NCBI RefSeq assembly: GCF_041242975.1
Contig: NZ_CP162488.1
Location: 158,501 to 222,500 of the forward strand
Source: Xanthomonas sp. DAR 35659
Lineage (GTDB): Bacteria > Pseudomonadota > Gammaproteobacteria > Xanthomonadales > Xanthomonadaceae
Reading direction: 5' to 3'
DNA: 64,000 nucleotides
The notes beneath the pieces are model-generated. The model ran no database searches, was not told the origin of the DNA, and saw only the letters and a list, made by a program, of their open reading frames with translations. Made by a program: the position numbers and the translations under genes. Shown piece after piece: positions 1-64,000 of this stretch (positions within the stretch are counted from its first letter, which is position 1; each line of letters starts with the position of its first letter).

Positions 1-1
1 C

Positions 2-142
2 AGCCGCAAGACCCGCACCATCGAGCGCCGTCTGCGCGGCGTGGAGACGTTGTCCGATGCGCAGGCCGCGCCGTTGCTGGACCTGTCGCTGCCGCTGGAC
101 GACGCCGAGGCGGACGAGCCCGCAGGCGACGACCGGGAGTGA
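2..142 (+). CDS. C-terminal end of an unidentified protein (possibly RmuC)
   Basis: The window opens inside a reading frame that ends at the TGA at 140-142. About 46 residues are visible: a basic stretch (SRKTRTIERRLRGVETL) followed by an acidic, disordered tail. The basic amphipathic end and acidic tail are compatible with the C-terminus of a DNA recombination protein of the RmuC type, but no diagnostic domain is in view, so this is a guess. The 5' part lies outside the window. Confidence 0.4.
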   Translation, partial: SRKTRTIERRLRGVETLSDAQAAPLLDLSLPLDDAEADEPAGDDRE

Positions 143-286
143 GCCTGGGCCGCGGCGCGCCGGCCGCGCGATGCGGGCGGGACGGCGCTGGCGGCTGCGG
201 CGTACTGGCCGACGCGACGTGGGGGCGGCGAACCACGGGTTGCCGCGGCCTTGTGCCACTGCTCGGCTGATCGCCTCCGGCCGTGG

Positions 287-781
287 TCAGCAGGGGGCGC
301 TCAGGTGCGCGATGACGCCGGCATAGGCCGCGTCGGAGATGGTCGGTCCCCATCCGGGGCCTTGCGGCAGCAAGGGCGCCAGCCGCGCGTCGAGAACGTG
401 CTGGCGCGAACTGCCGGCGAGATCCAGCGTGGTCAGCAGGAAGCCGATGGCGTCGCGATGATCGCTGGTGTAGAGCGCGCTCAATCCGATTTCCGTCGAG
501 ACATCCACCAGGCGGCCGGGAACACCGAGCAGCTCCTGGTGCGTCTGCTGGAACGCGCTCGGCGTCGGATCGCCGCGTCCGTTGATCGGCAGGCAGGCGC
601 CGCGGAGGTCCCACCGCGGCAGATCGTCCTCGATCAGCACGGACACCTGGTGGCGCGCCAGCGCGCACAGTTCGTCGGACAGGCGCGCGCGATCGAGGAA
701 GTAGCGGTACACGGTCAAGCCGCCGAGCGCCTGCATCGAGCGGATGGTCAAGGAGCGCAGGAAAGCGTCGTCCAATGGCAT
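287..781 (-). CDS. Hypothetical protein
   Basis: A 164-residue reading frame starting at the internal ATG at 779-781. The frame stays open upstream to 1081, but that extension is an Arg/Pro-rich run typical of non-coding GC-rich frames, so the shorter form is preferred. The protein (MPLDDAFLRSLTIRSMQALG...) looks soluble, without signal peptide or membrane segment. Codon use is acceptable for this genome and the frame points away from the neighbouring peroxidase gene. I do not recognise a family. No strong Shine-Dalgarno is visible. Confidence 0.5.
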   Translation of the reverse strand: MPLDDAFLRSLTIRSMQALGGLTVYRYFLDRARLSDELCALARHQVSVLIEDDLPRWDLRGACLPINGRGDPTPSAFQQTHQELLGVPGRLVDVSTEIGLSALYTSDHRDAIGFLLTTLDLAGSSRQHVLDARLAPLLPQGPGWGPTISDAAYAGVIAHLSAPC

Positions 782-1161
782 GAGGAGTTCCGGAAGCGCA
801 GGGCCGAGGCGATCGCGATGGCTGAGCCGACGTCTGCGCTGGTGCTGTATCCACGGTGCCGATGTCCGCGCGTCGGGCGTGCGGGCCTGGGTAAGGATGC
901 GAATGGGGTGGTGCATCCGCAGTATTTCATGGATGGCAGCAGCGATGGCGGTGGTGGCGATTCCGGTGCCACGCGGCGTGCGAGGCAAGCCTTGCCTGCA
1001 ACGCCGGTCGCGCCATCCATGCTTGGCCTTCTGCGTCCGTCGAATGCACGTGCGCTGCGGGCATTTCGGTAGTGCAACCAAAGCTCAATGACACCGTCGG
1101 CGACGGCGACCAGCAGGCGTGCCAAGGTTTATGCTGGCGCTCCCATTTCGGAGAGTCTTCC

Positions 1162-1704
1162 ATGTCCCAGTCGCTGCAAACCATCCCGCTGACCCGCATC
1201 GACGGCCAGCCGACCACCCTGGCCGACTTCGGCGGCAAGGTGTTGCTGCTCGTCAACGTCGCCTCCAAGTGCGGGCTGACCAAGCAGTACGAAGGGCTGG
1301 AGGCGCTGTACCGCGAAAAGCATGCGGATGGGCTGGAGGTGTTGGGTTTTCCGGCCAACGACTTCAAGGGCCAGGAGCCGGGCAGCGACGAGGAGATCCA
1401 GCAGTTCTGCCAGCTCACCTACGACGTGACCTTCCCGATGTTCGCCAAGATCGCGGTCACCGGCGAGGCGACGCATCCGCTGTACCGCGCGTTGATCGCC
1501 GCGCAGCCGCAGGCCGAGGGCGAGGGCCCGATGCGCGAGCAATTGCGCGGTTACGGCATCGACCCCAATCCGGCGCCGGGCGTGCTGTGGAACTTCGAGA
1601 AGTTCCTGGTCGGCCGCGACGGCCAGGTGCTCGGGCGTTTCGCACCGGACGTGACCGCCGAGGATCCGCGTCTGCGTGCGGCGATCGAGGCGGCGCTGGG
1701 GTAA
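1162..1704 (+). CDS. Glutathione peroxidase (Cys type, BtuE-like)
   Basis: A 180-residue thiol peroxidase of the glutathione peroxidase family, which reduces hydroperoxides in the cytoplasm with glutathione or thioredoxin. Visible signatures are the active-site segment NVASKCGLTKQY with the peroxidatic Cys at residue 37, then FPANDFKGQEPGSDEEI, the likely resolving Cys in QQFCQLTYD, and WNFEKFL with the conserved Trp-Asn pair. No selenocysteine is used. The usual NQF is NDF here, and the Cys often found in FPCNQF is Ala, a variant I recall from other gammaproteobacterial members. The ATG at 1162 is chosen because the family homology begins there; the frame is open further upstream without similarity. 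It appears monocistronic. Confidence 0.93.
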   Translation: MSQSLQTIPLTRIDGQPTTLADFGGKVLLLVNVASKCGLTKQYEGLEALYREKHADGLEVLGFPANDFKGQEPGSDEEIQQFCQLTYDVTFPMFAKIAVTGEATHPLYRALIAAQPQAEGEGPMREQLRGYGIDPNPAPGVLWNFEKFLVGRDGQVLGRFAPDVTAEDPRLRAAIEAALG

Positions 1705-1940
1705 CGGTTTGCGGCGCGTGACGCCGTGAGGTGTGGTGCCTGGGGATCTGGAGACGCTTTGGGGCTTCCGGGTGGCTGGTGATCGCGCCGAAAAGGGTAT
1801 GGGTCCGCTGCGGTTTTCCGGCTTCGTTCGTCGCGGCTGAAGCCGCTCCTACAGAAGAAGGCCTGCGCTCGTAGTGGCCGCCGGTTTGAATGTCGTGGCG
1901 TTGCCGAACCGGTGCGGTTGCCATGCCGTTAGCTTGTCCT

Positions 1941-1970
1941 GCCGCTGCCGCTGCCGCTGCCGCTGCCGCT
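1941..1970. repeat. GCCGCT hexanucleotide tract
   Basis: Five perfect copies of GCCGCT in non-coding DNA. A tract of this kind can change length by slipped-strand replication. Confidence 0.85.
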
Positions 1971-2028
1971 GCAGTTTTGGCTTTTGCTTTTGACTTGTCG
2001 GGTTCCCTTCCGTAGCGGCGGAGGGACC

Positions 2029-2560
2029 GGGGAAACACCCCGAAGGGGCGGCGCACATGGATGTGCGCCGTCCGCGGCAGGGGCAGGATGCCCCTTCCGC
2101 GGATCCCCGGAGCCTCCGCGGACCCGGAGCGCGTAGCGCGGAGGGCGCGAAGGCAGGGCGTGTTTTCTTTTGGTTACTTTTCTTTGCACGAGCAAAGAAA
2201 AGTAACTCGCCGCAAGGCGAAAGCCTTTGCTGTTGCTTGGGATTTGCGTGTCGGACGAGGGGCGTTGTAGGAGCGGCTTCAGCCGCGACCAGGGCCATGG
2301 CGATGGTCGGTCTGTCGCGGCTGAAGCCGCTCCTACAAAGAGCGTTAGAGCATTAGAGCCATAGCCAGAGCTTCCGCTGACGCGGGTCACTTTTCTTTGC
2401 TTGTGCAAAGAAAAGTAACCAAAAGAAAGCACACCCCGCAGCGCGCCCTCCGCGCTGCGCGCTCCGGGTCCGCAGCCACGACGGGGATTCGCGGAAGGGG
2501 CATCCTGCCCCTGCCGCGAACGGCGCACATCCATGTGCGCCGCCCTTCGGGTTTTTCCCC
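2029..2560. repeat. Large imperfect inverted repeat
   Basis: The left arm (2029-2206) runs from a 'ggggaaacacccc' segment through a ggcgcacat/atgtgcgcc palindrome, then 'ggacccggagcgcg', to an A/T-rich inner palindrome (gttacttttctttgc ... gcaaagaaaagtaac, 2173-2206). The right arm (2386-2560) is the same series in reverse-complement order, with mismatches. The two arms therefore flank the 180-bp centre that holds the paired repeat at 2268-2336. The arrangement suggests a non-autonomous, palindrome-rich element. Confidence 0.75.
2268..2336. repeat. Paired REP-like palindrome (gtaggagcggcttc type)
   Basis: Two inverted copies of a 23-bp unit beginning gtaggagcggcttcagcc face each other at 2268-2290 and 2314-2336 across a 23-bp spacer. 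The same unit recurs at 1831, inside recB at 20644, at 56845-56904 (split by an IS110 element) and at 59472-59538. Confidence 0.85.
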
Positions 2561-2604
2561 GCCGTGGCTGCCGCGCCGAGGGGACCCGGTAGATCAACAG
2601 CCAA

Positions 2605-2680
2605 GCAACAACAACAACAACAGCAGCAGCAAAAGCAACAGCAACAAAAGCAACAGCAACAAAAGCAACAGCAACAGCAA
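2605..2680. repeat. CAA/CAG-rich simple repeat
   Basis: An imperfect trinucleotide tract of CAA, CAG and AAAG units (for example caacaacaacaacaacagca). On the opposite strand it reads as poly-Leu. It stands out from the GC-rich surroundings and is non-coding. Confidence 0.8.
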
Positions 2681-3056
2681 CGACCCCGCTGTACTCGGCG
2701 CTGGTCGGTGGTGCGCTGGTCGGGCTAGCGATCCTGGAATAACAGCGGCAACAGTGGTGGAAGGTTGGCGTCCTACGATCACTGTTCGCCCCGTTTGCCA
2801 AGCCGGCGACACTGCCCGCTCACGATGTCGATGACGCGGTATGGATCGCGAGGAAAGCCAGTCACAACATCCGGCCGAAGCTGGCTCTGCGTGCACTCAA
2901 GCGACTCAGCGGCCCCCACCGCAGCGTTTCAGGATCGGTAGCGCGTCCATCACCATCGGTACGGGTGGGGACGGCTAGCACGCGCTCCCAATCCCGCGGC
3001 AAGGGACGCTCAAATTCGCATGTCCCTTGCGTGCGGATGGCAAGGAACCCCACGCC

Positions 3057-3082
3057 AAAAAAAACCCGGCCGAAGCCGGGTT
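3057..3082 (-). terminator. Rho-independent terminator of the mla operon
   Basis: Read on the minus strand, an aacccggc/gccgggtt stem with a 4-nt loop is followed by an uninterrupted run of eight T. It lies about 25 bases past the mlaA stop codon and closes the six-gene operon. Confidence 0.85.
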
Positions 3083-3108
3083 TCTCGTGCATCACGAAAT
3101 CAGGCAGC

Positions 3109-4185
3109 TCAGCGGCTGCCGCCACGCCACTCCGGGATCGGCATCGCGTCCACCGGTACCGTCGGATTGGTCTCTTCCTCGCGCAGATAGTCCGGCAGAT
3201 CGTCGTCCTGGCGCTTGTGGTGGCTGCGCAGATCGGCCTCGATCTGATACGTGCGGCGCTGCATCCACGCATCGCGGGTCAGCTGGTACTCGTCCGGCGC
3301 GTTGTCGCGCATGCTGTCCAGCGACAGCAACTGTGCGCGCGTGTCCACCAACTGCAGGCCCTGCAGGCCGATGCGGACCGTGTCCTCCTCGACCTGTCGC
3401 AATGGCGACAACGGCGCGTCGCCGGCCAGGCCGAACACGTCGCGCACCGTGCGCGGGCCGAACAACGGCAACTCCACATAGCGCGAGCGGCGCCAGCCCC
3501 ACGCGCCCAGCGTCTGGCCGAAGTCCTCGCTGCGCCGCGGCAGCTTGGCGTCGGTCGCCGGATCGAGGAAGCCGCCGATGCCCAGCGTGCTGTTGATCAG
3601 GAACCGGCCCAGGGTCTGGCCGGCCTGCAGCGGACGGCCCTGCAGCAACTGGTTGACCATGGTCAGCGGCGAACTGAGGTTGTCGAAGAAGTTGGTCACG
3701 CCCAACCGTACCGGCCGCGGCACCACGTTGACGTAGGCGCGCGCCAGCGGCCGCGCCACCGTGCGGTCGACCACGTTGTTGAACTTGTGCACCTTGCGGT
3801 TGAACTTCTCCCACGGATCGTAGCTCTGCGGCACGGTGACGCCGGCCGGCAGGGTCGGATCGGCGACCGGGTTGTACGGGTCGCTGCCGTACAGCGCCGC
3901 GTAGTCGTCCTCGGCCGCGGTCGGCGTGGCGCCGCCGGTGGGCGGCACGCTGGCCGGTGCGGCCGCCGCGTCGCCGGCCTCGGCCGGCATCGGCGTCGAC
4001 GCCTGCGCATCGGCCGCCTGCCTCGCCGCTTCGGATGCCTGCGCGGCCGTGTCGGCGGCGTCGGCGGCCGGCATGGTGCTGGTCGTCGCTGCCGGCGGCG
4101 GTGGGGGTGTGCGCTTGGGCGCGCCGGCGCAGGCGCCCAGTGCGGCGACCAGGGCCAGGGAGGTGAGGATACGCAGCACGTTCAT
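3109..4185 (-). CDS. mlaA: MlaA/VacJ outer-membrane lipoprotein
   Basis: The outer-membrane component of the Mla pathway, which extracts misplaced phospholipids from the outer leaflet and hands them to periplasmic MlaC. The 358-residue protein begins with a lipoprotein signal peptide and lipobox (LGAC, Cys19; Ala at +2 favours outer-membrane sorting). A long Ala/Pro/Thr-rich linker of about 85 residues follows, then the VacJ domain (DPWEKFNRKVHKFNN..., NFFDNL, GRFLINSTLGIGGFLDPA, EDFGQTLGAWG). The linker and C-terminal tail make it longer than the roughly 250-residue E. coli protein. It is the last gene of the operon, 4 bases after mlaB, with a strong terminator behind it. Confidence 0.95.
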   Translation of the reverse strand: MNVLRILTSLALVAALGACAGAPKRTPPPPPAATTSTMPAADAADTAAQASEAARQAADAQASTPMPAEAGDAAAAPASVPPTGGATPTAAEDDYAALYGSDPYNPVADPTLPAGVTVPQSYDPWEKFNRKVHKFNNVVDRTVARPLARAYVNVVPRPVRLGVTNFFDNLSSPLTMVNQLLQGRPLQAGQTLGRFLINSTLGIGGFLDPATDAKLPRRSEDFGQTLGAWGWRRSRYVELPLFGPRTVRDVFGLAGDAPLSPLRQVEEDTVRIGLQGLQLVDTRAQLLSLDSMRDNAPDEYQLTRDAWMQRRTYQIEADLRSHHKRQDDDLPDYLREEETNPTVPVDAMPIPEWRGGSR

Positions 4186-4189
4186 GGGG

Positions 4190-4507
4190 TCAGCTCGCCG
4201 CCGGGGGAGATTGGAAATCCAGGGTCGGCGCCAGCCGGTAGGCGGCGCTCAATTCGGTCAGGCCGGCCGGGGCGCCGTGCAGGGCGACCTCGGCCTGGCC
4301 CTGGGCGCGCAACCGCGCGGCCAGTTCGGCGAGCAGCGCCAGGCCGGCGCTGTCCACCTGGGTCACCTCGCGCAGGTCCAGCGCGCGCGCGCCGGCCAGC
4401 AACGGCAGCGCCGCCGGCCACAATGCGGTGGCGGCGGTGCGGTCGAGCACGCCGCTCAGCGCGAGCGTGTCGCCGTCGCGGCGCAGGCGCGGGTCACTTC
4501 TTGCCAC
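4190..4507 (-). CDS. mlaB: MlaB, STAS-domain regulator of the Mla ABC transporter
   Basis: A small cytoplasmic STAS protein that binds the MlaF ATPase and stabilises the MlaFEDB complex. The core (GDTLALSGVLDR..., ALDLREVTQVDSAGLALLAELAARL) has the classic DSAGLALL helix. A GTG at 4507 overlapping the end of mlaC by 14 bases is preferred; an ATG at 4540 would add an Arg-rich extension without similarity. The stop is 4 bases from mlaA, so translation is probably coupled. Confidence 0.88.
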   Translation of the reverse strand: MARSDPRLRRDGDTLALSGVLDRTAATALWPAALPLLAGARALDLREVTQVDSAGLALLAELAARLRAQGQAEVALHGAPAGLTELSAAYRLAPTLDFQSPPAAS

Positions 4508-5162
4508 TGTCGCTCGCCGGTGCGACCTGCAGCGCGCCATTGCGCAGGTCGGCCGCGACCTGCGCGATCGACTTGGTGCGCAGCGGCGTGTCGAACTGGT
4601 TGCGGAAGGTTTGCACGTAGGACACGCCTTCCACCATCACGTCGAAGATCTTCCAGGTGCCGCCGTTGTTGCGCAGCAGGTAGTCGACCGGAATCGGATC
4701 GCCGCCGCTGCGCAGCAGTTCGGTGGAGACCTTGGCGCCGCGGCCGCCCGGCAACGGCGATTCCGACTTCACCCGCACCTGCGGCTTGCCTTCGAAGGTC
4801 AGCAGCGAGCTGCCATAGCGCTGCATCAGGTTGTCGGCCATCGCGTCGGCGAACAGCTTGACGTCGGCGTCGGAGGCGCCGCGGCCGTGCACGCCCAGCA
4901 CCAGGCGCGCGGCGTAGTCGCGGTCGAAGGACTTGTTCATCTCGCTGTCGATGAACTGCTTGAGCGCGGCGCTGTTGCTCTTGAACTCGGCGCGGCGTTG
5001 TTCCAGCGTGGTCAGGATGCGGGTGCTGTTGTCGAGCACGACCTTGCTCGCCGAGCCCTGCTGGGACGCCGACGCGGCGGGCGCGGCCTGGGCCAGCGCG
5101 AGGGTGGGGGCGGCGAGGGCCAGCGCGGCGGCCAGCGCGGTGCGGAGCAGTGTGTTGGTCAT
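4494..5162 (-). CDS. mlaC: MlaC, periplasmic phospholipid-binding protein
   Basis: A 222-residue soluble lipid shuttle between MlaA and the inner-membrane MlaFEDB complex. It has an N-terminal Sec signal peptide (MTNTLLRTALAAALALAAPTL) with cleavage near ALAQA, then the Tol-tolerance/MlaC fold (RDYAARLVLGVHGRGAS, VDYLLRNNGGTWKIFDVMVEGVS, YVQTFRNQF). The start overlaps the mlaD stop by ATGA, and the end overlaps the mlaB start. Confidence 0.95.
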   Translation of the reverse strand: MTNTLLRTALAAALALAAPTLALAQAAPAASASQQGSASKVVLDNSTRILTTLEQRRAEFKSNSAALKQFIDSEMNKSFDRDYAARLVLGVHGRGASDADVKLFADAMADNLMQRYGSSLLTFEGKPQVRVKSESPLPGGRGAKVSTELLRSGGDPIPVDYLLRNNGGTWKIFDVMVEGVSYVQTFRNQFDTPLRTKSIAQVAADLRNGALQVAPASDSGKK

Positions 5163-5704
5163 GGCTTGGGTTCCGTTTCCGTAGAGGGAGTGGCGGGGTT
5201 CGCTGAGGCTGCCGCATCGGGTGTTGCGTTCTTGTCGCCGCCGCCACTGCCGCCGCCGAACATGTACTTGCCGACCAGCTGGATCAGGTCCACCGCCGGC
5301 TGGGTGAAGGCGATCTCCTGGCCCGGCTTGAGCGTGTCCGGATCGCCGCCGGGCTGCAGCCCGACGTAGCTTTCGCCGAGCAGGCCGCTGGTCAGGATGC
5401 CGGCCGAGGTGTCCGCCGGCAGGTCCTTGTAGCGGTCGTCGATGGCCAGGGTCACGACCGAGTCGAACTTGGCCGGATCCAGCTCGATCTTGGCCACCTG
5501 GCCGATGATCACCCCGCCGATCTTCACCGGCGCCTGCTGGCGCAACTGGCCGATCTGCGAGAAGCGGGCGATCAGCTCGTAGCGACCGCCGCCGAAGCCC
5601 CACTGGCGGTTGGTGGAGGCGAGCGCCAGCACCAGCAGCGAGGCCAGGCCCAGCAGCAGGAAGGCGCCGACGGCGAACTCGAGACGGGGACCACGGATAG
5701 CCAT
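5159..5704 (-). CDS. mlaD: MlaD, MCE-domain substrate-binding subunit
   Basis: An inner-membrane-anchored MCE protein that forms the hexameric ring of the Mla ABC transporter. It has one N-terminal membrane helix (FAVGAFLLLGLASLLVLALA) and then the MCE domain (YELIARFSQIGQLRQQAPVKIGGVIIG ... GESYVGLQPGG). The Asn/Pro/Thr-rich tail is dispensable-looking. The ATG at 5702-5704 is preferred because an aaggtag ribosome-binding sequence lies 7-8 bases upstream; an in-frame ATG at 5728 would add 8 residues. It overlaps mlaC by 4 bases. Confidence 0.94.
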   Translation of the reverse strand: MAIRGPRLEFAVGAFLLLGLASLLVLALASTNRQWGFGGGRYELIARFSQIGQLRQQAPVKIGGVIIGQVAKIELDPAKFDSVVTLAIDDRYKDLPADTSAGILTSGLLGESYVGLQPGGDPDTLKPGQEIAFTQPAVDLIQLVGKYMFGGGSGGGDKNATPDAAASANPATPSTETEPKP

Positions 5705-5800
5705 AACGTGTCTACCTTGTTGATTCATCCGGGCCGCGGCGACAGTGCCGCAGCCGTTACAGCATGGCCCGCCGGCGCGGCGGGCCGTGGCCTGCGGTTC

Positions 5801-6550
5801 CTACTGGAACAGCAGCGCCGACAGCACGAAATTGAACATCAGCACCAGCAGCGAGGCGTTCACCACCGCGCGGGTGGTGGCCACCGAGGTGCCCTCGATG
5901 GTCGGCTCGGCATGAAAGCCGACGTAGGACGCGACCAGCGCCGCGGTGCCGCCGAACACCGCCGACTTCAGCATCGCCACGCCGAAGTCGTCCCAGAAAT
6001 CCACGCTGCTGGCCAACGCCGACCAGAACGTGCCGCGGTCCAGGCCGAGCACGTTCACCGCCTCGAAGTAGCTGGCGCTGATCGCCAGCGAGCAGAAGAT
6101 GCCGGTCAGCAGCGGCACGGTCAGCACGGCCGCCCAGAAGCGCGGCGCCACGGCCTTGGCCACCGGGTCGATCGCCATCAGCTCCAGCGCCTTGATCTGG
6201 TCGGTGGCGCGCATCAGCCCCAGTTCGGCGGCGATGGAACTGCCGGCGCGGCCGATGAACAGCAGCGCGGTCAGCACCGGCGCCAGTTCGCGGTACAGCG
6301 ACAGCCCCAGCAGCGTGGACAGCGCATCGGACGCGCCATAGGTCTGCAGCGTGCGGTAGCCCTGCAGGGTCAGCACCAGGCCGACGAAGGCGCCGCCGAC
6401 CGCGATGATCGGCAGCGAGCGCGCGCCGACCTTGTAGATCTCGCGGACCAGCTCGGCCAGGAAATCGCGGGTCGGCAGCGAGCCGCGCAGCACGGTGACC
6501 GAGAACAGCCCGGCGCGGCCCAGCGCGCGGATCGAGGCGACGGCGCCCAT
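5801..6550 (-). CDS. mlaE: MlaE, ABC transporter permease
   Basis: A 249-residue integral membrane permease of the MlaE family with about five to six hydrophobic segments. Family hallmarks are GGAFVGLVLTLQGY, the cytoplasmic coupling loop around LYRELAPVLTALLFIGRAGSSIAAELGLMRATDQIKALE, and ATTRAVVNASLLVLMFNFVLSALLF near the end. Its ATG shares one base with the mlaF stop (TGATG), so the two are translationally coupled. About 96 bases separate it from mlaD. Confidence 0.96.
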   Translation of the reverse strand: MGAVASIRALGRAGLFSVTVLRGSLPTRDFLAELVREIYKVGARSLPIIAVGGAFVGLVLTLQGYRTLQTYGASDALSTLLGLSLYRELAPVLTALLFIGRAGSSIAAELGLMRATDQIKALELMAIDPVAKAVAPRFWAAVLTVPLLTGIFCSLAISASYFEAVNVLGLDRGTFWSALASSVDFWDDFGVAMLKSAVFGGTAALVASYVGFHAEPTIEGTSVATTRAVVNASLLVLMFNFVLSALLFQ

Positions 6551-7341
6551 CAGGCGGCACTCCGCGCGCGCGCCGGCGCATCGAACGGAATCGGGCCGTC
6601 CGGGCGGCCGTGCAGGAACTGCTGCAGCAGCGGATCGGTGCTGGCCTGCAGCGCGTCCGGGGTGCCGGCGAAGACCACCCCGCCATTGGCGATGGCCACC
6701 GCCTGGTCGCAGATCGGCAGGGTTTCGTGGACGTGGTGGCTGACGATGATGCTGGTCAGGCCCAGGGTGTCGTTGAGGCGCTGGATCAGGCTCATGATCA
6801 CCCCGGAGGCGATCGGGTCCAGGCCGGTCAGCGGTTCGTCGTAGATCATCAGCGGCGGGTCCAGGGCCAGCGCGCGGGCCAGCGCCACGCGCCGCGCCAT
6901 GCCGCCGGACAACTCGCGCGGCCAGGCGTCGGCGGCGGCGAGCAGGCCCACCGCGTGCAGCTTCAGCGCCACCAGCCGCTGCAGCACCGGCTCGGGCAGG
7001 CGGGTGTGTGCGCGCAGCGGCAGCGCCACGTTCTCGGCCACGCTCAGGTCGGTGAGCAGCCCGTTGCCCTGCAGCAGCACGCCGATGCTCTTGCGCGTCT
7101 CGCGCAGCGCGCGGCTGCCGCGCGGCAGCGGCTGGCCGAACACCTCGACCGTGCCGGCGACCGGAATCAACTCGCCGGTCAGCGCCGCCAGCAGCGTCGA
7201 CTTGCCGCTGCCCGACGGGCCGAGCACGGCGGTGATGCTGCCGCGCGGCACCGCCAGCGAGACGTCGCGCAGGATCGCGCGGCCGCCCCGGTCGATGCGC
7301 ACACCCGACAACTGCACCAGGTTGGATTCGGAAGACGCCAT
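6550..7341 (-). CDS. mlaF: MlaF, ABC transporter ATPase
   Basis: The 263-residue ATPase that drives phospholipid movement through MlaE/MlaD. Walker A is GPSGSGKST, the signature is LSGGMARRVALARALA, Walker B is MIYDEPLTGLDP, and the switch His lies in VSHHVHE. The ATG at 7341 is chosen; the frame continues open upstream, but only as low-complexity Arg/Pro sequence. It is the first gene of mlaFEDCBA, with 600 bases of non-coding DNA upstream where the promoter should lie. Confidence 0.95.
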   Translation of the reverse strand: MASSESNLVQLSGVRIDRGGRAILRDVSLAVPRGSITAVLGPSGSGKSTLLAALTGELIPVAGTVEVFGQPLPRGSRALRETRKSIGVLLQGNGLLTDLSVAENVALPLRAHTRLPEPVLQRLVALKLHAVGLLAAADAWPRELSGGMARRVALARALALDPPLMIYDEPLTGLDPIASGVIMSLIQRLNDTLGLTSIIVSHHVHETLPICDQAVAIANGGVVFAGTPDALQASTDPLLQQFLHGRPDGPIPFDAPARARSAA

Positions 7342-7943
7342 CGCGGCCCTTAACGAAAAATCAACATAGGATTGAACCAGTCCGCTGAACTTAACCGAAC
7401 TGGGCCGTGCAGTATTGTCGCACTCGCGGCGCCCGCGTGCGCACGGTCCGGGAATGCCGTACATGCAACAGCGTGTATCGATGTGCGCCGCGGTGGCGGC
7501 CGGGAAGGGCGCGTCGCCGTCTGCCGACCACCCCGCTTCGCGTCGCCGCTGTTGGGATGCGTCTCGCGCCGCCGCGCACGGCGTCGGCACTGATGGGGGG
7601 CACGTCGGTGGCTGTGATGGGTAGCCATCGACAAATGCGTAAGCCTGGGTCGAAGTCGGTGCGCTGGCGTGATGGCGGCCGACAGTCGCTGCCGCAGGAA
7701 GGAAGGGCGCCGCTTGGCGCCAACGCAAGCGTTGCGTGGACGCAGCTCGCGATGCATGAGCCCGATGCCACGGGCAGCGGCGCACAGGTACATTCCGATT
7801 CGGTGCATGGAGGTTGTCGTGCACTGCGCCGACGCCATGCGTTCGCTATGCCGATGTGGACAGTTGCGCGCCCATGCTTGTATCGGGCGCGATGGAACGC
7901 GAGGATGCATGGCGGTAATCGCGCCGCCGACAGGGAGGAGTGG
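7342..7943. other. Intergenic region between mlaF and the DUF6916-type gene
   Basis: A 600-base spacer between divergent genes. The first 60 bases next to mlaF are comparatively AT-rich and must hold the mla promoter, but I cannot place convincing -35/-10 hexamers. Frames across the rest are shadow-like (Arg/Cys/His-rich) with no homology I recognise. Confidence 0.5.
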
Positions 7944-8231
7944 ATGGAGCTGCTGACGCTTGAGCATTTCGCCGGAAGCGTGAACGAGACCTTCGCCGCG
8001 GACTTGAACGAAGGCGAGGTTCCCTTCGTGCTGGTCGAGGCACGGCCGCTGCCGGTCAAGTCGAACATGCATCGCGCGCCGTTCTCGCTGCTGTTCCGCA
8101 ACACGTCCTCGTTCCTGTTTCCGCAGCAGACCTACCGCATGCGCCATCCGCGCCTGGGCGAGGTGGGCATCTTCCTGGTGCCGGTGGCGCGCGAGCGCGA
8201 CGGCTTCCTGTACCAGGCGGTCTTCAACTGA
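7944..8231 (+). CDS. DUF6916-family small protein linked to tail-collar genes
   Basis: A 95-residue protein (MELLTLEHFAGSVNETFAAD...) matching my memory of the DUF6916 family: an N-terminal LTLEHF motif, a central RAPFSLLFR segment, FLFPQQTYRMRHP, and a C-terminal EVGIFLVPVARE...YQAVFN. The function is unknown. I recall genes of this type beside phage-tail-collar-like genes in other proteobacteria, as here. A strong gggaggag ribosome-binding site sits just before the ATG. Its last 8 bases overlap the convergent acetyltransferase gene. Confidence 0.75.
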   Translation: MELLTLEHFAGSVNETFAADLNEGEVPFVLVEARPLPVKSNMHRAPFSLLFRNTSSFLFPQQTYRMRHPRLGEVGIFLVPVARERDGFLYQAVFN

Positions 8232-8805
8232 CCGATACGGCCGCGCCTGGCGCGGCCTGCCACCGCATGGCCAGGTGGGTCTGGCTGGAGCCGGTGGCGA
8301 CGAAGCCCAGCCGCGCGTACAGCCGCTGCGCGGCGGGATTGGCATGCAGCACATGCAGCGACAACGCGCATCCGGCGGCCTGCGCCAGCGCCTGCGCATG
8401 CGCGACCAGCGCCGTGCCCAGGCGGTGGCCGCGCCGCTCCGGCAGCAGGCTGATGTCCACCAACACATGCGGCGCGGCGCTGCGGTCCAGATACAGCCGA
8501 CCGGCCGGCCCCTTTGCGGTATCGACGATCAGGAAATCGGCGGCGGCGAATGTATGCAGGTAATGCGCATGCTGCAACGCGAACTGCTGGTCGAGGAAGG
8601 CGCGCTTGGCGGACTCCGGCCATGGCACCGCCGCCAGTTCCTCGCTGCGCGTGCTGGCGTAAAGGGCACGCAGCCAGGGCAGGTCGTCGGCGTGCGCGGC
8701 ACGCAGGTGGGCGCCGAGCGCGAGCAGCGCGCGCGGCTGCTCGATGGCGTCGGGCCCGGCGGGAAAGTCGGGGCCCGACGCGGTCGTGGCCATGCCGCAG
8801 CTCAA
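8224..8805 (-). CDS. GNAT-family N-acetyltransferase
   Basis: A 193-residue acetyl-CoA-dependent acyltransferase. The acetyl-CoA-binding motif A is DISLLPERRGHRLGTALVAHAQALA, followed by the motif-B segment LHVLHANPAAQRLYARLGF. The substrate is unknown. The start overlaps the stop of the upstream tail-collar gene by 4 bases (8802-8805), so it is probably cotranslated with the collar operon. A second Met five codons in is an alternative start. The association suggests a role in modifying the collar proteins or a ligand, but that is inference. Confidence 0.85.
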   Translation of the reverse strand: MSCGMATTASGPDFPAGPDAIEQPRALLALGAHLRAAHADDLPWLRALYASTRSEELAAVPWPESAKRAFLDQQFALQHAHYLHTFAAADFLIVDTAKGPAGRLYLDRSAAPHVLVDISLLPERRGHRLGTALVAHAQALAQAAGCALSLHVLHANPAAQRLYARLGFVATGSSQTHLAMRWQAAPGAAVSVS

Positions 8806-9338
8806 CTGAAGACGGGATAGTCGCCCGAGAGCGCGATGCAGAAATTCACCGCCAGGTAGGGCTGCCGGTTCTCGTGGGCCTGGCCGGTGCCGGTGGGCAG
8901 CAGCATGGTCGGGGAGAACTGCTTGTCGGGCGCGACCGCCAGGAACGGGCGCTCGTTGTTGACGTTCAATGATGACAAGCCCGCACCGCTGACAGGCGCG
9001 CCGGCCTTCTTGGCCGGATCGGCCTGCGAGAATGCGTTGACCCCATGCTGATGCATCGGGATCTCCGTACTCGACAGGCTCACCCCTGCGGAACCGAACG
9101 TGCTACCCAGCGTGTGCGGGGTCAGGCCCGGACCCGGACCCTGCTGGCAGCCGGCGCGCGCGGTGAAGTTCGGCAACTGGAAGGTGCTGCTGCCGTTGCC
9201 GCCGTAGGCCACGCCGAGCAGCGAATACAGCGCGCTGTTCTGCGTGATCGGCAGGACGGCGCCGTTGCACAAGGCCCAGCCATACGGGTTGTAGTCGAAG
9301 CCGAACAGCTGGATTTCGCCGAGATAGGGTTCGGTCAT
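8802..9338 (-). CDS. Phage-tail-collar domain protein (MdpB-like), copy 3
   Basis: A 178-residue member of the tail-collar/microcystin-dependent-protein family. The N-terminal part (YLGEIQLFGFDYNPYGWALCNGAVLPI..., YSLLGVAYGGNGSSTFQLPNFTAR) is the collar fold of phage fibre tips. The C-terminus (QPYLAVNFCIALSGDYPVF) is the shared end of the family, and a PMHQHGV segment corresponds to the His-containing strand HTH in its paralogues. There is no signal peptide and no phage gene nearby. It is third in a three-paralogue operon and overlaps the acetyltransferase gene. Confidence 0.9.
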   Translation of the reverse strand: MTEPYLGEIQLFGFDYNPYGWALCNGAVLPITQNSALYSLLGVAYGGNGSSTFQLPNFTARAGCQQGPGPGLTPHTLGSTFGSAGVSLSSTEIPMHQHGVNAFSQADPAKKAGAPVSGAGLSSLNVNNERPFLAVAPDKQFSPTMLLPTGTGQAHENRQPYLAVNFCIALSGDYPVFS

Positions 9339-9397
9339 GAGCGGATTCCTCCGATGGAGCGGATGCGTGCCGCAGCCATGCCGGCGCGGCGCGGGGA

Positions 9398-9925
9398 TCA
9401 GGCCTGTTGCGGGAAGATGCCAGTGGTGGCGATGCAGTACTGCACCGTCAGTGTCGGCATGGTGTTGTCGTGCGGCTGGTTGCCACCGGCATAGGAGGTG
9501 CTCTGCCCGGACATCGCCACCATGCTGGCGCCGGTGAGGTCGCTGGCGTAAAACGCCGCGCCGTTGACCGCGCCGGGCACCAATCCAGCGGGCGCCGGTG
9601 CGGTCGCCGCCACGGTGGTGGCCTGGGCGGTGTGCGTATGCGCAGGCATCTGCAGATCGATCAACGTCACCGTCTCGGTACCGGCACGCTGGGCAAGCAC
9701 GTAATTGCTGAGTCCTGGTCCCTGACCTTGGTGGATCGGCAAGCGACCGCGCAGGTCCGGCACTGCGAAGGTGCTGGTGCCATTGCCACCGTAGGCCGTG
9801 CCCAGCAGTACGTACAAGGGTTCATATTCGGCGATCTGCAGCAGCGTGCCGTCGCAGGCCTGCCAACCTTGGGGCGTGCGGCCGAAGCCGAACATGCGGA
9901 TTTCGCCGATGAAGGGAGTACCCAT
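9398..9925 (-). CDS. Phage-tail-collar domain protein (MdpB-like), copy 2
   Basis: A 175-residue paralogue of its neighbours: FIGEIRMFGFGRTPQGWQACDG at the N-terminus, YVLLGTAYGGNGTSTFAVPDLRGRLPIHQGQG, the metal-like HTH in MPAHTHTAQAT, and the end LTVQYCIATTGIFPQQ. The ATG at 9923-9925 is chosen; the frame extends upstream to 10033 without similarity. It lies 59 bases upstream of copy 3 and 68 bases downstream of copy 1. Confidence 0.9.
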   Translation of the reverse strand: MGTPFIGEIRMFGFGRTPQGWQACDGTLLQIAEYEPLYVLLGTAYGGNGTSTFAVPDLRGRLPIHQGQGPGLSNYVLAQRAGTETVTLIDLQMPAHTHTAQATTVAATAPAPAGLVPGAVNGAAFYASDLTGASMVAMSGQSTSYAGGNQPHDNTMPTLTVQYCIATTGIFPQQA

Positions 9926-9993
9926 TAGATTCTTCCTGGTCGATGAGGCGCTGCGCGCACTGCTGCGCGCCGCGCGCCCGAGTGCGGATGCGC

Positions 9994-10545
9994 CTAGCTG
10001 CGCGAAGGGAAGATGCCGGACAGCGCGATGCAAAAATTGATCGTGGTGTACGGCTGTACGTTCGGATGCGCTTGGCTGCCGCCACTGTTGGCGATCGTGG
10101 ATTGCGACAGCGGCACCGTCGCGCCGGGCGCGGCATACAGCGCATGCGGCGTCCCTGGGCCAGGACTGACGATGTTGTTCGCGAACAGGCGACCGACCGG
10201 TGCGCGGTTGTCGCCGTTGGCACTACTGCAATCCATCAGGTGGGTATGCGCGGGCAGGTTGCCGCTCACCAGGGTCACCGTCTCGGCGCCAGCGGCTTGA
10301 CCCATCGGCAGCGCAGACGGCTGCCACGCCGGATCGGCCGACGGCCCATAGCCCATCGGCGTGCGCCCGCGCATGTCCGGCAAGCCGAACGTGGTCTTGC
10401 CGTCGCCACCGAAGCGTGTGCTGAGCAGACTGAACAAGGCCTGGTTCTGATTGATCGGCAACAATTGCCCGTTGCATTGCGCAAAATATTTCGGCGCAAA
10501 CGCGAAGCCGGTCAGCATGATCTGACCGATGAAGAACTCGCTCAT
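9994..10545 (-). CDS. Phage-tail-collar domain protein (MdpB-like), copy 1
   Basis: A 183-residue paralogue, first in the operon: FIGQIMLTGFAFAPKYFAQCNG, FSLLSTRFGGDGKTTFGLPDMRGRTPMGYG, LPAHTHLMDCSS, and the end TINFCIALSGIFPSR. The three proteins share the collar core but differ in the middle, as expected for a hetero-oligomeric tip rather than a recent duplication. It is transcribed divergently from the autotransporter across 262 bases. Confidence 0.9.
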   Translation of the reverse strand: MSEFFIGQIMLTGFAFAPKYFAQCNGQLLPINQNQALFSLLSTRFGGDGKTTFGLPDMRGRTPMGYGPSADPAWQPSALPMGQAAGAETVTLVSGNLPAHTHLMDCSSANGDNRAPVGRLFANNIVSPGPGTPHALYAAPGATVPLSQSTIANSGGSQAHPNVQPYTTINFCIALSGIFPSRS

Positions 10546-10807
10546 GCGGATCTCCCCCCGGAGTTGTGGCGGCAGACCTCGTGTCTGCCGCCGGACTACT
10601 TAAACACGACTTGCGCGACATGCAAGCAACGATTTCGATGAACCAGACAGATACGGCGCATTTGTTGCTTTACGTGACGGACGACTTGTTGTTTCAATAG
10701 CCGCGCAACGCGCGTGCCGGCCCTTGTCGGACCGATATCCGCGTTGTCCGAGGCACCAGGATGGCTGCCAGCGCCCATGGGGTGGCGCGTTTTTGGGGAA
10801 TCGAAAT
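10546..10807. promoter_or_regulatory. Divergent spacer between the collar operon and the autotransporter
   Basis: A 262-base spacer that must contain both outward promoters. The central part (about 10590-10700) is visibly AT-richer than its surroundings. I cannot assign exact promoter hexamers. The shared spacer suggests joint regulation of the two transcription units. Confidence 0.4.
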
Positions 10808-13800
10808 ATGTCTACGAAATGCACCGCTTCAAGCGGCGTGCGACTGACGTTGCGTTGGCTGATGGCGCTGCTGCTGCTGGCGACGTCGCAGGTCTGCCTG
10901 GCTGCCTACTGCACGACGCCTCAAACCGCGACCGTCAACGCGGGCCAGTCGGTGACGTTCGACGTCAGCAACTGCGATGGCCCCGACAACTTTGGCATGA
11001 GTGATGGTGCGCAGCCCTCGCACGGAAGCTACTCCCTCACCGGCCAGCTCGATGGTGCCGGAACGCAGCGCGTGACCTATACCAACAACGGGGACGGCGC
11101 GACCTCGGACTCGTTCTATTTGTTGGACCAAGACAACGGTCAAGTTGTCTTCAACATCACCATCAACCCCTCGCGCACCGCCAGCATCGCGGTCTCCCCA
11201 TCCAGCGCCAACGAGGACAGCGGTACGGCCTTCGTCTACACGGTGACGCTGAGCCAGACCAACAGTTCGGCGACCACGGTGAACCTGACCCGCAGCGGCA
11301 CTGCGGCCAGTGGCACCGACTACTCCGGCGCCGTGACCAGCGTGGTGGTGCCGGCCAACACCACCTCGGCCAGCTTCAGCGTCACCCCAATCGCCGACAC
11401 CACGGTGGAAGCCGACGAGACGGTGATCTTCAGCGTCACCAGCGGCACCGGCTATTCCACCGGCAACCCGTCCAGCGCCACCGCCACCATCGTCAACGAC
11501 GACTTCCCGTCCGCGAGCATCACCGTCTCCCCGGCCAGCGTATCCGAGGACGGCTCCGCCAATCTGGTCTACACCGTCACCCTGGACCAACCGTCCCCCT
11601 CGGCGCTGTCCATCGGCTTCAGCGTGGGCGGCACCGCGACGTCCGGCACCGATTACGCCGCCGTCAATTCGCCGCTGGTGATCGCCGCCAACCAGACCAC
11701 AGGCACCATCACGGTCGATCCCACTCCCGACACCACAGTCGAACCCGACGAGACGGTGGTGATCAGCCTCAACGCCGGCAGCGGCTACACGGTCGGCTCG
11801 CCGAACAGCGCTACGGGCACCATCCTCAACGACGACCAACCGACGCTGTCGATCAACGACGTCTCCGTGAACGAAGGCAATGCCGGCACCACCAATGCCA
11901 CCTTCACCGTCTCGCTCAGCCAGCCCGCCGGCGCCGGCGGCGTGAGCTTCGACATCGCCACGGCCGACGGCACCGCCACCGCGGGCGTGGACTACGTCGC
12001 CTCCAGCCTCACCGGGCAGACCATCCCCGCCGGCAGCAGCAGCGCCACCTTCACCGTGCTGGTCCACGGCGACACGCTCAACGAACCGAACGAAACCTTC
12101 TTCGTCAACGTCAGCAACGTCGTCGGCGCTACCGTCAGCGACGGGCAGGGCCAGGGCACGATCGTCAACGACGATGCGCAGCCGGCGCTGTCGATCGACG
12201 ACGTCAGCGTCAACGAAGGCAACAGCGGCACCACCACGGCCACCTTCACGGTGAGCCTGAGCGCGGCCAGCGGGCAGACGGTCACGGTCAACTACGCCAC
12301 CGCCGACGGCACCGCCACCGCCGGCAGCGACTACGTCGCGCGCTCCGGCACGCTGACCTTCGCGCCGGGCGTCACCGCGCAGAGCGTGGCTGTCACCGTC
12401 AATGGCGACACCGCGGTCGAGCCCAACGAAACCTTCAACGTCGGCCTGTCCGGCGCCAGCAACGCGAGCATCGCCCGCGCCACCGGCACCGGCACCATCC
12501 TCAACGACGATGCGGTGGTGACCATCTCGCCGGCGTCGCTGCCGACGGCCACCGCCGGCACGGCCTACAGCCAGACCCTGACCGCCAGTGGCGGCACCGC
12601 GCCGTATGGCTTCGCGGTCACCGCCGGCGCCTTGCCGGCGGGGCTGACCCTGAACACCGCCGGCGTCCTGTCCGGAACGCCGACCGCCAGCGGCAGCTTC
12701 AATTTCACCGCGACCGCCACCGACAGCGCCGGCAGCCCCACCAGCGGCAACCGCGCCTACACGCTAACCGTGGCCGCGCCGACGCTGACCCTGCCGGCGA
12801 CCACCCTGCCCGGCGGTACCGCCGGCCAGGCGTACTCGGCCGCGATCAACCCGGCGACCGGCGGCATCGCGCCCTACACCTACGCGGTCAGCGCCGGCGC
12901 ATTGCCGGCCGGCGTCACGGTCAACAGCGCGACCGGCGCGCTCAGCGGCACGCCCACCGCGGTCGGCAACTTCAGCTTCACGTTGGTCGCCACCGACAGC
13001 ACCACCGGCGTCGCCGGACAGGCCGCCCGCAGCTACACGCTGGCGATCGTGGCGCCGACCTTGGCCATCGCGCCACCGACGCTGCCGGCCGGCAGCGTCG
13101 GCAGCGCCTACAGCCAGACCCTGAGCGCCAGCGGCGGCACCGCGCCGTACAGCTACACGCTCAGCGCCGGCGCGCTGCCGGCCGGGCTGACCCTGACCAC
13201 GGGCGGCGCGCTGTCCGGCACGCCGACCGTGGCCGGCAACTTCGCCTTCACCGTCAGCGTCACCGACGCGGGCGGCTTCGGCGCGACGCAGGCCTATACC
13301 CTGGCGATCGCGTCGCCGACGCTGACCATCGCCCCGCCGACCTTGCCGGCCGGCGTTGCGGGCACCGCCTACAGCCAGACCCTGAGCGCCAGCGGCGGCA
13401 CCGCGCCGTACAGCTACGCGCTCAGCGCCGGCGCGCTGCCGGCCGGGCTGACCCTGACGACGGGGGGCGTGCTGTCCGGCACGCCGACCGTGGCCGGCAA
13501 TTTCGCCTTCACCGTGACCGCGACCGACAGCACGGCCGGCGTGCCCGCGCAGGCGAGCTATGCCTACACCCTGAGCATCGCCGCGCCGACCCTGGCCATC
13601 GCGCCGCCGACGCTGCCCGCCGGCAAGGTCGGCATCGCCTACAGCCAGGCGTTGAGCACCAGCGGCGGCACCGCGCCGTACAGCTACAGCGTCAGTGCCG
13701 GCACGCTGCCGGCCGGCCTCACCCTGACCGCCGCCGGCGTCCTCGCCGGCACGCCGACTGCCGCCGGCACGGCCAACTTCACCGTCAGCGCCGCCGACGC

Positions 13801-15574
13801 ACGCGGCTTCGGCGCGGCGCAAGCCTATACGCTGGCGATCGCCGCGTCGGTGCCGGCACCGGTGGCCGTGGAAGACAGCGGCGCCACGCTGGTCGATACC
13901 GCGCTGACCCTGGCGGTGACCGGCAACGACACCGGCAGCATCGACAGCATCGCGGTGACCACCGCGCCGAGCCACGGCACCGCGGTGGTGAACGGCGTGC
14001 AGTTGGTGTACACGCCGGCGACCGGCTACGTCGGCGCCGATACCTTGAGCTACACCGCGACCGGCCCCGGTGGCACGTCGGCTCCCGTGGCGGTGGCCAT
14101 CACCGTCAACGCGCGCCCGGTGGCGGTGTCGGCGACGGCGGCGGCGGTGCCCGGCGAAGCGCAGACGGTGGACCTGACCCGCAACGCGACCGGCGGTCCG
14201 TTCGTCGCCGCCGCGCTGGTCGCGGTATTGCCGGCCAATGCGGGTACCGCCTCCATCACCCGCAGCGGCCCCGCCGCCGTCGCGACCGGCACGCCGACCA
14301 CGGCCGCGGCCGAAGGCCCCAGCTTCGTGCTGACCTTCACCCCGAACCCGGCGTTCTCCGGCCAGGCGACGGTGCGCTTCACCCTGTCCAACGCGGTGGC
14401 GACCTCCGTCCCCGCCGACATCGTGTTCGTGGTCGCGCCGCGGCCCGATCCGACCCAGGATGCGGAAGTGCGCGGGCTGATCGACGCACAGGCCGAGTCG
14501 ACCCGGCGCTTCGCCAAGGCGCAGATCGACAACTTCCAGCGCCGTCTGGAGGCGACCCATCGCGGCGAGCGCGGCTTCGACAATGGCCTGAGCTTCCAGT
14601 CCACCTCGCGCTCGCATTGCCGCGAAGCCGAGCGTGGCGTGACCGCGCAGCCGTGCAGCCAGCCGACCTGGGATGCGGACGCGGATGCGCGCGACCCGGC
14701 GGATGCGGGCACGCCGACCGCCAGGACCGCGGTCGAAGGCGATCTCGGCCTGTGGGTGGGCGGCGCGATCCGCTCCGGCAGCCTGGACAAGCAGACCCAG
14801 CGCGCCGGCGTGGACTTCCAGACCGATGGCCTGAGCGTGGGCGCCGACTACCGGGCCGCGGACTGGCTGGCGCTGGGCGCGGGCCTGGGCTGGGGCCGCG
14901 ACGACAGCGATGTCGGCCGCAACGGCAGCCGCAGCAAGGCCACCGCGTACACGCTGGCGCTGTACGCCAGTATCCACCCGGGACGGTACTTCTTCTTCGA
15001 CACCCTGGTCGGCTACCAGTTGCTGTCCTACGACCTGCGTCGCTACGTGACCGACAACGGCCAGTTGGCCGAGGGCAATCGCGACGGCAGCCAGTGGATC
15101 GCCTCGGTGTCCACCGGCGCGGACCTGCAGCACGGCGACTGGCAGATCACCCCGTACGCGCGGGTGGACATGGCGCGCGCCACCCTGGATGCATACAGCG
15201 AAGCGGCGATGGCGCCGTATGCGTTGCGCTATGCGGACATGGACGTGTCCACCACCACCGGCAACCTCGGCTTGCGCCTGGAGTGGCGGCGCGAGATGTC
15301 CTGGGGCCAGTTCACCCCGCAGTTGCGCGTGGAATACCAGCGCGACTTCCAGGGTCGCGGCGATGCCACGCTGAGCTACGCCGACATCGTCGGCCCTGGG
15401 CCGCTGTACCGCACGGGGCTGAGCGTGTTCGACCGCAACCGGCTGATGCTGGGGCTGGGCGCGGTGTTCACCACCGAGCAGGGCCTGTCGACCCGCGTCG
15501 AGTACCGCGGCGTGACCGACGGCGACAGCGGCAGCGACCAGACCTGGATGTTCAACGTCGAGAAGAAGTACTGA
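10808..15574 (+). CDS. Giant autotransporter with Calx-beta, putative-Ig and cadherin-like repeats
   Basis: A 1588-residue surface protein. Residues 1-32 form a signal peptide (LRWLMALLLLATSQVCLA), followed by a Cys-containing beta domain to about 120. Four Calx-beta domains follow (about 122-565; typical endings NDDF/NDDQ/NDDA, with DYSG, DETV and PNETF calcium-type motifs). Five He_PIG-type Ig repeats lie at about 571-1012 (AGTAYSQTLSASGGTAPY...ALPAGLTL...LSGTP), then a cadherin-like domain to about 1105 and another beta region to about 1210. A short alpha-helical linker (DAEVRGLIDAQAESTRRFAKA) leads to an autotransporter beta-barrel (about 1310-1588) ending in the aromatic VEKKY. Likely exported through the outer membrane by type V secretion and used in adhesion. 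The ATG at 10808 gives a good signal peptide. Confidence 0.92.
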   Translation: MSTKCTASSGVRLTLRWLMALLLLATSQVCLAAYCTTPQTATVNAGQSVTFDVSNCDGPDNFGMSDGAQPSHGSYSLTGQLDGAGTQRVTYTNNGDGATSDSFYLLDQDNGQVVFNITINPSRTASIAVSPSSANEDSGTAFVYTVTLSQTNSSATTVNLTRSGTAASGTDYSGAVTSVVVPANTTSASFSVTPIADTTVEADETVIFSVTSGTGYSTGNPSSATATIVNDDFPSASITVSPASVSEDGSANLVYTVTLDQPSPSALSIGFSVGGTATSGTDYAAVNSPLVIAANQTTGTITVDPTPDTTVEPDETVVISLNAGSGYTVGSPNSATGTILNDDQPTLSINDVSVNEGNAGTTNATFTVSLSQPAGAGGVSFDIATADGTATAGVDYVASSLTGQTIPAGSSSATFTVLVHGDTLNEPNETFFVNVSNVVGATVSDGQGQGTIVNDDAQPALSIDDVSVNEGNSGTTTATFTVSLSAASGQTVTVNYATADGTATAGSDYVARSGTLTFAPGVTAQSVAVTVNGDTAVEPNETFNVGLSGASNASIARATGTGTILNDDAVVTISPASLPTATAGTAYSQTLTASGGTAPYGFAVTAGALPAGLTLNTAGVLSGTPTASGSFNFTATATDSAGSPTSGNRAYTLTVAAPTLTLPATTLPGGTAGQAYSAAINPATGGIAPYTYAVSAGALPAGVTVNSATGALSGTPTAVGNFSFTLVATDSTTGVAGQAARSYTLAIVAPTLAIAPPTLPAGSVGSAYSQTLSASGGTAPYSYTLSAGALPAGLTLTTGGALSGTPTVAGNFAFTVSVTDAGGFGATQAYTLAIASPTLTIAPPTLPAGVAGTAYSQTLSASGGTAPYSYALSAGALPAGLTLTTGGVLSGTPTVAGNFAFTVTATDSTAGVPAQASYAYTLSIAAPTLAIAPPTLPAGKVGIAYSQALSTSGGTAPYSYSVSAGTLPAGLTLTAAGVLAGTPTAAGTANFTVSAADARGFGAAQAYTLAIAASVPAPVAVEDSGATLVDTALTLAVTGNDTGSIDSIAVTTAPSHGTAVVNGVQLVYTPATGYVGADTLSYTATGPGGTSAPVAVAITVNARPVAVSATAAAVPGEAQTVDLTRNATGGPFVAAALVAVLPANAGTASITRSGPAAVATGTPTTAAAEGPSFVLTFTPNPAFSGQATVRFTLSNAVATSVPADIVFVVAPRPDPTQDAEVRGLIDAQAESTRRFAKAQIDNFQRRLEATHRGERGFDNGLSFQSTSRSHCREAERGVTAQPCSQPTWDADADARDPADAGTPTARTAVEGDLGLWVGGAIRSGSLDKQTQRAGVDFQTDGLSVGADYRAADWLALGAGLGWGRDDSDVGRNGSRSKATAYTLALYASIHPGRYFFFDTLVGYQLLSYDLRRYVTDNGQLAEGNRDGSQWIASVSTGADLQHGDWQITPYARVDMARATLDAYSEAAMAPYALRYADMDVSTTTGNLGLRLEWRREMSWGQFTPQLRVEYQRDFQGRGDATLSYADIVGPGPLYRTGLSVFDRNRLMLGLGAVFTTEQGLSTRVEYRGVTDGDSGSDQTWMFNVEKKY
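13058..13850 (+). repeat. Near-identical tandem Ig-repeat units inside the autotransporter gene
   Basis: Three successive units of about 250-260 bases share long blocks of DNA identity, for example around 'cagcggcggcaccgcgccgt' near 13130, 13390 and 13660. The first two are the closest. The earlier repeats of the gene are more diverged, which points to recent expansion or gene conversion of the last three. Confidence 0.75.
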
Positions 15575-15582
15575 TGCCGATA

Positions 15583-15740
15583 GCCCCTCTCCCACCGGGA
15601 GAGGGGTTGGGGTGAGGGTGCGGCGCGAAAGCGACTCGCGAAGTTTGGGTACACGAGGCTCCGCCCGTCCCCTCATCCGCCCCTGCGGGGCACCTTCCCC
15701 CGAAAAGGGGGCCGTGGTCCCGAGGGGAGAAGGAAAAGCC
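15583..15740. repeat. Palindromic intergenic repeat, unit 1 (cccctctcccaccggg type)
   Basis: This begins with the palindrome cccctctcccaccgggagag directly after the autotransporter stop, followed by ggttggggtgagggtgcggc and about 110 bases ending in 'gagaaggaaaagcc'. A second copy with the same order starts at about 15744 and resumes after the IS1595 element at 16797-16920. The palindrome may also act as an mRNA 3'-end stem for the autotransporter, although no T-run follows. Confidence 0.8.
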
Positions 15741-15760
15741 AGTAGCCCCTCTCCCACCGG

Positions 15761-16796
15761 CCTGATTAGCGCTGTGTCTCAGCTGGCATACGCAGTTGCC
15801 GCTCTGTGAGCCGTCCCGCGCTGGCCAAGGCACGGGCCAGGCGCGGCACCATGGCCGCCAGGTTGAAGCGGCGGTTGAACCGATAGGCATGCGCGCGCAG
15901 GTAGCGCGCGCCGTATTTCGGGAAGTCCACCGCATGGTGGGTACCGCTAAGCGCGGTCTTGAGATTGCGCAGGATCGTATTGACCCACCGCAGACGAGGC
16001 TGCTGGGCGCCTTTGCGGCCGCCTCCGGTCACGATGGCATCGTGTGTCAGGCCTGCCCAGCCCACACCTGTGAACGCTGTCAGCCCATCACTGACGACAT
16101 GGGTGCCCGGTGCCAGTGCCTGCTGGGCCCACGTGTTCACGACGCTTCTCCGGAAGCTGGAGACCACGTCCAGGCGCAGATGGCGCGGGCGCCCTTGATG
16201 CAGGGAAACCGCTGCGATAAACGGCACCTTGTTCCGCCACTGCGGTTCTCCTGGGCCACCGGCGCGTTCGCCGCCCAGATAGGCATCATCGATCTGGACC
16301 TCTCCCTCGAGCCGCCGTGACTGCTCACGATCGGCCATCGCCGACATCAGTTTGTGCTTGATCCGCCATGCAGTGCGATAGCAGACGCCCAACTGCCGAG
16401 CCAGTTCCAACGCAGCAACTCCATTCTTGGCTTGGCTCACCAGATAGATGGCCAGCCACCACGCTCGCAAGGGCAGTTTGGTGTCTGCCATGGGCGTGCC
16501 GGCGGTCAAGCTGGTCTGTACCCTGCAGCGCGTGCATTGCCACAGCTGCTGGTGGCCTCGCTCAAAACGACTGGCATGGGTGTGACCGCATTGCGGGCAC
16601 ACGAAGCCAGCAGGCCATCTGGCCTGAATCAACGCCTCGACACATTGCGTCTCGGAGCCGTAGCGGCTCAGAAAAGCCGGAATCGAAAGCCCCTTCTGGA
16701 ACTGGATCCGATTGAACGTCATCGCCGTATCTCACTGAAGATCCTGCATTTCTAAACCTAGGCAGCATCACCAGCTGAGACACAGCGCTAATCAGG
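15761..16796. mobile_element. IS1595-family insertion sequence
   Basis: A 1036-bp element with perfect 26-bp terminal inverted repeats (15761-15786 and 16771-16796; they begin cctgattagcgctgtg at the left). It is flanked by the direct repeat tcccaccgg (15752-15760 and 16797-16805), consistent with the 8-bp target duplication of this family plus one matching base. It carries one intact transposase gene. The insertion splits the second copy of the local palindromic repeat exactly in its 'cccaccggg' centre. Confidence 0.93.
15766..16722 (-). CDS. IS1595-family (ISXO2-like) transposase
   Basis: A 318-residue DDE-type transposase. The N-terminal Zn-ribbon is CPQCGH...CTRC, followed by the helix-turn-helix-like segment VAALELARQLGVCYRTAWRIKHKLM. 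The catalytic core has VQIDDAYLGGE, HVVSDGLTAF and the late HAYRFNRRFNL motif typical of the ISXO2-like fold. The gene fills most of the element and the stop lies inside the left inverted-repeat region. It appears intact and is probably functional. Confidence 0.93.
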   Translation of the reverse strand: MTFNRIQFQKGLSIPAFLSRYGSETQCVEALIQARWPAGFVCPQCGHTHASRFERGHQQLWQCTRCRVQTSLTAGTPMADTKLPLRAWWLAIYLVSQAKNGVAALELARQLGVCYRTAWRIKHKLMSAMADREQSRRLEGEVQIDDAYLGGERAGGPGEPQWRNKVPFIAAVSLHQGRPRHLRLDVVSSFRRSVVNTWAQQALAPGTHVVSDGLTAFTGVGWAGLTHDAIVTGGGRKGAQQPRLRWVNTILRNLKTALSGTHHAVDFPKYGARYLRAHAYRFNRRFNLAAMVPRLARALASAGRLTERQLRMPAETQR

Positions 16797-16966
16797 TCCC
16801 ACCGGGAGAGGGGTTGGGGTGAGGGTGCGGCGCGAAGCGACTCGCGAAGTTTGGGTGCACGAGGCTTCGCCCGTACCCTCATCCGCCCCTGCGGGGCACC
16901 TTCTCCCGGTGGGAGAAGGAAGAGCAGCCAGCCCCCCAACGACGCCGCGCGCGCGCATCCGGCACA
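16797..16966. repeat. Palindromic intergenic repeat, unit 2 (right part) and recC upstream region
   Basis: The right-hand remainder of the repeat unit interrupted by the IS: tcccaccgggagaggggttg, then the same 110-base spacer as unit 1, closing in 'cttctcccggtgggagaagg'. The recC promoter has to lie in or beyond this repeat, since only about 45 bases remain before the start codon. Confidence 0.75.
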
Positions 16967-19900
16967 ATGCCGGCACGCATGCACGCCTCTTCCGCGCCCG
17001 ATTTCCGCCTGTACCCGTCCAACGCGCTGGATACCCTGGCTGCCCTGCTCGCCGAGGAACTGCGCCGGCCGGTGCCGGGGCAGCCGTTGCTGGCGCCGGA
17101 GGTGGTGCTGATCCCGCAGGTGGCGATGCGCCGCTGGCTGCAGTCCACCCTGGCCGCCACGCACGGCGTCGCCGCCAACCTGGAATTCCTCACCCCCGGC
17201 GAATTCGTCGCGCGCGCGCTGGACGCCAACCTCGGCGCGGCCGCCGACGACCTGGACGTGGCGACCACGCAATGGCGGCTGTACGCGGCCCTGCAGGCCG
17301 ACCTGGGCAGCGACGCGGCGCTGGCGCCGCTGGCCGGCTACCTGGCCGATGGCGACGCGCTCAAGCCCTGGGCACTGGCCGGCGAACTCGCCAACGTGTT
17401 CGAGAAATACCAGGCCTGGCGCCGCGACTGGCTGCTGCGCTGGGAAGGCGGCGCCGATCCCGACGATCCGCAGGCACGGCTGTGGCGCCGCATCGCCAGC
17501 GGCCGCCAATACCGCGCGCGCCGCATCGGCCAGTACCTGGACCGCTACGCGCGCCCCGACGGCCCGCTGCCGCACGGCCTGCCGCAGCGGCTGTTCGCCT
17601 TCGCCATCCTCAACGTCTCCCCCGACGTGCTGCGCGTGCTGGCCACGCAGGCGCGCGTGGGCACGCTGCACTTCTACCTGCCCACGCCGACCCAGGGCTA
17701 CTGGGGCGATCTGCAGACGCTGTGGCAGCGTCGCCGCGAGGACGGCGCGGTCGCGCTGTTCGCCGCGCAGGTGCAGGAGAATCCGCTGCTGCAGGCCTGG
17801 GGCGCGGCCGGGCGCGACTTCATGGCGCTGGTCGGCGACTACGAGGTGGTGCATCCGCTGGCCGAGATCGCGGTCTATGCCGATCCGCTGGCCTCCGGGC
17901 ATCGCCCGCTGGCCGAGGGCGGCCTCGGCGACAGCCTGCTGCGGCGCATGCAGAGCGATCTGTTCCATCGCCGCGCGCCGGCCGCACCGGCGCCGCTGGC
18001 GCAGGTGGATCTGGCCGATCCCAGCCTGCAGGTGCACGCCTGCCACACGCGCCTGCGCGAACTGCAGGTGCTGCACGACCAACTGCGCGCCCTGCTCGAC
18101 GACCCGCGCTTCGACCCGCCGCTGCAGCCGCGCGAGATCGCGGTGCTGTCGCCGGACATCGATCCCTACGTGCCGTACCTGGACGCGGTGTTCGGCGGCC
18201 ACGGCGACGACGACGCGTTGCCGTACGCGCTGGCCGACGCCAGCCCGTTGGCCAGCGAACCGCTGGCCGAGGTGTTCCTCACCCTGCTCGGTCTGCCGTT
18301 GTCGCGCTTCGGCCTGCACGAGATCCTCGACCTGCTGGCCAGCGCGCCGATCGCCGAAGCCGCCGGCCTGGACGAGGCCGGGCTGGAGCGCCTGCGCGCC
18401 TGGCTGCACGCCGCCGGCGCGCGCTGGGGCCTGGATGCGACGCACCGCCAGCAGCACCACGCGCCCGCCGACGAGGCCTACACCTGGCGCTTCGCGCTGG
18501 ACCGGCTGCTGCTCGGCCACGCCAGCGGGGCCGAGGACGACATCGCCGGCGTGGCGCCATGGCCGCAACTGGAAGGCAGCGCGCTGCTGGCGCTGGACAC
18601 GCTGCTGCGGCTGCTGCGCGTGCTGGAGCGCCATCAGGCGCTGCTGGCCGAGCCGATGACGCCGGCGGACTGGCGCGAATGCCTGCTCGGCCTGCTCGAC
18701 GCGCTGCTGCCGCAAGCGCCGTCGGCACCGCGCGCGCAGCGCGCGCTGGACCGGCTGCGCACGCTGATCGACCAGTTCGCCCGCGATGCCACGCGCGCCG
18801 AGTACACCGGCAAGGTCCCGGCCGAGGTGGTGCGCGCGCATTTCGCCGCGGCGCTGGGCGAATCGGACACGCGCGCGCCGCTGCTCACCGGCGGCATCAG
18901 CTTCGGCCGCATGGTGCCGATGCGCCTGCTGCCGTTCCGGGTCATCTGCCTGCTCGGCATGAACGATGGCGACTTCCCGCGCCGCGACCGGGCCGCCGGG
19001 CTCAATCGCCTCACCGCCGAACTGGGCAGCGACCGCCGCCGCCACGGCGACCGCTCCACCCGCGAGGACGATCGTTTCCTGTTCCTGCAGCTGTTCGCCT
19101 CGACGCAGGACGTGTTCTACCTGAGCTATCTCGGCTCCGACGCGCGCGACGGCACGCGCCGCGAACCGTCGGTGCTGGTCAGCGAACTGCTGGCCAGCGC
19201 CGCGCAATCCCACGCCGAGCCGACGGCGATCGACAAGCTCGTGGTCCGGCATCCCTTGCAGCCCTTCGCCGCCGCCGCGTTCGGCGCGCTCGGCGAGGAC
19301 GGCGCCGACCCGCGGCGTTTCAGCTATCGCCGCCAATGGCGGCCGGCGGTGGACAGTCTTGCCGCGCAGCGCCAGGCGCTGGCGCCGTGGATCGACCAGG
19401 CCTTGCCGGCCGTCGCCGCCGCGCCGCCGGCGAGCCTGTCGATCGACGACCTGCGCCGCCTGTTCGCCGACCCGGCCGGGCAGTTCCTGCGCCACCGCCT
19501 GGGCATGCGCCTGCCCGATCCGGCGGCCGAAGACAGCGACCTGGAGCCGCTGCTGGCCCCGGACGGCGCGCTGGAACACCACGACCTGCAGCAACAGGTG
19601 CTGGAGGCGGTGCTGGCCGACGCCGCCGACGCCGGCCTGTATGCGCGCCTGCGTGCGCGCGCGCTGCTGCCGTCCGGGCCGCTCGGCCGGCGCCTGCTCG
19701 ACCAGCGCCTGCGCGAACTGCGTCCGTATGCGCAGGCCTTCGCGCAGTGGCGAGGCGCCGCGCCGGCGCAGTCGCGGCGCCTGCAGGCGCAGATCGACGG
19801 CATCGCGTTGCATGGCCGCGTGCCGGGCTGGTACGACCACGGCGTGGGCCGGGTGCAGGTCGGCGCGGTGGGGGGCCGGGCGGCGATCCGCCACGGCCTG

Positions 19901-20392
19901 GAATGGCTGCTGCTGCGCGCCGCCGGCGAGCACGCGCCCTACGTGCGCTTCTTCGACGACGACGGCCTCGGTCCGCATCCCATGCACGGCGATGCGATCG
20001 CACCGCTGTCGCAGGCCAAGGCGCAGGCGGCGCTCGCTGCGTTGCTGCGGCTGTATCGGCAAGGCCTGCAGGCGCCGCTGGCGTTCGCCCCGTACAGCAG
20101 TTGGAAGTTCTACCAGGCCGCGCGCACCGGCGACCTGGCCAAGGCGGTCAAGGACGCGGCCGCGCAGTGGCAGGCCAGCTTCGGCTGGAGCGAAGCGGCG
20201 AGCCCGGAGTTGCGCCTGGTGCATCGCGGCCGCGACCCGTTCGCCGACGCGCAGCGCTTCGCCGCGTTCGCCGCGACCAGCCACCTGCTGTACTCCCTGC
20301 TCGAACGCGGCGACGCGGACGACGCGCCGGACCCGGCACAGGTCGCCGACAGTTGGCACCACTGGCGCGGCACGCAGGAGGACGCCGAATGA
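16967..20392 (+). CDS. recC: RecC, exodeoxyribonuclease V gamma subunit
   Basis: The Chi-recognising, helicase-dead subunit of RecBCD, which processes double-strand breaks. The 1141-residue protein fits the family length. Visible matches are FRLYPSNALDTLAALLA at the start, the degenerate Walker region LLAPEVVLIPQVAMRRWLQ, FAFAILNVSPDVLRVLA, ICLLGMNDGDFPRRDRAAGLN, and FAPYSSWKFYQAARTGDLAKAV near the end. The ATG at 16967 is used; the Met four codons later (16979) is equally possible. The stop overlaps the recB start by ATGA, so recC, recB and recD form an operon in the usual order for this group. Confidence 0.95.
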   Translation: MPARMHASSAPDFRLYPSNALDTLAALLAEELRRPVPGQPLLAPEVVLIPQVAMRRWLQSTLAATHGVAANLEFLTPGEFVARALDANLGAAADDLDVATTQWRLYAALQADLGSDAALAPLAGYLADGDALKPWALAGELANVFEKYQAWRRDWLLRWEGGADPDDPQARLWRRIASGRQYRARRIGQYLDRYARPDGPLPHGLPQRLFAFAILNVSPDVLRVLATQARVGTLHFYLPTPTQGYWGDLQTLWQRRREDGAVALFAAQVQENPLLQAWGAAGRDFMALVGDYEVVHPLAEIAVYADPLASGHRPLAEGGLGDSLLRRMQSDLFHRRAPAAPAPLAQVDLADPSLQVHACHTRLRELQVLHDQLRALLDDPRFDPPLQPREIAVLSPDIDPYVPYLDAVFGGHGDDDALPYALADASPLASEPLAEVFLTLLGLPLSRFGLHEILDLLASAPIAEAAGLDEAGLERLRAWLHAAGARWGLDATHRQQHHAPADEAYTWRFALDRLLLGHASGAEDDIAGVAPWPQLEGSALLALDTLLRLLRVLERHQALLAEPMTPADWRECLLGLLDALLPQAPSAPRAQRALDRLRTLIDQFARDATRAEYTGKVPAEVVRAHFAAALGESDTRAPLLTGGISFGRMVPMRLLPFRVICLLGMNDGDFPRRDRAAGLNRLTAELGSDRRRHGDRSTREDDRFLFLQLFASTQDVFYLSYLGSDARDGTRREPSVLVSELLASAAQSHAEPTAIDKLVVRHPLQPFAAAAFGALGEDGADPRRFSYRRQWRPAVDSLAAQRQALAPWIDQALPAVAAAPPASLSIDDLRRLFADPAGQFLRHRLGMRLPDPAAEDSDLEPLLAPDGALEHHDLQQQVLEAVLADAADAGLYARLRARALLPSGPLGRRLLDQRLRELRPYAQAFAQWRGAAPAQSRRLQAQIDGIALHGRVPGWYDHGVGRVQVGAVGGRAAIRHGLEWLLLRAAGEHAPYVRFFDDDGLGPHPMHGDAIAPLSQAKAQAALAALLRLYRQGLQAPLAFAPYSSWKFYQAARTGDLAKAVKDAAAQWQASFGWSEAASPELRLVHRGRDPFADAQRFAAFAATSHLLYSLLERGDADDAPDPAQVADSWHHWRGTQEDAE

Positions 20393-23300
20393 ACGGCTCC
20401 CCCGCCGACGATCCCTACCTGACCTTGCCGCTGCACGGCGTGCGCCTGATCGAGGCCAGCGCCGGCACCGGCAAGACCTTCACCCTGGCCACGCTGTTCA
20501 CCCGGCTGGTGGTCGAGCGCCGGCTACGCATCGGCCAGATCCTGGCGGTCACCTTCACCGAGGCCGCCACCCAGGAACTGCGCCGCCGCATCCGCGAACG
20601 CCTGGCCCTGGCCGCCACGCTGGTGCCCGACCCGACCCTCCCTGTAGGAGCGGCTTCAGCCGCGACAGACACCCCGAACGCCCTGTCGCCCACCGAAACC
20701 GCCGACGCGCCATCACGGCAGAACCCGCCCCCACAGCAAGCACCAGACGCCGCCCTCACCCGCGCCATCCTCGCCGCGCACCTGGCCGCCAGCGACGAAA
20801 CACCCACCGCCCTGCGCCGCCGCCTGCAGCAGGCGGTGGAGGACATCGACCTCGCCGCCATCTTCACCATCCATGGTTTCTGCGCGCGCGTGCTGCGCGA
20901 ACATGCGCTGGAAAGCGGCCAGACCTTCGCCGCGCCCGAACTGCTGGCCAACGACCGCGAACTGCTGGCCGAAGTCGCCGCCGACCTGTGGCGCCAGCGC
21001 GCCGCCGACCCGGCGATGGCCGAGGACCTGGTCGCGCTGTGGCCGGGCGGGCCGCAGGCATTGGCCGGCGACCTGCGCGAACTGGTGCGGCATCCGCGGC
21101 TGCTGCCGGCCGTCGCCACCACCGCCGACGATCCCGCCGCGCTGCTGCAGGCCGCGCACGACGCCGCCAACGCCTTGGCGGCCGCGTTCCATGCGCATGG
21201 CGTCGCCTGCTTCGAGGCCATCATGGCCGCGCTCGACGCGGGCGCGCTCAGCAAGGTCAGCTACAAGCCCGAGTGGCTGACGGCGTTGTGGCAGTGGTTC
21301 GCCGCCTTCGCCGAGGCGCCGGCCGCCGGCCTGCCGCCGCATCCCAAGCTGGTCAAGCTGACCGCCGCGGAACTGGTCGCCGGCACCAACAAGAAGTTCG
21401 CCGGCAGCACCCCGACCTCGCCGCTGAGCCACGCGATCGACACCTATCTGGCCGCCCTGGCCCGCGTCGAGGAATGGCGCGGCCGGCGCCGCATCCGCCT
21501 GCTGCACGCGCTGCGCGACGACGCCAGCGCCCGCCTGGCCCTGCTTAAGCGCCAGCGCCGCGTGCAGACCTACGACGACCTGGTCGACGGCGTGGCGCAG
21601 GCGCTGCAGGGCGCGCAGGGCGCGGCCTTGGCGCGGCGCCTGCGCGCGCAGTATGCGATCGCGCTGGTGGACGAATTCCAGGACACCGATGCGCGGCAAT
21701 GGGCGATCTTCTCGCAGGTGTTCGGCGCCGCTGCGGCGCACGCCGGCGGCGAGCACGGTACGCCGTCCGACGAGGACGCCCTTGCTCCGTCCGGCGAGGC
21801 GCCGGCGCGCCTGCTGGCGCTGATCGGCGATCCCAAGCAGGCCATCTACGGCTTCCGCGGCGGCGACGTGCAGACCTACCTGGCCGCGGCCGCCACCGCC
21901 ACGCCGGCGCCGCCGCTGGCGCACAACTTCCGCTCGCGTCCCGCGGTGCTGGCGGCGATCGAGGCGTTGTACGCGCGCGCCGGCCATGCGCAGGCGTTCC
22001 TGACCGACGGCATCGCCTTCCACCCGGTGCAGCCGGGCGGCACCCGCCGCGACGATGATCTGCAGCGCCATGGCGCCACCGCGCCGGCGCTGACCGTCTG
22101 GCGCGCGCCGCCCCCGCCGTTGCCGGACAAGGGCAAGCCCAAGCCCTGGAGCGCCGGCCGCGCGCGCGCGCTGTGCACCGCCGCCTGCGTCGCCGCCATT
22201 CGCGGTTGGCTGGCCGATGGCCGCGCCGGTACCGCCACCGTCGGCGGGCGTCCGGTGCAGGCCGGCGACATCGCGGTGCTGGTACGCAGCCACGGCGAGG
22301 CCACCGCCATCCAGCAGGCGCTGGGCGCGGTCGGCATTCCCGCGGTGGCCGCCGGCCGGCGCAGCCTGTTCGCCACCGACGAGGCGCTGGAGGTGCTGAC
22401 CCTGTTGCAGGCGCTGCTCGACCCGGGCGACGACAGCCGCCTGCGCGCGGCGCTGGCGACGGTACTGATCGGCGAGGACGCCGCCGCGATCGCCGCGCTG
22501 GAACACGAGGGCGACCGTCACCGCCGCTGGCAGCAGCAGGCGCTGGACTGGCGCGAGCGCTGGCAGCGTGGCGGCCCGCTGGCGCTGCTCGGCGACCTCG
22601 GCGCCGCGCACGCGCACCGCCTGCTGGCGCTGGCCGATGGCGAGCGCCGCCTGACCAACTACCTGCAACTGGCCGAGGCGCTGCAGGAAGCCGACACCCG
22701 CGCGCTCGGCGCGCACGGGCTGGTGGACTGGCTGGCGCGGCGCATCGCCAATGCCGACGACGGCGACGAGACCCAGCAACTGCGCCTGGAATCGGATGCG
22801 CGCCGGGTGCAGATCGTGACCCTGCACAAGAGCAAGGGCCTGGAGTATCCACTGGTGTTCCTGCCCTACGTCGGCATCGGCCGCAGCGAGCGCGGCGCCG
22901 GCCGCCATTGCGCCGTGCACGCGCCGCCGCTCGGCCGCCAGTTGCACTGGAATACCTCGAAGTGGAACGGCGGCGCCGACGACCCGGCCTGGAGCGCCGC
23001 CGAAGCGGCGTGGAAACAGGAACAGCGCGCCGAGGACGCGCGCCTGCTCTACGTCGGCCTGACCCGTGCCGAGCACGCGCTGTGGATCGCCAGCGGCGCC
23101 TTCCACCAGCACGAGCGCAGCGCGCTGGCGGCCATGCTCGCCGAGCCGGATGCGCTGCAGGCCGCGGCCGGCGAGGCGATCGTGATCGACACCACGCCGC
23201 CTCCGGCCAACCTGCCGCGGCTGCCGCCGGCCGAGGACGTGCAGGTGCCGCCGGCACGCGCGCCGCAGCGGCGCATCGCGCCGGAGTGGTGGGTGTACAG

Positions 23301-24246
23301 CTTCACCCAACTGGCCAACGCCGATGCCGGCGCCGCGGCCGATCCGATGGCCAGCGCCACCGTGGTCGGCGGCGGCGGCAACGACGAGCCGTCGGCGCGC
23401 GAGGCGGCGGGCGGGGCGCCGGACACGGACACGGAGACGTTCGATCGCCGTTTCGCCGGCAACCGCTTCGGCGTGGCGATGCACGACGTGTTCGAACGCT
23501 GCGACTTCGCCGCCTGGCGCGCGTGGCGCCCCGGCCAGCCGGCGCCTGACGGGCAACGCGCGGCCATCGTCGAAGCGCTGCAACGCGGCGGCTACGCCCA
23601 GGACGAACTGGAGGACGGCATCGCCATGCTCACCGCCCTGGTCGGCCACACCCTCACCGTCGCCTTGCCAGAAGGCAGTCGCCTGGCGGCCGTGCCGGCC
23701 GCGCAGCGCCGCAACGAAATGGAATTCCACTTCGCGATGCGGCCCACCCGCGTCGACGCGCTGCTGGCGCTGCTGCACCGATTCGGCGTGGTCGGCGAAC
23801 GCCAGGCCTTCGGCGCGCGCCAGCGCCTGGAAGGGCTGATGACCGGCCTGATCGACCTCACCTACCAGCACGACGGACGCTGGTACGTGCTCGACTACAA
23901 ATCCAACCGTCTGCCCGGCTACGACGCCGACGCGATGGCGCGCGCGATGGCGCACAGCGAGTACGAACTGCAGGCGCTGATCTACACCGTGGCGCTGCAC
24001 CGCTGGCTGCGCTTCCGCCTGGGCGAAACCTACGATTACGCCCGCGATTTCGGCGGCGTGCGCTACCTGTTCTGCCGCGGCCTGGACGCTACCCGCGATC
24101 CCTCGCCGGGCGTGCACGCCTGGCGCTTCGACCCGGACCTGGTCGAAGCCGTCGACGCCCTGTTCGCCGGCGCCCCTGAGCCCCTCTCCCCGCGGGAGAG
24201 GGGTTGGGGTGAGGGTCCGTCCGCTCACGGAGGCCCCACTCCATGA
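20389..24246 (+). CDS. recB: RecB, exodeoxyribonuclease V beta subunit (helicase-nuclease)
   Basis: A 1285-residue superfamily 1 helicase with a C-terminal nuclease. Walker A is EASAGTGKTFTLATLF, then VTFTEAATQELRRRI, DEFQDTDARQWAIF (motif II), GDPKQAIYGFRGGDVQTYL, VTLHKSKGLEYPLVFLP and LLYVGLTRAEHALW. The nuclease motif GLIDLTYQHDGRWYVLDYKSNRLPGY carries the catalytic Asp-Asp-Lys. Two oddities are repeat-derived. Residues about 86-94 (VGAASAATD) come from a palindromic unit at 20644-20666. The last 20-odd residues (EPLSPRERGWGEG...) come from a second repeat type at 24180-24218. The stop overlaps an ATG (24243) that begins a truncated recD copy. Confidence 0.95.
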   Translation: MNGSPADDPYLTLPLHGVRLIEASAGTGKTFTLATLFTRLVVERRLRIGQILAVTFTEAATQELRRRIRERLALAATLVPDPTLPVGAASAATDTPNALSPTETADAPSRQNPPPQQAPDAALTRAILAAHLAASDETPTALRRRLQQAVEDIDLAAIFTIHGFCARVLREHALESGQTFAAPELLANDRELLAEVAADLWRQRAADPAMAEDLVALWPGGPQALAGDLRELVRHPRLLPAVATTADDPAALLQAAHDAANALAAAFHAHGVACFEAIMAALDAGALSKVSYKPEWLTALWQWFAAFAEAPAAGLPPHPKLVKLTAAELVAGTNKKFAGSTPTSPLSHAIDTYLAALARVEEWRGRRRIRLLHALRDDASARLALLKRQRRVQTYDDLVDGVAQALQGAQGAALARRLRAQYAIALVDEFQDTDARQWAIFSQVFGAAAAHAGGEHGTPSDEDALAPSGEAPARLLALIGDPKQAIYGFRGGDVQTYLAAAATATPAPPLAHNFRSRPAVLAAIEALYARAGHAQAFLTDGIAFHPVQPGGTRRDDDLQRHGATAPALTVWRAPPPPLPDKGKPKPWSAGRARALCTAACVAAIRGWLADGRAGTATVGGRPVQAGDIAVLVRSHGEATAIQQALGAVGIPAVAAGRRSLFATDEALEVLTLLQALLDPGDDSRLRAALATVLIGEDAAAIAALEHEGDRHRRWQQQALDWRERWQRGGPLALLGDLGAAHAHRLLALADGERRLTNYLQLAEALQEADTRALGAHGLVDWLARRIANADDGDETQQLRLESDARRVQIVTLHKSKGLEYPLVFLPYVGIGRSERGAGRHCAVHAPPLGRQLHWNTSKWNGGADDPAWSAAEAAWKQEQRAEDARLLYVGLTRAEHALWIASGAFHQHERSALAAMLAEPDALQAAAGEAIVIDTTPPPANLPRLPPAEDVQVPPARAPQRRIAPEWWVYSFTQLANADAGAAADPMASATVVGGGGNDEPSAREAAGGAPDTDTETFDRRFAGNRFGVAMHDVFERCDFAAWRAWRPGQPAPDGQRAAIVEALQRGGYAQDELEDGIAMLTALVGHTLTVALPEGSRLAAVPAAQRRNEMEFHFAMRPTRVDALLALLHRFGVVGERQAFGARQRLEGLMTGLIDLTYQHDGRWYVLDYKSNRLPGYDADAMARAMAHSEYELQALIYTVALHRWLRFRLGETYDYARDFGGVRYLFCRGLDATRDPSPGVHAWRFDPDLVEAVDALFAGAPEPLSPRERGWGEGPSAHGGPTP
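20644..20666 (+). repeat. REP-like unit inserted in frame within recB
   Basis: A full gtaggagcggcttcagcc unit lies inside the recB coding sequence and is translated as VGAASAAT, between the first helicase motifs. The following 25 residues (TPNALSPTETADAPSRQNPP) are Pro/Ala-rich and also unlike conserved RecB, so the inserted or diverged segment is probably about 40 residues long. Confidence 0.85.
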
Positions 24247-24404
24247 GCAAATCCAACCTGCTGGCCGCCCTGCACCGTGCCTTCGCCCAGCACCTGATCC
24301 AAGCCATGCTGCCCGAGTTTGCCGCCGCCCCGCCTAAGCCCCTCTCCCCCCGGGAGAGGGGTTGGGGTGAGGGTCCGTCCGCTCACGGAGGCCCCACCGC
24401 GTGA
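24180..24404 (+). repeat. Duplicated recB-end/recD-start segment with palindromic repeats
   Basis: Two copies of the same series occur. The first is palindrome cccctctcccc...gggagagg, then ggttggggtgagggtccgtc, 'cgctcacggaggcccca', then the recD start 'gagcaaatccaacctgctgg'. It begins at 24180 and its recD start is at 24243. The second begins at about 24339 with its recD start at 24401. The spacing is about 158 bases. This is a tandem duplication mediated by or carrying the palindrome. Confidence 0.85.
24243..24404 (+). pseudogene. Truncated duplicate of the recD 5' end
   Basis: A 53-codon frame that opens with the same residues as RecD (MSKSNLLAALHR), diverges (AFAQHLIQAMLPEFAAAPP), then runs into repeat-encoded sequence and stops at 24402-24404. 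Its ATG overlaps the recB stop and its TGA overlaps the GTG of the full recD. It could therefore keep translational coupling from recB to recD as a short bridging peptide, even though it has no catalytic part. Confidence 0.7.
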
Positions 24405-26356
24405 GCAAATCCAACCTGCTGGCAGCCCTGCATCGCAGCGGCACCCTTCGCACCCTGGACCACGCCTTCGCGCAAAGCCTGAGCCGCCTGGACCCGGAAA
24501 CGCCCGATCCGGTCCTGGCCGCCGCCGCCTTGGCCTCGCTCGCCGTGGCCGGCGGCCACGCTGGCCTGGACCCGGCCCGCGCCAGCCTGCTGCTCGACCC
24601 GCGCGACGGTCCATCGCCCGCGCTGCCGGACCCGGACGACTGGCAGCGTGCCCTGGCCGCCTCGCGCTGGGTCGCGCAACCCGCGCCGGACGACGCGGCG
24701 GCCACCGACTGCCCGCTGGTGCTGGAACAGGGCCTGCTCTACCTGCGCCGCTACCGCGAGTACGAACGCCGCCTCGCGCAGGGCCTGCGCCGCATCGCCG
24801 CGCAATGGCTGCCGACCTTCGATGTCGCAGCGTTGGCACCGCTGTTCGCGCAATTGTTCCCGCACGCAATTCGCTCCGCACCCGATCACCTCGCCGACCG
24901 CCAGGCCCAGGCCGCCGCGCTCGCCCTGCGCCGCGCCCTGTTGCTGGTCACCGGCGGCCCCGGCACCGGCAAGACCACCACCATCGCGCGCCTATTGCTG
25001 CTGCGCATCGCGCAAGCCCAAGCTGCCTCGGCCCCCGCGCCGCGCATCGCCCTGGCCGCGCCCACCGGCCGTGCCGCCGAACGCATGGCCGAAAGCCTGC
25101 GCGCCGCCGTGGCGCGCGCACTGGACAACGGCATCGCCCCGGCCCTGGCTGCCGCCCTGCCGGCCGGCGCCAGCACCCTGCACCGCCTGCTCGGCGTGAT
25201 CCCCGACCTGCCGCGCTTCCGCCACGACGCCGACAACCCGCTGCCGTTCGACCTGATCGTGGTCGACGAAGCCTCGATGGTCGACCTGCCGCTGATGTGC
25301 AAACTGGTCGAAGCGGTGGCCGACGGCACCCAACTGATCCTGCTGGGCGATGCCGACCAGTTGCCCTCGGTCGAAGCCGGTGACGTGCTCGCCGCGATCC
25401 TGCAGGCCGCCGGCCCGGGCGACGCGCTGCAGGCCGACGACGCGCAGGCGCTGCAGCCGCTGCTCGGCCCCACCCACGGCGTCACCGCCGGCGGCGGCCT
25501 GGCCGGCCATCGCGTGCACTTGCTGCGCGGCTATCGCCATGCGCAAGGCTTCGCCCTGGCGCCGCTGGCCGACGCCGTGCGCGCCGGCGACGCCGACACC
25601 GCCCTGGCCCTGCTGCGCGGCGGCGAGCTGGCCGGCGTGCACTTCCACGAAGACCACGACGACCCGCTCGTCGCCCGCCGCGACGCCCTGCTCGCGCACT
25701 GGCGCGCGCTGGCCGATGCCGAAGACCCCGCCGCCGCCCTGCGCGCGGCCGCGCGCCTGCGCCTGCTCAGTGCGGTGCGCGCCGGCGCGCAGGGCGCACG
25801 CGGCCTCAACGCGCGCATCGAACAACTGCTGGCCGACAGCGGCGGCGGCCCGCGCCGCCTCGGCGCCGCCTCGCCCTGGTTCCATGGCCGCCTGCTGCTG
25901 ATCACCGAAAACAGCTACCGCCACGGCCTGTTCAACGGCGACGTCGGCATCTGCCTGCGCGACGCGCAAGGCGCGCTGGTGGCCTGGTTCGAAGGCGAGG
26001 GCGACGGCCAGGTCCGCGGCTTCCATCCCGCCGCCTTGCCCGCCCACGAAAGCGCCTTCGCCATGACCGTGCACAAGGCCCAGGGCAGCGAGTTCGACGA
26101 GGTCTGGCTGCAGCTGCCGGTGCGCGATGCCCGCGTGCTCAGCCGCGAACTGCTCTACACCGGCATCACCCGCGCGCGCCGCAGCCTGCACCTGGCCGCC
26201 AGCGAAGCGGTGCTGCGCGCCGCGCTGGCGCGGCATGCGGCGCGGATTTCGGGGTTGGCGTGGCGGTTGGGTGGGGTGGAACAGGCTTCCACACCGTCTT
26301 CGTCAGTACCTCAATCGGAAGGCCCGCCACTTCCCGTACAGGGCACATTGTTCTAG
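24401..26356 (+). CDS. recD: RecD, exodeoxyribonuclease V alpha subunit (5'-3' helicase)
   Basis: A 651-residue SF1 helicase, the fast 5'-3' motor of RecBCD. Walker A is VTGGPGTGKTTTIARLLLL, then FDLIVVDEASMVDLPLM (motif II), LLGDADQLPSVEAGDVLAAI (motif III), and AMTVHKAQGSEFDEVWLQLP plus LLYTGITRARRSLHLAAS at the C-terminus. It starts at a GTG (24401) that overlaps the stop of the upstream mini-ORF. The GTG replaces the ATG found in the duplicated upstream copy, so expression may be lower than ancestral. Confidence 0.95.
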   Translation: MSKSNLLAALHRSGTLRTLDHAFAQSLSRLDPETPDPVLAAAALASLAVAGGHAGLDPARASLLLDPRDGPSPALPDPDDWQRALAASRWVAQPAPDDAAATDCPLVLEQGLLYLRRYREYERRLAQGLRRIAAQWLPTFDVAALAPLFAQLFPHAIRSAPDHLADRQAQAAALALRRALLLVTGGPGTGKTTTIARLLLLRIAQAQAASAPAPRIALAAPTGRAAERMAESLRAAVARALDNGIAPALAAALPAGASTLHRLLGVIPDLPRFRHDADNPLPFDLIVVDEASMVDLPLMCKLVEAVADGTQLILLGDADQLPSVEAGDVLAAILQAAGPGDALQADDAQALQPLLGPTHGVTAGGGLAGHRVHLLRGYRHAQGFALAPLADAVRAGDADTALALLRGGELAGVHFHEDHDDPLVARRDALLAHWRALADAEDPAAALRAAARLRLLSAVRAGAQGARGLNARIEQLLADSGGGPRRLGAASPWFHGRLLLITENSYRHGLFNGDVGICLRDAQGALVAWFEGEGDGQVRGFHPAALPAHESAFAMTVHKAQGSEFDEVWLQLPVRDARVLSRELLYTGITRARRSLHLAASEAVLRAALARHAARISGLAWRLGGVEQASTPSSSVPQSEGPPLPVQGTLF

Positions 26357-26418
26357 CCGATTCGCACGGGTACAACGTTGATCCGATCCACCTGCCGCGG
26401 CGTCATGGAAGTTGAGCG

Positions 26419-27132
26419 ATGAAGGTATTTTTCGATCGTCATGCTGCATTGCTGGAAAAGGCATTGAATTGCAAGCTGCCCGAGGCAGACGCATTTTGGC
26501 TCAGGTGCGCCGCTCATGGCGACGGAGAAATCGTTGACTGGACAACTGCCAATATCGGCTCAATTTCGTTCTACGCCATGCTGATAGATGACGACTTCTA
26601 TTCAGATGGGAAAAATGAAAAGCTGAAAGATTTTCTTGGCGCATTTGGTAAAAATAACATGCTCCAATTGAATAGGGAGAAAGCCATTGGCTTGAAGGGC
26701 GAGCTCAAAGAAAGCAATCTATATCTGGATGTTTGCGAATTGGCATCTTCGGATGCCCATGACATCAAGAAATTCTTGGGTAGAATTTTCAATTCAAAAC
26801 TGGGCTTCCTGGTTGCTTCAAGGAACCCGATAGGCGTTGATGACATTGCTTCCATCAGTCGAGCCATCCTCAAAGAAACTAATTTGAATGATGTGCTAGG
26901 TGGCATAAAGGAATATGGCGATGTATTTTTTGGTCTTGCCATGGAGAGTGATGAAGTGACGAGAAGCCTGGTCTTTCTGGGGAAAAGGGGCCTGCTTCAA
27001 GAGCTTCCTGCTTTACAGGACGACTACCCAAATGAGGATTTTTCCAGCATTGAGGAGTCTATCGCGGTGTTTGGCGATAGGTTTGCTGGGAGATCTGAAT
27101 TTTCGCGGTTGTACGCGAGTGGCGATCTCTGA
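26419..27132 (+). CDS. Unknown protein in AT-rich island, gene 1 (immunity-like)
   Basis: A 237-residue acidic, soluble-looking protein (MKVFFDRHAALLEKALNCKLPEADAF...), without signal peptide or membrane segment. Base composition drops sharply relative to recD just upstream, which points to horizontal acquisition. I recognise no family. Size, acidity, context and orientation with four more small unknown genes fit an immunity-type protein, but this is inference. A ggaagttgagcg stretch provides only a weak ribosome-binding site. Confidence 0.7.
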   Translation: MKVFFDRHAALLEKALNCKLPEADAFWLRCAAHGDGEIVDWTTANIGSISFYAMLIDDDFYSDGKNEKLKDFLGAFGKNNMLQLNREKAIGLKGELKESNLYLDVCELASSDAHDIKKFLGRIFNSKLGFLVASRNPIGVDDIASISRAILKETNLNDVLGGIKEYGDVFFGLAMESDEVTRSLVFLGKRGLLQELPALQDDYPNEDFSSIEESIAVFGDRFAGRSEFSRLYASGDL

Positions 27133-27225
27133 AAGTAATTTCGCAACTTTCCCAAGGCGCCAGCCACGTCTAGATTTTAAAAGGCAGGGCGGGCAGGTCG
27201 TAGTGATCAAGAATGGTCTATCGAG

Positions 27226-27507
27226 ATGGCACTGGATTTCTATTTATTTTCCAAGAAAACAGCAAGAACCGAATCTTTTAAGATTGATGGGGTGGACCTT
27301 CATTTATTCGAGAAAAGCTTTCTCGATTTGCAAAAAAGCACGGGTGTATTCATTGACCCATATGGTAGATGCAAGATTCACCCGGAACACCTGAGGATAA
27401 TAGTAAGTTCGCTTGATGGTGTTCGCGGCGACAAGGTTTGTAGATTTATCGATTTCTTGAAGGAGGCTATTGATCAACATGAATTATTAATTGCAGATGG
27501 AGACTGA
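27226..27507 (+). CDS. Unknown small protein in AT-rich island, gene 2 (immunity-like)
   Basis: A 93-residue protein (MALDFYLFSKKTARTESFKI...), predicted soluble, with a central SFLDLQKSTGVFIDPYGRCKIHPEHL and an acidic end. An 'MA.DFYL' opening followed by a ligand-like loop recalls small immunity proteins, but no named family can be assigned. It lies 93 bases downstream of gene 1, same strand, and is similarly AT-rich. Confidence 0.65.
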   Translation: MALDFYLFSKKTARTESFKIDGVDLHLFEKSFLDLQKSTGVFIDPYGRCKIHPEHLRIIVSSLDGVRGDKVCRFIDFLKEAIDQHELLIADGD

Positions 27508-27602
27508 GTAATCGTCTTCCTAGTCAAGCATCATGCAAAGACGCCGCAGTTTCAAGCGGAAATTTTTACATCGAAACATATCGCTAAGAAAGGGCTTCGG
27601 CA

Positions 27603-28034
27603 ATGAATTTTCATGATGCGTTGCTTCAAAGCCCGGAGGCAAAGTATCTTGAATTTGTAGATTTGACGGAATCTGCCAACCGACAACGGATTCAAGCCGC
27701 AAAAAAGTACCGAATGGAGTCTCGCGTGAAAGCGACCAAGGTTCGAGTCATCTTGGCAGTTGGCACATTGCTGCTGCTCGGCAGTTGGCTATGGATCGGC
27801 TTCGACAAGTACGTTGGAGACCACGAGGTTGGAAGCGCCTGGGAGCCATTCCTCAAGTCGCGCCCGACTTTGACCGTGCTCTTCACCAACCCCGCGCAGC
27901 AGGGGCTGGACAGGGATGCCTTCGACGCCATGGACGCGGCACGCCAGCAGGCATTCCGTGACTACTGCGCTATCCGCTTCGGCATCGCAGACCCGCATCG
28001 GTGCGAGCAAGCCGTCGAAGACCGGCGCCTGTAA
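27603..28034 (+). CDS. Unknown single-pass membrane protein in AT-rich island, gene 3
   Basis: A 143-residue protein with a basic N-terminal helical region (SANRQRIQAAKKYRMESRVKATK), one strong membrane helix (VRVILAVGTLLLLGSWLWIGF, about residues 49-69) and a C-terminal domain with two Cys (DYCAIRFGIADPHRCEQAV). The topology suggests the C-terminal domain faces the periplasm with a disulfide. GC content is higher in its second half than in its neighbours. Function unknown. Confidence 0.65.
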   Translation: MNFHDALLQSPEAKYLEFVDLTESANRQRIQAAKKYRMESRVKATKVRVILAVGTLLLLGSWLWIGFDKYVGDHEVGSAWEPFLKSRPTLTVLFTNPAQQGLDRDAFDAMDAARQQAFRDYCAIRFGIADPHRCEQAVEDRRL

Positions 28035-28047
28035 AGACGGGAAACGC

Positions 28048-28401
28048 ATGGACAGTTTCGACTTCTTTGTTGATAGCTTTATCGAAAAAGAGCAACGTGA
28101 GCGTTGGCGCTTCTTCAGGGCCAAAGGCTGGGCTAGAGTGCGTGAAAATCTGGGCCAACTTGAAAACCACTTGGATCAGAAGAAGACCATCCTCGTACAG
28201 AAGAATTCTTTCGAATTTGCAGCGCAGAAAATACAGGAATTCAAATTTTTGTCCGGGAAGTTGATTGATTTCAGGGTTGATGAATTGGTAGTACATCCGC
28301 CATTTCTGGATAGGGTGTCAAGCAACTCTCTATTGGTTTTTGAGAGGGAGAGAATCGCTTTTTATTTTCACGATGAGGGTTGGGTCTATTTCTGTCGATG
28401 A
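28048..28401 (+). CDS. Unknown small protein in AT-rich island, gene 4 (immunity-like)
   Basis: A 117-residue soluble protein (MDSFDFFVDSFIEKEQRERWRFF...) with a charged helical first half and a beta-rich end (LLVFERERIAFYFHDEGWVYFCR). The ATG is 14 bases after the stop of gene 3, so they are probably co-transcribed. No family recognised. Confidence 0.65.
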   Translation: MDSFDFFVDSFIEKEQRERWRFFRAKGWARVRENLGQLENHLDQKKTILVQKNSFEFAAQKIQEFKFLSGKLIDFRVDELVVHPPFLDRVSSNSLLVFERERIAFYFHDEGWVYFCR

Positions 28402-28607
28402 TCAACGACAGAGCCAATAAGATGCGCAACTGAAGTGTAGTGCGGACCAATGATCCTGGGAGCGCACGATGCACGCGGCGGCTGCGCGCCGTCAGGACGG
28501 ACAGTCTCGCGGCAGAGGTCCCGCTGTCAGCCGATCCCACCGGGAGGCACATCGCCATGGAGGACCAATGGCGTTAACCTGTCGAAGAATTTTTCAAAAC
28601 AGATGCC

Positions 28608-28934
28608 ATGACCCTTGCCAGACTCCAGCAAGTCAAAGCAACGATTGAAGACGTAGGCTGGACCATTGTGGCGCCAGAGGACGACATTTTTGAAGTTTTT
28701 GACAACCAAATAATTTGGACGATTCGCTATCGAGAAAGCGAAGTGTTTACGGAACTGATATTTCAGCTTGTCGCTGCTTTCGGTGGGAGAACCGAAAGAC
28801 TGGCCGACTTGCTGTTCTTCAGGGTGGAGGGAGACTCCGAGCACTATTATTTTTACAAGATAAAAACCGATGATTGGAAAGCTGTCTTAAGTGAATTTAG
28901 AAGAAGGATTTCGTTGATCCCTCCGAATTCTTGA
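28608..28934 (+). CDS. Unknown small protein in AT-rich island, gene 5 (immunity-like)
   Basis: A 108-residue protein (MTLARLQQVKATIEDVGWTIVAPEDDIFEVF...). Alternating helix and strand segments and an acidic surface are compatible with a small immunity fold. A 206-base GC-rich spacer of no recognisable content separates it from gene 4, so it may be a separate cassette acquisition. Confidence 0.6.
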   Translation: MTLARLQQVKATIEDVGWTIVAPEDDIFEVFDNQIIWTIRYRESEVFTELIFQLVAAFGGRTERLADLLFFRVEGDSEHYYFYKIKTDDWKAVLSEFRRRISLIPPNS

Positions 28935-29197
28935 AGCGCATCGACAGCCCGCGCTTTGCGCTGGAGCGGGATGGGGGCTACACAGCGCATCGACAGCGTA
29001 ACTGGGTAAGCGCTACTTCCAAGTGCGGCCGCAGGCCGCGTCTGGCAGCAACGCACACCGCGGCCATGCTGCCCGCGAGAGAAGTGGCAGCGTCGGCGCT
29101 ACAGAATTGAATTTCGGTCATTCGGGTTTCGGCGTCGATCGGGACACTGCGTGGGATCGCAGGCAGAGTCATCGCCTGCGTCCCTGTCCCCTCGCAC
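28935..29197. other. Spacer with short direct repeats after the AT-rich island
   Basis: The phrase gcgcatcgacagc occurs twice in this spacer, at about 28937 and 28986. No gene is evident. GC content returns to the genome norm here, marking the right edge of the island. Confidence 0.5.
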
Positions 29198-29530
29198 TCA
29201 CCTGGCCGGGACGCGCCGGTACTCGTCGCTGCCGGTATTGAGGCGCCCATCGGCCTCGTCGATGGCGAAGTTCACCGTTTCGCCGTCGTTGGAGACCTGC
29301 AGCACGCCGTCCTTGTAGATGGCCGGGTAGCTCTCGGTCTTGGGCTTGCGGGTGAAGAACCGCGGCGTGGTGTTGCGCACCATGAACGACTCGCCGTTGC
29401 GCTCGATGTCGATCACGTCGTCCTGCGACTCCACGTTGACCCAGTGGCCGACGAACTTCTCGCCTTCCACCTTGGCGCACCCGGTCACCAGCAATGCCGC
29501 GGCCAGCGCGGCTCCCATCCACTTCGTCAT
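29198..29530 (-). CDS. Small predicted lipoprotein
   Basis: A 110-residue protein with a lipoprotein signal peptide (MTKWMGAALAAALLVTGC, lipobox LVTGC). A compact beta-rich domain of about 90 residues follows (GHWVNVESQDDVIDIERNGESFMVRNTT...YKDGVLQVSNDGETVNFAIDE). The pattern resembles small lipocalin/META-like envelope proteins, but no family is certain. The ATG at 29530 is fixed by the signal peptide. Confidence 0.8.
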   Translation of the reverse strand: MTKWMGAALAAALLVTGCAKVEGEKFVGHWVNVESQDDVIDIERNGESFMVRNTTPRFFTRKPKTESYPAIYKDGVLQVSNDGETVNFAIDEADGRLNTGSDEYRRVPAR

Positions 29531-29790
29531 CTGCAGCGCTCCGGTTTGCAAGTCGGGGCAAGGATGCGCAGTGCCGGATGTATGGGAGGTCAAAATGCCG
29601 AGGGTACGTCGCCTATGGCACAGTGCAGACCGGGAGGGCCGGCCGCCTTGCCATCCCGTCCGCCGCGTCCGCGGCACACCCGACAGCCCCATGTCAGGGT
29701 CCTGCCGTACCCGTGTCGCAGCGCCGTCGTCACCGGATGGCGCGATGCGGCAGGATGATGGCTGCACCTAAGCCTGATGCCGAGACGCCG

Positions 29791-30339
29791 ATGTCCCTCG
29801 ATGCTGCCCGACTGCACGCACTGCGCACCGCCCGCCACTGGTCGCAGGAGCAACTGGCCACGCTGAGCGGCCTGAACCTGCGCACCATCCAGCGGCTCGA
29901 ATCGGGCGGCAAGGCCTCGGTCGAGTCGGTGCGGGCGCTGGCGGCCGTGTTCGAGGTACCTGCGGAGAGCCTGCTGGCGGGCCGCCCTGCGCCTGGCCAA
30001 CCGGCGCTTGGCGCGATCCGCGAGGGCGTGCTGCGTGGCCTGGACTTCGGCGGCACCACCGCGCGGGCGGAGTTCTGGTGGTTCGCGCTCGCCGTGGCCA
30101 TGCTGCTGGCCGTCGCGCAACTGCTCGCCGACGCGGCCGGGCCGCTGCCGGCACAGTTGGCCGGCCTGCTGGTGCTGCTGCCCTGGCTCGCGGCCTGCAC
30201 CCGTCGCCTGCGCGATGCGGGACTCAGCCCCTGGTGGCAGCTGATCAGCCTGGCGCCGGTCGCCGGCATCCTGGTCCTTCTCTACCTGCTGACCTGTCCG
30301 ACCAAGCAGGGCGAATCAGGCAAGGCGGCGACGAGCTGA
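29791..30339 (+). CDS. XRE helix-turn-helix protein fused to a DUF805 membrane domain
   Basis: A 182-residue protein. Residues 1-65 form an XRE/Cro DNA-binding domain (LHALRTARHWSQEQLATLSGLNLRTIQRLESGG...VRALAAVFEV). Residues about 85-175 form a DUF805-like membrane domain with the hallmark RAEFWWFALAV start, a TRRLRDAGLSPWWQL loop, and hydrophobic segments on both sides. This would be a membrane-tethered transcription regulator; the target is unknown. The ATG at 29791 begins the HTH domain directly. Confidence 0.85.
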   Translation: MSLDAARLHALRTARHWSQEQLATLSGLNLRTIQRLESGGKASVESVRALAAVFEVPAESLLAGRPAPGQPALGAIREGVLRGLDFGGTTARAEFWWFALAVAMLLAVAQLLADAAGPLPAQLAGLLVLLPWLAACTRRLRDAGLSPWWQLISLAPVAGILVLLYLLTCPTKQGESGKAATS

Positions 30340-30564
30340 GCCGGCATCGCCGGCACAGGGGCGTCGCCATGTCGTGACCCGAGCGAGGTCGGCTGGCGGC
30401 GGATAGTGAACCTGACCGGGCGTCGTCCCATCGTCGCCCGCTGCGCTCTGCGGGAATGGCGAGCCGACGTGCCAAGCCGCGGATTGCCGGCGATCGGGCG
30501 CTGATCGATCGCCACCGGCGGACGGATCAAATGCCTCCGTTTTCCTTTGCCCAGCGCGACGCGC

Positions 30565-32190
30565 TCAATGCCCGGCTTGCTCGCGCGCCTCGATCAACTG
30601 CCGGCGTTCGGGCTTATCCGCGCGCTGCGCCACCGCCAGCAGCTTCTGGTAATAGGCGCGTGCCTTGGCGCCGTCGCCGGCCTGCCTGGCGGCCGCGGCC
30701 GCGCCGTACAGCGACCAGAAGCGATTGGGCTCCTGCACCAAAGACGCTTCAAATGCCGTCAGCGCGTCGGCGGCCTGGCCCTGCGCCAACAGCATCTCGC
30801 CCAGCATTTCCCGGGCCGGCGCCAGCGGGCCCGGCGTGACCGAGGCCAACTGCGTCTTGTCCTCCAGATCGGCGGCCTGGCGCATGCCCGCCAGCGCCTC
30901 GGGCACATGCCCTTCCTGCAACGCCAGAATCGCGGCGACCGCGCGCCGCTGGATGTCGGTCTGCCCGGCCCAATAGTCCTCGCCCTGCTTGGCCAGCGTG
31001 GCGTGCAACTGGTCCAGCGACGCCATCGCCGCGCGTGCGCCGGCGCCGTCGTTCAGATGCGCCGCGCCCAGGCCGCGGGCGAAATAGGTGATCGAATCGG
31101 CGTAGGGAAAGCGGCTGGGCACGGCGTCGAGTGTGGCCGCCTGCGCCCAGTCGCGGCGCTCCAGCGCGTAGCGCGCGGGAATCGCGGCGCGCGCATAGAA
31201 GGCGGCCGAGGCCGGCGCCGCGCCGTTCGCCTTGGCCGGATCGAAGCGCGCGAAGACCTGCGCCGACGCGGCGGCCAATTGCCCCGCGGCCCGGTCCTGC
31301 CCGGTCTGCAGATAGCCGTAGATCATGTAGTCGCTGGCGTGCAGTTCGTCGGCCGGCTGGCCTGCGGCCCGCGCCGCAGCCGCCGAGGCCAGGTTGGTGT
31401 CGATGGACGCCTGCCAGTCGCCGATCCGGGTGAAGGTGTGCGACGGCATATGCAGCGCGTGCGGCGTGGACGGCGCGATCGCGCCGTAGCGCTGCGCGGC
31501 CTTCGCGGCGCGCGACGCCAGCGCCGGCTCGTCGTAGGCATGGATGATGTAGTGGGCCAGGCCGGGATGATCGGGATACTTGGCGAACAGCGTCTCCAGG
31601 ATCGCGCCGGCCTTCAGCTGCTTCGCATAGGTCTTGTCGGCGGGATCGGCGGCCGCGGCCAGCGCCAGGGCGTAGAAGATGCGCGCTTCGGTGTCCTTGG
31701 GGTAGGCCGCGGCCAGCCGCTCCATCGCCTGCTCGTAGGCCAGCGTGCGCGCGTCCTGGTCCAGCCGGTCGGCGTCCACGTACAGATGCGCCACTGCCTC
31801 GAGATAGGCCCGCTCGCGCGGCGTCCTGGCCTGCAGCGCCCGCCCGGCGTTGACCGCCTCCAACCCCTGCTGCACTTGCGCGGGCGACTTGAACCCGGCG
31901 AACGGATTGCTCCAACTGCTCAGGGCGATGCCCCAATAGGCGATGGCGCAGGTGGGGTCCGCTTCCAGCGCGGCGCGGTAGCCGGCGATCGCCGGTCCGA
32001 ACTGAAAGGAGTGCATCAACGCGACCGCGCGATCGAACTGCGGCTGCGCCGCCGCATTGCACGACGTCTGGAAGTGGACCTCGCCCAGCCGCTCCATCGC
32101 GGGGTGGTCGTGCATGGGGTCGTGCGCCGAGGCATCGGCCGCAGCCAGAGCGGCCAGGAAAAACGCGGCAAGAAAGCGTGTGGCGTTCAT
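30565..32190 (-). CDS. Secreted TPR-repeat protein
   Basis: A 541-residue exported protein. The signal peptide is MNATRFLAAFFLAALAAADASA, followed by HDPMHDHP, a short His-rich segment. The family motif VHFQTSCNAAAQPQFDRAVALMHSF...DPTCAIAYWGIALS comes next, then tetratricopeptide-like helices across the length (AREMLGEMLLAQGQAADALTAFEASL...). Homologues are annotated only as TPR proteins; the conserved Cys in TSCN and DPTC and the His-rich start could bind a metal or heme, which is inference. The Met at 32190 is chosen because it begins the signal peptide. Confidence 0.88.
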   Translation of the reverse strand: MNATRFLAAFFLAALAAADASAHDPMHDHPAMERLGEVHFQTSCNAAAQPQFDRAVALMHSFQFGPAIAGYRAALEADPTCAIAYWGIALSSWSNPFAGFKSPAQVQQGLEAVNAGRALQARTPRERAYLEAVAHLYVDADRLDQDARTLAYEQAMERLAAAYPKDTEARIFYALALAAAADPADKTYAKQLKAGAILETLFAKYPDHPGLAHYIIHAYDEPALASRAAKAAQRYGAIAPSTPHALHMPSHTFTRIGDWQASIDTNLASAAAARAAGQPADELHASDYMIYGYLQTGQDRAAGQLAAASAQVFARFDPAKANGAAPASAAFYARAAIPARYALERRDWAQAATLDAVPSRFPYADSITYFARGLGAAHLNDGAGARAAMASLDQLHATLAKQGEDYWAGQTDIQRRAVAAILALQEGHVPEALAGMRQAADLEDKTQLASVTPGPLAPAREMLGEMLLAQGQAADALTAFEASLVQEPNRFWSLYGAAAAARQAGDGAKARAYYQKLLAVAQRADKPERRQLIEAREQAGH

Positions 32191-32362
32191 GACCCCTGAC
32201 CCTTGAGAGACGGCGCTCGGCGCATCTTTCCCCTGTCCTGCACGAAAGTCCATTGCGCTGCACTTGGCAGGCACCAGCGCCGGCCCCGGAGCGCACAAGG
32301 GCCGCTCCTGGCGCATTGCCATTACGTCAGAACCGGCGGCAATCGGTCACGGGAGGAGAGGC

Positions 32363-32809
32363 TTACGGCAACGCAGCCCGCAGACGGGCCGCCAGCGCGA
32401 TGCGCTGCTCGGTGGTGTAGGGCACTTTCCGCCCCCCATACAGCCCGTCGTTCGCGTAGCGCGGGAATACGTGCAGATGGTAGTGCCACACATCCTGATT
32501 GCCGGCCGGCCCGTTGTGTTGGCGCGTGGAGATGCCTTCGCAGCCGAAGGCGGCCAGCATCGCGTGCGCCAGGCGCCGCGTGGCGCGGAAGACCTCGCGG
32601 CCCAGCTCGTCCGGTATGTCCAGCACGTTCTCGTAGTGACCACGCGGGATCACCAGGCAGTTGCCTTGGATGCCGGCGTAGTGGTGTGTGGGCACCAGGG
32701 CGAACACGCTGGCATCCACCAGGACAACGGCCGATTCCGGCGCGGGCGAGGGCAGCGTGGCGGCGATACCGCAGAACGGACAGTCGTAGCCGGGAGGAGC
32801 GTGCTGCAT
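32363..32809 (-). CDS. HIT-family hydrolase
   Basis: A 148-residue histidine-triad nucleotide hydrolase or transferase. The catalytic signature HYHLHVFPR is present, with a Zn-type CPFCGI at the N-terminus and CLVIPRGHYENVLDIPDELGREVF in the middle. Members hydrolyse adenosine-phosphate linkages such as Ap4A or AMP-lysine. The ATG at 32809 is chosen since homology starts at MQHAPPGYDCPFCG; the upstream frame is part of a duplicated segment. Confidence 0.9.
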   Translation of the reverse strand: MQHAPPGYDCPFCGIAATLPSPAPESAVVLVDASVFALVPTHHYAGIQGNCLVIPRGHYENVLDIPDELGREVFRATRRLAHAMLAAFGCEGISTRQHNGPAGNQDVWHYHLHVFPRYANDGLYGGRKVPYTTEQRIALAARLRAALP

Positions 32810-33252
32810 GAGGCGCAACGGCGAAGAGCGCCCACCGCGGGGCGGGAACGGATTCTGTGGCGCGCTCTGGCTAGCCGTCAATCGGACAACGCGGTGGACT
32901 TGGAGCCGAAGCCCATGCTCCTAGGTGATGGTGGTCGGGGAAAGTGCACTCTGACCCAGTTTTCGGGGAAGAAGCGCACACTGAGTCCCCAGCTACCATC
33001 GGTCGGCAGAAAGTGAACCTGACCCCGTATTCCCGGCGAGGGTAACGTGGCCGCGATACCGCAGAACGGGCAGTCGTAGCCGGGAGGAGCGTGCTGCATG
33101 AGGCGCAACTGCGAAGACAACCCGCTGTGGGGCGGGAGCGGATTCTGTGGCGGGCTCTGGCTAGCCGTCAATCGGAGAACGCGGGTGGTGGACTGGAGAC
33201 GACGTCAATGCCACCAGGCGATGGTGGCCGGGGAGAAGTGCACTCTGACCCC
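32744..33252. repeat. Direct duplication covering the HIT 5' end, with repeated gtgcactctgacc motifs
   Basis: Copy A (about 32744-32957) and copy B (about 33034-33252) are offset by roughly 290 bases. Both hold the first 22 HIT codons, the upstream 'tctggctagccgtcaatcgg' segment and a final aagtgcactctgacc. Related short motifs (agtgaacctgacccc at 33010, tgcactctgact at 33317, agtgaacctgacc at 30405) recur nearby. I recall such motifs from stretches near REP-associated transposases, but no transposase is present here. Confidence 0.75.
33034..33099 (-). pseudogene. HIT hydrolase gene fragment (5' end only)
   Basis: Copy B of the duplication encodes MQHAPPGYDCPFCGIAATL identically to the functional HIT protein, then leaves the homology after about 22 residues. 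The remaining frame (to 32878) has no HIT core and no HxHxH. It is a truncated duplicate, not a working enzyme. Confidence 0.8.
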
Positions 33253-33360
33253 GGTTTCCGCCGGTTTCCGCCAGTTCCCCGCGTCCACGCCGACGCACTG
33301 TGATGGCTGGGTGAATTGCACTCTGACTCTCAGTTCCCAAAATTAATAAAAATTGTGTCG

Positions 33361-34326
33361 CTATTTCCGTTGGAGCGACTTCAATGCCTTGAGAAAAAAT
33401 TCATTCTGAAAGATCATTAGTTCGATCCCCTCAGACGTGATTTTAGGGCCATCATGAAGCATTTGCTTATTTTCAACCAAACGATAATCTTCGTTATCTT
33501 TAGGCTGCCATTCGAGTTTATCAATCCATGCTACTAGATCGGAAAGAGCCGCTGCCTCGCGGAATGCAGCAAGAAAAAGCTCGAACGGAATAACATTAAT
33601 ATCAGAAACATCTGATGCTGCGCCTCCATAGCCAGACACTGTCACGAGGCCCCGGATGCTCCAATCCAAGCCTACTTCCATGCCAAGCGAATTAAGTATA
33701 GATTTCGGGTTGTCTTTGATCCACTTTACTTTCCTTTGGACTTGAATGACCTTGCGATGAATTTCCTTCTTTCTATTTAAAACCTCTCGAGGATCCCCGG
33801 GTTGAAGCATCGCGCGCATCTCACACACTAAAAAAATATGCGCTTGCTCATCCCAAAGTAATAGGTCAATCTCCTCCTTTTCTCCGCCAGACCGAAGCAT
33901 GATGCCCGTTCTTGAGCTATTTAGAGTTAAGCCTTTGCTTTCGCCTAATTCGCGGAGCATCTCTTTTTCGAACGCACCGCTTTGTCTGTCAAAAGATCTA
34001 GGATGACGCCTTGCCTGAAGACTAAGTAAATTTCTCTCTATGTTTCCAGACAGCCAGAAGCTTGGCGCTATGAGGAGGCGACTGCAGCCCACTGAAATAA
34101 ATGGTTGAAGAGCCGGGTCCGGTGAGCTTGTTCCTGATCCATAGGTCAATGCATCGACAAAAATACCGATGGTTTCATCCTGTAAAGAAGAAAGGACTTT
34201 AAGGTCCTTGATCAACGCAGAGCGATCGATCACGAGTACAAGATTTTCGTGGCCGCCTCCTCTGTGGTTTAGTCTGCGCGCTCCAAATTGAATTGCAACG
34301 AAGTGATATAGCAGCCTAACAGTCAT
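33361..34326 (-). CDS. Unknown protein with PD-(D/E)XK-like nuclease core
   Basis: A 321-residue protein in AT-rich DNA. A central region (FEKEMLRELGESKG...EKEEIDLLLWDEQAHIFLVCEMRAML) has the spacing of a restriction-like fold: Glu, then Asp in EIDLLLWD, then E-x-R in place of E-x-K, followed by a long helix with a QVQRKVKWI segment. The first 110 residues and the C-terminus show no known domain. The ATG at 34326 is preferred to a TTG at 34335. It lies 36 bases after the upstream gene on the same strand. The two may be a two-gene system, or remnants of one longer gene split by a frameshift. Confidence 0.7.
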   Translation of the reverse strand: MTVRLLYHFVAIQFGARRLNHRGGGHENLVLVIDRSALIKDLKVLSSLQDETIGIFVDALTYGSGTSSPDPALQPFISVGCSRLLIAPSFWLSGNIERNLLSLQARRHPRSFDRQSGAFEKEMLRELGESKGLTLNSSRTGIMLRSGGEKEEIDLLLWDEQAHIFLVCEMRAMLQPGDPREVLNRKKEIHRKVIQVQRKVKWIKDNPKSILNSLGMEVGLDWSIRGLVTVSGYGGAASDVSDINVIPFELFLAAFREAAALSDLVAWIDKLEWQPKDNEDYRLVENKQMLHDGPKITSEGIELMIFQNEFFLKALKSLQRK

Positions 34327-34362
34327 GCTATTCAATAGAAGGTTGGTGCTGTGCCTGTCTCC

Positions 34363-35085
34363 CTATTCGAATTCCCAGTTCTCGGGGATGATATTCGGCT
34401 GCTGTGGTAAACTCTCTGCAAGTTCGTACGCAAAATCTCCATCGTATGTGTAATGCAATAGACGTTTTGATTTAGTAACGGATGCTGCAATCGCGTCGAC
34501 GATCAACGGAACTACGTCAATACCTCTAAGCCAACTTAATATGATGGTGATGAAGCCAGGTACTTCTTGGCGCTGAACCGCGAGTAGCTCGAGTACTGCA
34601 TGAGAAGGAGCCGAGTCCCTCTCCACGATAGAAATCTTGTATTCGCTTTCTCCAATATGTTCTATGGATGCACTCCCTGAATGGAGAGAGGCAACAAGCC
34701 GATGTGCACGCGAGAAATCTAAGCCTGCAAAATAGAGCCGCGAAGTCGTCTTGTAAAATTCTGGGATCACCTCGCGTGGAAGTCTAATTTCACCAAGCTC
34801 TTTGCACTCGTGGTTGAGACGTAAAAATATGTGCTTAAGTGAATACTTCGTTTGGTCCACTAGGTGGCCAAGTAATTGAGGCGATAGATCTTCTTCATCA
34901 AATAAGTTCCGTATGCAGTCTTCGGTTACCATCAGACAGTACCAGCGGCTTAGATAGAGGATGTCACTTGGAATTTTGACCGCCGAGAAGAATTGATCAA
35001 GCTCAGATTCTAATGTGGATAGAGGCATTGATTTCTTTGATAAGTTAGACGCGGTGAAAATCTGGGGTGCGCACATCTCTTTCAT
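34363..35085 (-). CDS. Unknown protein, upstream partner of the nuclease-like gene
   Basis: A 240-residue soluble protein in AT-rich DNA (MKEMCAPQIFTASNLSKKSMPLST...), mostly helical with a C-terminal YTYDGDFAYELAES segment. No family is recognised. It starts 72 bases from the Mrr-type gene, which lies further upstream on the same strand, so all three could be one transcript. The low GC compared with both sides marks a transferred segment. Confidence 0.65.
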   Translation of the reverse strand: MKEMCAPQIFTASNLSKKSMPLSTLESELDQFFSAVKIPSDILYLSRWYCLMVTEDCIRNLFDEEDLSPQLLGHLVDQTKYSLKHIFLRLNHECKELGEIRLPREVIPEFYKTTSRLYFAGLDFSRAHRLVASLHSGSASIEHIGESEYKISIVERDSAPSHAVLELLAVQRQEVPGFITIILSWLRGIDVVPLIVDAIAASVTKSKRLLHYTYDGDFAYELAESLPQQPNIIPENWEFE

Positions 35086-35157
35086 AAGAGTGGCAGCACC
35101 AAATGCTATTAAATATTCACATCGTTGCTGCTAGCCAGTAATGGAGATCGGGTTTAC

Positions 35158-35982
35158 TTATCCACTTCCTCGACAGCGCGGGAACTGGCTGCAGCCAAGA
35201 AATGCCTCCCCCGTGCGCCTGTTGGTTCGCTGTACGAGTACGCTTCCGCATCGTCGGCAGGTGGGTGATTGAGAGGGGGTTTCGATATTCGAGCCGAGCG
35301 CCGGTTCGGTGCGGGAATCGGGATGTATTCCAAGAGCGCTGCCACGATGCGCCGCTTGGATCATGGTCAGTAGCTGCTCTCCGCCGATCAGCTCGATTGG
35401 CTTACCAAGCGCAAACCGCGCCGCATCGGCTGTGTATCCACCCACACAAACGATCTTCACCGCGTCCGCTTGGTGATGCGCCAGCAGCCCATACATCTCG
35501 CGTACGACGCTGACGCCGACCTGCTGCCGCTTCCACTGCTTGCACTGCACCAGGGTGCGGCGACCGTCCTTGCGCAGGATCAGGTCGATGCCGCCGTCGG
35601 CGCCGCCGAGGCCGGTTTCTTCCACGGCATAGCCCTGTCGGCGGAAGGCTTCGCCGACCAGCAATTCGAATTGGCGCCAGCCGCCGGCGGCAAGGCTCTC
35701 CAGCGTCGTTCGCGTGTCCAGCAAGCGGCGACGGTGGCGCGCCTTGAAGAAGGAGGCGAGCGCTGCCATCCAGCAGAGCAGCAGCAGGATCCACGCGAGG
35801 GGAGCGAACGCGCCTTCCGATTGCTGGGCGATGGCCTGCGACAGCGCACCATCGTGGCGGGAGAACCACCAAGGGATGCCGTCGCGCACGGCGAGGAACC
35901 CGGCGATGCCGGCCGCGATGCCTAACGGCCACGGCAACGCCGCCAGTGCGTCGAATCCTGTCTTTCCCCGTTTGCGTCCCAT
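35158..35982 (-). CDS. Membrane-anchored Mrr-type restriction endonuclease with topoisomerase Zn-ribbon
   Basis: A 274-residue protein. Two N-terminal membrane helices (LPWPLGIAAGIAGFLAV and AFAPLAWILLLLCWMAALASF) precede an Mrr_cat domain (FELLVGEAFRRQGYAVEETGLGGADGGIDLILRKDGRRTLVQCKQWK). It has the Asp and Q-x-K of the PD-(D/E)XK site, then VGVSVVREMYGLLAHH. A C-terminal zf-C4_Topoisom ribbon follows (CRRCGSVLVQRT...FLGCSQFPRC). Such proteins are thought to cut foreign or modified DNA at the membrane. The ATG at 35982 (MGRKRGKTGFDAL) is chosen. GC content is normal for the genome. Confidence 0.9.
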   Translation of the reverse strand: MGRKRGKTGFDALAALPWPLGIAAGIAGFLAVRDGIPWWFSRHDGALSQAIAQQSEGAFAPLAWILLLLCWMAALASFFKARHRRRLLDTRTTLESLAAGGWRQFELLVGEAFRRQGYAVEETGLGGADGGIDLILRKDGRRTLVQCKQWKRQQVGVSVVREMYGLLAHHQADAVKIVCVGGYTADAARFALGKPIELIGGEQLLTMIQAAHRGSALGIHPDSRTEPALGSNIETPSQSPTCRRCGSVLVQRTNRRTGEAFLGCSQFPRCRGSG

Positions 35983-36256
35983 GCGACCCCCGTCCCCGGA
36001 TCGACCATAGTCCCGAGCGCGGCGGCTGTCTGTAGTGGGCACTGTGTCGTCTACAAATCGAGACACGGGCCACAATATTGGCGGAAGCTGTCGATTCGCG
36101 ACTGGCAGGCGGGTCGTACGCGCTGATCAGCGACGCGACGTTGGCGCAGCGCTCGCTCACCTGCCCGCCCATCGCCCGACGCCGCCTTCCATTGAGCCAA
36201 GCCATCCATGCTAGCGTCGCGCTGCCGAAGGGTCCGGCGTAGCGCAGGGACAGGGA

Positions 36257-36955
36257 ATGAGCATCGAGTCGATGGATCGTCGCGCGCCGTTGCAGCGCAC
36301 CAAGCCAGTCACGCGTCTGGCCTGGTGGCTGCTCTGGCTAGCCCTGGCCTTGTTCGCCGCCGAGTTCGTCCATTCGGTCTATCTGAAGTACGCCTCGCTG
36401 CAGTCGCCGGCCTATGCGATGTTCCTGACCCGGCGCGGTTGGCTGTGGTGCCATCTGGGGGGCGGCGCGGTCGGCTTGTTGCTGGGCGCGCTGCAGTTCG
36501 CGACGCAGCGCTGGCGGCGGTGGCCGCGGCTGCACCGTTGGGTGGGGCGGGTTTACTTCGCCGGCATGGCGGTGGCGATGGTCGGAGCGGTCGGCTTGAT
36601 CGCCACGTCGCCGGCGCCGCTGTCGATCCGGCTGGCGTTTTCGGTGACGGCGCTGGTGTGGGTGGTCACGGCCTCGATCGGCTTGCGGGCGATCTTGCGC
36701 GGCCAGTTGTTGCGCCATCAGCGCTGGATGGTGCGGGCCTATCTGGCGACGTTGGCGCCGGTGCTGTTCCGGCTGACGCTTCCCACGGCGATCGGGTTGG
36801 GCATGACGCCGTCGCCGGGCCTGATTGCGCTGTTGCTGTGGGCCAGCTGGGTCGTGCCGTTGTCGGTGTATGGCGTGGGCCGCGCGGTTGCCGACGCGCG
36901 TTGCCGGCGAAAGCACCTGTCGCTGCTGCCGCGTGGAGCTGGTCTCGGCGCGTGA
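36257..36955 (+). CDS. DUF2306 integral membrane protein
   Basis: A 232-residue membrane protein with about seven hydrophobic segments. Typical family features are FVHSVYLKYASLQSPAYAMFLTRRGWLWCHLGGGAVGLLLGALQF, the RRWPRLHRWVGRVYFAGM loop and LLRHQRWMVRAYLATLAPVLFR with His and Arg in the membrane border. The function is unknown, though related proteins carry haem-like His pairs. The ATG at 36257 follows a cagggaatg sequence, so the ribosome-binding site is short. Confidence 0.88.
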   Translation: MSIESMDRRAPLQRTKPVTRLAWWLLWLALALFAAEFVHSVYLKYASLQSPAYAMFLTRRGWLWCHLGGGAVGLLLGALQFATQRWRRWPRLHRWVGRVYFAGMAVAMVGAVGLIATSPAPLSIRLAFSVTALVWVVTASIGLRAILRGQLLRHQRWMVRAYLATLAPVLFRLTLPTAIGLGMTPSPGLIALLLWASWVVPLSVYGVGRAVADARCRRKHLSLLPRGAGLGA

Positions 36956-37168
36956 GGATGTCCAGGCGCATGGCGATATGCGCCAGTCTGCGAACGCCGC
37001 TGCCGGCATCGCAAGGCTGATCTGCCGACATCGTGATGCCTGAGCAAGCTGTCGCAAGCGCCCGCGCCTCCGCTGTCGCGTAGCTGCGCACAACGCGCCG
37101 TTACCGGCGTCGCCACTTTAGGTGTTGGCTCCAACAGCACGCAGTGCCCGCATCGCGCAGAAAACGCC

Positions 37169-37192
37169 GCCACGCCTGCGCCCAGGCGTGGC
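37169..37192 (-). terminator. Rho-independent terminator of the LipA-like gene
   Basis: On the minus strand a perfect 10-bp stem (gccacgcctg/caggcgtggc) with a 4-nt loop is followed within a few bases by TTTT. It lies about 70 bases past the esterase stop at 37261. Confidence 0.75.
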
Positions 37193-37260
37193 AGCCAGCG
37201 GGACGGACGATCGCAGGCGCCGGGGGAGGGAATGCGCCTGCGTTGTCGTCCGCCGCGACC

Positions 37261-38523
37261 TCAGCGGAGCTTGTCGAACAGTTGCTGGCGCACGGCGACG
37301 ACGCAGGCGTCTTCGGTCAGCAGGTGCTCGAAAGCGCTGTTGTCGCTGGGCTTGCCGGAGCCCAGGTCGAGCAAGGACACCTGGTTGCTGCCGCGCGCCT
37401 TGAACGCGGCGATGGCGGTGGTGGCGTTCTTCAGCGGCACGGTGGCGTCGTTGTCGGAACCGCACAGCAAGGTGGGCGTGCGCGGGGTCCAGGCGAGCAG
37501 GTCGTTGCGTTCCAGGTCGCGCAGGAACGGGGCGTTGGCGTTGCTGGCGAAGTCCTTGTAAAAGCCGGGCTGGAAGTACTGACGGATCTTGTCCACGCCA
37601 GGCAGGGTGTCGCCGAGCACCAGATCGGTCAGGCTCTGGTTGCCGGGGAACAGTTTCTCGACTTGCTTGGCCCACGGATCCTGGAACACCTGCGACGGGT
37701 CGAGGTAGAGGTTGTGGTATGTGTGCTGCATGCCGACGATGGCGTAGCTGGCCAGCACGATGCCGAAGGTGTTCTCGCCCACGGCGTTGTGGCCGCTCCA
37801 GCTGTCGCGGAAGGTCTGGCTGAGCGCGTATGGGCCGGAGATCGGCGCGCTGGCGACCAGGTGGAATTCGTCGGACAGGTGCGCTTCGATCTCGCGCTGG
37901 GTGGCCATGGCGGCGTGTCCGCCCTGCGAGAAGCCGGTCAGCATGACCTTGCCCGACAGCGGGGTATTGAGCCGCTGCAGCACCTGGCGCGCGGCGCGCA
38001 GGGCGTCGATGGTGGAACTGGCCTCTGACGCGGCGTGCAGGTAGGGGTGGAACGGGTAGGTGGACTGGCCGATACCGAGGTAGTCGCTGCTGACCACCAC
38101 GTAGCCCTGGGTGGCGAGGTGGGTGACCATGGTGTCGTCGCCCTTGGCATCGCGGATTTCCTTGGCCTGTTCGGCGCGGCGCAGCGATTCGGTGCCCTGG
38201 CTGTAGCTCACCAGCGGGAACGGCCCGGTGCATTGGCTGCCGCCCGGCACCAGCAGCGCGGCGGAGGCGGTGGCGGGCTCGCCGTCGACGCCGATGGTGG
38301 CGTAGGTGAACTCGGCGACGCGCACGTCGCACTTGGCCTGGTCGGTGGATTGGTCGTTGACCAGCAGGGTGCCGATCGCCTGGTGAGTGTAGCTGGTCAA
38401 TACATTGCTCTTGAGCAGCGTGCCGCGCGCCGGTGCGGCCGACGCGGCCAGGGGCAGCAGTGCACCCGCAACGCCGATGGTGGACAGTACGCACAGCGCC
38501 AGCCGATTCCGCAGTGTGGCCAT
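37261..38523 (-). CDS. Secreted LipA/LesA-like lipase-esterase
   Basis: A 420-residue exported alpha/beta hydrolase with an N-terminal signal peptide (cleavage near AASA-AP, residue 29). The nucleophile elbow is GFSQGG (Ser about 199), a candidate acid is in CGSDNDATVP, and the catalytic His is in SAFEHLL near the C-terminus. The overall layout (SYTHQAIGTLLVNDQSTDQA..., FPLVSYSQGTE, YVVVSSDYLGIG) resembles the type II-secreted LipA of Xanthomonas and LesA of Xylella, which act on plant cell walls. Start at 38523, because a gagga sequence sits 8 bases upstream; the ATG at 38532 would place it too close. Confidence 0.85.
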   Translation of the reverse strand: MATLRNRLALCVLSTIGVAGALLPLAASAAPARGTLLKSNVLTSYTHQAIGTLLVNDQSTDQAKCDVRVAEFTYATIGVDGEPATASAALLVPGGSQCTGPFPLVSYSQGTESLRRAEQAKEIRDAKGDDTMVTHLATQGYVVVSSDYLGIGQSTYPFHPYLHAASEASSTIDALRAARQVLQRLNTPLSGKVMLTGFSQGGHAAMATQREIEAHLSDEFHLVASAPISGPYALSQTFRDSWSGHNAVGENTFGIVLASYAIVGMQHTYHNLYLDPSQVFQDPWAKQVEKLFPGNQSLTDLVLGDTLPGVDKIRQYFQPGFYKDFASNANAPFLRDLERNDLLAWTPRTPTLLCGSDNDATVPLKNATTAIAAFKARGSNQVSLLDLGSGKPSDNSAFEHLLTEDACVVAVRQQLFDKLR

Positions 38524-39054
38524 GAAGAACATCCTCGCGAGTGATCCCGGTTGCCGGGTGGGTGGGCGCGAACGCTACTCCGGCGTTGCGAATAGTTTTC
38601 TTACAGCGCGCGGCAATGTTTATCTGCAGTATGGATTCGCGCGGCAGACAGGCGAATATCGCGACACTTAGCGAAAACAAATCATGCGCTGCATCGGGGC
38701 GATAGCGTGCGGGGCGGCACGTCGCTGGCAAAATTCGCCTTAATTCCGCACGAATGCGATGGATTTCGGCATGCCCGCCAATGTCGAGATAAAATCGCGA
38801 TGATGCCGGGTGTTTGATTCGGGGCTGGATCTTTCAGTATTCGATAATATCCATATCGAAATTATCGATACGTTGAGAAAAATATCCGATGCGCGTTGCA
38901 CGCCGGCATGACGATCGCAGGCCATGAGTGCGCGGTGGCGACATCGGTGGCGAGCGGATATCGCCCGGCTCCGCCCTCGGTGATGACACCAGGGCCTGCG
39001 TGCGCCGCGTCTTCCTCGGATGTCCAGGCGGCGCGACGCAGCGCAGCGGCGCAC
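38524..39054. promoter_or_regulatory. Long upstream region of the LipA-like gene with AT-rich inverted repeat
   Basis: Over 500 bases without a gene, markedly AT-richer than average between 38570 and 38900. It contains a perfect 8-bp inverted repeat tcgataat/attatcga (38841-38848 and 38861-38868) separated by 12 bases, a plausible operator. The promoter of the esterase probably lies nearer, around 38580-38640, which is rich in A/T. No motif is assigned with certainty. Confidence 0.4.
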
Positions 39055-39088
39055 AAAAAAGCCGGCGGCCCCATCGGGGCACGCCGGC
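39055..39088 (-). terminator. Rho-independent terminator
   Basis: Minus-strand hairpin with gccggc arms and an inner ccccgatgggg stem followed by six T. It closes the 39132-39587 gene. Confidence 0.85.
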
Positions 39089-39131
39089 CGGTGTGGCTGC
39101 CTGCGCGGCCGCGCAGGCCGGGCGATGCGGA

Positions 39132-39587
39132 TTAGCGCACCTTGTACAGCACCGCGGCGCCGGGCTTGGGCTCGAACATGGGCACGGTCTGCTGCTTGAG
39201 CGCGGTGCCCTTGGCGTCCCACACCAGGGTCTCGGCGGGGTACTCCTCGTTGCGGGTCATGGCGTCGATCTGCTTCACGATCACGGTCGAGCCGGCCTTC
39301 ACTTCGGGGTTCCAGGCGAACACGCCCAGCCTGCCGTAGAACACGGCCGGCGCGTCGGCGTCGAGGCGCCGGTCGGGGCACATGACCAGGCCGCGGTCGA
39401 GCATCACGCGCAGCGCGCCGACCGGTACGGCTTTCACGGTGGGCGCGGTGCGGTCGGTGCTGTGGCCGGGGCAGACGTTGGCCGAGCGGAGCAGCATGTC
39501 GTCCACCACTTGCCGGTCGGACTGGGCGAACGCCGGCGCGGCGAGGGCGGATAGCGCGAGCACCGCGAGGGAATGTTTCCAGGGCAT
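39132..39587 (-). CDS. Secreted hypothetical protein
   Basis: A 151-residue exported protein with signal peptide MPWKHSLAVLALSALAAPAFA (cleaved before QSD). The mature domain has two Cys (SANVCPGHS, GLVMCPDRR), which may form a disulfide, and ends in KPGAAVLYKVR. No family recognised. It is flanked by a strong terminator downstream and appears monocistronic. Confidence 0.8.
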   Translation of the reverse strand: MPWKHSLAVLALSALAAPAFAQSDRQVVDDMLLRSANVCPGHSTDRTAPTVKAVPVGALRVMLDRGLVMCPDRRLDADAPAVFYGRLGVFAWNPEVKAGSTVIVKQIDAMTRNEEYPAETLVWDAKGTALKQQTVPMFEPKPGAAVLYKVR

Positions 39588-39725
39588 GGGCGACTCCTTT
39601 CAATGGAGGAAAGACATCAACGGCCATCGCCGCGACGCGAAGAACGGGCCGCGACGGCGCGCGCAGACTCTAGCAACCGCTCCGGCGCCGATTGCAAAGC
39701 GGGCGTGAGGGCGCGGCGCGCGCGT

Positions 39726-40625
39726 TCAGCGATACGGGCCGGGGCCGCGCCAGACCAGTTCGCCGCGGCGGTAGACCTGCAGCATGGTGATGACCTGGCG
39801 GGCGTCGCCGATGCCCTTGAGTTCCGGCGAGTCCGGCGGCAGCGCGCGGCATTTGCCGGAGCTGCGGTCGAGGGCGATCTGCAGCGGGCAGACCATGCGG
39901 TATTCGGTGCCGGGCAGCAGGATGAAGAGTTCCTTCATGCCCTGCGCCTGCCAGGCGCGCAACTGGCTCTCGCTGCCCAGGTCGTAATAGACCAGATAGC
40001 CGCCGACCTCCAGGCTGGGTTGGGCGGCGTCCATGTCGTGGCGATTGCCGCGGCTGCTCGGGCCGGCGGTCAGGCCGTTGTTGTCCGGGGCGGTGTCGGT
40101 GTCGAGCGCGCCGGGCGGGCGGCCGGTCCAGGTCTGCGGTCGGCGCTCGGTCGGCGGCGGTGGGGGGCTGGGAGTCTGCGCCTGACTCTGGATCGGGGTG
40201 TCCTGGGCCGGCGCCGGCGTGGGCATTGCCGGTTGCGGCGTGGGCGTGGGCGCCGGGGTCTGCTCGGCGCCCTTGGTGGCGGTGTCGGTCGGCGGCACCG
40301 GGTCGTCGGATTGCGCGACCAGGGTGGATTGCACGGGCGTGGCGGCGCGCGCGGCGCGCCGATGGGCGGGGGCGTGGGCCGGCGGCGGGGTCGGTTGCGG
40401 CGGCACCGGGCGATCGGTGGGCTTGGTCTCGCCGATGAAATCCACCTTCATCCGGCTGCCGCCGGCCGCGCCCTGCGGCGAGGACATGGTCGGCTTGGCC
40501 GCGTACAGCAGCAGCAAGGCCATCAGCACGTGCAGCAGCGTGCTGACGGCCAAGGCGATCCAGCGCTGCCAGCGCTCGCTGCGGGTCTCGGCCCGGCTGG
40601 GCGCTCGGCTCGACGCGCGGCTCAT
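39726..40625 (-). CDS. TonB/TolA-like envelope protein with Pro-rich spacer
   Basis: A 299-residue protein. A basic N-terminus leads to one membrane helix (WIALAVSTLLHVLMALLLLYAA, about 22-43). A long Pro/Thr/Ala-rich periplasmic spacer follows (about 75-185), then a 95-residue C-terminal domain (GGYLVYYDLGSESQLRAWQAQGMKELFILLPG...LQVYRRGELVWRGPGPYR). The layout is that of TonB or TolA, but the C-terminal domain is not a standard TonB_C. The ATG at 40625 precedes the helix. It is separated by 275 bases from the chemoreceptor gene. Role in energy transduction or envelope spanning is inference. Confidence 0.75.
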   Translation of the reverse strand: MSRASSRAPSRAETRSERWQRWIALAVSTLLHVLMALLLLYAAKPTMSSPQGAAGGSRMKVDFIGETKPTDRPVPPQPTPPPAHAPAHRRAARAATPVQSTLVAQSDDPVPPTDTATKGAEQTPAPTPTPQPAMPTPAPAQDTPIQSQAQTPSPPPPPTERRPQTWTGRPPGALDTDTAPDNNGLTAGPSSRGNRHDMDAAQPSLEVGGYLVYYDLGSESQLRAWQAQGMKELFILLPGTEYRMVCPLQIALDRSSGKCRALPPDSPELKGIGDARQVITMLQVYRRGELVWRGPGPYR

Positions 40626-40900
40626 GCCGTCGCGGCCGCGTCGGGGGTGCGGGCCTTCATGGGGTGTGCGCGGGGAAGGGCGAGCGTGGGAGGGCGCCAT
40701 CCTAACGCGTACGCCGCCGGCTGCCGTGCCACGGCTCGCGCCGCCCGCCATCGCCCGACACCTCGCGTTCACGCGTTGCCGCGCGCGCCGGTGGGCCGGC
40801 GGCGGCACGGTCGATACGGAGCCTCGGGCGACCGAAGCCGGCCGGCGAGACGACAGGCCCGCGACGCGTGCGGCCCGCAGCGCCGGCCGCTGGCCCGCCC

Positions 40901-43009
40901 TCAGACGTGGGCGCCGACCTTGAACACTTCCACCGCCTGGGTGAGCTGCGCGGCGTGCTCCTCCAGCGCCTGCGCCGCGGTGCTGGCCTCTTCCACCAGC
41001 GCCACGTTCTGCTGGGTGGTCTCGTCCATCCTGGCGATGGTCTGGTTGACCTGTTCGATGCCGTGCGCCTGCTCGCGCGAGGCCGCGGAGATGTGGCCCA
41101 TGATGTCGGTGACGTGCTGCACGCTGGCCACCACCTGGTCCATGGTGGCGCCGGCCTTGTGCACCAGCGCGGCGCCGTGGCTCACGCGTTGCACCGAATC
41201 GTCGATCAGGGTCTTGATCTCCTTGGCGGCGCTGGAGGCGCGATGGGCGAGGGTGCCCACTTCGGAGGCGACCACGGCGAAGCCCTTGCCCTGCTCGCCG
41301 GCGCGCGCGGCTTCCACCGCGGCGTTGAGCGCGAGGATGTTGGTCTGGAAGGCGATGCCGTCGATGACCGAGATGATGTCGGAGATGCGCTTGGACGCGG
41401 CCTCGATGCCGTTCATGGTGTCCACCGCCTGGCCGACCACGTCGCGGCCTTCGGTCGCCACGCCGGCCGCGCCCAGCGCCAGTTGGTTGGCGCGCTGGGC
41501 GTGCTCGGCGTTCTGCTTCACGGTGGAGGTCAGTTCCTCCATCGAGGCGGCGGTTTCCTCCAGGCTGGCCGCCTGCTGCTCGCTGCGCTGCGCCAGCTCC
41601 TGGTTGCCGCTGGCGATGTCCTCGGCGGCGAAGCCGATGCTGTTGGTGCTGCGCTGGATGTGGGCGACGATGTCGGTGAGCTGGCGCACGGTGCTGTTGG
41701 CGTCGTCGCGCATGGTCGCGAACACGCCGTGGAAGTGGCCGCTCATGCGCACGGTGAGGTCGCCGTCGGCGATGCTGCGCAGCAGGGCGGAGAACTTGGC
41801 CAGGTTGGTGTCGGCGGTGGCCATCATGGTGTCGAGGTTCTCGACCATGGTGCGGAACGCGTGCTCGAACTTCTCCGGCTGCCCGCGATGGGCGAAGTCG
41901 CCGGCGCAGGCGGCTTCGGCCAGCGCCTGGATCTGCACGTTGATCGCGTGCAGGTTCTGCTTCACCCGCTGCATGGCGGCGGTGATCGCGGCCTTCTCGC
42001 CGGGGTAGGGGGCGATGTCCTGGCTGAGGTCGCCGATCGCGTAGCGGCCCATCACCTCGGTGATGCGCAACTGGGTCTGCACGTGCGCGTCGACCAGGGC
42101 ATTGGTGTCGGCGACCATGCGCCCGTACTCGCCGGGGAAGCGCTGCGCGTCCATGCGGTAGCTGATGGCGCCGGCGTCGTGGCGGGTGGCCATCTCGCGC
42201 TGCGCGGAGATGACCTCGTGCAGGCGCCGCTGCATCTGCTGCATCGCGCGCAGCAGCTGCCCGGATTCGTCGTTGGCGGTGGCGGTGTCGGGGCTGCCCA
42301 GGTCGCCGGCGCCGATGCGCTCGGCCAGGCGCAGCGCCTGCCGCAGCGGCAGCACCACGCTGCGGGTGAGCCCGATCGCGATGGCGGTGCCCAGCAGCAG
42401 GGCCAGCACGGTGCAGCCGATCATGAGCAGAGCGAAGCCGCGCGCGGTGGCCATCGCCTCCTTGGCGGCCTGGCGGTTCTTGGCCTCCTGCAGGTCGATG
42501 AAGGCGTTGATGCTGGCCAGCCAGTCGACGAAGGCCGGACGCGCCTGCTGCAGCAGCAGCGTGCGCGCCTGCGCGTCGTCGCCGGCCTGGCGCAGGCCGC
42601 GCACCTGCGCGATCAGCGGCATGGTGCGCTGTTCCACGCCCTGGATGCGCTGCAGGATGGCCTTCTCCCGCGGATCGGTGGAGGCGGCGAGCAGCGCGTC
42701 GAGCGGTTGCGCCGAGCGCCGGTAGTCCGCGGCCAGCTTGTCGATCAGTTGCTCGGTGGCCTGGCGGCCGGCCGCGTCGTCCAGCAGTACCACGTCGCGC
42801 AGGGCGATGGCGCGGTCGTGCACGCTGCCGCGGAAGTTGATCGCGTAGCGCTGCTTGACGCTGTTGACCTCGTTGATGGCGGTCAGGCGCCGGTCGATGC
42901 TGTGGACGCGCTGGATGCCGACCACGGTGAGCAGGACCATCAGCACGATGATCGAGAGGAAGCCGAGGGCCAGGCGCTGGCCGATGCGCAGATTCGAGAA
43001 GGCGTGCAT
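40901..43009 (-). CDS. Methyl-accepting chemotaxis protein
   Basis: A 702-residue chemoreceptor. The N-terminal membrane helix is [20 protein letters not shown] four-helix-bundle periplasmic sensor follows to about 190 ([27 protein letters not shown]), then a second helix ([22 protein letters not shown]), HAMP-type segments, and a signalling domain with the invariant hairpin tip [34 protein letters not shown]. No C-terminal CheR-docking pentapeptide is seen. The N-terminal domain ([13 protein letters not shown]) is of the small-molecule binding four-helix type; the ligand is unknown. The ATG at 43009 is chosen because the preceding 32 codons look non-coding. Confidence 0.92.
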
Positions 43010-43297
43010 GGAGGGGGAAGCCGGCGTAGAGAGGGGAATCCGGCGGTGAGTGGCGACGGAAGAGCGATCCGGTTGCCAGTGGCCGCGCGGTGTGCGGGAG
43101 CGCATGGATAGCGGCGTGCGGCCGGGGAACTGAAGCGCGCCGCGCTGCCCTCGCCGAATCCGAGGGTGGTACCAGGGCGCCTAGCGCCACCATTCCCTAT
43201 GCCCGCTTCCCGATTCCCCGGCCGCCAGGTCGCCACGACAGGACGCTCGCACACGCCTGCCTATACTCGGCCGGTGTTCTCCAACCAGGCCGACCGC

Positions 43298-44647
43298 ATG
43301 CAGCCTTCCTCTGCCTCCACCGCCGGCGCCGCGCCTGGCAGCCTCCGCCGCTCGGTGTCCAACACGCTCAAGGGCTCGGCCGGCAACCTGGTCGAGTGGT
43401 ACGACGTCTACGTCTACTCGGTGTTCGCCACCTATTTCGAGTCGCAGTTCTTCTCCAAGGAAGACGCGAACGCCAAGCTCTACATCTGGGCGATCTTCGC
43501 GGTGACCTTCCTGATGCGGCCGATCGGCGCCTGGTACTTCGGCCGCTTCGCCGACCGCTACGGCCGCCGCCTGGCGCTGACGGTGTCGGTCTCGGTGATG
43601 GCGGCCTGCTCGTTCGTGATCGCGGTGACGCCGACCGTGGCCAGCATCGGCGCCGCCGCGGCGGTGGTGCTGGTGCTGGCGCGGCTGCTGCAGGGCTTCG
43701 CCACCGGCGGCGAATACGGCACCAGCGCCACCTACATGTCCGAGGCGGCGATCCCCGGGCGGCGCGGCTTCCTGTCCTCGTTCCACTACGTCACCCTGGT
43801 CGGCGGCCACGTGCTGGCGCAGGCGGTGCTGCTGGTGATGCTGCACTTCTTCGACAAGGGCCAGGTCTCCGAATGGGGCTGGCGCGTGGCCTTCGGCCTG
43901 GGCGGCGTCGGCGCGCTGGTGGTGTTCTGGCTGCGGCGCACGATGGACGAATCGCTGACCGCCGAGCAGATCGCCGCGGCCAAGCAGGGCGGGGCCAAGG
44001 CCTCCGGCTCGCTGCACGAACTGTTCGTGCACCAGTGGCGCCCGCTGCTGCTGTGCTTCCTGGTCACCGCCGGCGGCACCGTGGCCTTCTACACCTATTC
44101 GGTGACCGGGCCGAAGATGATCCAGACCGCGTTCGCCGGTGGCGACGTGATGGCCGGCACCGTGATCAACCTGGTCGCGCTGACCGTGCTGATGCTGATG
44201 CAGCCGGTCGGCGGCTGGCTGTCGGACATCGTCGGGCGCAAGACGCTGCTGGTGTTCTTCGGCATCGGCGGCGTGCTCTACACCTGGTTCCTGGTGATGG
44301 AACTGCCCAAGCAGAGCGACTGGCTGGCCGCGTTCGCGATCCTGACCGGCGGCTTCGTGATCCTCACCGGCTACACCTCGATCAACGCGGTGGTGAAGGC
44401 CGAACTGTTCCCGACCCACATCCGCGCCCTGGGCGTGGGCCTGGGCTACGCGCTGGCCAACTCGGCCTTCGGCGGCACCGCGCCGCTGCTGTACCAGGCG
44501 TCGTTGAAGACCGGCCATGTGAGTACCTTCGCCTGGTACGCCACCGCGGTGATCGCGGTGTCGCTGGTGGTGTACGTGTTCTTCCTGACCAACAAGGGCT
44601 CGAACTGGCTGGACCACGAGGGCGAGATGCACGCGCGTCGGCGCTGA
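43298..44647 (+). CDS. MHS-family MFS transporter, KgtP-like dicarboxylate/proton symporter
   Basis: A 449-residue 12-TM transporter. Family signatures are GNLVEWYDVYVYSVFATYF at the start, GRFADRYGRRLALTVSVSVMA between TM2 and TM3, LARLLQGFATGGEYGTSATYMSE, and the late WLSDIVGRKTLLVF. It is closest in pattern to alpha-ketoglutarate permease and likely imports 2-oxoglutarate or a related acid with protons. The ATG at 43298 is chosen over an upstream open stretch. No obvious operon partner. Confidence 0.9.
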   Translation: MQPSSASTAGAAPGSLRRSVSNTLKGSAGNLVEWYDVYVYSVFATYFESQFFSKEDANAKLYIWAIFAVTFLMRPIGAWYFGRFADRYGRRLALTVSVSVMAACSFVIAVTPTVASIGAAAAVVLVLARLLQGFATGGEYGTSATYMSEAAIPGRRGFLSSFHYVTLVGGHVLAQAVLLVMLHFFDKGQVSEWGWRVAFGLGGVGALVVFWLRRTMDESLTAEQIAAAKQGGAKASGSLHELFVHQWRPLLLCFLVTAGGTVAFYTYSVTGPKMIQTAFAGGDVMAGTVINLVALTVLMLMQPVGGWLSDIVGRKTLLVFFGIGGVLYTWFLVMELPKQSDWLAAFAILTGGFVILTGYTSINAVVKAELFPTHIRALGVGLGYALANSAFGGTAPLLYQASLKTGHVSTFAWYATAVIAVSLVVYVFFLTNKGSNWLDHEGEMHARRR

Positions 44648-44728
44648 CCGCGGGCGGCGGCGCGGTGCCGTCCGGACGGACGGCACGAACGCTGAACGGA
44701 GCACCCGCGCCGGCGCGTGCGCCTGGCC

Positions 44729-44761
44729 GTCCCGGCGCCGTCCATGCGACGGCGCCGGGAC
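44729..44761 (+). promoter_or_regulatory. Strong hairpin in the folE leader
   Basis: A perfect 14-bp stem (gtcccggcgccgtc/gacggcgccgggac) with a 5-nt loop lies 40 bases before the folE start. No T-run follows, so it is either a transcript-stabilising 5' stem or the 3' end of the kgtP-like transcript; a second stem (gtgccgtcc/ggacggcac) sits at 44673-44694. Confidence 0.5.
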
Positions 44762-44800
44762 GACTCGGGTACCATGCAGCCCCCTTACGGGCGTTCCCCC

Positions 44801-45403
44801 ATGGCCGATTCAGACAAGACTCCCTCCTCCCCGGTGACCCAGGCGCAGGCCGAAGACGCCGTGCGCACCCTGCTGCGCTGGGCCGGCGAAGACCCCACCC
44901 GCGAGGGCCTGCTGGACACCCCGCGGCGCGTGGCCGAAGCCTACGGCGACTGGTTCAGCGGCTACCGCGCCGACCCGCGCGAGTACCTGATGCGCACCTT
45001 CGAGGAAGTGGCCGGCTACGACGAGCTGATCGTGCTGCGCGACATCGAGTACGAAAGCCACTGCGAACACCACATGGCGCCGATCATCGGCAAGGTCCAT
45101 GTCGGTTACCTGCCGCGCGGCAAGGTGGTGGGCATCAGCAAGCTGGCGCGCGTGGTCGAGGCCTACGCGCGGCGCTTCCAGGTGCAGGAGAAGATGACCG
45201 CGCAGATCGCGCAGTGCATCCAGGACGTGCTGCAGCCGCTGGGCGTGGGCGTGGTGGTGGAAGGCGCGCACGAGTGCATGACCACCCGCGGCATCCACAA
45301 GCGCGGCGTCAGCATGGTCACCTCGAAGATGCTCGGCACCTTCCGCGAGGACGCGCGCACCCGCGCCGAGTTCCTGCGCTTCATCGACGGCGGCGTGCGC
45401 TGA
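44801..45403 (+). CDS. folE: GTP cyclohydrolase I
   Basis: A 200-residue zinc enzyme converting GTP to 7,8-dihydroneopterin triphosphate, the first step of tetrahydrofolate synthesis. Zinc ligands lie in [21 protein letters not shown] and in [15 protein letters not shown]; the substrate loop [23 protein letters not shown] is intact. The ATG at 44801 ([10 protein letters not shown]) gives the usual length; an ATG at 44774 would add 9 residues. It is independent of the Wadjet genes that follow 72 bases later. Confidence 0.96.
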
Positions 45404-45474
45404 GCGTGCCGTATGCGTTGCCGCGTTAACCCGTCCGCGCCGTCGCCACGCCCGTTGCGCCGCGCTCCTTCGGC

Positions 45475-46930
<1,456 letters not shown>

Positions 46931-46944
<14 letters not shown>

Positions 46945-47632
46945 CGACACGTTGGATGGCGACCAGGAACGCGTGCCCGAGGCGGCCGACGACGCGGCGC
47001 CCGAGGCCGGCACCGGCCTGTTTCCTGGCGACAGCGGGCGCCTGCCGGTGGAGGCGCGACGCGCGCTGTGCCAGTTGCTCAGCGGCCCCAGCGTGGACGC
47101 GCAGCGCCACAGCAAGCTGTGGCCGGCGCTGTTGCGCAGCGAGGCGCCGATCCGCAGCGCGCTGGCCGACCTGTTCCTGGAACTGGTGCTGGACCGCGAG
47201 GCCGGCATCGCCTTCACCCGCCAGGCCGACACCGGCGAACTGGAAGCGCCGGTGCTGCTGCGCTCGGCGCCGCTGACCTTCATCGATTCGGTGCTGCTGC
47301 TGTACCTGCGCCAGCAACTGGCCGAGGCCGACGCGCGCGGCGTGCGCGCGGTGGTGGAGGAAGCGCAGCTCGGCGAGGCGCTGGCGGTGTACGAGAAGAA
47401 TCTCTCCACCGACCGCGCCGGCTTCCTGCGCCGGGTCGGCAATGCCGTGCAGAAGATGAAGGACAACCACATCCTGACCCGCCTGCGTGGCGAGGACGAC
47501 CGCTATGAGGCTTCTCCGGCGCTGAAGCTGCTGTTCTCGGCCGAGGACGTGGCCGCGCTGGCGCAGGTCTATCGCCAGTTGCGCGAAGGCCCGGGCGGCG
47601 AGGACGACGCCGAGACGACGCAGGACGCCTGA
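46931..47632 (+). CDS. jetB: JetB (DUF4194), Wadjet KITE-like subunit
   Basis: A 233-residue DUF4194 protein, the winged-helix (MukE/KITE-like) subunit of type I Wadjet. The core runs from [30 protein letters not shown] to [19 protein letters not shown] and [35 protein letters not shown]. The N-terminal 35 residues are acidic and probably flexible. Translation starts inside the end of jetA. Confidence 0.93.
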
Positions 47633-47661
47633 GCCGCGCCGGCTCGGGGTCGGTACCTTGC

Positions 47662-47682
47662 CGGCATCGGCATCGGCATCGG
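47662..47682. repeat. CGGCAT hexanucleotide tract in the jetB-jetC gap
   Basis: Three perfect CGGCAT copies and a fourth imperfect one lie in the 86-base spacer ahead of jetC. Confidence 0.7.
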
Positions 47683-47718
47683 CTTGGTTCCGCGCGCCCC
47701 CGTCCCTAGACTGTGCGG

Positions 47719-50700
47719 ATGAAATCCTCCGCTTCCACGCCCGCCCTGTTCGCCGGCGATCTGCCCGATCCACGTCTCCAGCAATTCCGCATGCGCCGCC
47801 TGCAGGTGCACAACTGGGGCACGTTCTCCGGCCTGACCGAGATCCCGATCGCGGAGCGCGGCTTCCTGTTCGTCGGCCGTTCCGGCTCGGGCAAGTCCAC
47901 CCTGCTCGATGCGATGTCGGCGCTGCTGACGCCGCCGAGCATCGTCGATTTCAACGCCGCCGCGCGCGAGGCCGAGCGCAGCGGCCGCGACCGCAACCTG
48001 GTGTCCTACGTGCGCGGCGCCTGGGCCGACCAGCACGACAGCGAATCGGGCGAGATCGCCACCCAGTACCTGCGCAAGGGCGCCACCTGGACCGCGCTGG
48101 TGCTGGAATACCGCGACGGCGAGCACCGCGTGGTCAGCCTGGTGCGGCTGTTCTGGATCGCCGGCAACGGCACCGCCGCGGCCGACGTGCGCAAGCACTA
48201 CATGGTGGCCGAGCGCGCGTTCGACATCGCCACCGACCTGGACGGTTTCGACCTGGACCTGCGCAAGCTCAAGCAGCGCCTGCACGACGTGCACCATTTC
48301 GACAGCTTCGCCGGCTATGCCGAACGCTTCCGCCACCAGCTCGGCATCGGCAACGAGATGGCGCTGCGGCTGCTGCACAAGACCCAGTCGGCGAAGAACC
48401 TCGGTGACCTCAACGCCTTCCTGCGCGGCTTCATGCTCGAGGAGCCGAAGACCTTCGACGCGGCCGAGCGGCTGGTCGGCGACTTCGCTGAACTCGACGG
48501 CGCGCACCAGGCGGTGGTCACCGCGCGGCGCCAGGTCGAGACCCTGCTGCCGGCGCGCGCGCACCACGCCGACCTGATGGCGGTGCGCCGCCAGCGCAGC
48601 GAACTGGACGAACTCAAGCTCGGCATCGACAGCTACCGCGAGCAACGCCGGCTGGCGCTGCTGGATGCGCGGCTGCAGGAACTGGATACCCAGGACCGCG
48701 GCCTGGCCGGCGAGGAAGGGCAACGCCGCGCCGCGCTGGAGAACCATCAGCGGCGCCTGGACGATCTGGAAGCGCAGCGCCGCGCGCAGGGCGGCGAGCG
48801 CATCGATGCGCTGGAACGCGAGCGCGGCCAGCTCGAAGCCGAGCGCGACCGCCGCGCCGCCAAGCGCACCCAGGCCGAGCAGGCCTGCCGCCAGCTCGAG
48901 CAGACCCTGGCCGGCAGCGCGCATGGCTTCGCCGAGCAGGCCGCCCAGGCGCGCGCGGCGCTGGAGGACGGCACCCGCGCGGCCGCCGAACTCGACGAGG
49001 CGATCGGCCAGCGCATCGCCGGCAAGGCCGAGGACGCCAAGCGCTTCGCCGAGGTGCGCGCCGAGATCGAGGCGCTCAAGCGCAACCCCTCCAACATTCC
49101 CGCGCCGATGCAGGCGCTGCGCGCGCGCCTGAGCGCCGACACCGGTGTGCCCGAGGCCGCCCTGCCGTTCGTCGGCGAGTTGCTGCAGGTGCGCAGCGAG
49201 GAATCCGACTGGCGCGGCGCCATCGAGCGCGTGCTGCACGGCTTCGCGCAATCGTTGCTGGTGGACGAGCGTCACTATGCCGACGTGGCCGACTGGGTCA
49301 ATCGCACCCACCTGGGCATCCGCCTGGTCTACTACCGGGTCCGCGACAACGAACACGCGCTGGCGGCGCGCGCGCCGGCCGCGGGTTCGCTGCTGCACAA
49401 GCTGGAGGTGCGCGAGCACGCCTTCGCCGGCTGGCTGCGCCGCGAACTGGGCAAGCGCTTCGACTACGACTGCGTGGACAGCGCCAAGGCGTTGCGCCAT
49501 GCCGAGCGCGCCATCACCCGCGAAGGCCAGGTCAAGCATCCGGGCGAGCGTTACGAGAAGGACGACCGGCATGCGGTGAACGACCGCCGGCGCTGGCTGC
49601 TGGGGTTCGACAACCGCGACAAGCTGGCCTTGTTCGAGGAAGAAGGCCTGGCGCTGGCGCAGCGCATCGCCGCCTGCGACGCCGACGTGGCCGCATTGCG
49701 CGCGCGCCGCGAACGCGACGGCGCGCGGCGCCTGGCCCAGCACACCCTGGCCAACCTGGCCTGGGACGAGATCGACGTGGCCGCGCCGCTGCAGCGCCTG
49801 GACGACATCGCCACGGCGCTGCGCCAGTTGCGCGAGGGCGACGCCAACCTGCGCGCGCTGGGCGAGGCGATCGACCATGCGCGCGCCGACATCAAGCAGG
49901 CCGAGCGCACCTTCGAGGGCGTGCGGACGGAGCGCATCACCCTCGGTGCCGAACGGTCGCGGCTGGAAAAGCAGCGGCTGCACTGCGCCGACGCGGACGC
50001 GCGCGTGGTCACGCCCCTGCAGCGGCAGGGATTGGACGAGCGCCTCGCGGGCCTCGGCGTGCTGAGTCTGGACAATCTCGAGGCGCATTTCCGCCAGATC
50101 GGCAATGCCCTCGTCGAGCAGACCAGCGCCAGCGACAAGGAACACAACCGCCTGGAGCAGCTGCTGCTCGGCTGCTTCCGCCGCTATTGCCAGCAGTGGC
50201 CCGAGGACAGCGGCGATTTCACCGTGAACCTGAGCAGCGCCGAGGATTTCCTCGCGCGCCTGCAGCGCCTGGAACGCGATGGCCTGCCGCAGCACGAGGC
50301 GCGCTTCTTCGAGCTGTTGCAGAGCCAGAGCAAGAACAACCTGCTGGCCCTGCAGCGGCATACCGCCGAGGCGCGCAAGTCGATCGCCCAACGCCTGGAC
50401 GAGGTCAACGCCAGCCTGGAACAGGTGCCGTTCAACCGCGGCACCTTGCTGACCATCGAGCTGAGCGATCGCCGCCTGCCGGAAGTGATCGAGTTCCACC
50501 AGCGCCTGCGGGACGTGCTCGGCCATCACCAGACCGAGCAGCGCGAGCTGGCCGAACAGCAGTTCGCGGTGCTGCGCGAACTGGTGCGCAAGCTCGGCTC
50601 GCAGGACGGCGAGGACAAGCGCTGGCGCGAGCTGGTGCTGGACGTGCGCCTGCACGTGGAGTTCGTGGGCGTCGAACTGGACGCCGCCACCCGCCAGCAG

Positions 50701-51378
50701 GTGGAGATCTACCGCAGCGGCGCCGGCAAGTCCGGCGGCCAGCGGCAGAAGCTGGCCACCACCTGCCTGGCCGCGGCGCTGCGCTACCAGCTCGGCGGCG
50801 AGGACGGCGAACTGCCACGCTACTGCGCGGTGGTGCTGGACGAAGCCTTCGACAAGGCCGACAACGAGTTCACCGCGCTGGCGATGAACATCTTCGAGAA
50901 CTTCGGCTTCCAGATGGTGGTGGCCACGCCGTTGAAATCGGTGATGACGCTGGAGCCGTTCATCGGCGGCGCCTGTTTCGTGGAGATCAGCGGCCGCCAC
51001 GATTCGGGCGTGCTGCTGATCGAGTACGACGAGCAGGCGCGCCGGCTCAAGCTGCCCGAGCGCACGCGCGGCGCGACCGCGGCGGATGCGCCCGCGGCCG
51101 TGGCGGAGACGGAGAGGGCGGACGCCGAACAGGCGACATCGGCGCCGCAGCGCCTGCGTGCGCACAGCGCGTCGGTGGTGCGCGCCGCGGCTGCCGATGC
51201 GGTGATGTCCGATGCCGCCGTCGCCATGGTCGCCGCCCCGCAGCGCACGCCATCCCAACCGAAGCCCGAGCCTGCGGCCAAGGCCAAGGCCAAGCCGAAA
51301 GCCAAGCCGAAAGCCAAGACCAACCCCAAGGCGAACGCCAAGGCCCGCGACAAGGCCAAGACCAACACCAAGGCCTGA
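47719..51378 (+). CDS. jetC: JetC, Wadjet SMC-like ATPase
   Basis: A 1219-residue MukB-like SMC ATPase, the motor of type I Wadjet. Walker A is GRSGSGKST (residues 53-61), long coiled-coil arms extend over about 270-480 and 620-870 with a hinge-like region between (PEAALPFVGELLQVRSEESDWRGAIERVLHGFAQSLLV), the ABC signature is GAGKSGGQRQKLA (about 1000) and Walker B is CAVVLDEAFDKAD (about 1040). The last 120 residues are unusual: an Ala/Glu-rich spacer, then a Lys/Ala/Pro tail (AKAKAKPKAKPKAKTNPKAN). ATG at 47719 is chosen; a GTG lies two codons upstream. Confidence 0.94.
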   Translation: MKSSASTPALFAGDLPDPRLQQFRMRRLQVHNWGTFSGLTEIPIAERGFLFVGRSGSGKSTLLDAMSALLTPPSIVDFNAAAREAERSGRDRNLVSYVRGAWADQHDSESGEIATQYLRKGATWTALVLEYRDGEHRVVSLVRLFWIAGNGTAAADVRKHYMVAERAFDIATDLDGFDLDLRKLKQRLHDVHHFDSFAGYAERFRHQLGIGNEMALRLLHKTQSAKNLGDLNAFLRGFMLEEPKTFDAAERLVGDFAELDGAHQAVVTARRQVETLLPARAHHADLMAVRRQRSELDELKLGIDSYREQRRLALLDARLQELDTQDRGLAGEEGQRRAALENHQRRLDDLEAQRRAQGGERIDALERERGQLEAERDRRAAKRTQAEQACRQLEQTLAGSAHGFAEQAAQARAALEDGTRAAAELDEAIGQRIAGKAEDAKRFAEVRAEIEALKRNPSNIPAPMQALRARLSADTGVPEAALPFVGELLQVRSEESDWRGAIERVLHGFAQSLLVDERHYADVADWVNRTHLGIRLVYYRVRDNEHALAARAPAAGSLLHKLEVREHAFAGWLRRELGKRFDYDCVDSAKALRHAERAITREGQVKHPGERYEKDDRHAVNDRRRWLLGFDNRDKLALFEEEGLALAQRIAACDADVAALRARRERDGARRLAQHTLANLAWDEIDVAAPLQRLDDIATALRQLREGDANLRALGEAIDHARADIKQAERTFEGVRTERITLGAERSRLEKQRLHCADADARVVTPLQRQGLDERLAGLGVLSLDNLEAHFRQIGNALVEQTSASDKEHNRLEQLLLGCFRRYCQQWPEDSGDFTVNLSSAEDFLARLQRLERDGLPQHEARFFELLQSQSKNNLLALQRHTAEARKSIAQRLDEVNASLEQVPFNRGTLLTIELSDRRLPEVIEFHQRLRDVLGHHQTEQRELAEQQFAVLRELVRKLGSQDGEDKRWRELVLDVRLHVEFVGVELDAATRQQVEIYRSGAGKSGGQRQKLATTCLAAALRYQLGGEDGELPRYCAVVLDEAFDKADNEFTALAMNIFENFGFQMVVATPLKSVMTLEPFIGGACFVEISGRHDSGVLLIEYDEQARRLKLPERTRGATAADAPAAVAETERADAEQATSAPQRLRAHSASVVRAAAADAVMSDAAVAMVAAPQRTPSQPKPEPAAKAKAKPKAKPKAKTNPKANAKARDKAKTNTKA

Positions 51379-51383
51379 CCCGC

Positions 51384-52562
51384 ATGGCGCGCGCCACCGC
51401 GATGCTGCTGCCCGATGCCGCGCTGGCCGCCTTGCGCGCGCAATGGCGGCTGCATCGCGGCGCCTGGTTGCTGGGCGAGGCCGCGCCGCAGCCGGTGGCG
51501 CTGCGCATGCCGACCCAGGCCCAGGCCAGCGCCGGGTTCGAGGCGTTCGGCGCCTGGCTGCGGGCCTGGCGCGACACGGCGTTGCCAGGCCAGGTGCAGA
51601 TGCGCGAGGTGAAATGGCCGCAGCTCGGTCCGCAACGCCTGCCGTGCGCCTGGCAGGTCGGCGCCGATGAGGCGGCGCTGGCGCTGGGCGAACAGCCGCG
51701 CTGGCAACGCGCGCGCCAACGCTGTGCCGTGCTCCTGGCGCGCTGGCCGCAGGCCGCCGGGCTGGCCGCGCGCCTGCACCGTCAGTTCGACCTGCTCGCC
51801 GACGCGCCGGAATCGGAGTTCCAGCGCCTGCTCGCCGTGGTCGATTGGCTGCATGCGCATCCGCACAGCGGCCTGTTCCTGCGCCAGTTGCCGATCGCCG
51901 GCATCGACAGCAAATGGATCGAGCCGCGCCGCGGGGTCGTCGCCGATTGGCTGGCCGGACTGCGCGGCATCGCCGAGCCGCGCGGCTTCGACAGCCTGTC
52001 CGGGCTGCGCCGCGCGCCCGACCGGGTGCGCCTGCGCCTGCTCGATCCGGAACTGCGCGCGCGGCTCGGCGGGTTGGAGGACCTGCAGGCGCCGATCGCG
52101 CAGATCGCCGCGTTGCGGTTGCCGGTGCGGCAGGTGCTGATCGTGGAGAACCGCGAGACCGGTCTGGCCTGCGCGGATCTGCCAGGTACGCTGCTGTTGA
52201 TGGCGCGCGGGTATGCGGTGGACTACGTGCGCGCCATCGACTGGCTGCAGGAAGTGCCGCTGTACTACTGGGGCGACATCGACACGCACGGCCTGGCGAT
52301 CCTGCATCGCCTGCGCCGGCATGCGCCGCGGACGGTCGCGCTGCTGATGGACGCGGCCGCCCTGCGCGCCACGCCATCGGACCTGTGGGGACACGAACGC
52401 CGCCAGCATCGCGCGCAGCGGCTGGAGGCGCTCACCGCCGCGGAGCAAGCCCTGTACACCGATCTGCGCAGCGGCCGCTTCGGCCCCGCGCCGCGCCTGG
52501 AGCAGGAGCGCATCGCCTGGGACTATGCGTGGCCGCGCATCCGTGCCGCGCTGGCCGGCTGA
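51384..52562 (+). CDS. jetD: JetD, Wadjet TOPRIM-like nuclease subunit
   Basis: A 392-residue protein with an N-terminal DUF3322-like region (DAALAALRAQWRLHRGAWLLGE..., FQRLLAVVDWLHAHPHSGLFLRQLPIAGIDSKWIE) and a C-terminal DUF2220/TOPRIM-like domain. The likely catalytic acids are in VLIVENRETGLACADLP and YYWGDIDTHGLAILHRL. JetD is the endonuclease that cuts the extruded plasmid. It starts 5 bases after the jetC stop, completing the ABCD order. Confidence 0.94.
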   Translation: MARATAMLLPDAALAALRAQWRLHRGAWLLGEAAPQPVALRMPTQAQASAGFEAFGAWLRAWRDTALPGQVQMREVKWPQLGPQRLPCAWQVGADEAALALGEQPRWQRARQRCAVLLARWPQAAGLAARLHRQFDLLADAPESEFQRLLAVVDWLHAHPHSGLFLRQLPIAGIDSKWIEPRRGVVADWLAGLRGIAEPRGFDSLSGLRRAPDRVRLRLLDPELRARLGGLEDLQAPIAQIAALRLPVRQVLIVENRETGLACADLPGTLLLMARGYAVDYVRAIDWLQEVPLYYWGDIDTHGLAILHRLRRHAPRTVALLMDAAALRATPSDLWGHERRQHRAQRLEALTAAEQALYTDLRSGRFGPAPRLEQERIAWDYAWPRIRAALAG

Positions 52563-52601
52563 CGCAACGCCGCGCGGCCGATCCTGCGCCGCCGGCTGCG
52601 C

Positions 52602-53375
52602 TCAGCGCAGCAGCTCCCAGCCCATCTTGCCGATCAGCACCACCACCAGCACCAGGAACAACTGCCGGATCAGCGGCGTGCCGCCGCGCAGCGCCAGCCG
52701 CGTGCCCGCCACCGCGCCGGCGACATTGGCCACGGCCATCGGCACCGCCGCCGCCAGCAGCACCTTGCCGCTGGGCACGAAGAAGCACAGCGCGGCGAGG
52801 TTGGTGGCCAGGTTGACCACCTTGGAGGCGGCCGAGGCGCGCAGGAAATCCAGGCCGAAGAAGCGGATGAACAGGAAGATCAGGAAGCTGCCGGTGCCGG
52901 GGCCGAAGAAGCCGTCGTAGAAGCCGATCGCCGCGCCCATCGCCAGTGCGATCGCCAGTTCGCGGCGGCCGATGTGGCGCGGCCGGTGCAGCGCGCCGAA
53001 GTCCTTCTTGACCAGCGTGTAGGCCAGCATCGCGATCAGCAGGACCAGGATCAGCGGCCGTACCGCCTGTTTCGGCAGCAGGCTGACCGCGGTGGCGCCG
53101 AGGAAGGAGAACGCGAACGCGGCCGCGGTGGCGTACAGCACCGGCCGCCACGGGAAGCGCACATTGCGCGCGTAGCGCCAGGCCGATGCGCCGGTGCCGG
53201 CCATCGCGCTGAACTTGTTGGTGCCCAGCAACAGCGCCGGCGCCTGCTGCGGCAGGGTCGCGAACAGCCCGGGCAACTGGATCAGGCCGCCGCCGCCCGC
53301 CGCCGCATCCACCAGCCCGGCGACGAAGGCGATGCACAGCAGCCAGGGCAGTTCGGCGGGGATCAGCTCCAGCAA
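52602..53375 (-). CDS. TSUP family (TauE/SafE, YfcA-like) membrane permease
   Basis: A 257-residue protein with about seven to eight membrane segments. Family features: [50 protein letters not shown], and the second-half repeat [21 protein letters not shown]. Members export or import sulfur-containing or organic anions; the substrate here is unknown. A TTG at 53375 is preferred because a cggag sequence precedes it and the length then fits YfcA; an ATG at 53417 would add 14 residues. It is convergent with jetD, 39 bases apart. Confidence 0.88.
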
Positions 53376-53472
53376 GGCGGGGCTCCGTGCGATCGGGGGG
53401 CGCCAGCATAGCCGCATCGGCGCGCCGGACCGCGGGCGTGCGCCATGGCGCCGCAGCCGGCACAATCGACGC

Positions 53473-53865
53473 ATGTCTCCGTCCGCACCACGCCTCGCCG
53501 ATCCCTGTCCCTGCGGCCGCCCGCGCGACTACGCGCAGTGCTGCGGGCGCTACCATGCCGGCGCCGCCGCACCCGATGCCGAATCGCTGATGCGCGCGCG
53601 CTACAGCGCCTACGTGCGCCGCGATGCCGACTATCTGCGCGCCAGCTGGCACCCGTCCACGCGCCCGGCGGATCTGGAACTGGATACGCACACCACCTGG
53701 CTCGGCCTGACCGTGCAGCGGGTCGTCGCCAGCGGTGCCGACAGCGCCGAGGTCGCGTTCCTGGCGCGCTATCGCATCGGCGGCGGCAGCGCCGTGCGGA
53801 TGACCGAACACAGCCGTTTCGTGCGCGAGGACGGCCATTGGTACTACCTGGACGCGCTGGACTGA
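53473..53865 (+). CDS. YchJ/UPF0225-family SEC-C motif protein
   Basis: A 130-residue protein with an N-terminal SEC-C zinc motif ([20 protein letters not shown]) and the NTF2-like YchJ domain ([29 protein letters not shown]...[10 protein letters not shown]...[16 protein letters not shown]). It lacks the second, C-terminal SEC-C copy seen in E. coli YchJ. Function unknown, possibly RNA- or ribosome-associated. It lies 78 bases before the diguanylate cyclase. Confidence 0.9.
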
Positions 53866-53943
53866 CGCCATGGCCAGGCCTGGCATCAGGTTTGCGTGGG
53901 CCTGGCGGATGATGTCGCAGTGTCCGCCGTTCCTACAGCCGTG

Positions 53944-55659
53944 ATGTCTTTTCTGGGGACCGCGCGCTTGGCCCGGTTGCGCCGCTGGCGCCGCGATGGC
54001 TGGGCATTCCTGTGCGGCTGCCTGCTGCTCGCCAGCCACGGCGCCGTGGCGGCACCCGCGCCCATGCCGGCGCTGGAAGGCGCCTGGCGTCCAGTCGTCG
54101 CGGCCGACCGCGGGGTGCCGCCCTCGCGTACCGATCCCGCCCTGCAACGTTTCGATCCGACCCGGCTGACCTCGTTGCAAGGCGGCGAGGCCGGCGCCTG
54201 GGTGTTGCTGTGGCCGGCGCAGGGCCATTGGCCGCCGGCGCCGTGGGTGCTGGAAGTGCCCGGTCCTGCATTGCAGCGGGTCACCTTGTTCGCACCGGCC
54301 GCCGGCGCGGTGCCCCAGCAACATTGGTTGATGCGCGACGACCCGCAGGCGTTGCCCGGCAACGGCCGTCTCGGCTTCCGCATCGAGGTCGCCCCACCCG
54401 CCGGGCAACCGCTGCGGCTGTGGGTGGACCAGCGCGGGGTCATGGCCGCGGCGCTGCGTTTCCAGTTGCGCAGCGAGTCCGACTACCTGCGCCAGGACGG
54501 CCGCTGGCTGGTGGTCGCCAGCCTGAGTTTCGCGATCATGCTGAGCATGGCGGCGATGGCGTTGGTGTTCGCCTGGCGCCTGCGCGAGGCCACCTTCCTG
54601 TACTACGCCGTCTACGTGCTCGGCTACGGCCTGGTGATGGCGCTGGAGACCGGCTACGTGGTGCATCCGCTGGGCCTGGAGACGATCGGCCAGGCCGCAC
54701 GGTTCTGGGGTCGCCTGGGCGTCACCACGTCGATCGTGGCGGCGGTGCTGTTCCTGGAACGCTTCGCCGACCTGGCGCAGTACCTGCCGCGCGCGCGGCG
54801 CTGGCTGCGCGGCTACGCGCTGCTGGTGGCGGTGATCGCGCTGCCGGCGCTGCTGCCGCTGCCGTGGCTGGAGACGCTCGGCCGGGCGCTGGTCAACCCG
54901 CTGCTGATCCTCGGCGGACCGCTGTTGCTCGGCATCGCCGTGGCGGCGGCGTGGCGCGGCTCGCGCTACGCCGGGCTGTTCCTGCTCGGCTGGACGCCGC
55001 TGCTGCTGGTCACCGCGCTCGGCAGCCTGCAGGGCTTCGGCATGGTGGCGCACTGGACGTGGAGCGAAGAGGCCGCACTGGCCGCCGGCGCGTTCGAGGC
55101 GCTGGTGCTGTCGCTGGGCCTGGCCGAGCGCAGCACCTCGCTGCGCCGCGACCGCGACCAGGCGCGGCAGCTGGCCGACCTGGATCCGCTGACCGGCCTG
55201 TTCAACCGCCGCGCCTGGCACGAGCGCCTGACCGCGCTGAAGCAGGCCACCCGGCGCCGGCGGCAACCGTTGGCGCTGATGTTCCTGGACGTGGACCACT
55301 TCAAGCGGCTCAACGACCGCTACGGCCACCGCGCCGGCGACGACGGCCTGCGCGCGCTGGCCCAGGCGCTGCGTGAGGAATTGCGCGGCGACGATCTGAT
55401 CGGCCGCTACGGCGGCGAGGAATTCGTGATCGCGCTGCCCGGGATCGACGCGGCGCAGGCCACCCCGATCGCCGAACGCATCCGTGAGCGCTTCCGCGCC
55501 CAGGCCGCGCTGGCGTTTCCCGAGCTGCAACCGACGGTGAGCATCGGCGTGGTCCAACTGCGCCCCGGCGACGATGCCAACAGCCTGGTGCAACGCGCCG
55601 ACGAGGCGCTGTACGCGGCCAAGAGCGGCGGCCGCAACCGCGTGGTCGTCGTGCATTGA
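53944..55659 (+). CDS. Diguanylate cyclase with 7TM sensory module
   Basis: A 571-residue membrane signalling protein. A signal-like N-terminal segment is followed by an extracytoplasmic beta domain of the 7TMR-DISMED2 type (about 40-185), seven membrane helices (about 190-400), and a GGDEF domain. The latter has DPLTGLFNRRAW, LALMFLDVDHFKRLNDRYGHRAGD and YGGEEF, so it should make cyclic-di-GMP. An RGDD sequence five residues before GGEEF matches the product-inhibition I-site. ATG at 53944; GTG codons upstream at 53896 and 53941 are in frame and possible. Confidence 0.9.
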   Translation: MSFLGTARLARLRRWRRDGWAFLCGCLLLASHGAVAAPAPMPALEGAWRPVVAADRGVPPSRTDPALQRFDPTRLTSLQGGEAGAWVLLWPAQGHWPPAPWVLEVPGPALQRVTLFAPAAGAVPQQHWLMRDDPQALPGNGRLGFRIEVAPPAGQPLRLWVDQRGVMAAALRFQLRSESDYLRQDGRWLVVASLSFAIMLSMAAMALVFAWRLREATFLYYAVYVLGYGLVMALETGYVVHPLGLETIGQAARFWGRLGVTTSIVAAVLFLERFADLAQYLPRARRWLRGYALLVAVIALPALLPLPWLETLGRALVNPLLILGGPLLLGIAVAAAWRGSRYAGLFLLGWTPLLLVTALGSLQGFGMVAHWTWSEEAALAAGAFEALVLSLGLAERSTSLRRDRDQARQLADLDPLTGLFNRRAWHERLTALKQATRRRRQPLALMFLDVDHFKRLNDRYGHRAGDDGLRALAQALREELRGDDLIGRYGGEEFVIALPGIDAAQATPIAERIRERFRAQAALAFPELQPTVSIGVVQLRPGDDANSLVQRADEALYAAKSGGRNRVVVVH

Positions 55660-55702
55660 GCGGGCGCCAACCGGCCGCAAGCAACCCTGTAGGAGTCAAC
55701 TG

Positions 55703-56626
55703 TCATGCAGCAGCGATGACGGGAGGCGGGTAAGAGGCCTGATCGCGTGCGATGGCATTGAGCCAGCGCAGGAACTTGTGCATGCAGGCGACGATGGCGA
55801 CCTTGGACGGCTTGCCTGCTGCCTTCAGGCGTGCATAGGTGTTGGCTAAGGGGGAGCCGGCGCGGATGGAGGCCCAGGTGGCCATGTACAGGACCCGTCG
55901 CACGTCGGCGCGTCCGCCGGTGATGCGGCGTTGGCCTTTCCAGCCACCGCTGTCGCGATTGAACGGGGCCAGCCCGACCAGGGCGGCGAGCTTGCGCGGC
56001 GGCAGCGTTCCCAGTTCCGGCAGCCGTGCGGCCAGGGTGGCGCGCAGGATCGCTCCGACCCCAGGGACCTTGGGCAGGGTCGAACATGTTCTGGCCTGTT
56101 GCTCGACCTGCCGGTCCAGCGCCCGGATCTGTTGATTCATCAGGGCGATGACCCGCTCGCACTGGTGGCGCACGTCGGGACTGGTGATGTGATCCAGGCG
56201 GCGCCGGTGGGCATCGCGCTGGCCGACCACGGTGGTGCGCAGGTCGAGCAGTTCGCGTAGCTGCTGCAGGTGCTCTGGCAGCACGGTCGTGGGCGTGGTC
56301 GGGATGTGCTCAGCCGCGATGGCCAGCAGCCGCGCGTCCAGGGCGTCGGTCTTGGCATGCAGGCCCAGTGCGTTGGCCAACGCACGCGGGCGCTGGGCAG
56401 ACATGCGCACCGCCGGCAGGTCGGCCTGGCGCAGAGCCCGCAGCACCGCCGTCTCATAGCCGCCGCTGGCTTCCAACACGATCCGCTCACAAGCCATCGT
56501 GGACAGACGCTGGACCAACTCACGCCGTCCTTGCAGCGTGTTGGGCTGGGTCCAGGCCAGTCCGTCCGGCTGCACATGGATGACCAGTTCGGCCTTGGCC
56601 ACATCGATTCCGACAAAGCGCCGCAT
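55703..56626 (-). CDS. IS110-family transposase (DEDD recombinase)
   Basis: A 307-residue bridge-RNA-guided recombinase. The N-terminal DEDD/RuvC-like domain starts MRRFVGIDVAKAELVIHV and includes LEASGGYETAVLRAL and AKTDALDARLLA. The C-terminal transposase_20 domain has STLPKVPGVGAILRATLAA and RKLAALVGLAPFNRDSG with the conserved Ser region GWKGQRRITGGRADVRRVLY. ATG at 56626 is chosen; the upstream frame overlaps the non-coding RNA region. It appears intact. Confidence 0.93.
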   Translation of the reverse strand: MRRFVGIDVAKAELVIHVQPDGLAWTQPNTLQGRRELVQRLSTMACERIVLEASGGYETAVLRALRQADLPAVRMSAQRPRALANALGLHAKTDALDARLLAIAAEHIPTTPTTVLPEHLQQLRELLDLRTTVVGQRDAHRRRLDHITSPDVRHQCERVIALMNQQIRALDRQVEQQARTCSTLPKVPGVGAILRATLAARLPELGTLPPRKLAALVGLAPFNRDSGGWKGQRRITGGRADVRRVLYMATWASIRAGSPLANTYARLKAAGKPSKVAIVACMHKFLRWLNAIARDQASYPPPVIAAA

Positions 56627-56842
56627 AGACGTTCTCCGCAGTAGACTCAGGGACGAGAGCGCTCCTGCCGATGCCCACGCTTGTGAGGTTCGAGTTCGCG
56701 GCTCGGGCAACTGTTCGGGCTTATCAGGCAGGAGAAACGGAGTGCGGCGGCACTGACTCCTACTCGTGCTCGTTTGGCACTGCGGCTAAACGGCCTGCCG
56801 CACTCCGCTCTCACCTACAACGATAAAGCCTAGTAAGACACA
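56627..56842 (-). ncRNA. Predicted IS110 bridge RNA region
   Basis: The non-coding end upstream of the transposase. On the minus strand an 11-bp perfect stem (cggagtgcggc at 56738-56748 paired with gccgcactccg at 56797-56807) holds a 48-base loop. Within the loop, one strand carries agccgc (complement of 56782-56787), identical to the left flank, and the other carries gtaggag (complement of 56757-56763), complementary to the right flank. This is the pattern expected of a target-binding loop. Exact RNA ends cannot be set from sequence alone. Confidence 0.65.
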
Positions 56843-56844
56843 AG

Positions 56845-56904
56845 CGGCTTTAGCCGCGACGAGGCGTTCCTTGTAAAGCCCGTCGCGGCTGAAGCCGCTC
56901 CTAC
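56845..56904. repeat. Paired REP-like palindrome (right part, interrupted by IS110)
   Basis: The first unit (cggctttagccgcgac) lost its gtaggag end to the other side of the IS at 55688-55695. The facing unit is complete at 56882-56904. The pair is 84 bases upstream of the transglycosylase gene. Confidence 0.85.
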
Positions 56905-56988
56905 AACAGCGCGGCTGCGACACCACGTGAGCCGCCCATTCCCCACGGTTGTTTATGATGTCCGGCCTGCCGTTGGCGAGGAATTCCG

Positions 56989-59301
56989 ATGATGCGTTTC
57001 GCCTGGGCCCTGCTGCTGGCCGCGCCCTGCGCCGCCGCGCAGACCCTGCCCGCGCCGCCGACGCCGGTGGCGCCCGACCCCGCCTTCGTCGGCTGCCTGT
57101 CCACGCTGCGCACGGCTGCCGCCAAGACCGGCGTGACCGCCACCGCGTTCGACCGCTTCACCGCGAACGTGCAGCCGGACATGAGCGTGCTGCCGCTGCT
57201 GGACGCGCAACCGGAATTCACCACGCCGATCTGGGACTACCTGGCAGCGCTGGTGGACAGCGAGCGCGTGGCCGATGGCCGCGCGCTGTTGGCCACGCAC
57301 CACGACCTGATCGCGCGGGTGGCGCAGCAGTACGGCGTCGATGCCGAAACCGTGGTCGCGGTGTGGGGCGTGGAGAGCGACTACGGCCGCCTGGCCGGCA
57401 AGCGCCCGCTGCTGGTGTCGCTGCTGACCCTGTCGTGCAACGGCCGCCGCCAGCCGTTCTTCCGCGGCGAACTGTTCGCGCTGCTGAAGCTGCTGCAGGC
57501 CGGCGACCTGCAGCCCGAGGGCCTGACCGGCTCTTGGGCCGGCGCGTTCGGGCAGACCCAGTTCATGCCCAGCACCTATGCGCGCGTCGCCGTCGACGGC
57601 GATGGCGATGGCCGCCGCGACCTGGTCGCCAGCATCCCCGATGCATTGGCCTCCACCGCCAACTACCTGAAGCTGGCCGGCTGGCAGAGCGGGCAGCCGT
57701 GGGGCATGGAGGTGAAGCTGCCGGCCGGCTTCGACCCGGCCCTGGCCGGCCGCACCCAGCGCCGGCCGCTGTCCGACTGGCGCGCGCGCGGGCTGACCGC
57801 CAGCGACGGCAGCGCGCTCGAGCTGCCCGCGCTGGCACCGCAGACGCCGGCCGCGGTGCTGCTCCCGGCCGGCGCGCAAGGCCCGGCGTTCCTGGTGTTC
57901 CGCAACTACGACGCGATCTACGCCTACAACGCCGCCGAGAGCTATGCGCTGGCGATCGCCCTGCTGTCCGACCAGCTACGCGGCAAGCCCGGCCTGACCG
58001 CCGCCTGGCCCACCGACGACCCCGGCCTGGGCCGGCCCGAGCGGCGCGCATTGCAGACCCTGCTGCTGGCGCGCGGCCACGACATCGGCCAGCCCGACGG
58101 CATGATCGGCAGCGCCACCCGCCGCGCGATCCAGGCCGAACAGCAGCGCCTGGGCCTGCAGCCGGCCGACGGCCGCGCCGGGCAACGCATCCTCGATGCG
58201 CTACGCCGTGAGGCGTCCGGCATGCCGGCAGCGCCGGCCCCGGCCGCGCCCGCCATTCCCCGGACCGTTCCGGCCACCCAGACGCCTGCTGCCACGCCGG
58301 CCGCCCCGGCCGCACCCGTGCCTGCCGGCGCGCCATCGCCATCGCCGTTCGGCGGCAAGCCCGCGACCAGCTTCCGCGTGCCGGCGCGCTACCCGGCCTT
58401 CGTCCAAACCCCCGCGCCACGGAGCATCCATCCCATGTCCGAGATCCCCGGCCTGAGCACAGGCGACTTCCACGGTTATCCCTCGCTGCTGGTGGAGACG
58501 CCGCAGTCCACCGCCGCGATCAGCCTGTTCGGCGGCCAACTGCTGTCGTTCGTGCCCAAGGGCGGCACCGACGTGATGTGGCTGTCGCCGAGCGCGCAGC
58601 CCACGCCAACGCCGATCCGCGGCGGCACTCCGGTGTGCTGGCCGTACTTCGGCCGCCAGGACCAGCGCGACGACGTGCCGGCGCACGGCTTCGTGCGCAC
58701 CGTGCCGTGGCAGTTGCGCGATGCGCGCCGCGAGGCCGACGGCAGCATCGTGCTGACCCTGGCGCCGCCGGACTTCGACGACCTGCCGCTGCGCCTGCGT
58801 ATGCAGTTGCACATCGGCGCCACCCTGGAGCAGCGCCTGATCACCGACAACGTCGGCACCGCCCCGGCGCGCTTCACCCAGGCGCTGCACAACTATTTCC
58901 GCGTCGCCGACGCCACCCAGGTGCGGGTGCAGGGCCTGGACGGCCTCGACTACCTGGACAAGTTCGAAGGCTACGCCACGCCGCACCGCCAGCACGGGGA
59001 CTGGAGCCTGCAGGATCCGCGCGATCCGGGCCGCAGCGACCGCATCTACACTGGCGCCGGCGGCCGCTACACGCTGCGCGACCCGGGCCTGCAGCGCCGC
59101 ATCGAGATCGCCACCGCCGGCAGCCGCACCCTGGTGGCCTGGAACCCGGGCGAGGCCGGCGCGCAGAAGATGGCCGACGTCGGCGCGCACTGGCGCCAGT
59201 TCGTCTGCCTGGAGGCGGCCAACGCCGGCCCCGACGTGATCGACCTGGCCCCGGGCGCGCAGCACGTCCTGCAGCAGACCATCGCGGTCGCCGCGCTGTG
59301 A
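56989..59301 (+). CDS. Lytic murein transglycosylase fused to a D-hexose-6-phosphate mutarotase
   Basis: A 770-residue single frame. Residues 1-17 form a signal peptide; about 30-330 are an SLT_2/MltB-type transglycosylase (VWGVESDYGRLAGKRPL with catalytic Glu129, GSWAGAFGQTQFMPSTYARVAVDGDGDG); about 345-405 are a peptidoglycan-binding domain. A Pro/Ala linker leads to Met483 (58435), from where MSEIPGLSTGDFHGYPSLLVETP through GGTPVCWPYFG, PAHGFVRTVPW and TQALHNYFRV is a YeaD-type mutarotase. The first part acts in the periplasm and the second is normally cytoplasmic, so the fusion is biologically odd. No stop exists between them. A gaggaattcc site precedes the start. Confidence 0.9.
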   Translation: MMRFAWALLLAAPCAAAQTLPAPPTPVAPDPAFVGCLSTLRTAAAKTGVTATAFDRFTANVQPDMSVLPLLDAQPEFTTPIWDYLAALVDSERVADGRALLATHHDLIARVAQQYGVDAETVVAVWGVESDYGRLAGKRPLLVSLLTLSCNGRRQPFFRGELFALLKLLQAGDLQPEGLTGSWAGAFGQTQFMPSTYARVAVDGDGDGRRDLVASIPDALASTANYLKLAGWQSGQPWGMEVKLPAGFDPALAGRTQRRPLSDWRARGLTASDGSALELPALAPQTPAAVLLPAGAQGPAFLVFRNYDAIYAYNAAESYALAIALLSDQLRGKPGLTAAWPTDDPGLGRPERRALQTLLLARGHDIGQPDGMIGSATRRAIQAEQQRLGLQPADGRAGQRILDALRREASGMPAAPAPAAPAIPRTVPATQTPAATPAAPAAPVPAGAPSPSPFGGKPATSFRVPARYPAFVQTPAPRSIHPMSEIPGLSTGDFHGYPSLLVETPQSTAAISLFGGQLLSFVPKGGTDVMWLSPSAQPTPTPIRGGTPVCWPYFGRQDQRDDVPAHGFVRTVPWQLRDARREADGSIVLTLAPPDFDDLPLRLRMQLHIGATLEQRLITDNVGTAPARFTQALHNYFRVADATQVRVQGLDGLDYLDKFEGYATPHRQHGDWSLQDPRDPGRSDRIYTGAGGRYTLRDPGLQRRIEIATAGSRTLVAWNPGEAGAQKMADVGAHWRQFVCLEAANAGPDVIDLAPGAQHVLQQTIAVAAL

Positions 59302-59996
59302 CGGCACGGGCCGTGGTCTCCGTTCGCCAGGCCTGCGCCGGCGAACGTTGGCCGCGGTCCGTCGCCACGACGCGTTCGGCCAACCAGCCGTCGTGCATGC
59401 CGATACGCAGTGCCCCATGTTTCTTGTGGGAGGGACTTCAGGGCACCTCTGACAACGTCGGACAGTGCCCTGTAGGGGCGGCTTCAGCCGCGACGGGCTC
59501 TACCGGGAACGCTTCGTCGCGGCTGAAGCCGCTCCTACAGGGCGTGCTGCATCCGGTTGGTTGTGGCGAAAGCAGGCGATTGGACGTGCCCTTCCGTCCC
59601 GACGCGCCTCCCGACGTGATGGCGCACACGGCGGCCCGATGCGCTCGACCTAAGCCGGCGCACGCTGCCCCCAAGCCTGTCGCCATACCGCATTCGACCC
59701 ACCCAGCGACGTGCCCGCCGATCGCAAGCGCGCTGCGGGCTCCTTATGGGAGGGACTTACGTCCCGACGCGCAGCTCCGGCAGGCAGCGGCGCCGACACT
59801 TCGCCGTGATCTCCCGTGCGCAACGACGTGCGCATGGGAAGGACGCGGCGTCACCACCACCCCAGCGTGTCCCGGTCATCTCCGACCCACGGCTTCCGCG
59901 TCGCATCGCCGGCCATCCACTTCATCGCAACCTCTCCCACCGTTCCCCGCAACGCGACGCCGCCGCTTACACTGCCGCGTCCGTCGGAGAGTCGCC
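59302..59996. repeat. Gene-free region with paired REP-like palindrome
   Basis: A paired palindrome lies at 59472-59494 and 59516-59538. The phrase gggagggactt occurs twice, near 59428 and 59750. No plausible gene is present; the open frames are shadow-like. The efflux gene promoter should lie in the last 100 bases, but no motif is clear. Confidence 0.7.
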
Positions 59997-61247
59997 GTGC
60001 CGTCCTCGCCTCCTGCCGCGCGCACCCGCCGCGCCGCCCTGATCTTCATCTTCATCACCTTGCTGATCGACGTGCTGGCCTTCGGCGTCATCATCCCGGT
60101 GCTGCCCGGACTGGTGCGCGGCTTCACCGGCGGCGATTTCGCCGCGGCGGCCAAGTGGGTCGGCTGGTTCGGCTTCCTGTTCGCCGCGCTGCAGTTCGTC
60201 AGTTCGCCGTTGCAGGGCGCGCTGTCCGACCGCTACGGTCGGCGCCCGGTGATCCTGGCCTCGTGCCTGGGCCTGGGCGTGGACTTCGTGGTGATGGCGC
60301 TGGCGCAGAGCCTGCCGCTGCTGCTGTTGGCGCGGGTGGTGTCGGGCATCTTCTCGGCCAGCTTCACCAGCGCCAACGCCTACATCGCCGACATCACCGC
60401 GCCGGACAAGCGCGCCAAGGCCTACGGCATGATCGGCGCCGCGTTCGGACTCGGCTTCGTGGTCGGCCCGCTGCTCGGCGGCTGGCTCGGCAGCTACCAC
60501 CTGCGCGCGCCGTTCTGGTTCGCCGCCGGGCTGGCCCTGCTCAACTTCCTCTACGGGCTGTGGGTGCTGCCCGAGTCGCTGGCGCCGGAGCGGCGCACCC
60601 CGCGCCTGGACTGGGCGCACGCCAACCCGTTCGGCGCGCTTCGTCTGCTGCGTCGCTACCCGCAGGTGTTCGCGCTGGCCGCGGTGATCTTCCTCGCCAA
60701 CCTGGCGCACTACGTCTATCCCAGCGTGTTCGTGCTGTTCGCCGAATATCGCTATCAATGGGGTCCCAAGCAGGTGAGCTGGGTGCTGGCCCTGGTCGGG
60801 GTGTGCAGCATCGTGGTCAACGCGCTGCTGGTCGCGCGCGTGGTGCGCCGGTTCGGCGAGCGCGGCGCGCTGCTGTTCGGCCTGGGCTGCGGCGTGGCCG
60901 GCTTCGCCATCTACAGCGTCGCCGGCAGCGGCGCGATGTTTCTGCTCGGGGTGCCGATCAGCGCGCTGTGGGCGGTGGCCGGGCCGTCGGCGCAGGCGAT
61001 CGTCACCCGCCACGTCGGCGCCGATGCGCAAGGCCGCGTGCAGGGCGCGCTGATGAGCCTGGTCAGCCTGGCCGGCATCGTCGGGCCGCTGCTGTACACG
61101 TGGGTGTTCGCGCTGTTCATCGGCCGCCACGCCCCGGCGCATCTGCCCGGCGCGCCGTGGCTGCTGGCCGCATTGCTGCTGGCGCTCGGCTGGGTCCTGG
61201 CCTGGCGCGCCGCGCGCCTGCCCGAGCGTGCCGCCGCAGCCGTGTAG
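59997..61247 (+). CDS. TetA-like MFS efflux transporter
   Basis: A 416-residue 12-TM drug/proton antiporter of the DHA1 class. Signatures: LIFIFITLLIDVLAFGVIIPVLPGLV, GALSDRYGRRPVIL between TM2 and TM3, and SANAYIADITAPDKRAKAYGMIGAAFGLGFVVGPLLGG (motif C). It is close in pattern to TetA(A/B/C) but the substrate cannot be inferred. It starts at GTG 59997, supported by a cggagag ribosome-binding site 6 bases upstream and the absence of an ATG in the right place. Confidence 0.9.
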   Translation: MPSSPPAARTRRAALIFIFITLLIDVLAFGVIIPVLPGLVRGFTGGDFAAAAKWVGWFGFLFAALQFVSSPLQGALSDRYGRRPVILASCLGLGVDFVVMALAQSLPLLLLARVVSGIFSASFTSANAYIADITAPDKRAKAYGMIGAAFGLGFVVGPLLGGWLGSYHLRAPFWFAAGLALLNFLYGLWVLPESLAPERRTPRLDWAHANPFGALRLLRRYPQVFALAAVIFLANLAHYVYPSVFVLFAEYRYQWGPKQVSWVLALVGVCSIVVNALLVARVVRRFGERGALLFGLGCGVAGFAIYSVAGSGAMFLLGVPISALWAVAGPSAQAIVTRHVGADAQGRVQGALMSLVSLAGIVGPLLYTWVFALFIGRHAPAHLPGAPWLLAALLLALGWVLAWRAARLPERAAAAV

Positions 61248-61415
61248 GGCGCCGGACCGCCGACCCAGCGCGCCGGCGGATGAATCGCTCAGGTTGAGGC
61301 GCGACAAACCGGCGCATCGCTGCGCGTGTCGCCTGGCGCCGCGCATTCATGATGCTAGGCTGTGTGGCCTATCCGCCGTCGCGGCCTGCCAGGCTGCCTC
61401 AGACCGCACGCCGTC

Positions 61416-62017
61416 ATGATGCCGCTTCCCGACGGGGCCGCCGCGCCTCCGCCCGCCACCGTCTCGCGCCTGCTGCGCGAGGCCACCGCGCAGCAGCACC
61501 AGGCCGTCGAACGCCTGCCGGCCATGCGCGCGTTGATGCACGCGGCCTTGTCCGTGGACGACTACATCCAGGTGCTGCGCCGCCACCACGCCGTGCTCGC
61601 CGGCTGGGAACGGCGCGAGTCCGCCTGGCTGCATGCCAGCGGCGATGCCGACTGGCGCTACCAGCCGCGTGCCGCGCTGCTCGAACAGGATCTGGCCGCG
61701 CTGCATGCGCCGCCGCCAGCGTCGGCAGTGCCGCCGCCGGCGCACGGCAATGGCGGCCGCTGGGGCATGCTGTACGTGGTCGAAGGCTCGCGCCTGGGCG
61801 GCCGGGTGATCGCCCGGCACCTGCGGCAGACCTTGGTCGAGGCGACGCCGGCACTGACCTACTTCGAGCTCGGCCACGCCGAGCCGGCGAGCTGGCGGCG
61901 CTTCCAGCAGCGCCTGGAGCAGGCACTGCCGACCACGGCCCTGCGCCAGGCCGCGGTCGACGGCGCACGCGCGATGTTCGCGCACTTCCACACCCACCTT
62001 GCCCTGGAGACCGCCGC

Positions 62018-62021
<4 letters not shown>
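61416..62021 (+). CDS. bphO: Biliverdin-producing heme oxygenase
   Basis: A 201-residue heme oxygenase that cleaves heme to biliverdin, the chromophore of the adjacent phytochrome. The proximal heme ligand is probably His28 in LLREATAQQHQAVE, and the distal helix contains GRWGMLYVVEGSRLGGRVIARHL. The ATG at 61416 is used; the next codon is also Met. The stop overlaps the bphP start (ATGA), so the two are one operon. Confidence 0.93.
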
Positions 62022-63913
<1,892 letters not shown>

Positions 63914-63932
63914 GTGCACGGGCGGCGCCTGC

Positions 63933-64000
63933 TCAACGCGGGCGCCGCCATAGCAGCGAGGTCGCCGCGCCGGCCAGCAGCCCCCAGAACGCCGCGCCGA
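63933..64000 (-). CDS. 3' end of a membrane protein gene (partial)
   Basis: The last 22 codons of a minus-strand frame ending at 63933 (AAFWGLLAGAATSLLWRRPR). The hydrophobic Gly/Ala-rich segment followed by a basic end suggests an integral membrane protein. The rest lies beyond the window, so it cannot be identified. It is convergent with bphP. Confidence 0.45.
   Translation of the reverse strand, partial: GAAFWGLLAGAATSLLWRRPR

What the first reader, a model, noticed from the sequence alone, without database searches (positions are those of the whole stretch)
55688..56904. IS110 element in a REP-like palindrome, with a bridge-RNA loop that matches both flanks
Removing the element rebuilds a perfect palindromic unit at an AG/CT core. 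Upstream of the transposase, a stem-loop shows agccgc and gtaggag on opposite loop strands, which correspond to the left and right flanks on the transposase strand. This matches the bridge-RNA model shown for IS621, which also targets REP elements. The element may be programmed for these palindromes.
Basis: partly seen in the sequence, partly recalled or inferred. Interest (0 to 1): 0.75.

Follow-up and report, generated by a model that had tools for sequence, protein, structure and literature searches.

The report
REP-targeting IS110 with bridge RNA
A small jumping gene in a Xanthomonas-type chromosome appears to use a built-in guide RNA to insert into one arm of a very common palindromic repeat, in the same way as a system already known from E. 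coli; it is a clear new example, not a new kind of system.

Summary
A 1,149-bp IS110-group element lies on the minus strand at 55696-56844, inside one arm of a 69-bp GTAG-type REP, with a shared CT/AG core. Same-type uninterrupted REPs occupy the same interval in 3 of 19 other same-genus genomes. The rebuilt palindrome is near-perfect (24 of 26 outer positions).

All 16 copies in this genome sit at AA[G/A]CCG-CT-CCTAC; 444 exact arms remain intact. A second REP arm is often absent, so one arm suffices.

The 158-nt 5' non-coding RNA has a target loop and a donor loop whose four guides match both targets and both ends. A covariance model found the same RNA in 20 of 23 loci outside its training set. 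Guides match their own targets better than swapped ones (14 distinct guides; none of 100,000 permutations). Single-base guide changes go with matching targets in some genomes (G014, G001), less clearly in others.

A second IS110 (25% identical recombinase) uses the same repeat, offset by 2 bp. More distant relatives use attC-like sites.

Verdict: new member of a known kind (IS621-like bridge-RNA IS110). Transcription and RNA-guided recombination are inferred, not shown.

The parts
55696..56844 (-). IS110-group element, 1,149 bp, counted with one copy of the core (AG on +, CT on the transposase strand)
   Evidence: Boundaries from 16 copies, all 1,149 bp and same-type uninterrupted sites in L128-L130
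55703..56626 (-). Recombinase CDS, 307 aa; DEDD RuvC-like domain (D8, E52, D94, D97) and Transposase_20 domain (S226, G227)
   Evidence: Pfam PF01548 and PF02371; match to IS621 8wt6 E=2.9e-16 and ISCro4 9t56 E=9.2e-18; each residue kept in 79 or 80 of 80 tabulated copies
56655..56812 (-). Predicted bridge RNA core, 158 nt: outer stem, target-binding loop, donor-binding loop
   Evidence: Fold z=-3.42; covariation; covariance model (the window's own RNA is in its training set as L001)
56782..56787 (-). Left target guide AGCCGC (same sense as left target AGCCG plus first core base C)
56757..56763 (-). Right target guide GTAGGAG (reverse complement of core CT + CCTAC)
56708..56714 (-). Left donor guide ACAGTTG (same sense as right end GACAGTTGA)
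56680..56685 (-). Right donor guide CACAAG (reverse complement of core CT + left end TGTG)
55694..55695 (.). Core dinucleotide AG (CT on transposase strand), junction at the right end of the element
56843..56844 (.). Core dinucleotide AG (CT on transposase strand), junction at the left end of the element
55688..55695 (+). Outer piece of the interrupted REP arm (TGTAGGAG)
56845..56905 (+). Rest of the REP: remainder of the interrupted arm, spacer, and the intact opposite arm ending CTCCTACA

Best explanation
This is an IS110-group insertion sequence. It most likely moves by excision as a circle and bridge-RNA-guided recombination. The non-coding left end makes an RNA of about 160 nt. One internal loop pairs with the REP arm: the left guide AGCCGC pairs with the bottom strand of the left target, and the right guide GTAGGAG pairs with the top strand of CT-CCTAC. 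The second loop pairs with the joined ends of the element (ACAGTTGA-CT-TGTG). The DEDD/serine recombinase then exchanges strands at the CT core and leaves no duplication beyond the core. Shown here by sequence: anatomy, target identity in the 16 own copies, same-type uninterrupted sites, conserved RNA fold, guide-target and guide-donor matching. Inferred by homology with IS621: transcription of the RNA, the circle, RNA-guided strand exchange. The guide addresses one REP arm of about 12-13 nt. The palindrome matters mainly because a full unit offers two inverted copies of that arm (inference).
For: 16 of 16 own copies are in the same arm; six of these elements are 100% identical at different sites, which suggests recent movement. 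Same-type uninterrupted REPs in the same interval. RNA: 22 of 40 pairs change on both sides and still pair, 0 of 500 shuffles reach the covariation score (model-fitted alignment); 8 of 41 pairs on the hand-structured alignment. The covariance model finds 20 of 23 loci outside its training set at E<=5.3e-6. Guides match their own targets: mean 13.9 of 18 against 10.1 permuted, none of 100,000 permutations as high; within the REP group alone P=0.0017. A guide with U at one position (AAGUCGC) goes with targets AAGTCGC in 3 of 4 comparable copies in G014, where 8 of 243 intact sites have T, P=2.6e-4. The one tabulated element with right guide GTGGGAG sits in CT-CCCAC (L053). In a third target class, guide GTCTGAG goes with CTCAGAC (3 of 5) and CTCTGAG with CTCAGAG (2 of 3). 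Recombinase matches IS621 and ISCro4.
Against: No RNA or recombination data exist here. Rfam gives no match in the window, so the RNA call rests on a model built here. The left guide mismatches the second core base (CA instead of CU) in most REP-group members, whereas the core is described as part of each pairing in IS621 (passages). Some elements match their target only partly (for example L086, L089, L096), and L080 sits in CT-CCCAC with guide GTAGGAG. In G006, G011 and G008 the U-guide elements sit mostly in C-type arms (6 of 7; G006 alone P=0.26), so the single-base steering rests mainly on G014. With wobble counted, the REP-only permutation is weaker (P=0.015). On the hand-structured alignment the number of further pair types does not exceed shuffles (325 of 500). 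The permutations treat related guides as independent and take the first listed copy for each guide.
Confidence: 0.93

Rival explanations
1. Target choice is made by the recombinase protein alone, which recognises the REP arm or its hairpin; the RNA-like palindromes in the left end are regulatory or remnants of REP sequence.
For: Transposase-determined REP specificity is reported for IS1397 and ISKpn1 of the IS3 family (title cited in PMC1525189). The rebuilt REP is itself a strong hairpin.
Against: Related recombinases with the same RNA architecture use different targets (REP, attC-like, a third site), and the loop letters change with the target. Single-base guide changes go with single-base target changes in some genomes. 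The opposite REP arm is often missing, so the hairpin of the whole unit is not needed.
Confidence: 0.05
2. The copies were spread by recombination between REP copies (duplication of REP plus element), not by targeted insertion.
For: L001 and L004 share the same REP inner sequence.
Against: Flanks outside the arm differ between copies (by eye), several copies lie beside no second arm, same-type uninterrupted REPs exist in the same interval in related genomes, and six identical elements sit at different places.
Confidence: 0.02

Closest known systems
IS621 (E. coli, IS110 group; Durrant 2024 PMC11208160 and Hiraizumi 2024 PMC11208158, passages read; Choi 2003 seen only as a citation there)
   Same: DEDD + serine recombinase, bridge RNA in a long left end, target and donor loops, CT core, insertion into REP
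   Different: Distant in sequence (phmmer E=2.9e-16; identity not computed); different REP sequence; right target guide matches 7 nt here against 4 nt paired in IS621; left guide has CA over the CT core
ISPa11, ISPpu9, ISPpu10, ISRm19 (IS110 family members in REPs; Tobes and Pareja 2006 PMC1525189, passages read)
   Same: IS110 family members found in REPs in every copy counted there (6/6, 7/7, 7/7, 4/4)
   Different: Other hosts and REPs; ISPa11 is IS1111 type with its RNA downstream of the gene (PMC11187229, passages)
attC-targeting IS1111 members (ISKpn4, ISPst6 in PMC11187229, passages; Tetu and Holmes 2008 and Post and Hall 2009 seen only as citations)
   Same: Target a folded repeated site; compare the attC-targeting relatives found here
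   Different: RNA in the right end and longer subterminal repeats, which this element lacks

Membership tests
[quoted passage not shown]
IS110 family, IS110 group (IS621-like) | Long left non-coding end, short right end, RNA upstream of the gene | tested here: met
   216 nt (56627-56842) against 7 nt (55696-55702); RNA at 56655-56812
IS110 family, IS110 group (IS621-like) | RNA with a target-binding and a donor-binding internal loop | tested here: met
   Predicted structure and covariation; no RNA data
IS110 family, IS110 group (IS621-like) | Loop guides complementary to left/right target and left/right donor | tested here: met
   one core-base mismatch in the left guide
IS110 family, IS110 group (IS621-like) | Insertion at a 2-bp core with no other target duplication | tested here: met
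   Comparison with same-type uninterrupted REPs of other species
IS110 family, IS110 group (IS621-like) | Expressed RNA, circular intermediate, RNA-guided recombination | not testable with these tools
   needs experiment or read data
IS1111 group | 7-17 bp subterminal inverted repeats and RNA in a long right end | tested here: not met
   Right end is 7 nt between stop codon and core; only GACA/TGTC, 4 bp, seen by eye

The most novel reading that the evidence does not exclude
IS110 bridge RNAs that live on a polymorphic host repeat keep a U at the guide position where the repeat varies, so that one guide addresses a whole repeat family by Watson-Crick plus G-U pairing. In three target classes, 30 copies with U at the variable position sit in 16 matching and 14 wobble targets and in no non-pairing target (positions chosen after looking). 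A second, unrelated IS110 in this genome, with such a U in its guide, has converged on the same REP arm 2 bp away; the window's own guide has C there.
Probability: 0.35. Interest if true: 0.5.

Novelty: new member of a known kind. Interest (0 to 1): 0.35.

Why it matters
It gives a natural data set in which one recombinase family, in related hosts, shows guide-target matching down to single bases, and a clade with three target classes (REP, attC-like, a third site) that differ in the loop letters. That is useful for learning mismatch and wobble rules of bridge RNAs, and it suggests how REP arms, up to several hundred per genome, serve as landing sites outside genes (inference). It does not change the known mechanism.

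Tried and rejected
Rfam gathering search of the window gave 0 matches. The genome-contig scan found only 1 relative, in Xanthomonas sp. AmX2, so the genome search was used instead. The first joint alignment of REP- and attC-type RNAs missed the target stem because of a gap placed wrongly (model R1, not used further). It was replaced by a REP-only alignment with a hand-written structure (model R2) and a model-guided alignment. A first automatic end-finder mis-set the left end in 3 of 32 rows and found no left end in 2 and no right end in 2; it was replaced. A regex check of catalytic motifs was too strict (54 of 80 passed) and was replaced by alignment columns.

Rows dropped before the guide-target counts: duplicates (L032, L040, L046, L056, L064), fragments or contig-end copies (L041, L045, L055, L090, L092, L105), copies with masked flanks (L093, L109-L112), other targets or degenerate RNA (L044, L084, L091, L099, L103, L104, L116-L119, L121-L123) and a second copy L124. 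80 copies were tabulated (69 REP group, 11 attC group) and 78 had both flanks long enough. Several hits were never fetched (among them G095 C4:225, C5:74 and C6, G114 C1:20316, G196, a second hit in G237, and fragments in G001, G004 and G027). One search was given 23 loci outside the training set; other copies, such as L045, L055, L090, L109-L112, L117-L119, L122 and L124, were not given.

Considered and rejected: palindrome recognition as the requirement (6 of 16 own copies have no opposite arm within 110 nt by the strict pattern). The C-guide group cannot test the single-base effect: 0 of 42 copies in T-type arms, but only 0.6 expected.

Full report
Setting. The window lies in a 5.4-Mb single-contig genome.

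The element. On the minus strand a 307-aa recombinase (55703-56626) matches DEDD_Tnp_IS110 and Transposase_20 and, in the PDB, ISCro4 and IS621 transposases. The residues that I align by eye with the IS621 active site (D11, E60, D102, D105, S241 in PMC11208158, passages read) are D8, E52, D94, D97 and S226. They are kept in 80, 80, 80, 79 and 79 of 80 tabulated copies; the missing serine is in a row with a gap there, and one copy, L088, is cut short. The left non-coding end is 216 nt, the right end 7 nt. The element is 1,149 bp with one core copy, as are all 16 copies.

Copies and target. The genome has 16 full copies: six of one subfamily (95.3-99.6% among themselves) and ten of a second (96.0-100%), 83-85% apart; six of the second are identical over the whole element. 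All 16 are inserted at AAGCCG-CT-CCTAC except L016, which has AAACCG. AAGCCGCTCCTAC occurs intact 444 times in the genome, its reversed control 0 times. In the genus, 12 of 20 genomes including this one carry relatives at E<=1e-60; in the family, 34 of 247 at E<=1e-30. Of 69 tabulated REP-group copies, 60 have [A/G]GYCG-CT-CCYAC, 8 a variant left half with CCTAC (L016, L085-type with CGTCG in 4, L086, L087, L115), and L043 has no right flank found.

Uninterrupted site. In the interval between the gene with the GGEEF motif and the downstream gene (names judged by eye), three of 19 other same-genus genomes have an uninterrupted REP of the same type: L128 (G011), L129 (G015) and L130 (G004). L131 (G009) has a variant REP; L133 and L134 have degenerate or variant REP-like units, in L134 without the first gene; the rest show no clear REP or lack the first gene in the stretch (by eye). 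Comparison places the insertion between GTAGGAG and CGGCTT, sharing only the 2-bp core. Joining the window's flanks gives a 69-nt hairpin whose outer 26-nt arms agree at 24 of 26 positions. Only 10 of 16 own copies, and 31 of 68 in all, have the opposite arm within 110 nt by a strict pattern; L009 among the others has an arm with an altered head. One arm is therefore enough. Nunvar 2010 (PMC2817692, passages) lists other GTAGGAGCG-type REPs in Xanthomonas together with RAYT transposases; the exact REP here was not in the passages I saw.

The RNA. The 158 nt at 56812-56655 fold at -70.8 kcal/mol (z=-3.42; 1 of 200 shuffles as low). With a structure written by hand on 20 REP-type RNAs, 94.9% of cells pair, 8 of 41 pairs show changes on both sides, and 0 of 500 shuffles reach the covariation score; the count of further pair types does not exceed shuffles (325 of 500). 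A model from these 20 (R2) was run on 23 IS loci not used to build it and found 20 at E<=5.3e-6; the misses are L092 and L105 (upstream part absent from the contig) and L104 (degenerate). Of 11 REP-only or uninterrupted control loci, one (L017) scored E=0.0038, and this proved to be the RNA of a second IS110 (below); three more scored E=3.3 to 8.7. On the model-guided alignment of 32 RNAs, 97.3% of cells pair, 22 of 40 pairs change on both sides, and 0 of 500 shuffles reach the covariation score 0.450; that alignment leans towards the structure.

Guides. Target loop: AGCCGC (56782-56787) and GTAGGAG (56757-56763). Donor loop: ACAGTTG (56708-56714) matches the right end GACAGTTGA, and CACAAG (56680-56685) is complementary to CT-TGTG of the left end. 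Across relatives the right donor guide changes with the left end: ACAAG with TGTG in the REP group, ATAAG with TATG in the attC group except L096, which has CTAAG (by eye). For 14 distinct target guides, each with its first listed copy, the mean match to the own target is 13.9 of 18, against 10.1 (sd 0.88, maximum 13.6) in 100,000 permutations. Within the 10 REP-type guides the mean is 13.3 against 12.5, P=0.0017, or 0.015 when wobble pairs count as matches.

Single-base covariation. Four genomes (G014, G006, G011, G008) have AAGUCGC instead of AAGCCGC. Of their 13 copies 6 sit in T-type arms: five of six in G014 and one of five in G006. Intact sites in these genomes are 1,216 C-type and 48 T-type. 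Restricted to AAGYCGCTCCTAC, 4 of 11 copies are T-type (stratified P=0.0011; G014 alone 3 of 4, P=2.6e-4; G006 alone P=0.26). The other seven of 13 sit in C-type arms, which a U can pair with by wobble. Element L053, with GTGGGAG, sits in CT-CCCAC, although G001 has only 4 intact arms of this form against 27 with CCTAC. Against this, L080 sits in CCCAC with GTAGGAG.

Other targets in the clade. Relatives about 40% identical (L094-L098, L100-L102, L113, L114, L120) sit in CTAAC[G/A]C-CT-GARTTA with loops AACGCC/AACACC and GTAA[T/C]TC[A/G]G; L096 has AACGCC but sits in CTAACAC. Here U-guides (GTAATTC) sit in GAATTA (5) and GAGTTA (4), and the two C-guides (GTAACTC) both in GAGTTA. Intact copies of CTAACGCCTGARTTAAGCC occur in 8 of 10 genomes tested, several of them a few hundred bases apart, and several flanks contain GTTAGGC. 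I read these as integron attC sites (recalled motif). The attC-targeting ISs I met in print are IS1111 type; searches listed no report of IS110-group ones, which is weak evidence since most subscription papers are not held and only listings were seen. A third set (L103, L116-L119; L084, L121, L122) has right guides GTCTGAG and CTCTGAG; the former sit at CTCAGAC (3) or CTCAGGC (2), the latter at CTCAGAG (2) or CTCAGGG (1), so the three kinds of deviation are wobble pairs with a guide U.

A second IS110 in this genome. A 323-aa recombinase, 25% identical to the first, has 5 full copies plus a fragment. All 5 are in the same REP arm but 2 bp further on, at AGCCGCTC-CT-ACA. Its own RNA holds GTCGCTCCT (one wobble position against the target), TGTAG, ACGGTAT and ACAAG.

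Conclusion. The features of the IS621 kind that I could test by sequence are met. I searched for print on this IS or on Xanthomonas bridge RNAs; the listings showed none by title or abstract, while REP-targeting IS110 elements and bridge RNAs as such are well known (PMC11208160, PMC11208158, PMC1525189, PMC11187229; passages read). ISfinder was not available. Hence: a new member of a known kind, with a useful natural data set.

Noticed in passing
L145-L149 (own genome); REP context also in L017: Second, unrelated IS110 lineage (25% identical recombinase): 5 of 5 full copies in the same REP arm, offset by 2 bp, with its own matching target and donor guides; one more fragment (L166).
   Followed up: partly
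L094-L098, L100-L102, L113, L114, L120: IS110-group relatives with upstream bridge RNA whose guides match integron attC-like sites in other genera of the family.
   Followed up: partly
L103, L116-L119, L084, L121, L122: A third target class (CT-CAG...) with right guides GTCTGAG or CTCTGAG that go with CTCAGAC and CTCAGAG; deviations are wobble pairs.
   Followed up: partly
L038, L061, L079, L080, L081, L083 against L051, L039: One-letter natural guide change (C to U) with targets shifted to the T variant of the REP in G014, mixed use in G006.
   Followed up: yes
L171, L172, L173 (own genome): Three Y1_Tnp (possibly RAYT-like) genes in the genome; whether one belongs to this REP family was not examined.
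   Followed up: no
L093, L109-L112: Five copies in G263 have one or more N right beside the element at both ends, so their targets cannot be read in full.
   Followed up: no
window 59472-59533: Another REP of the same family, 2.6 kb from the element (place 217972-218033); further arms at about 1833 and 2267.
   Followed up: no
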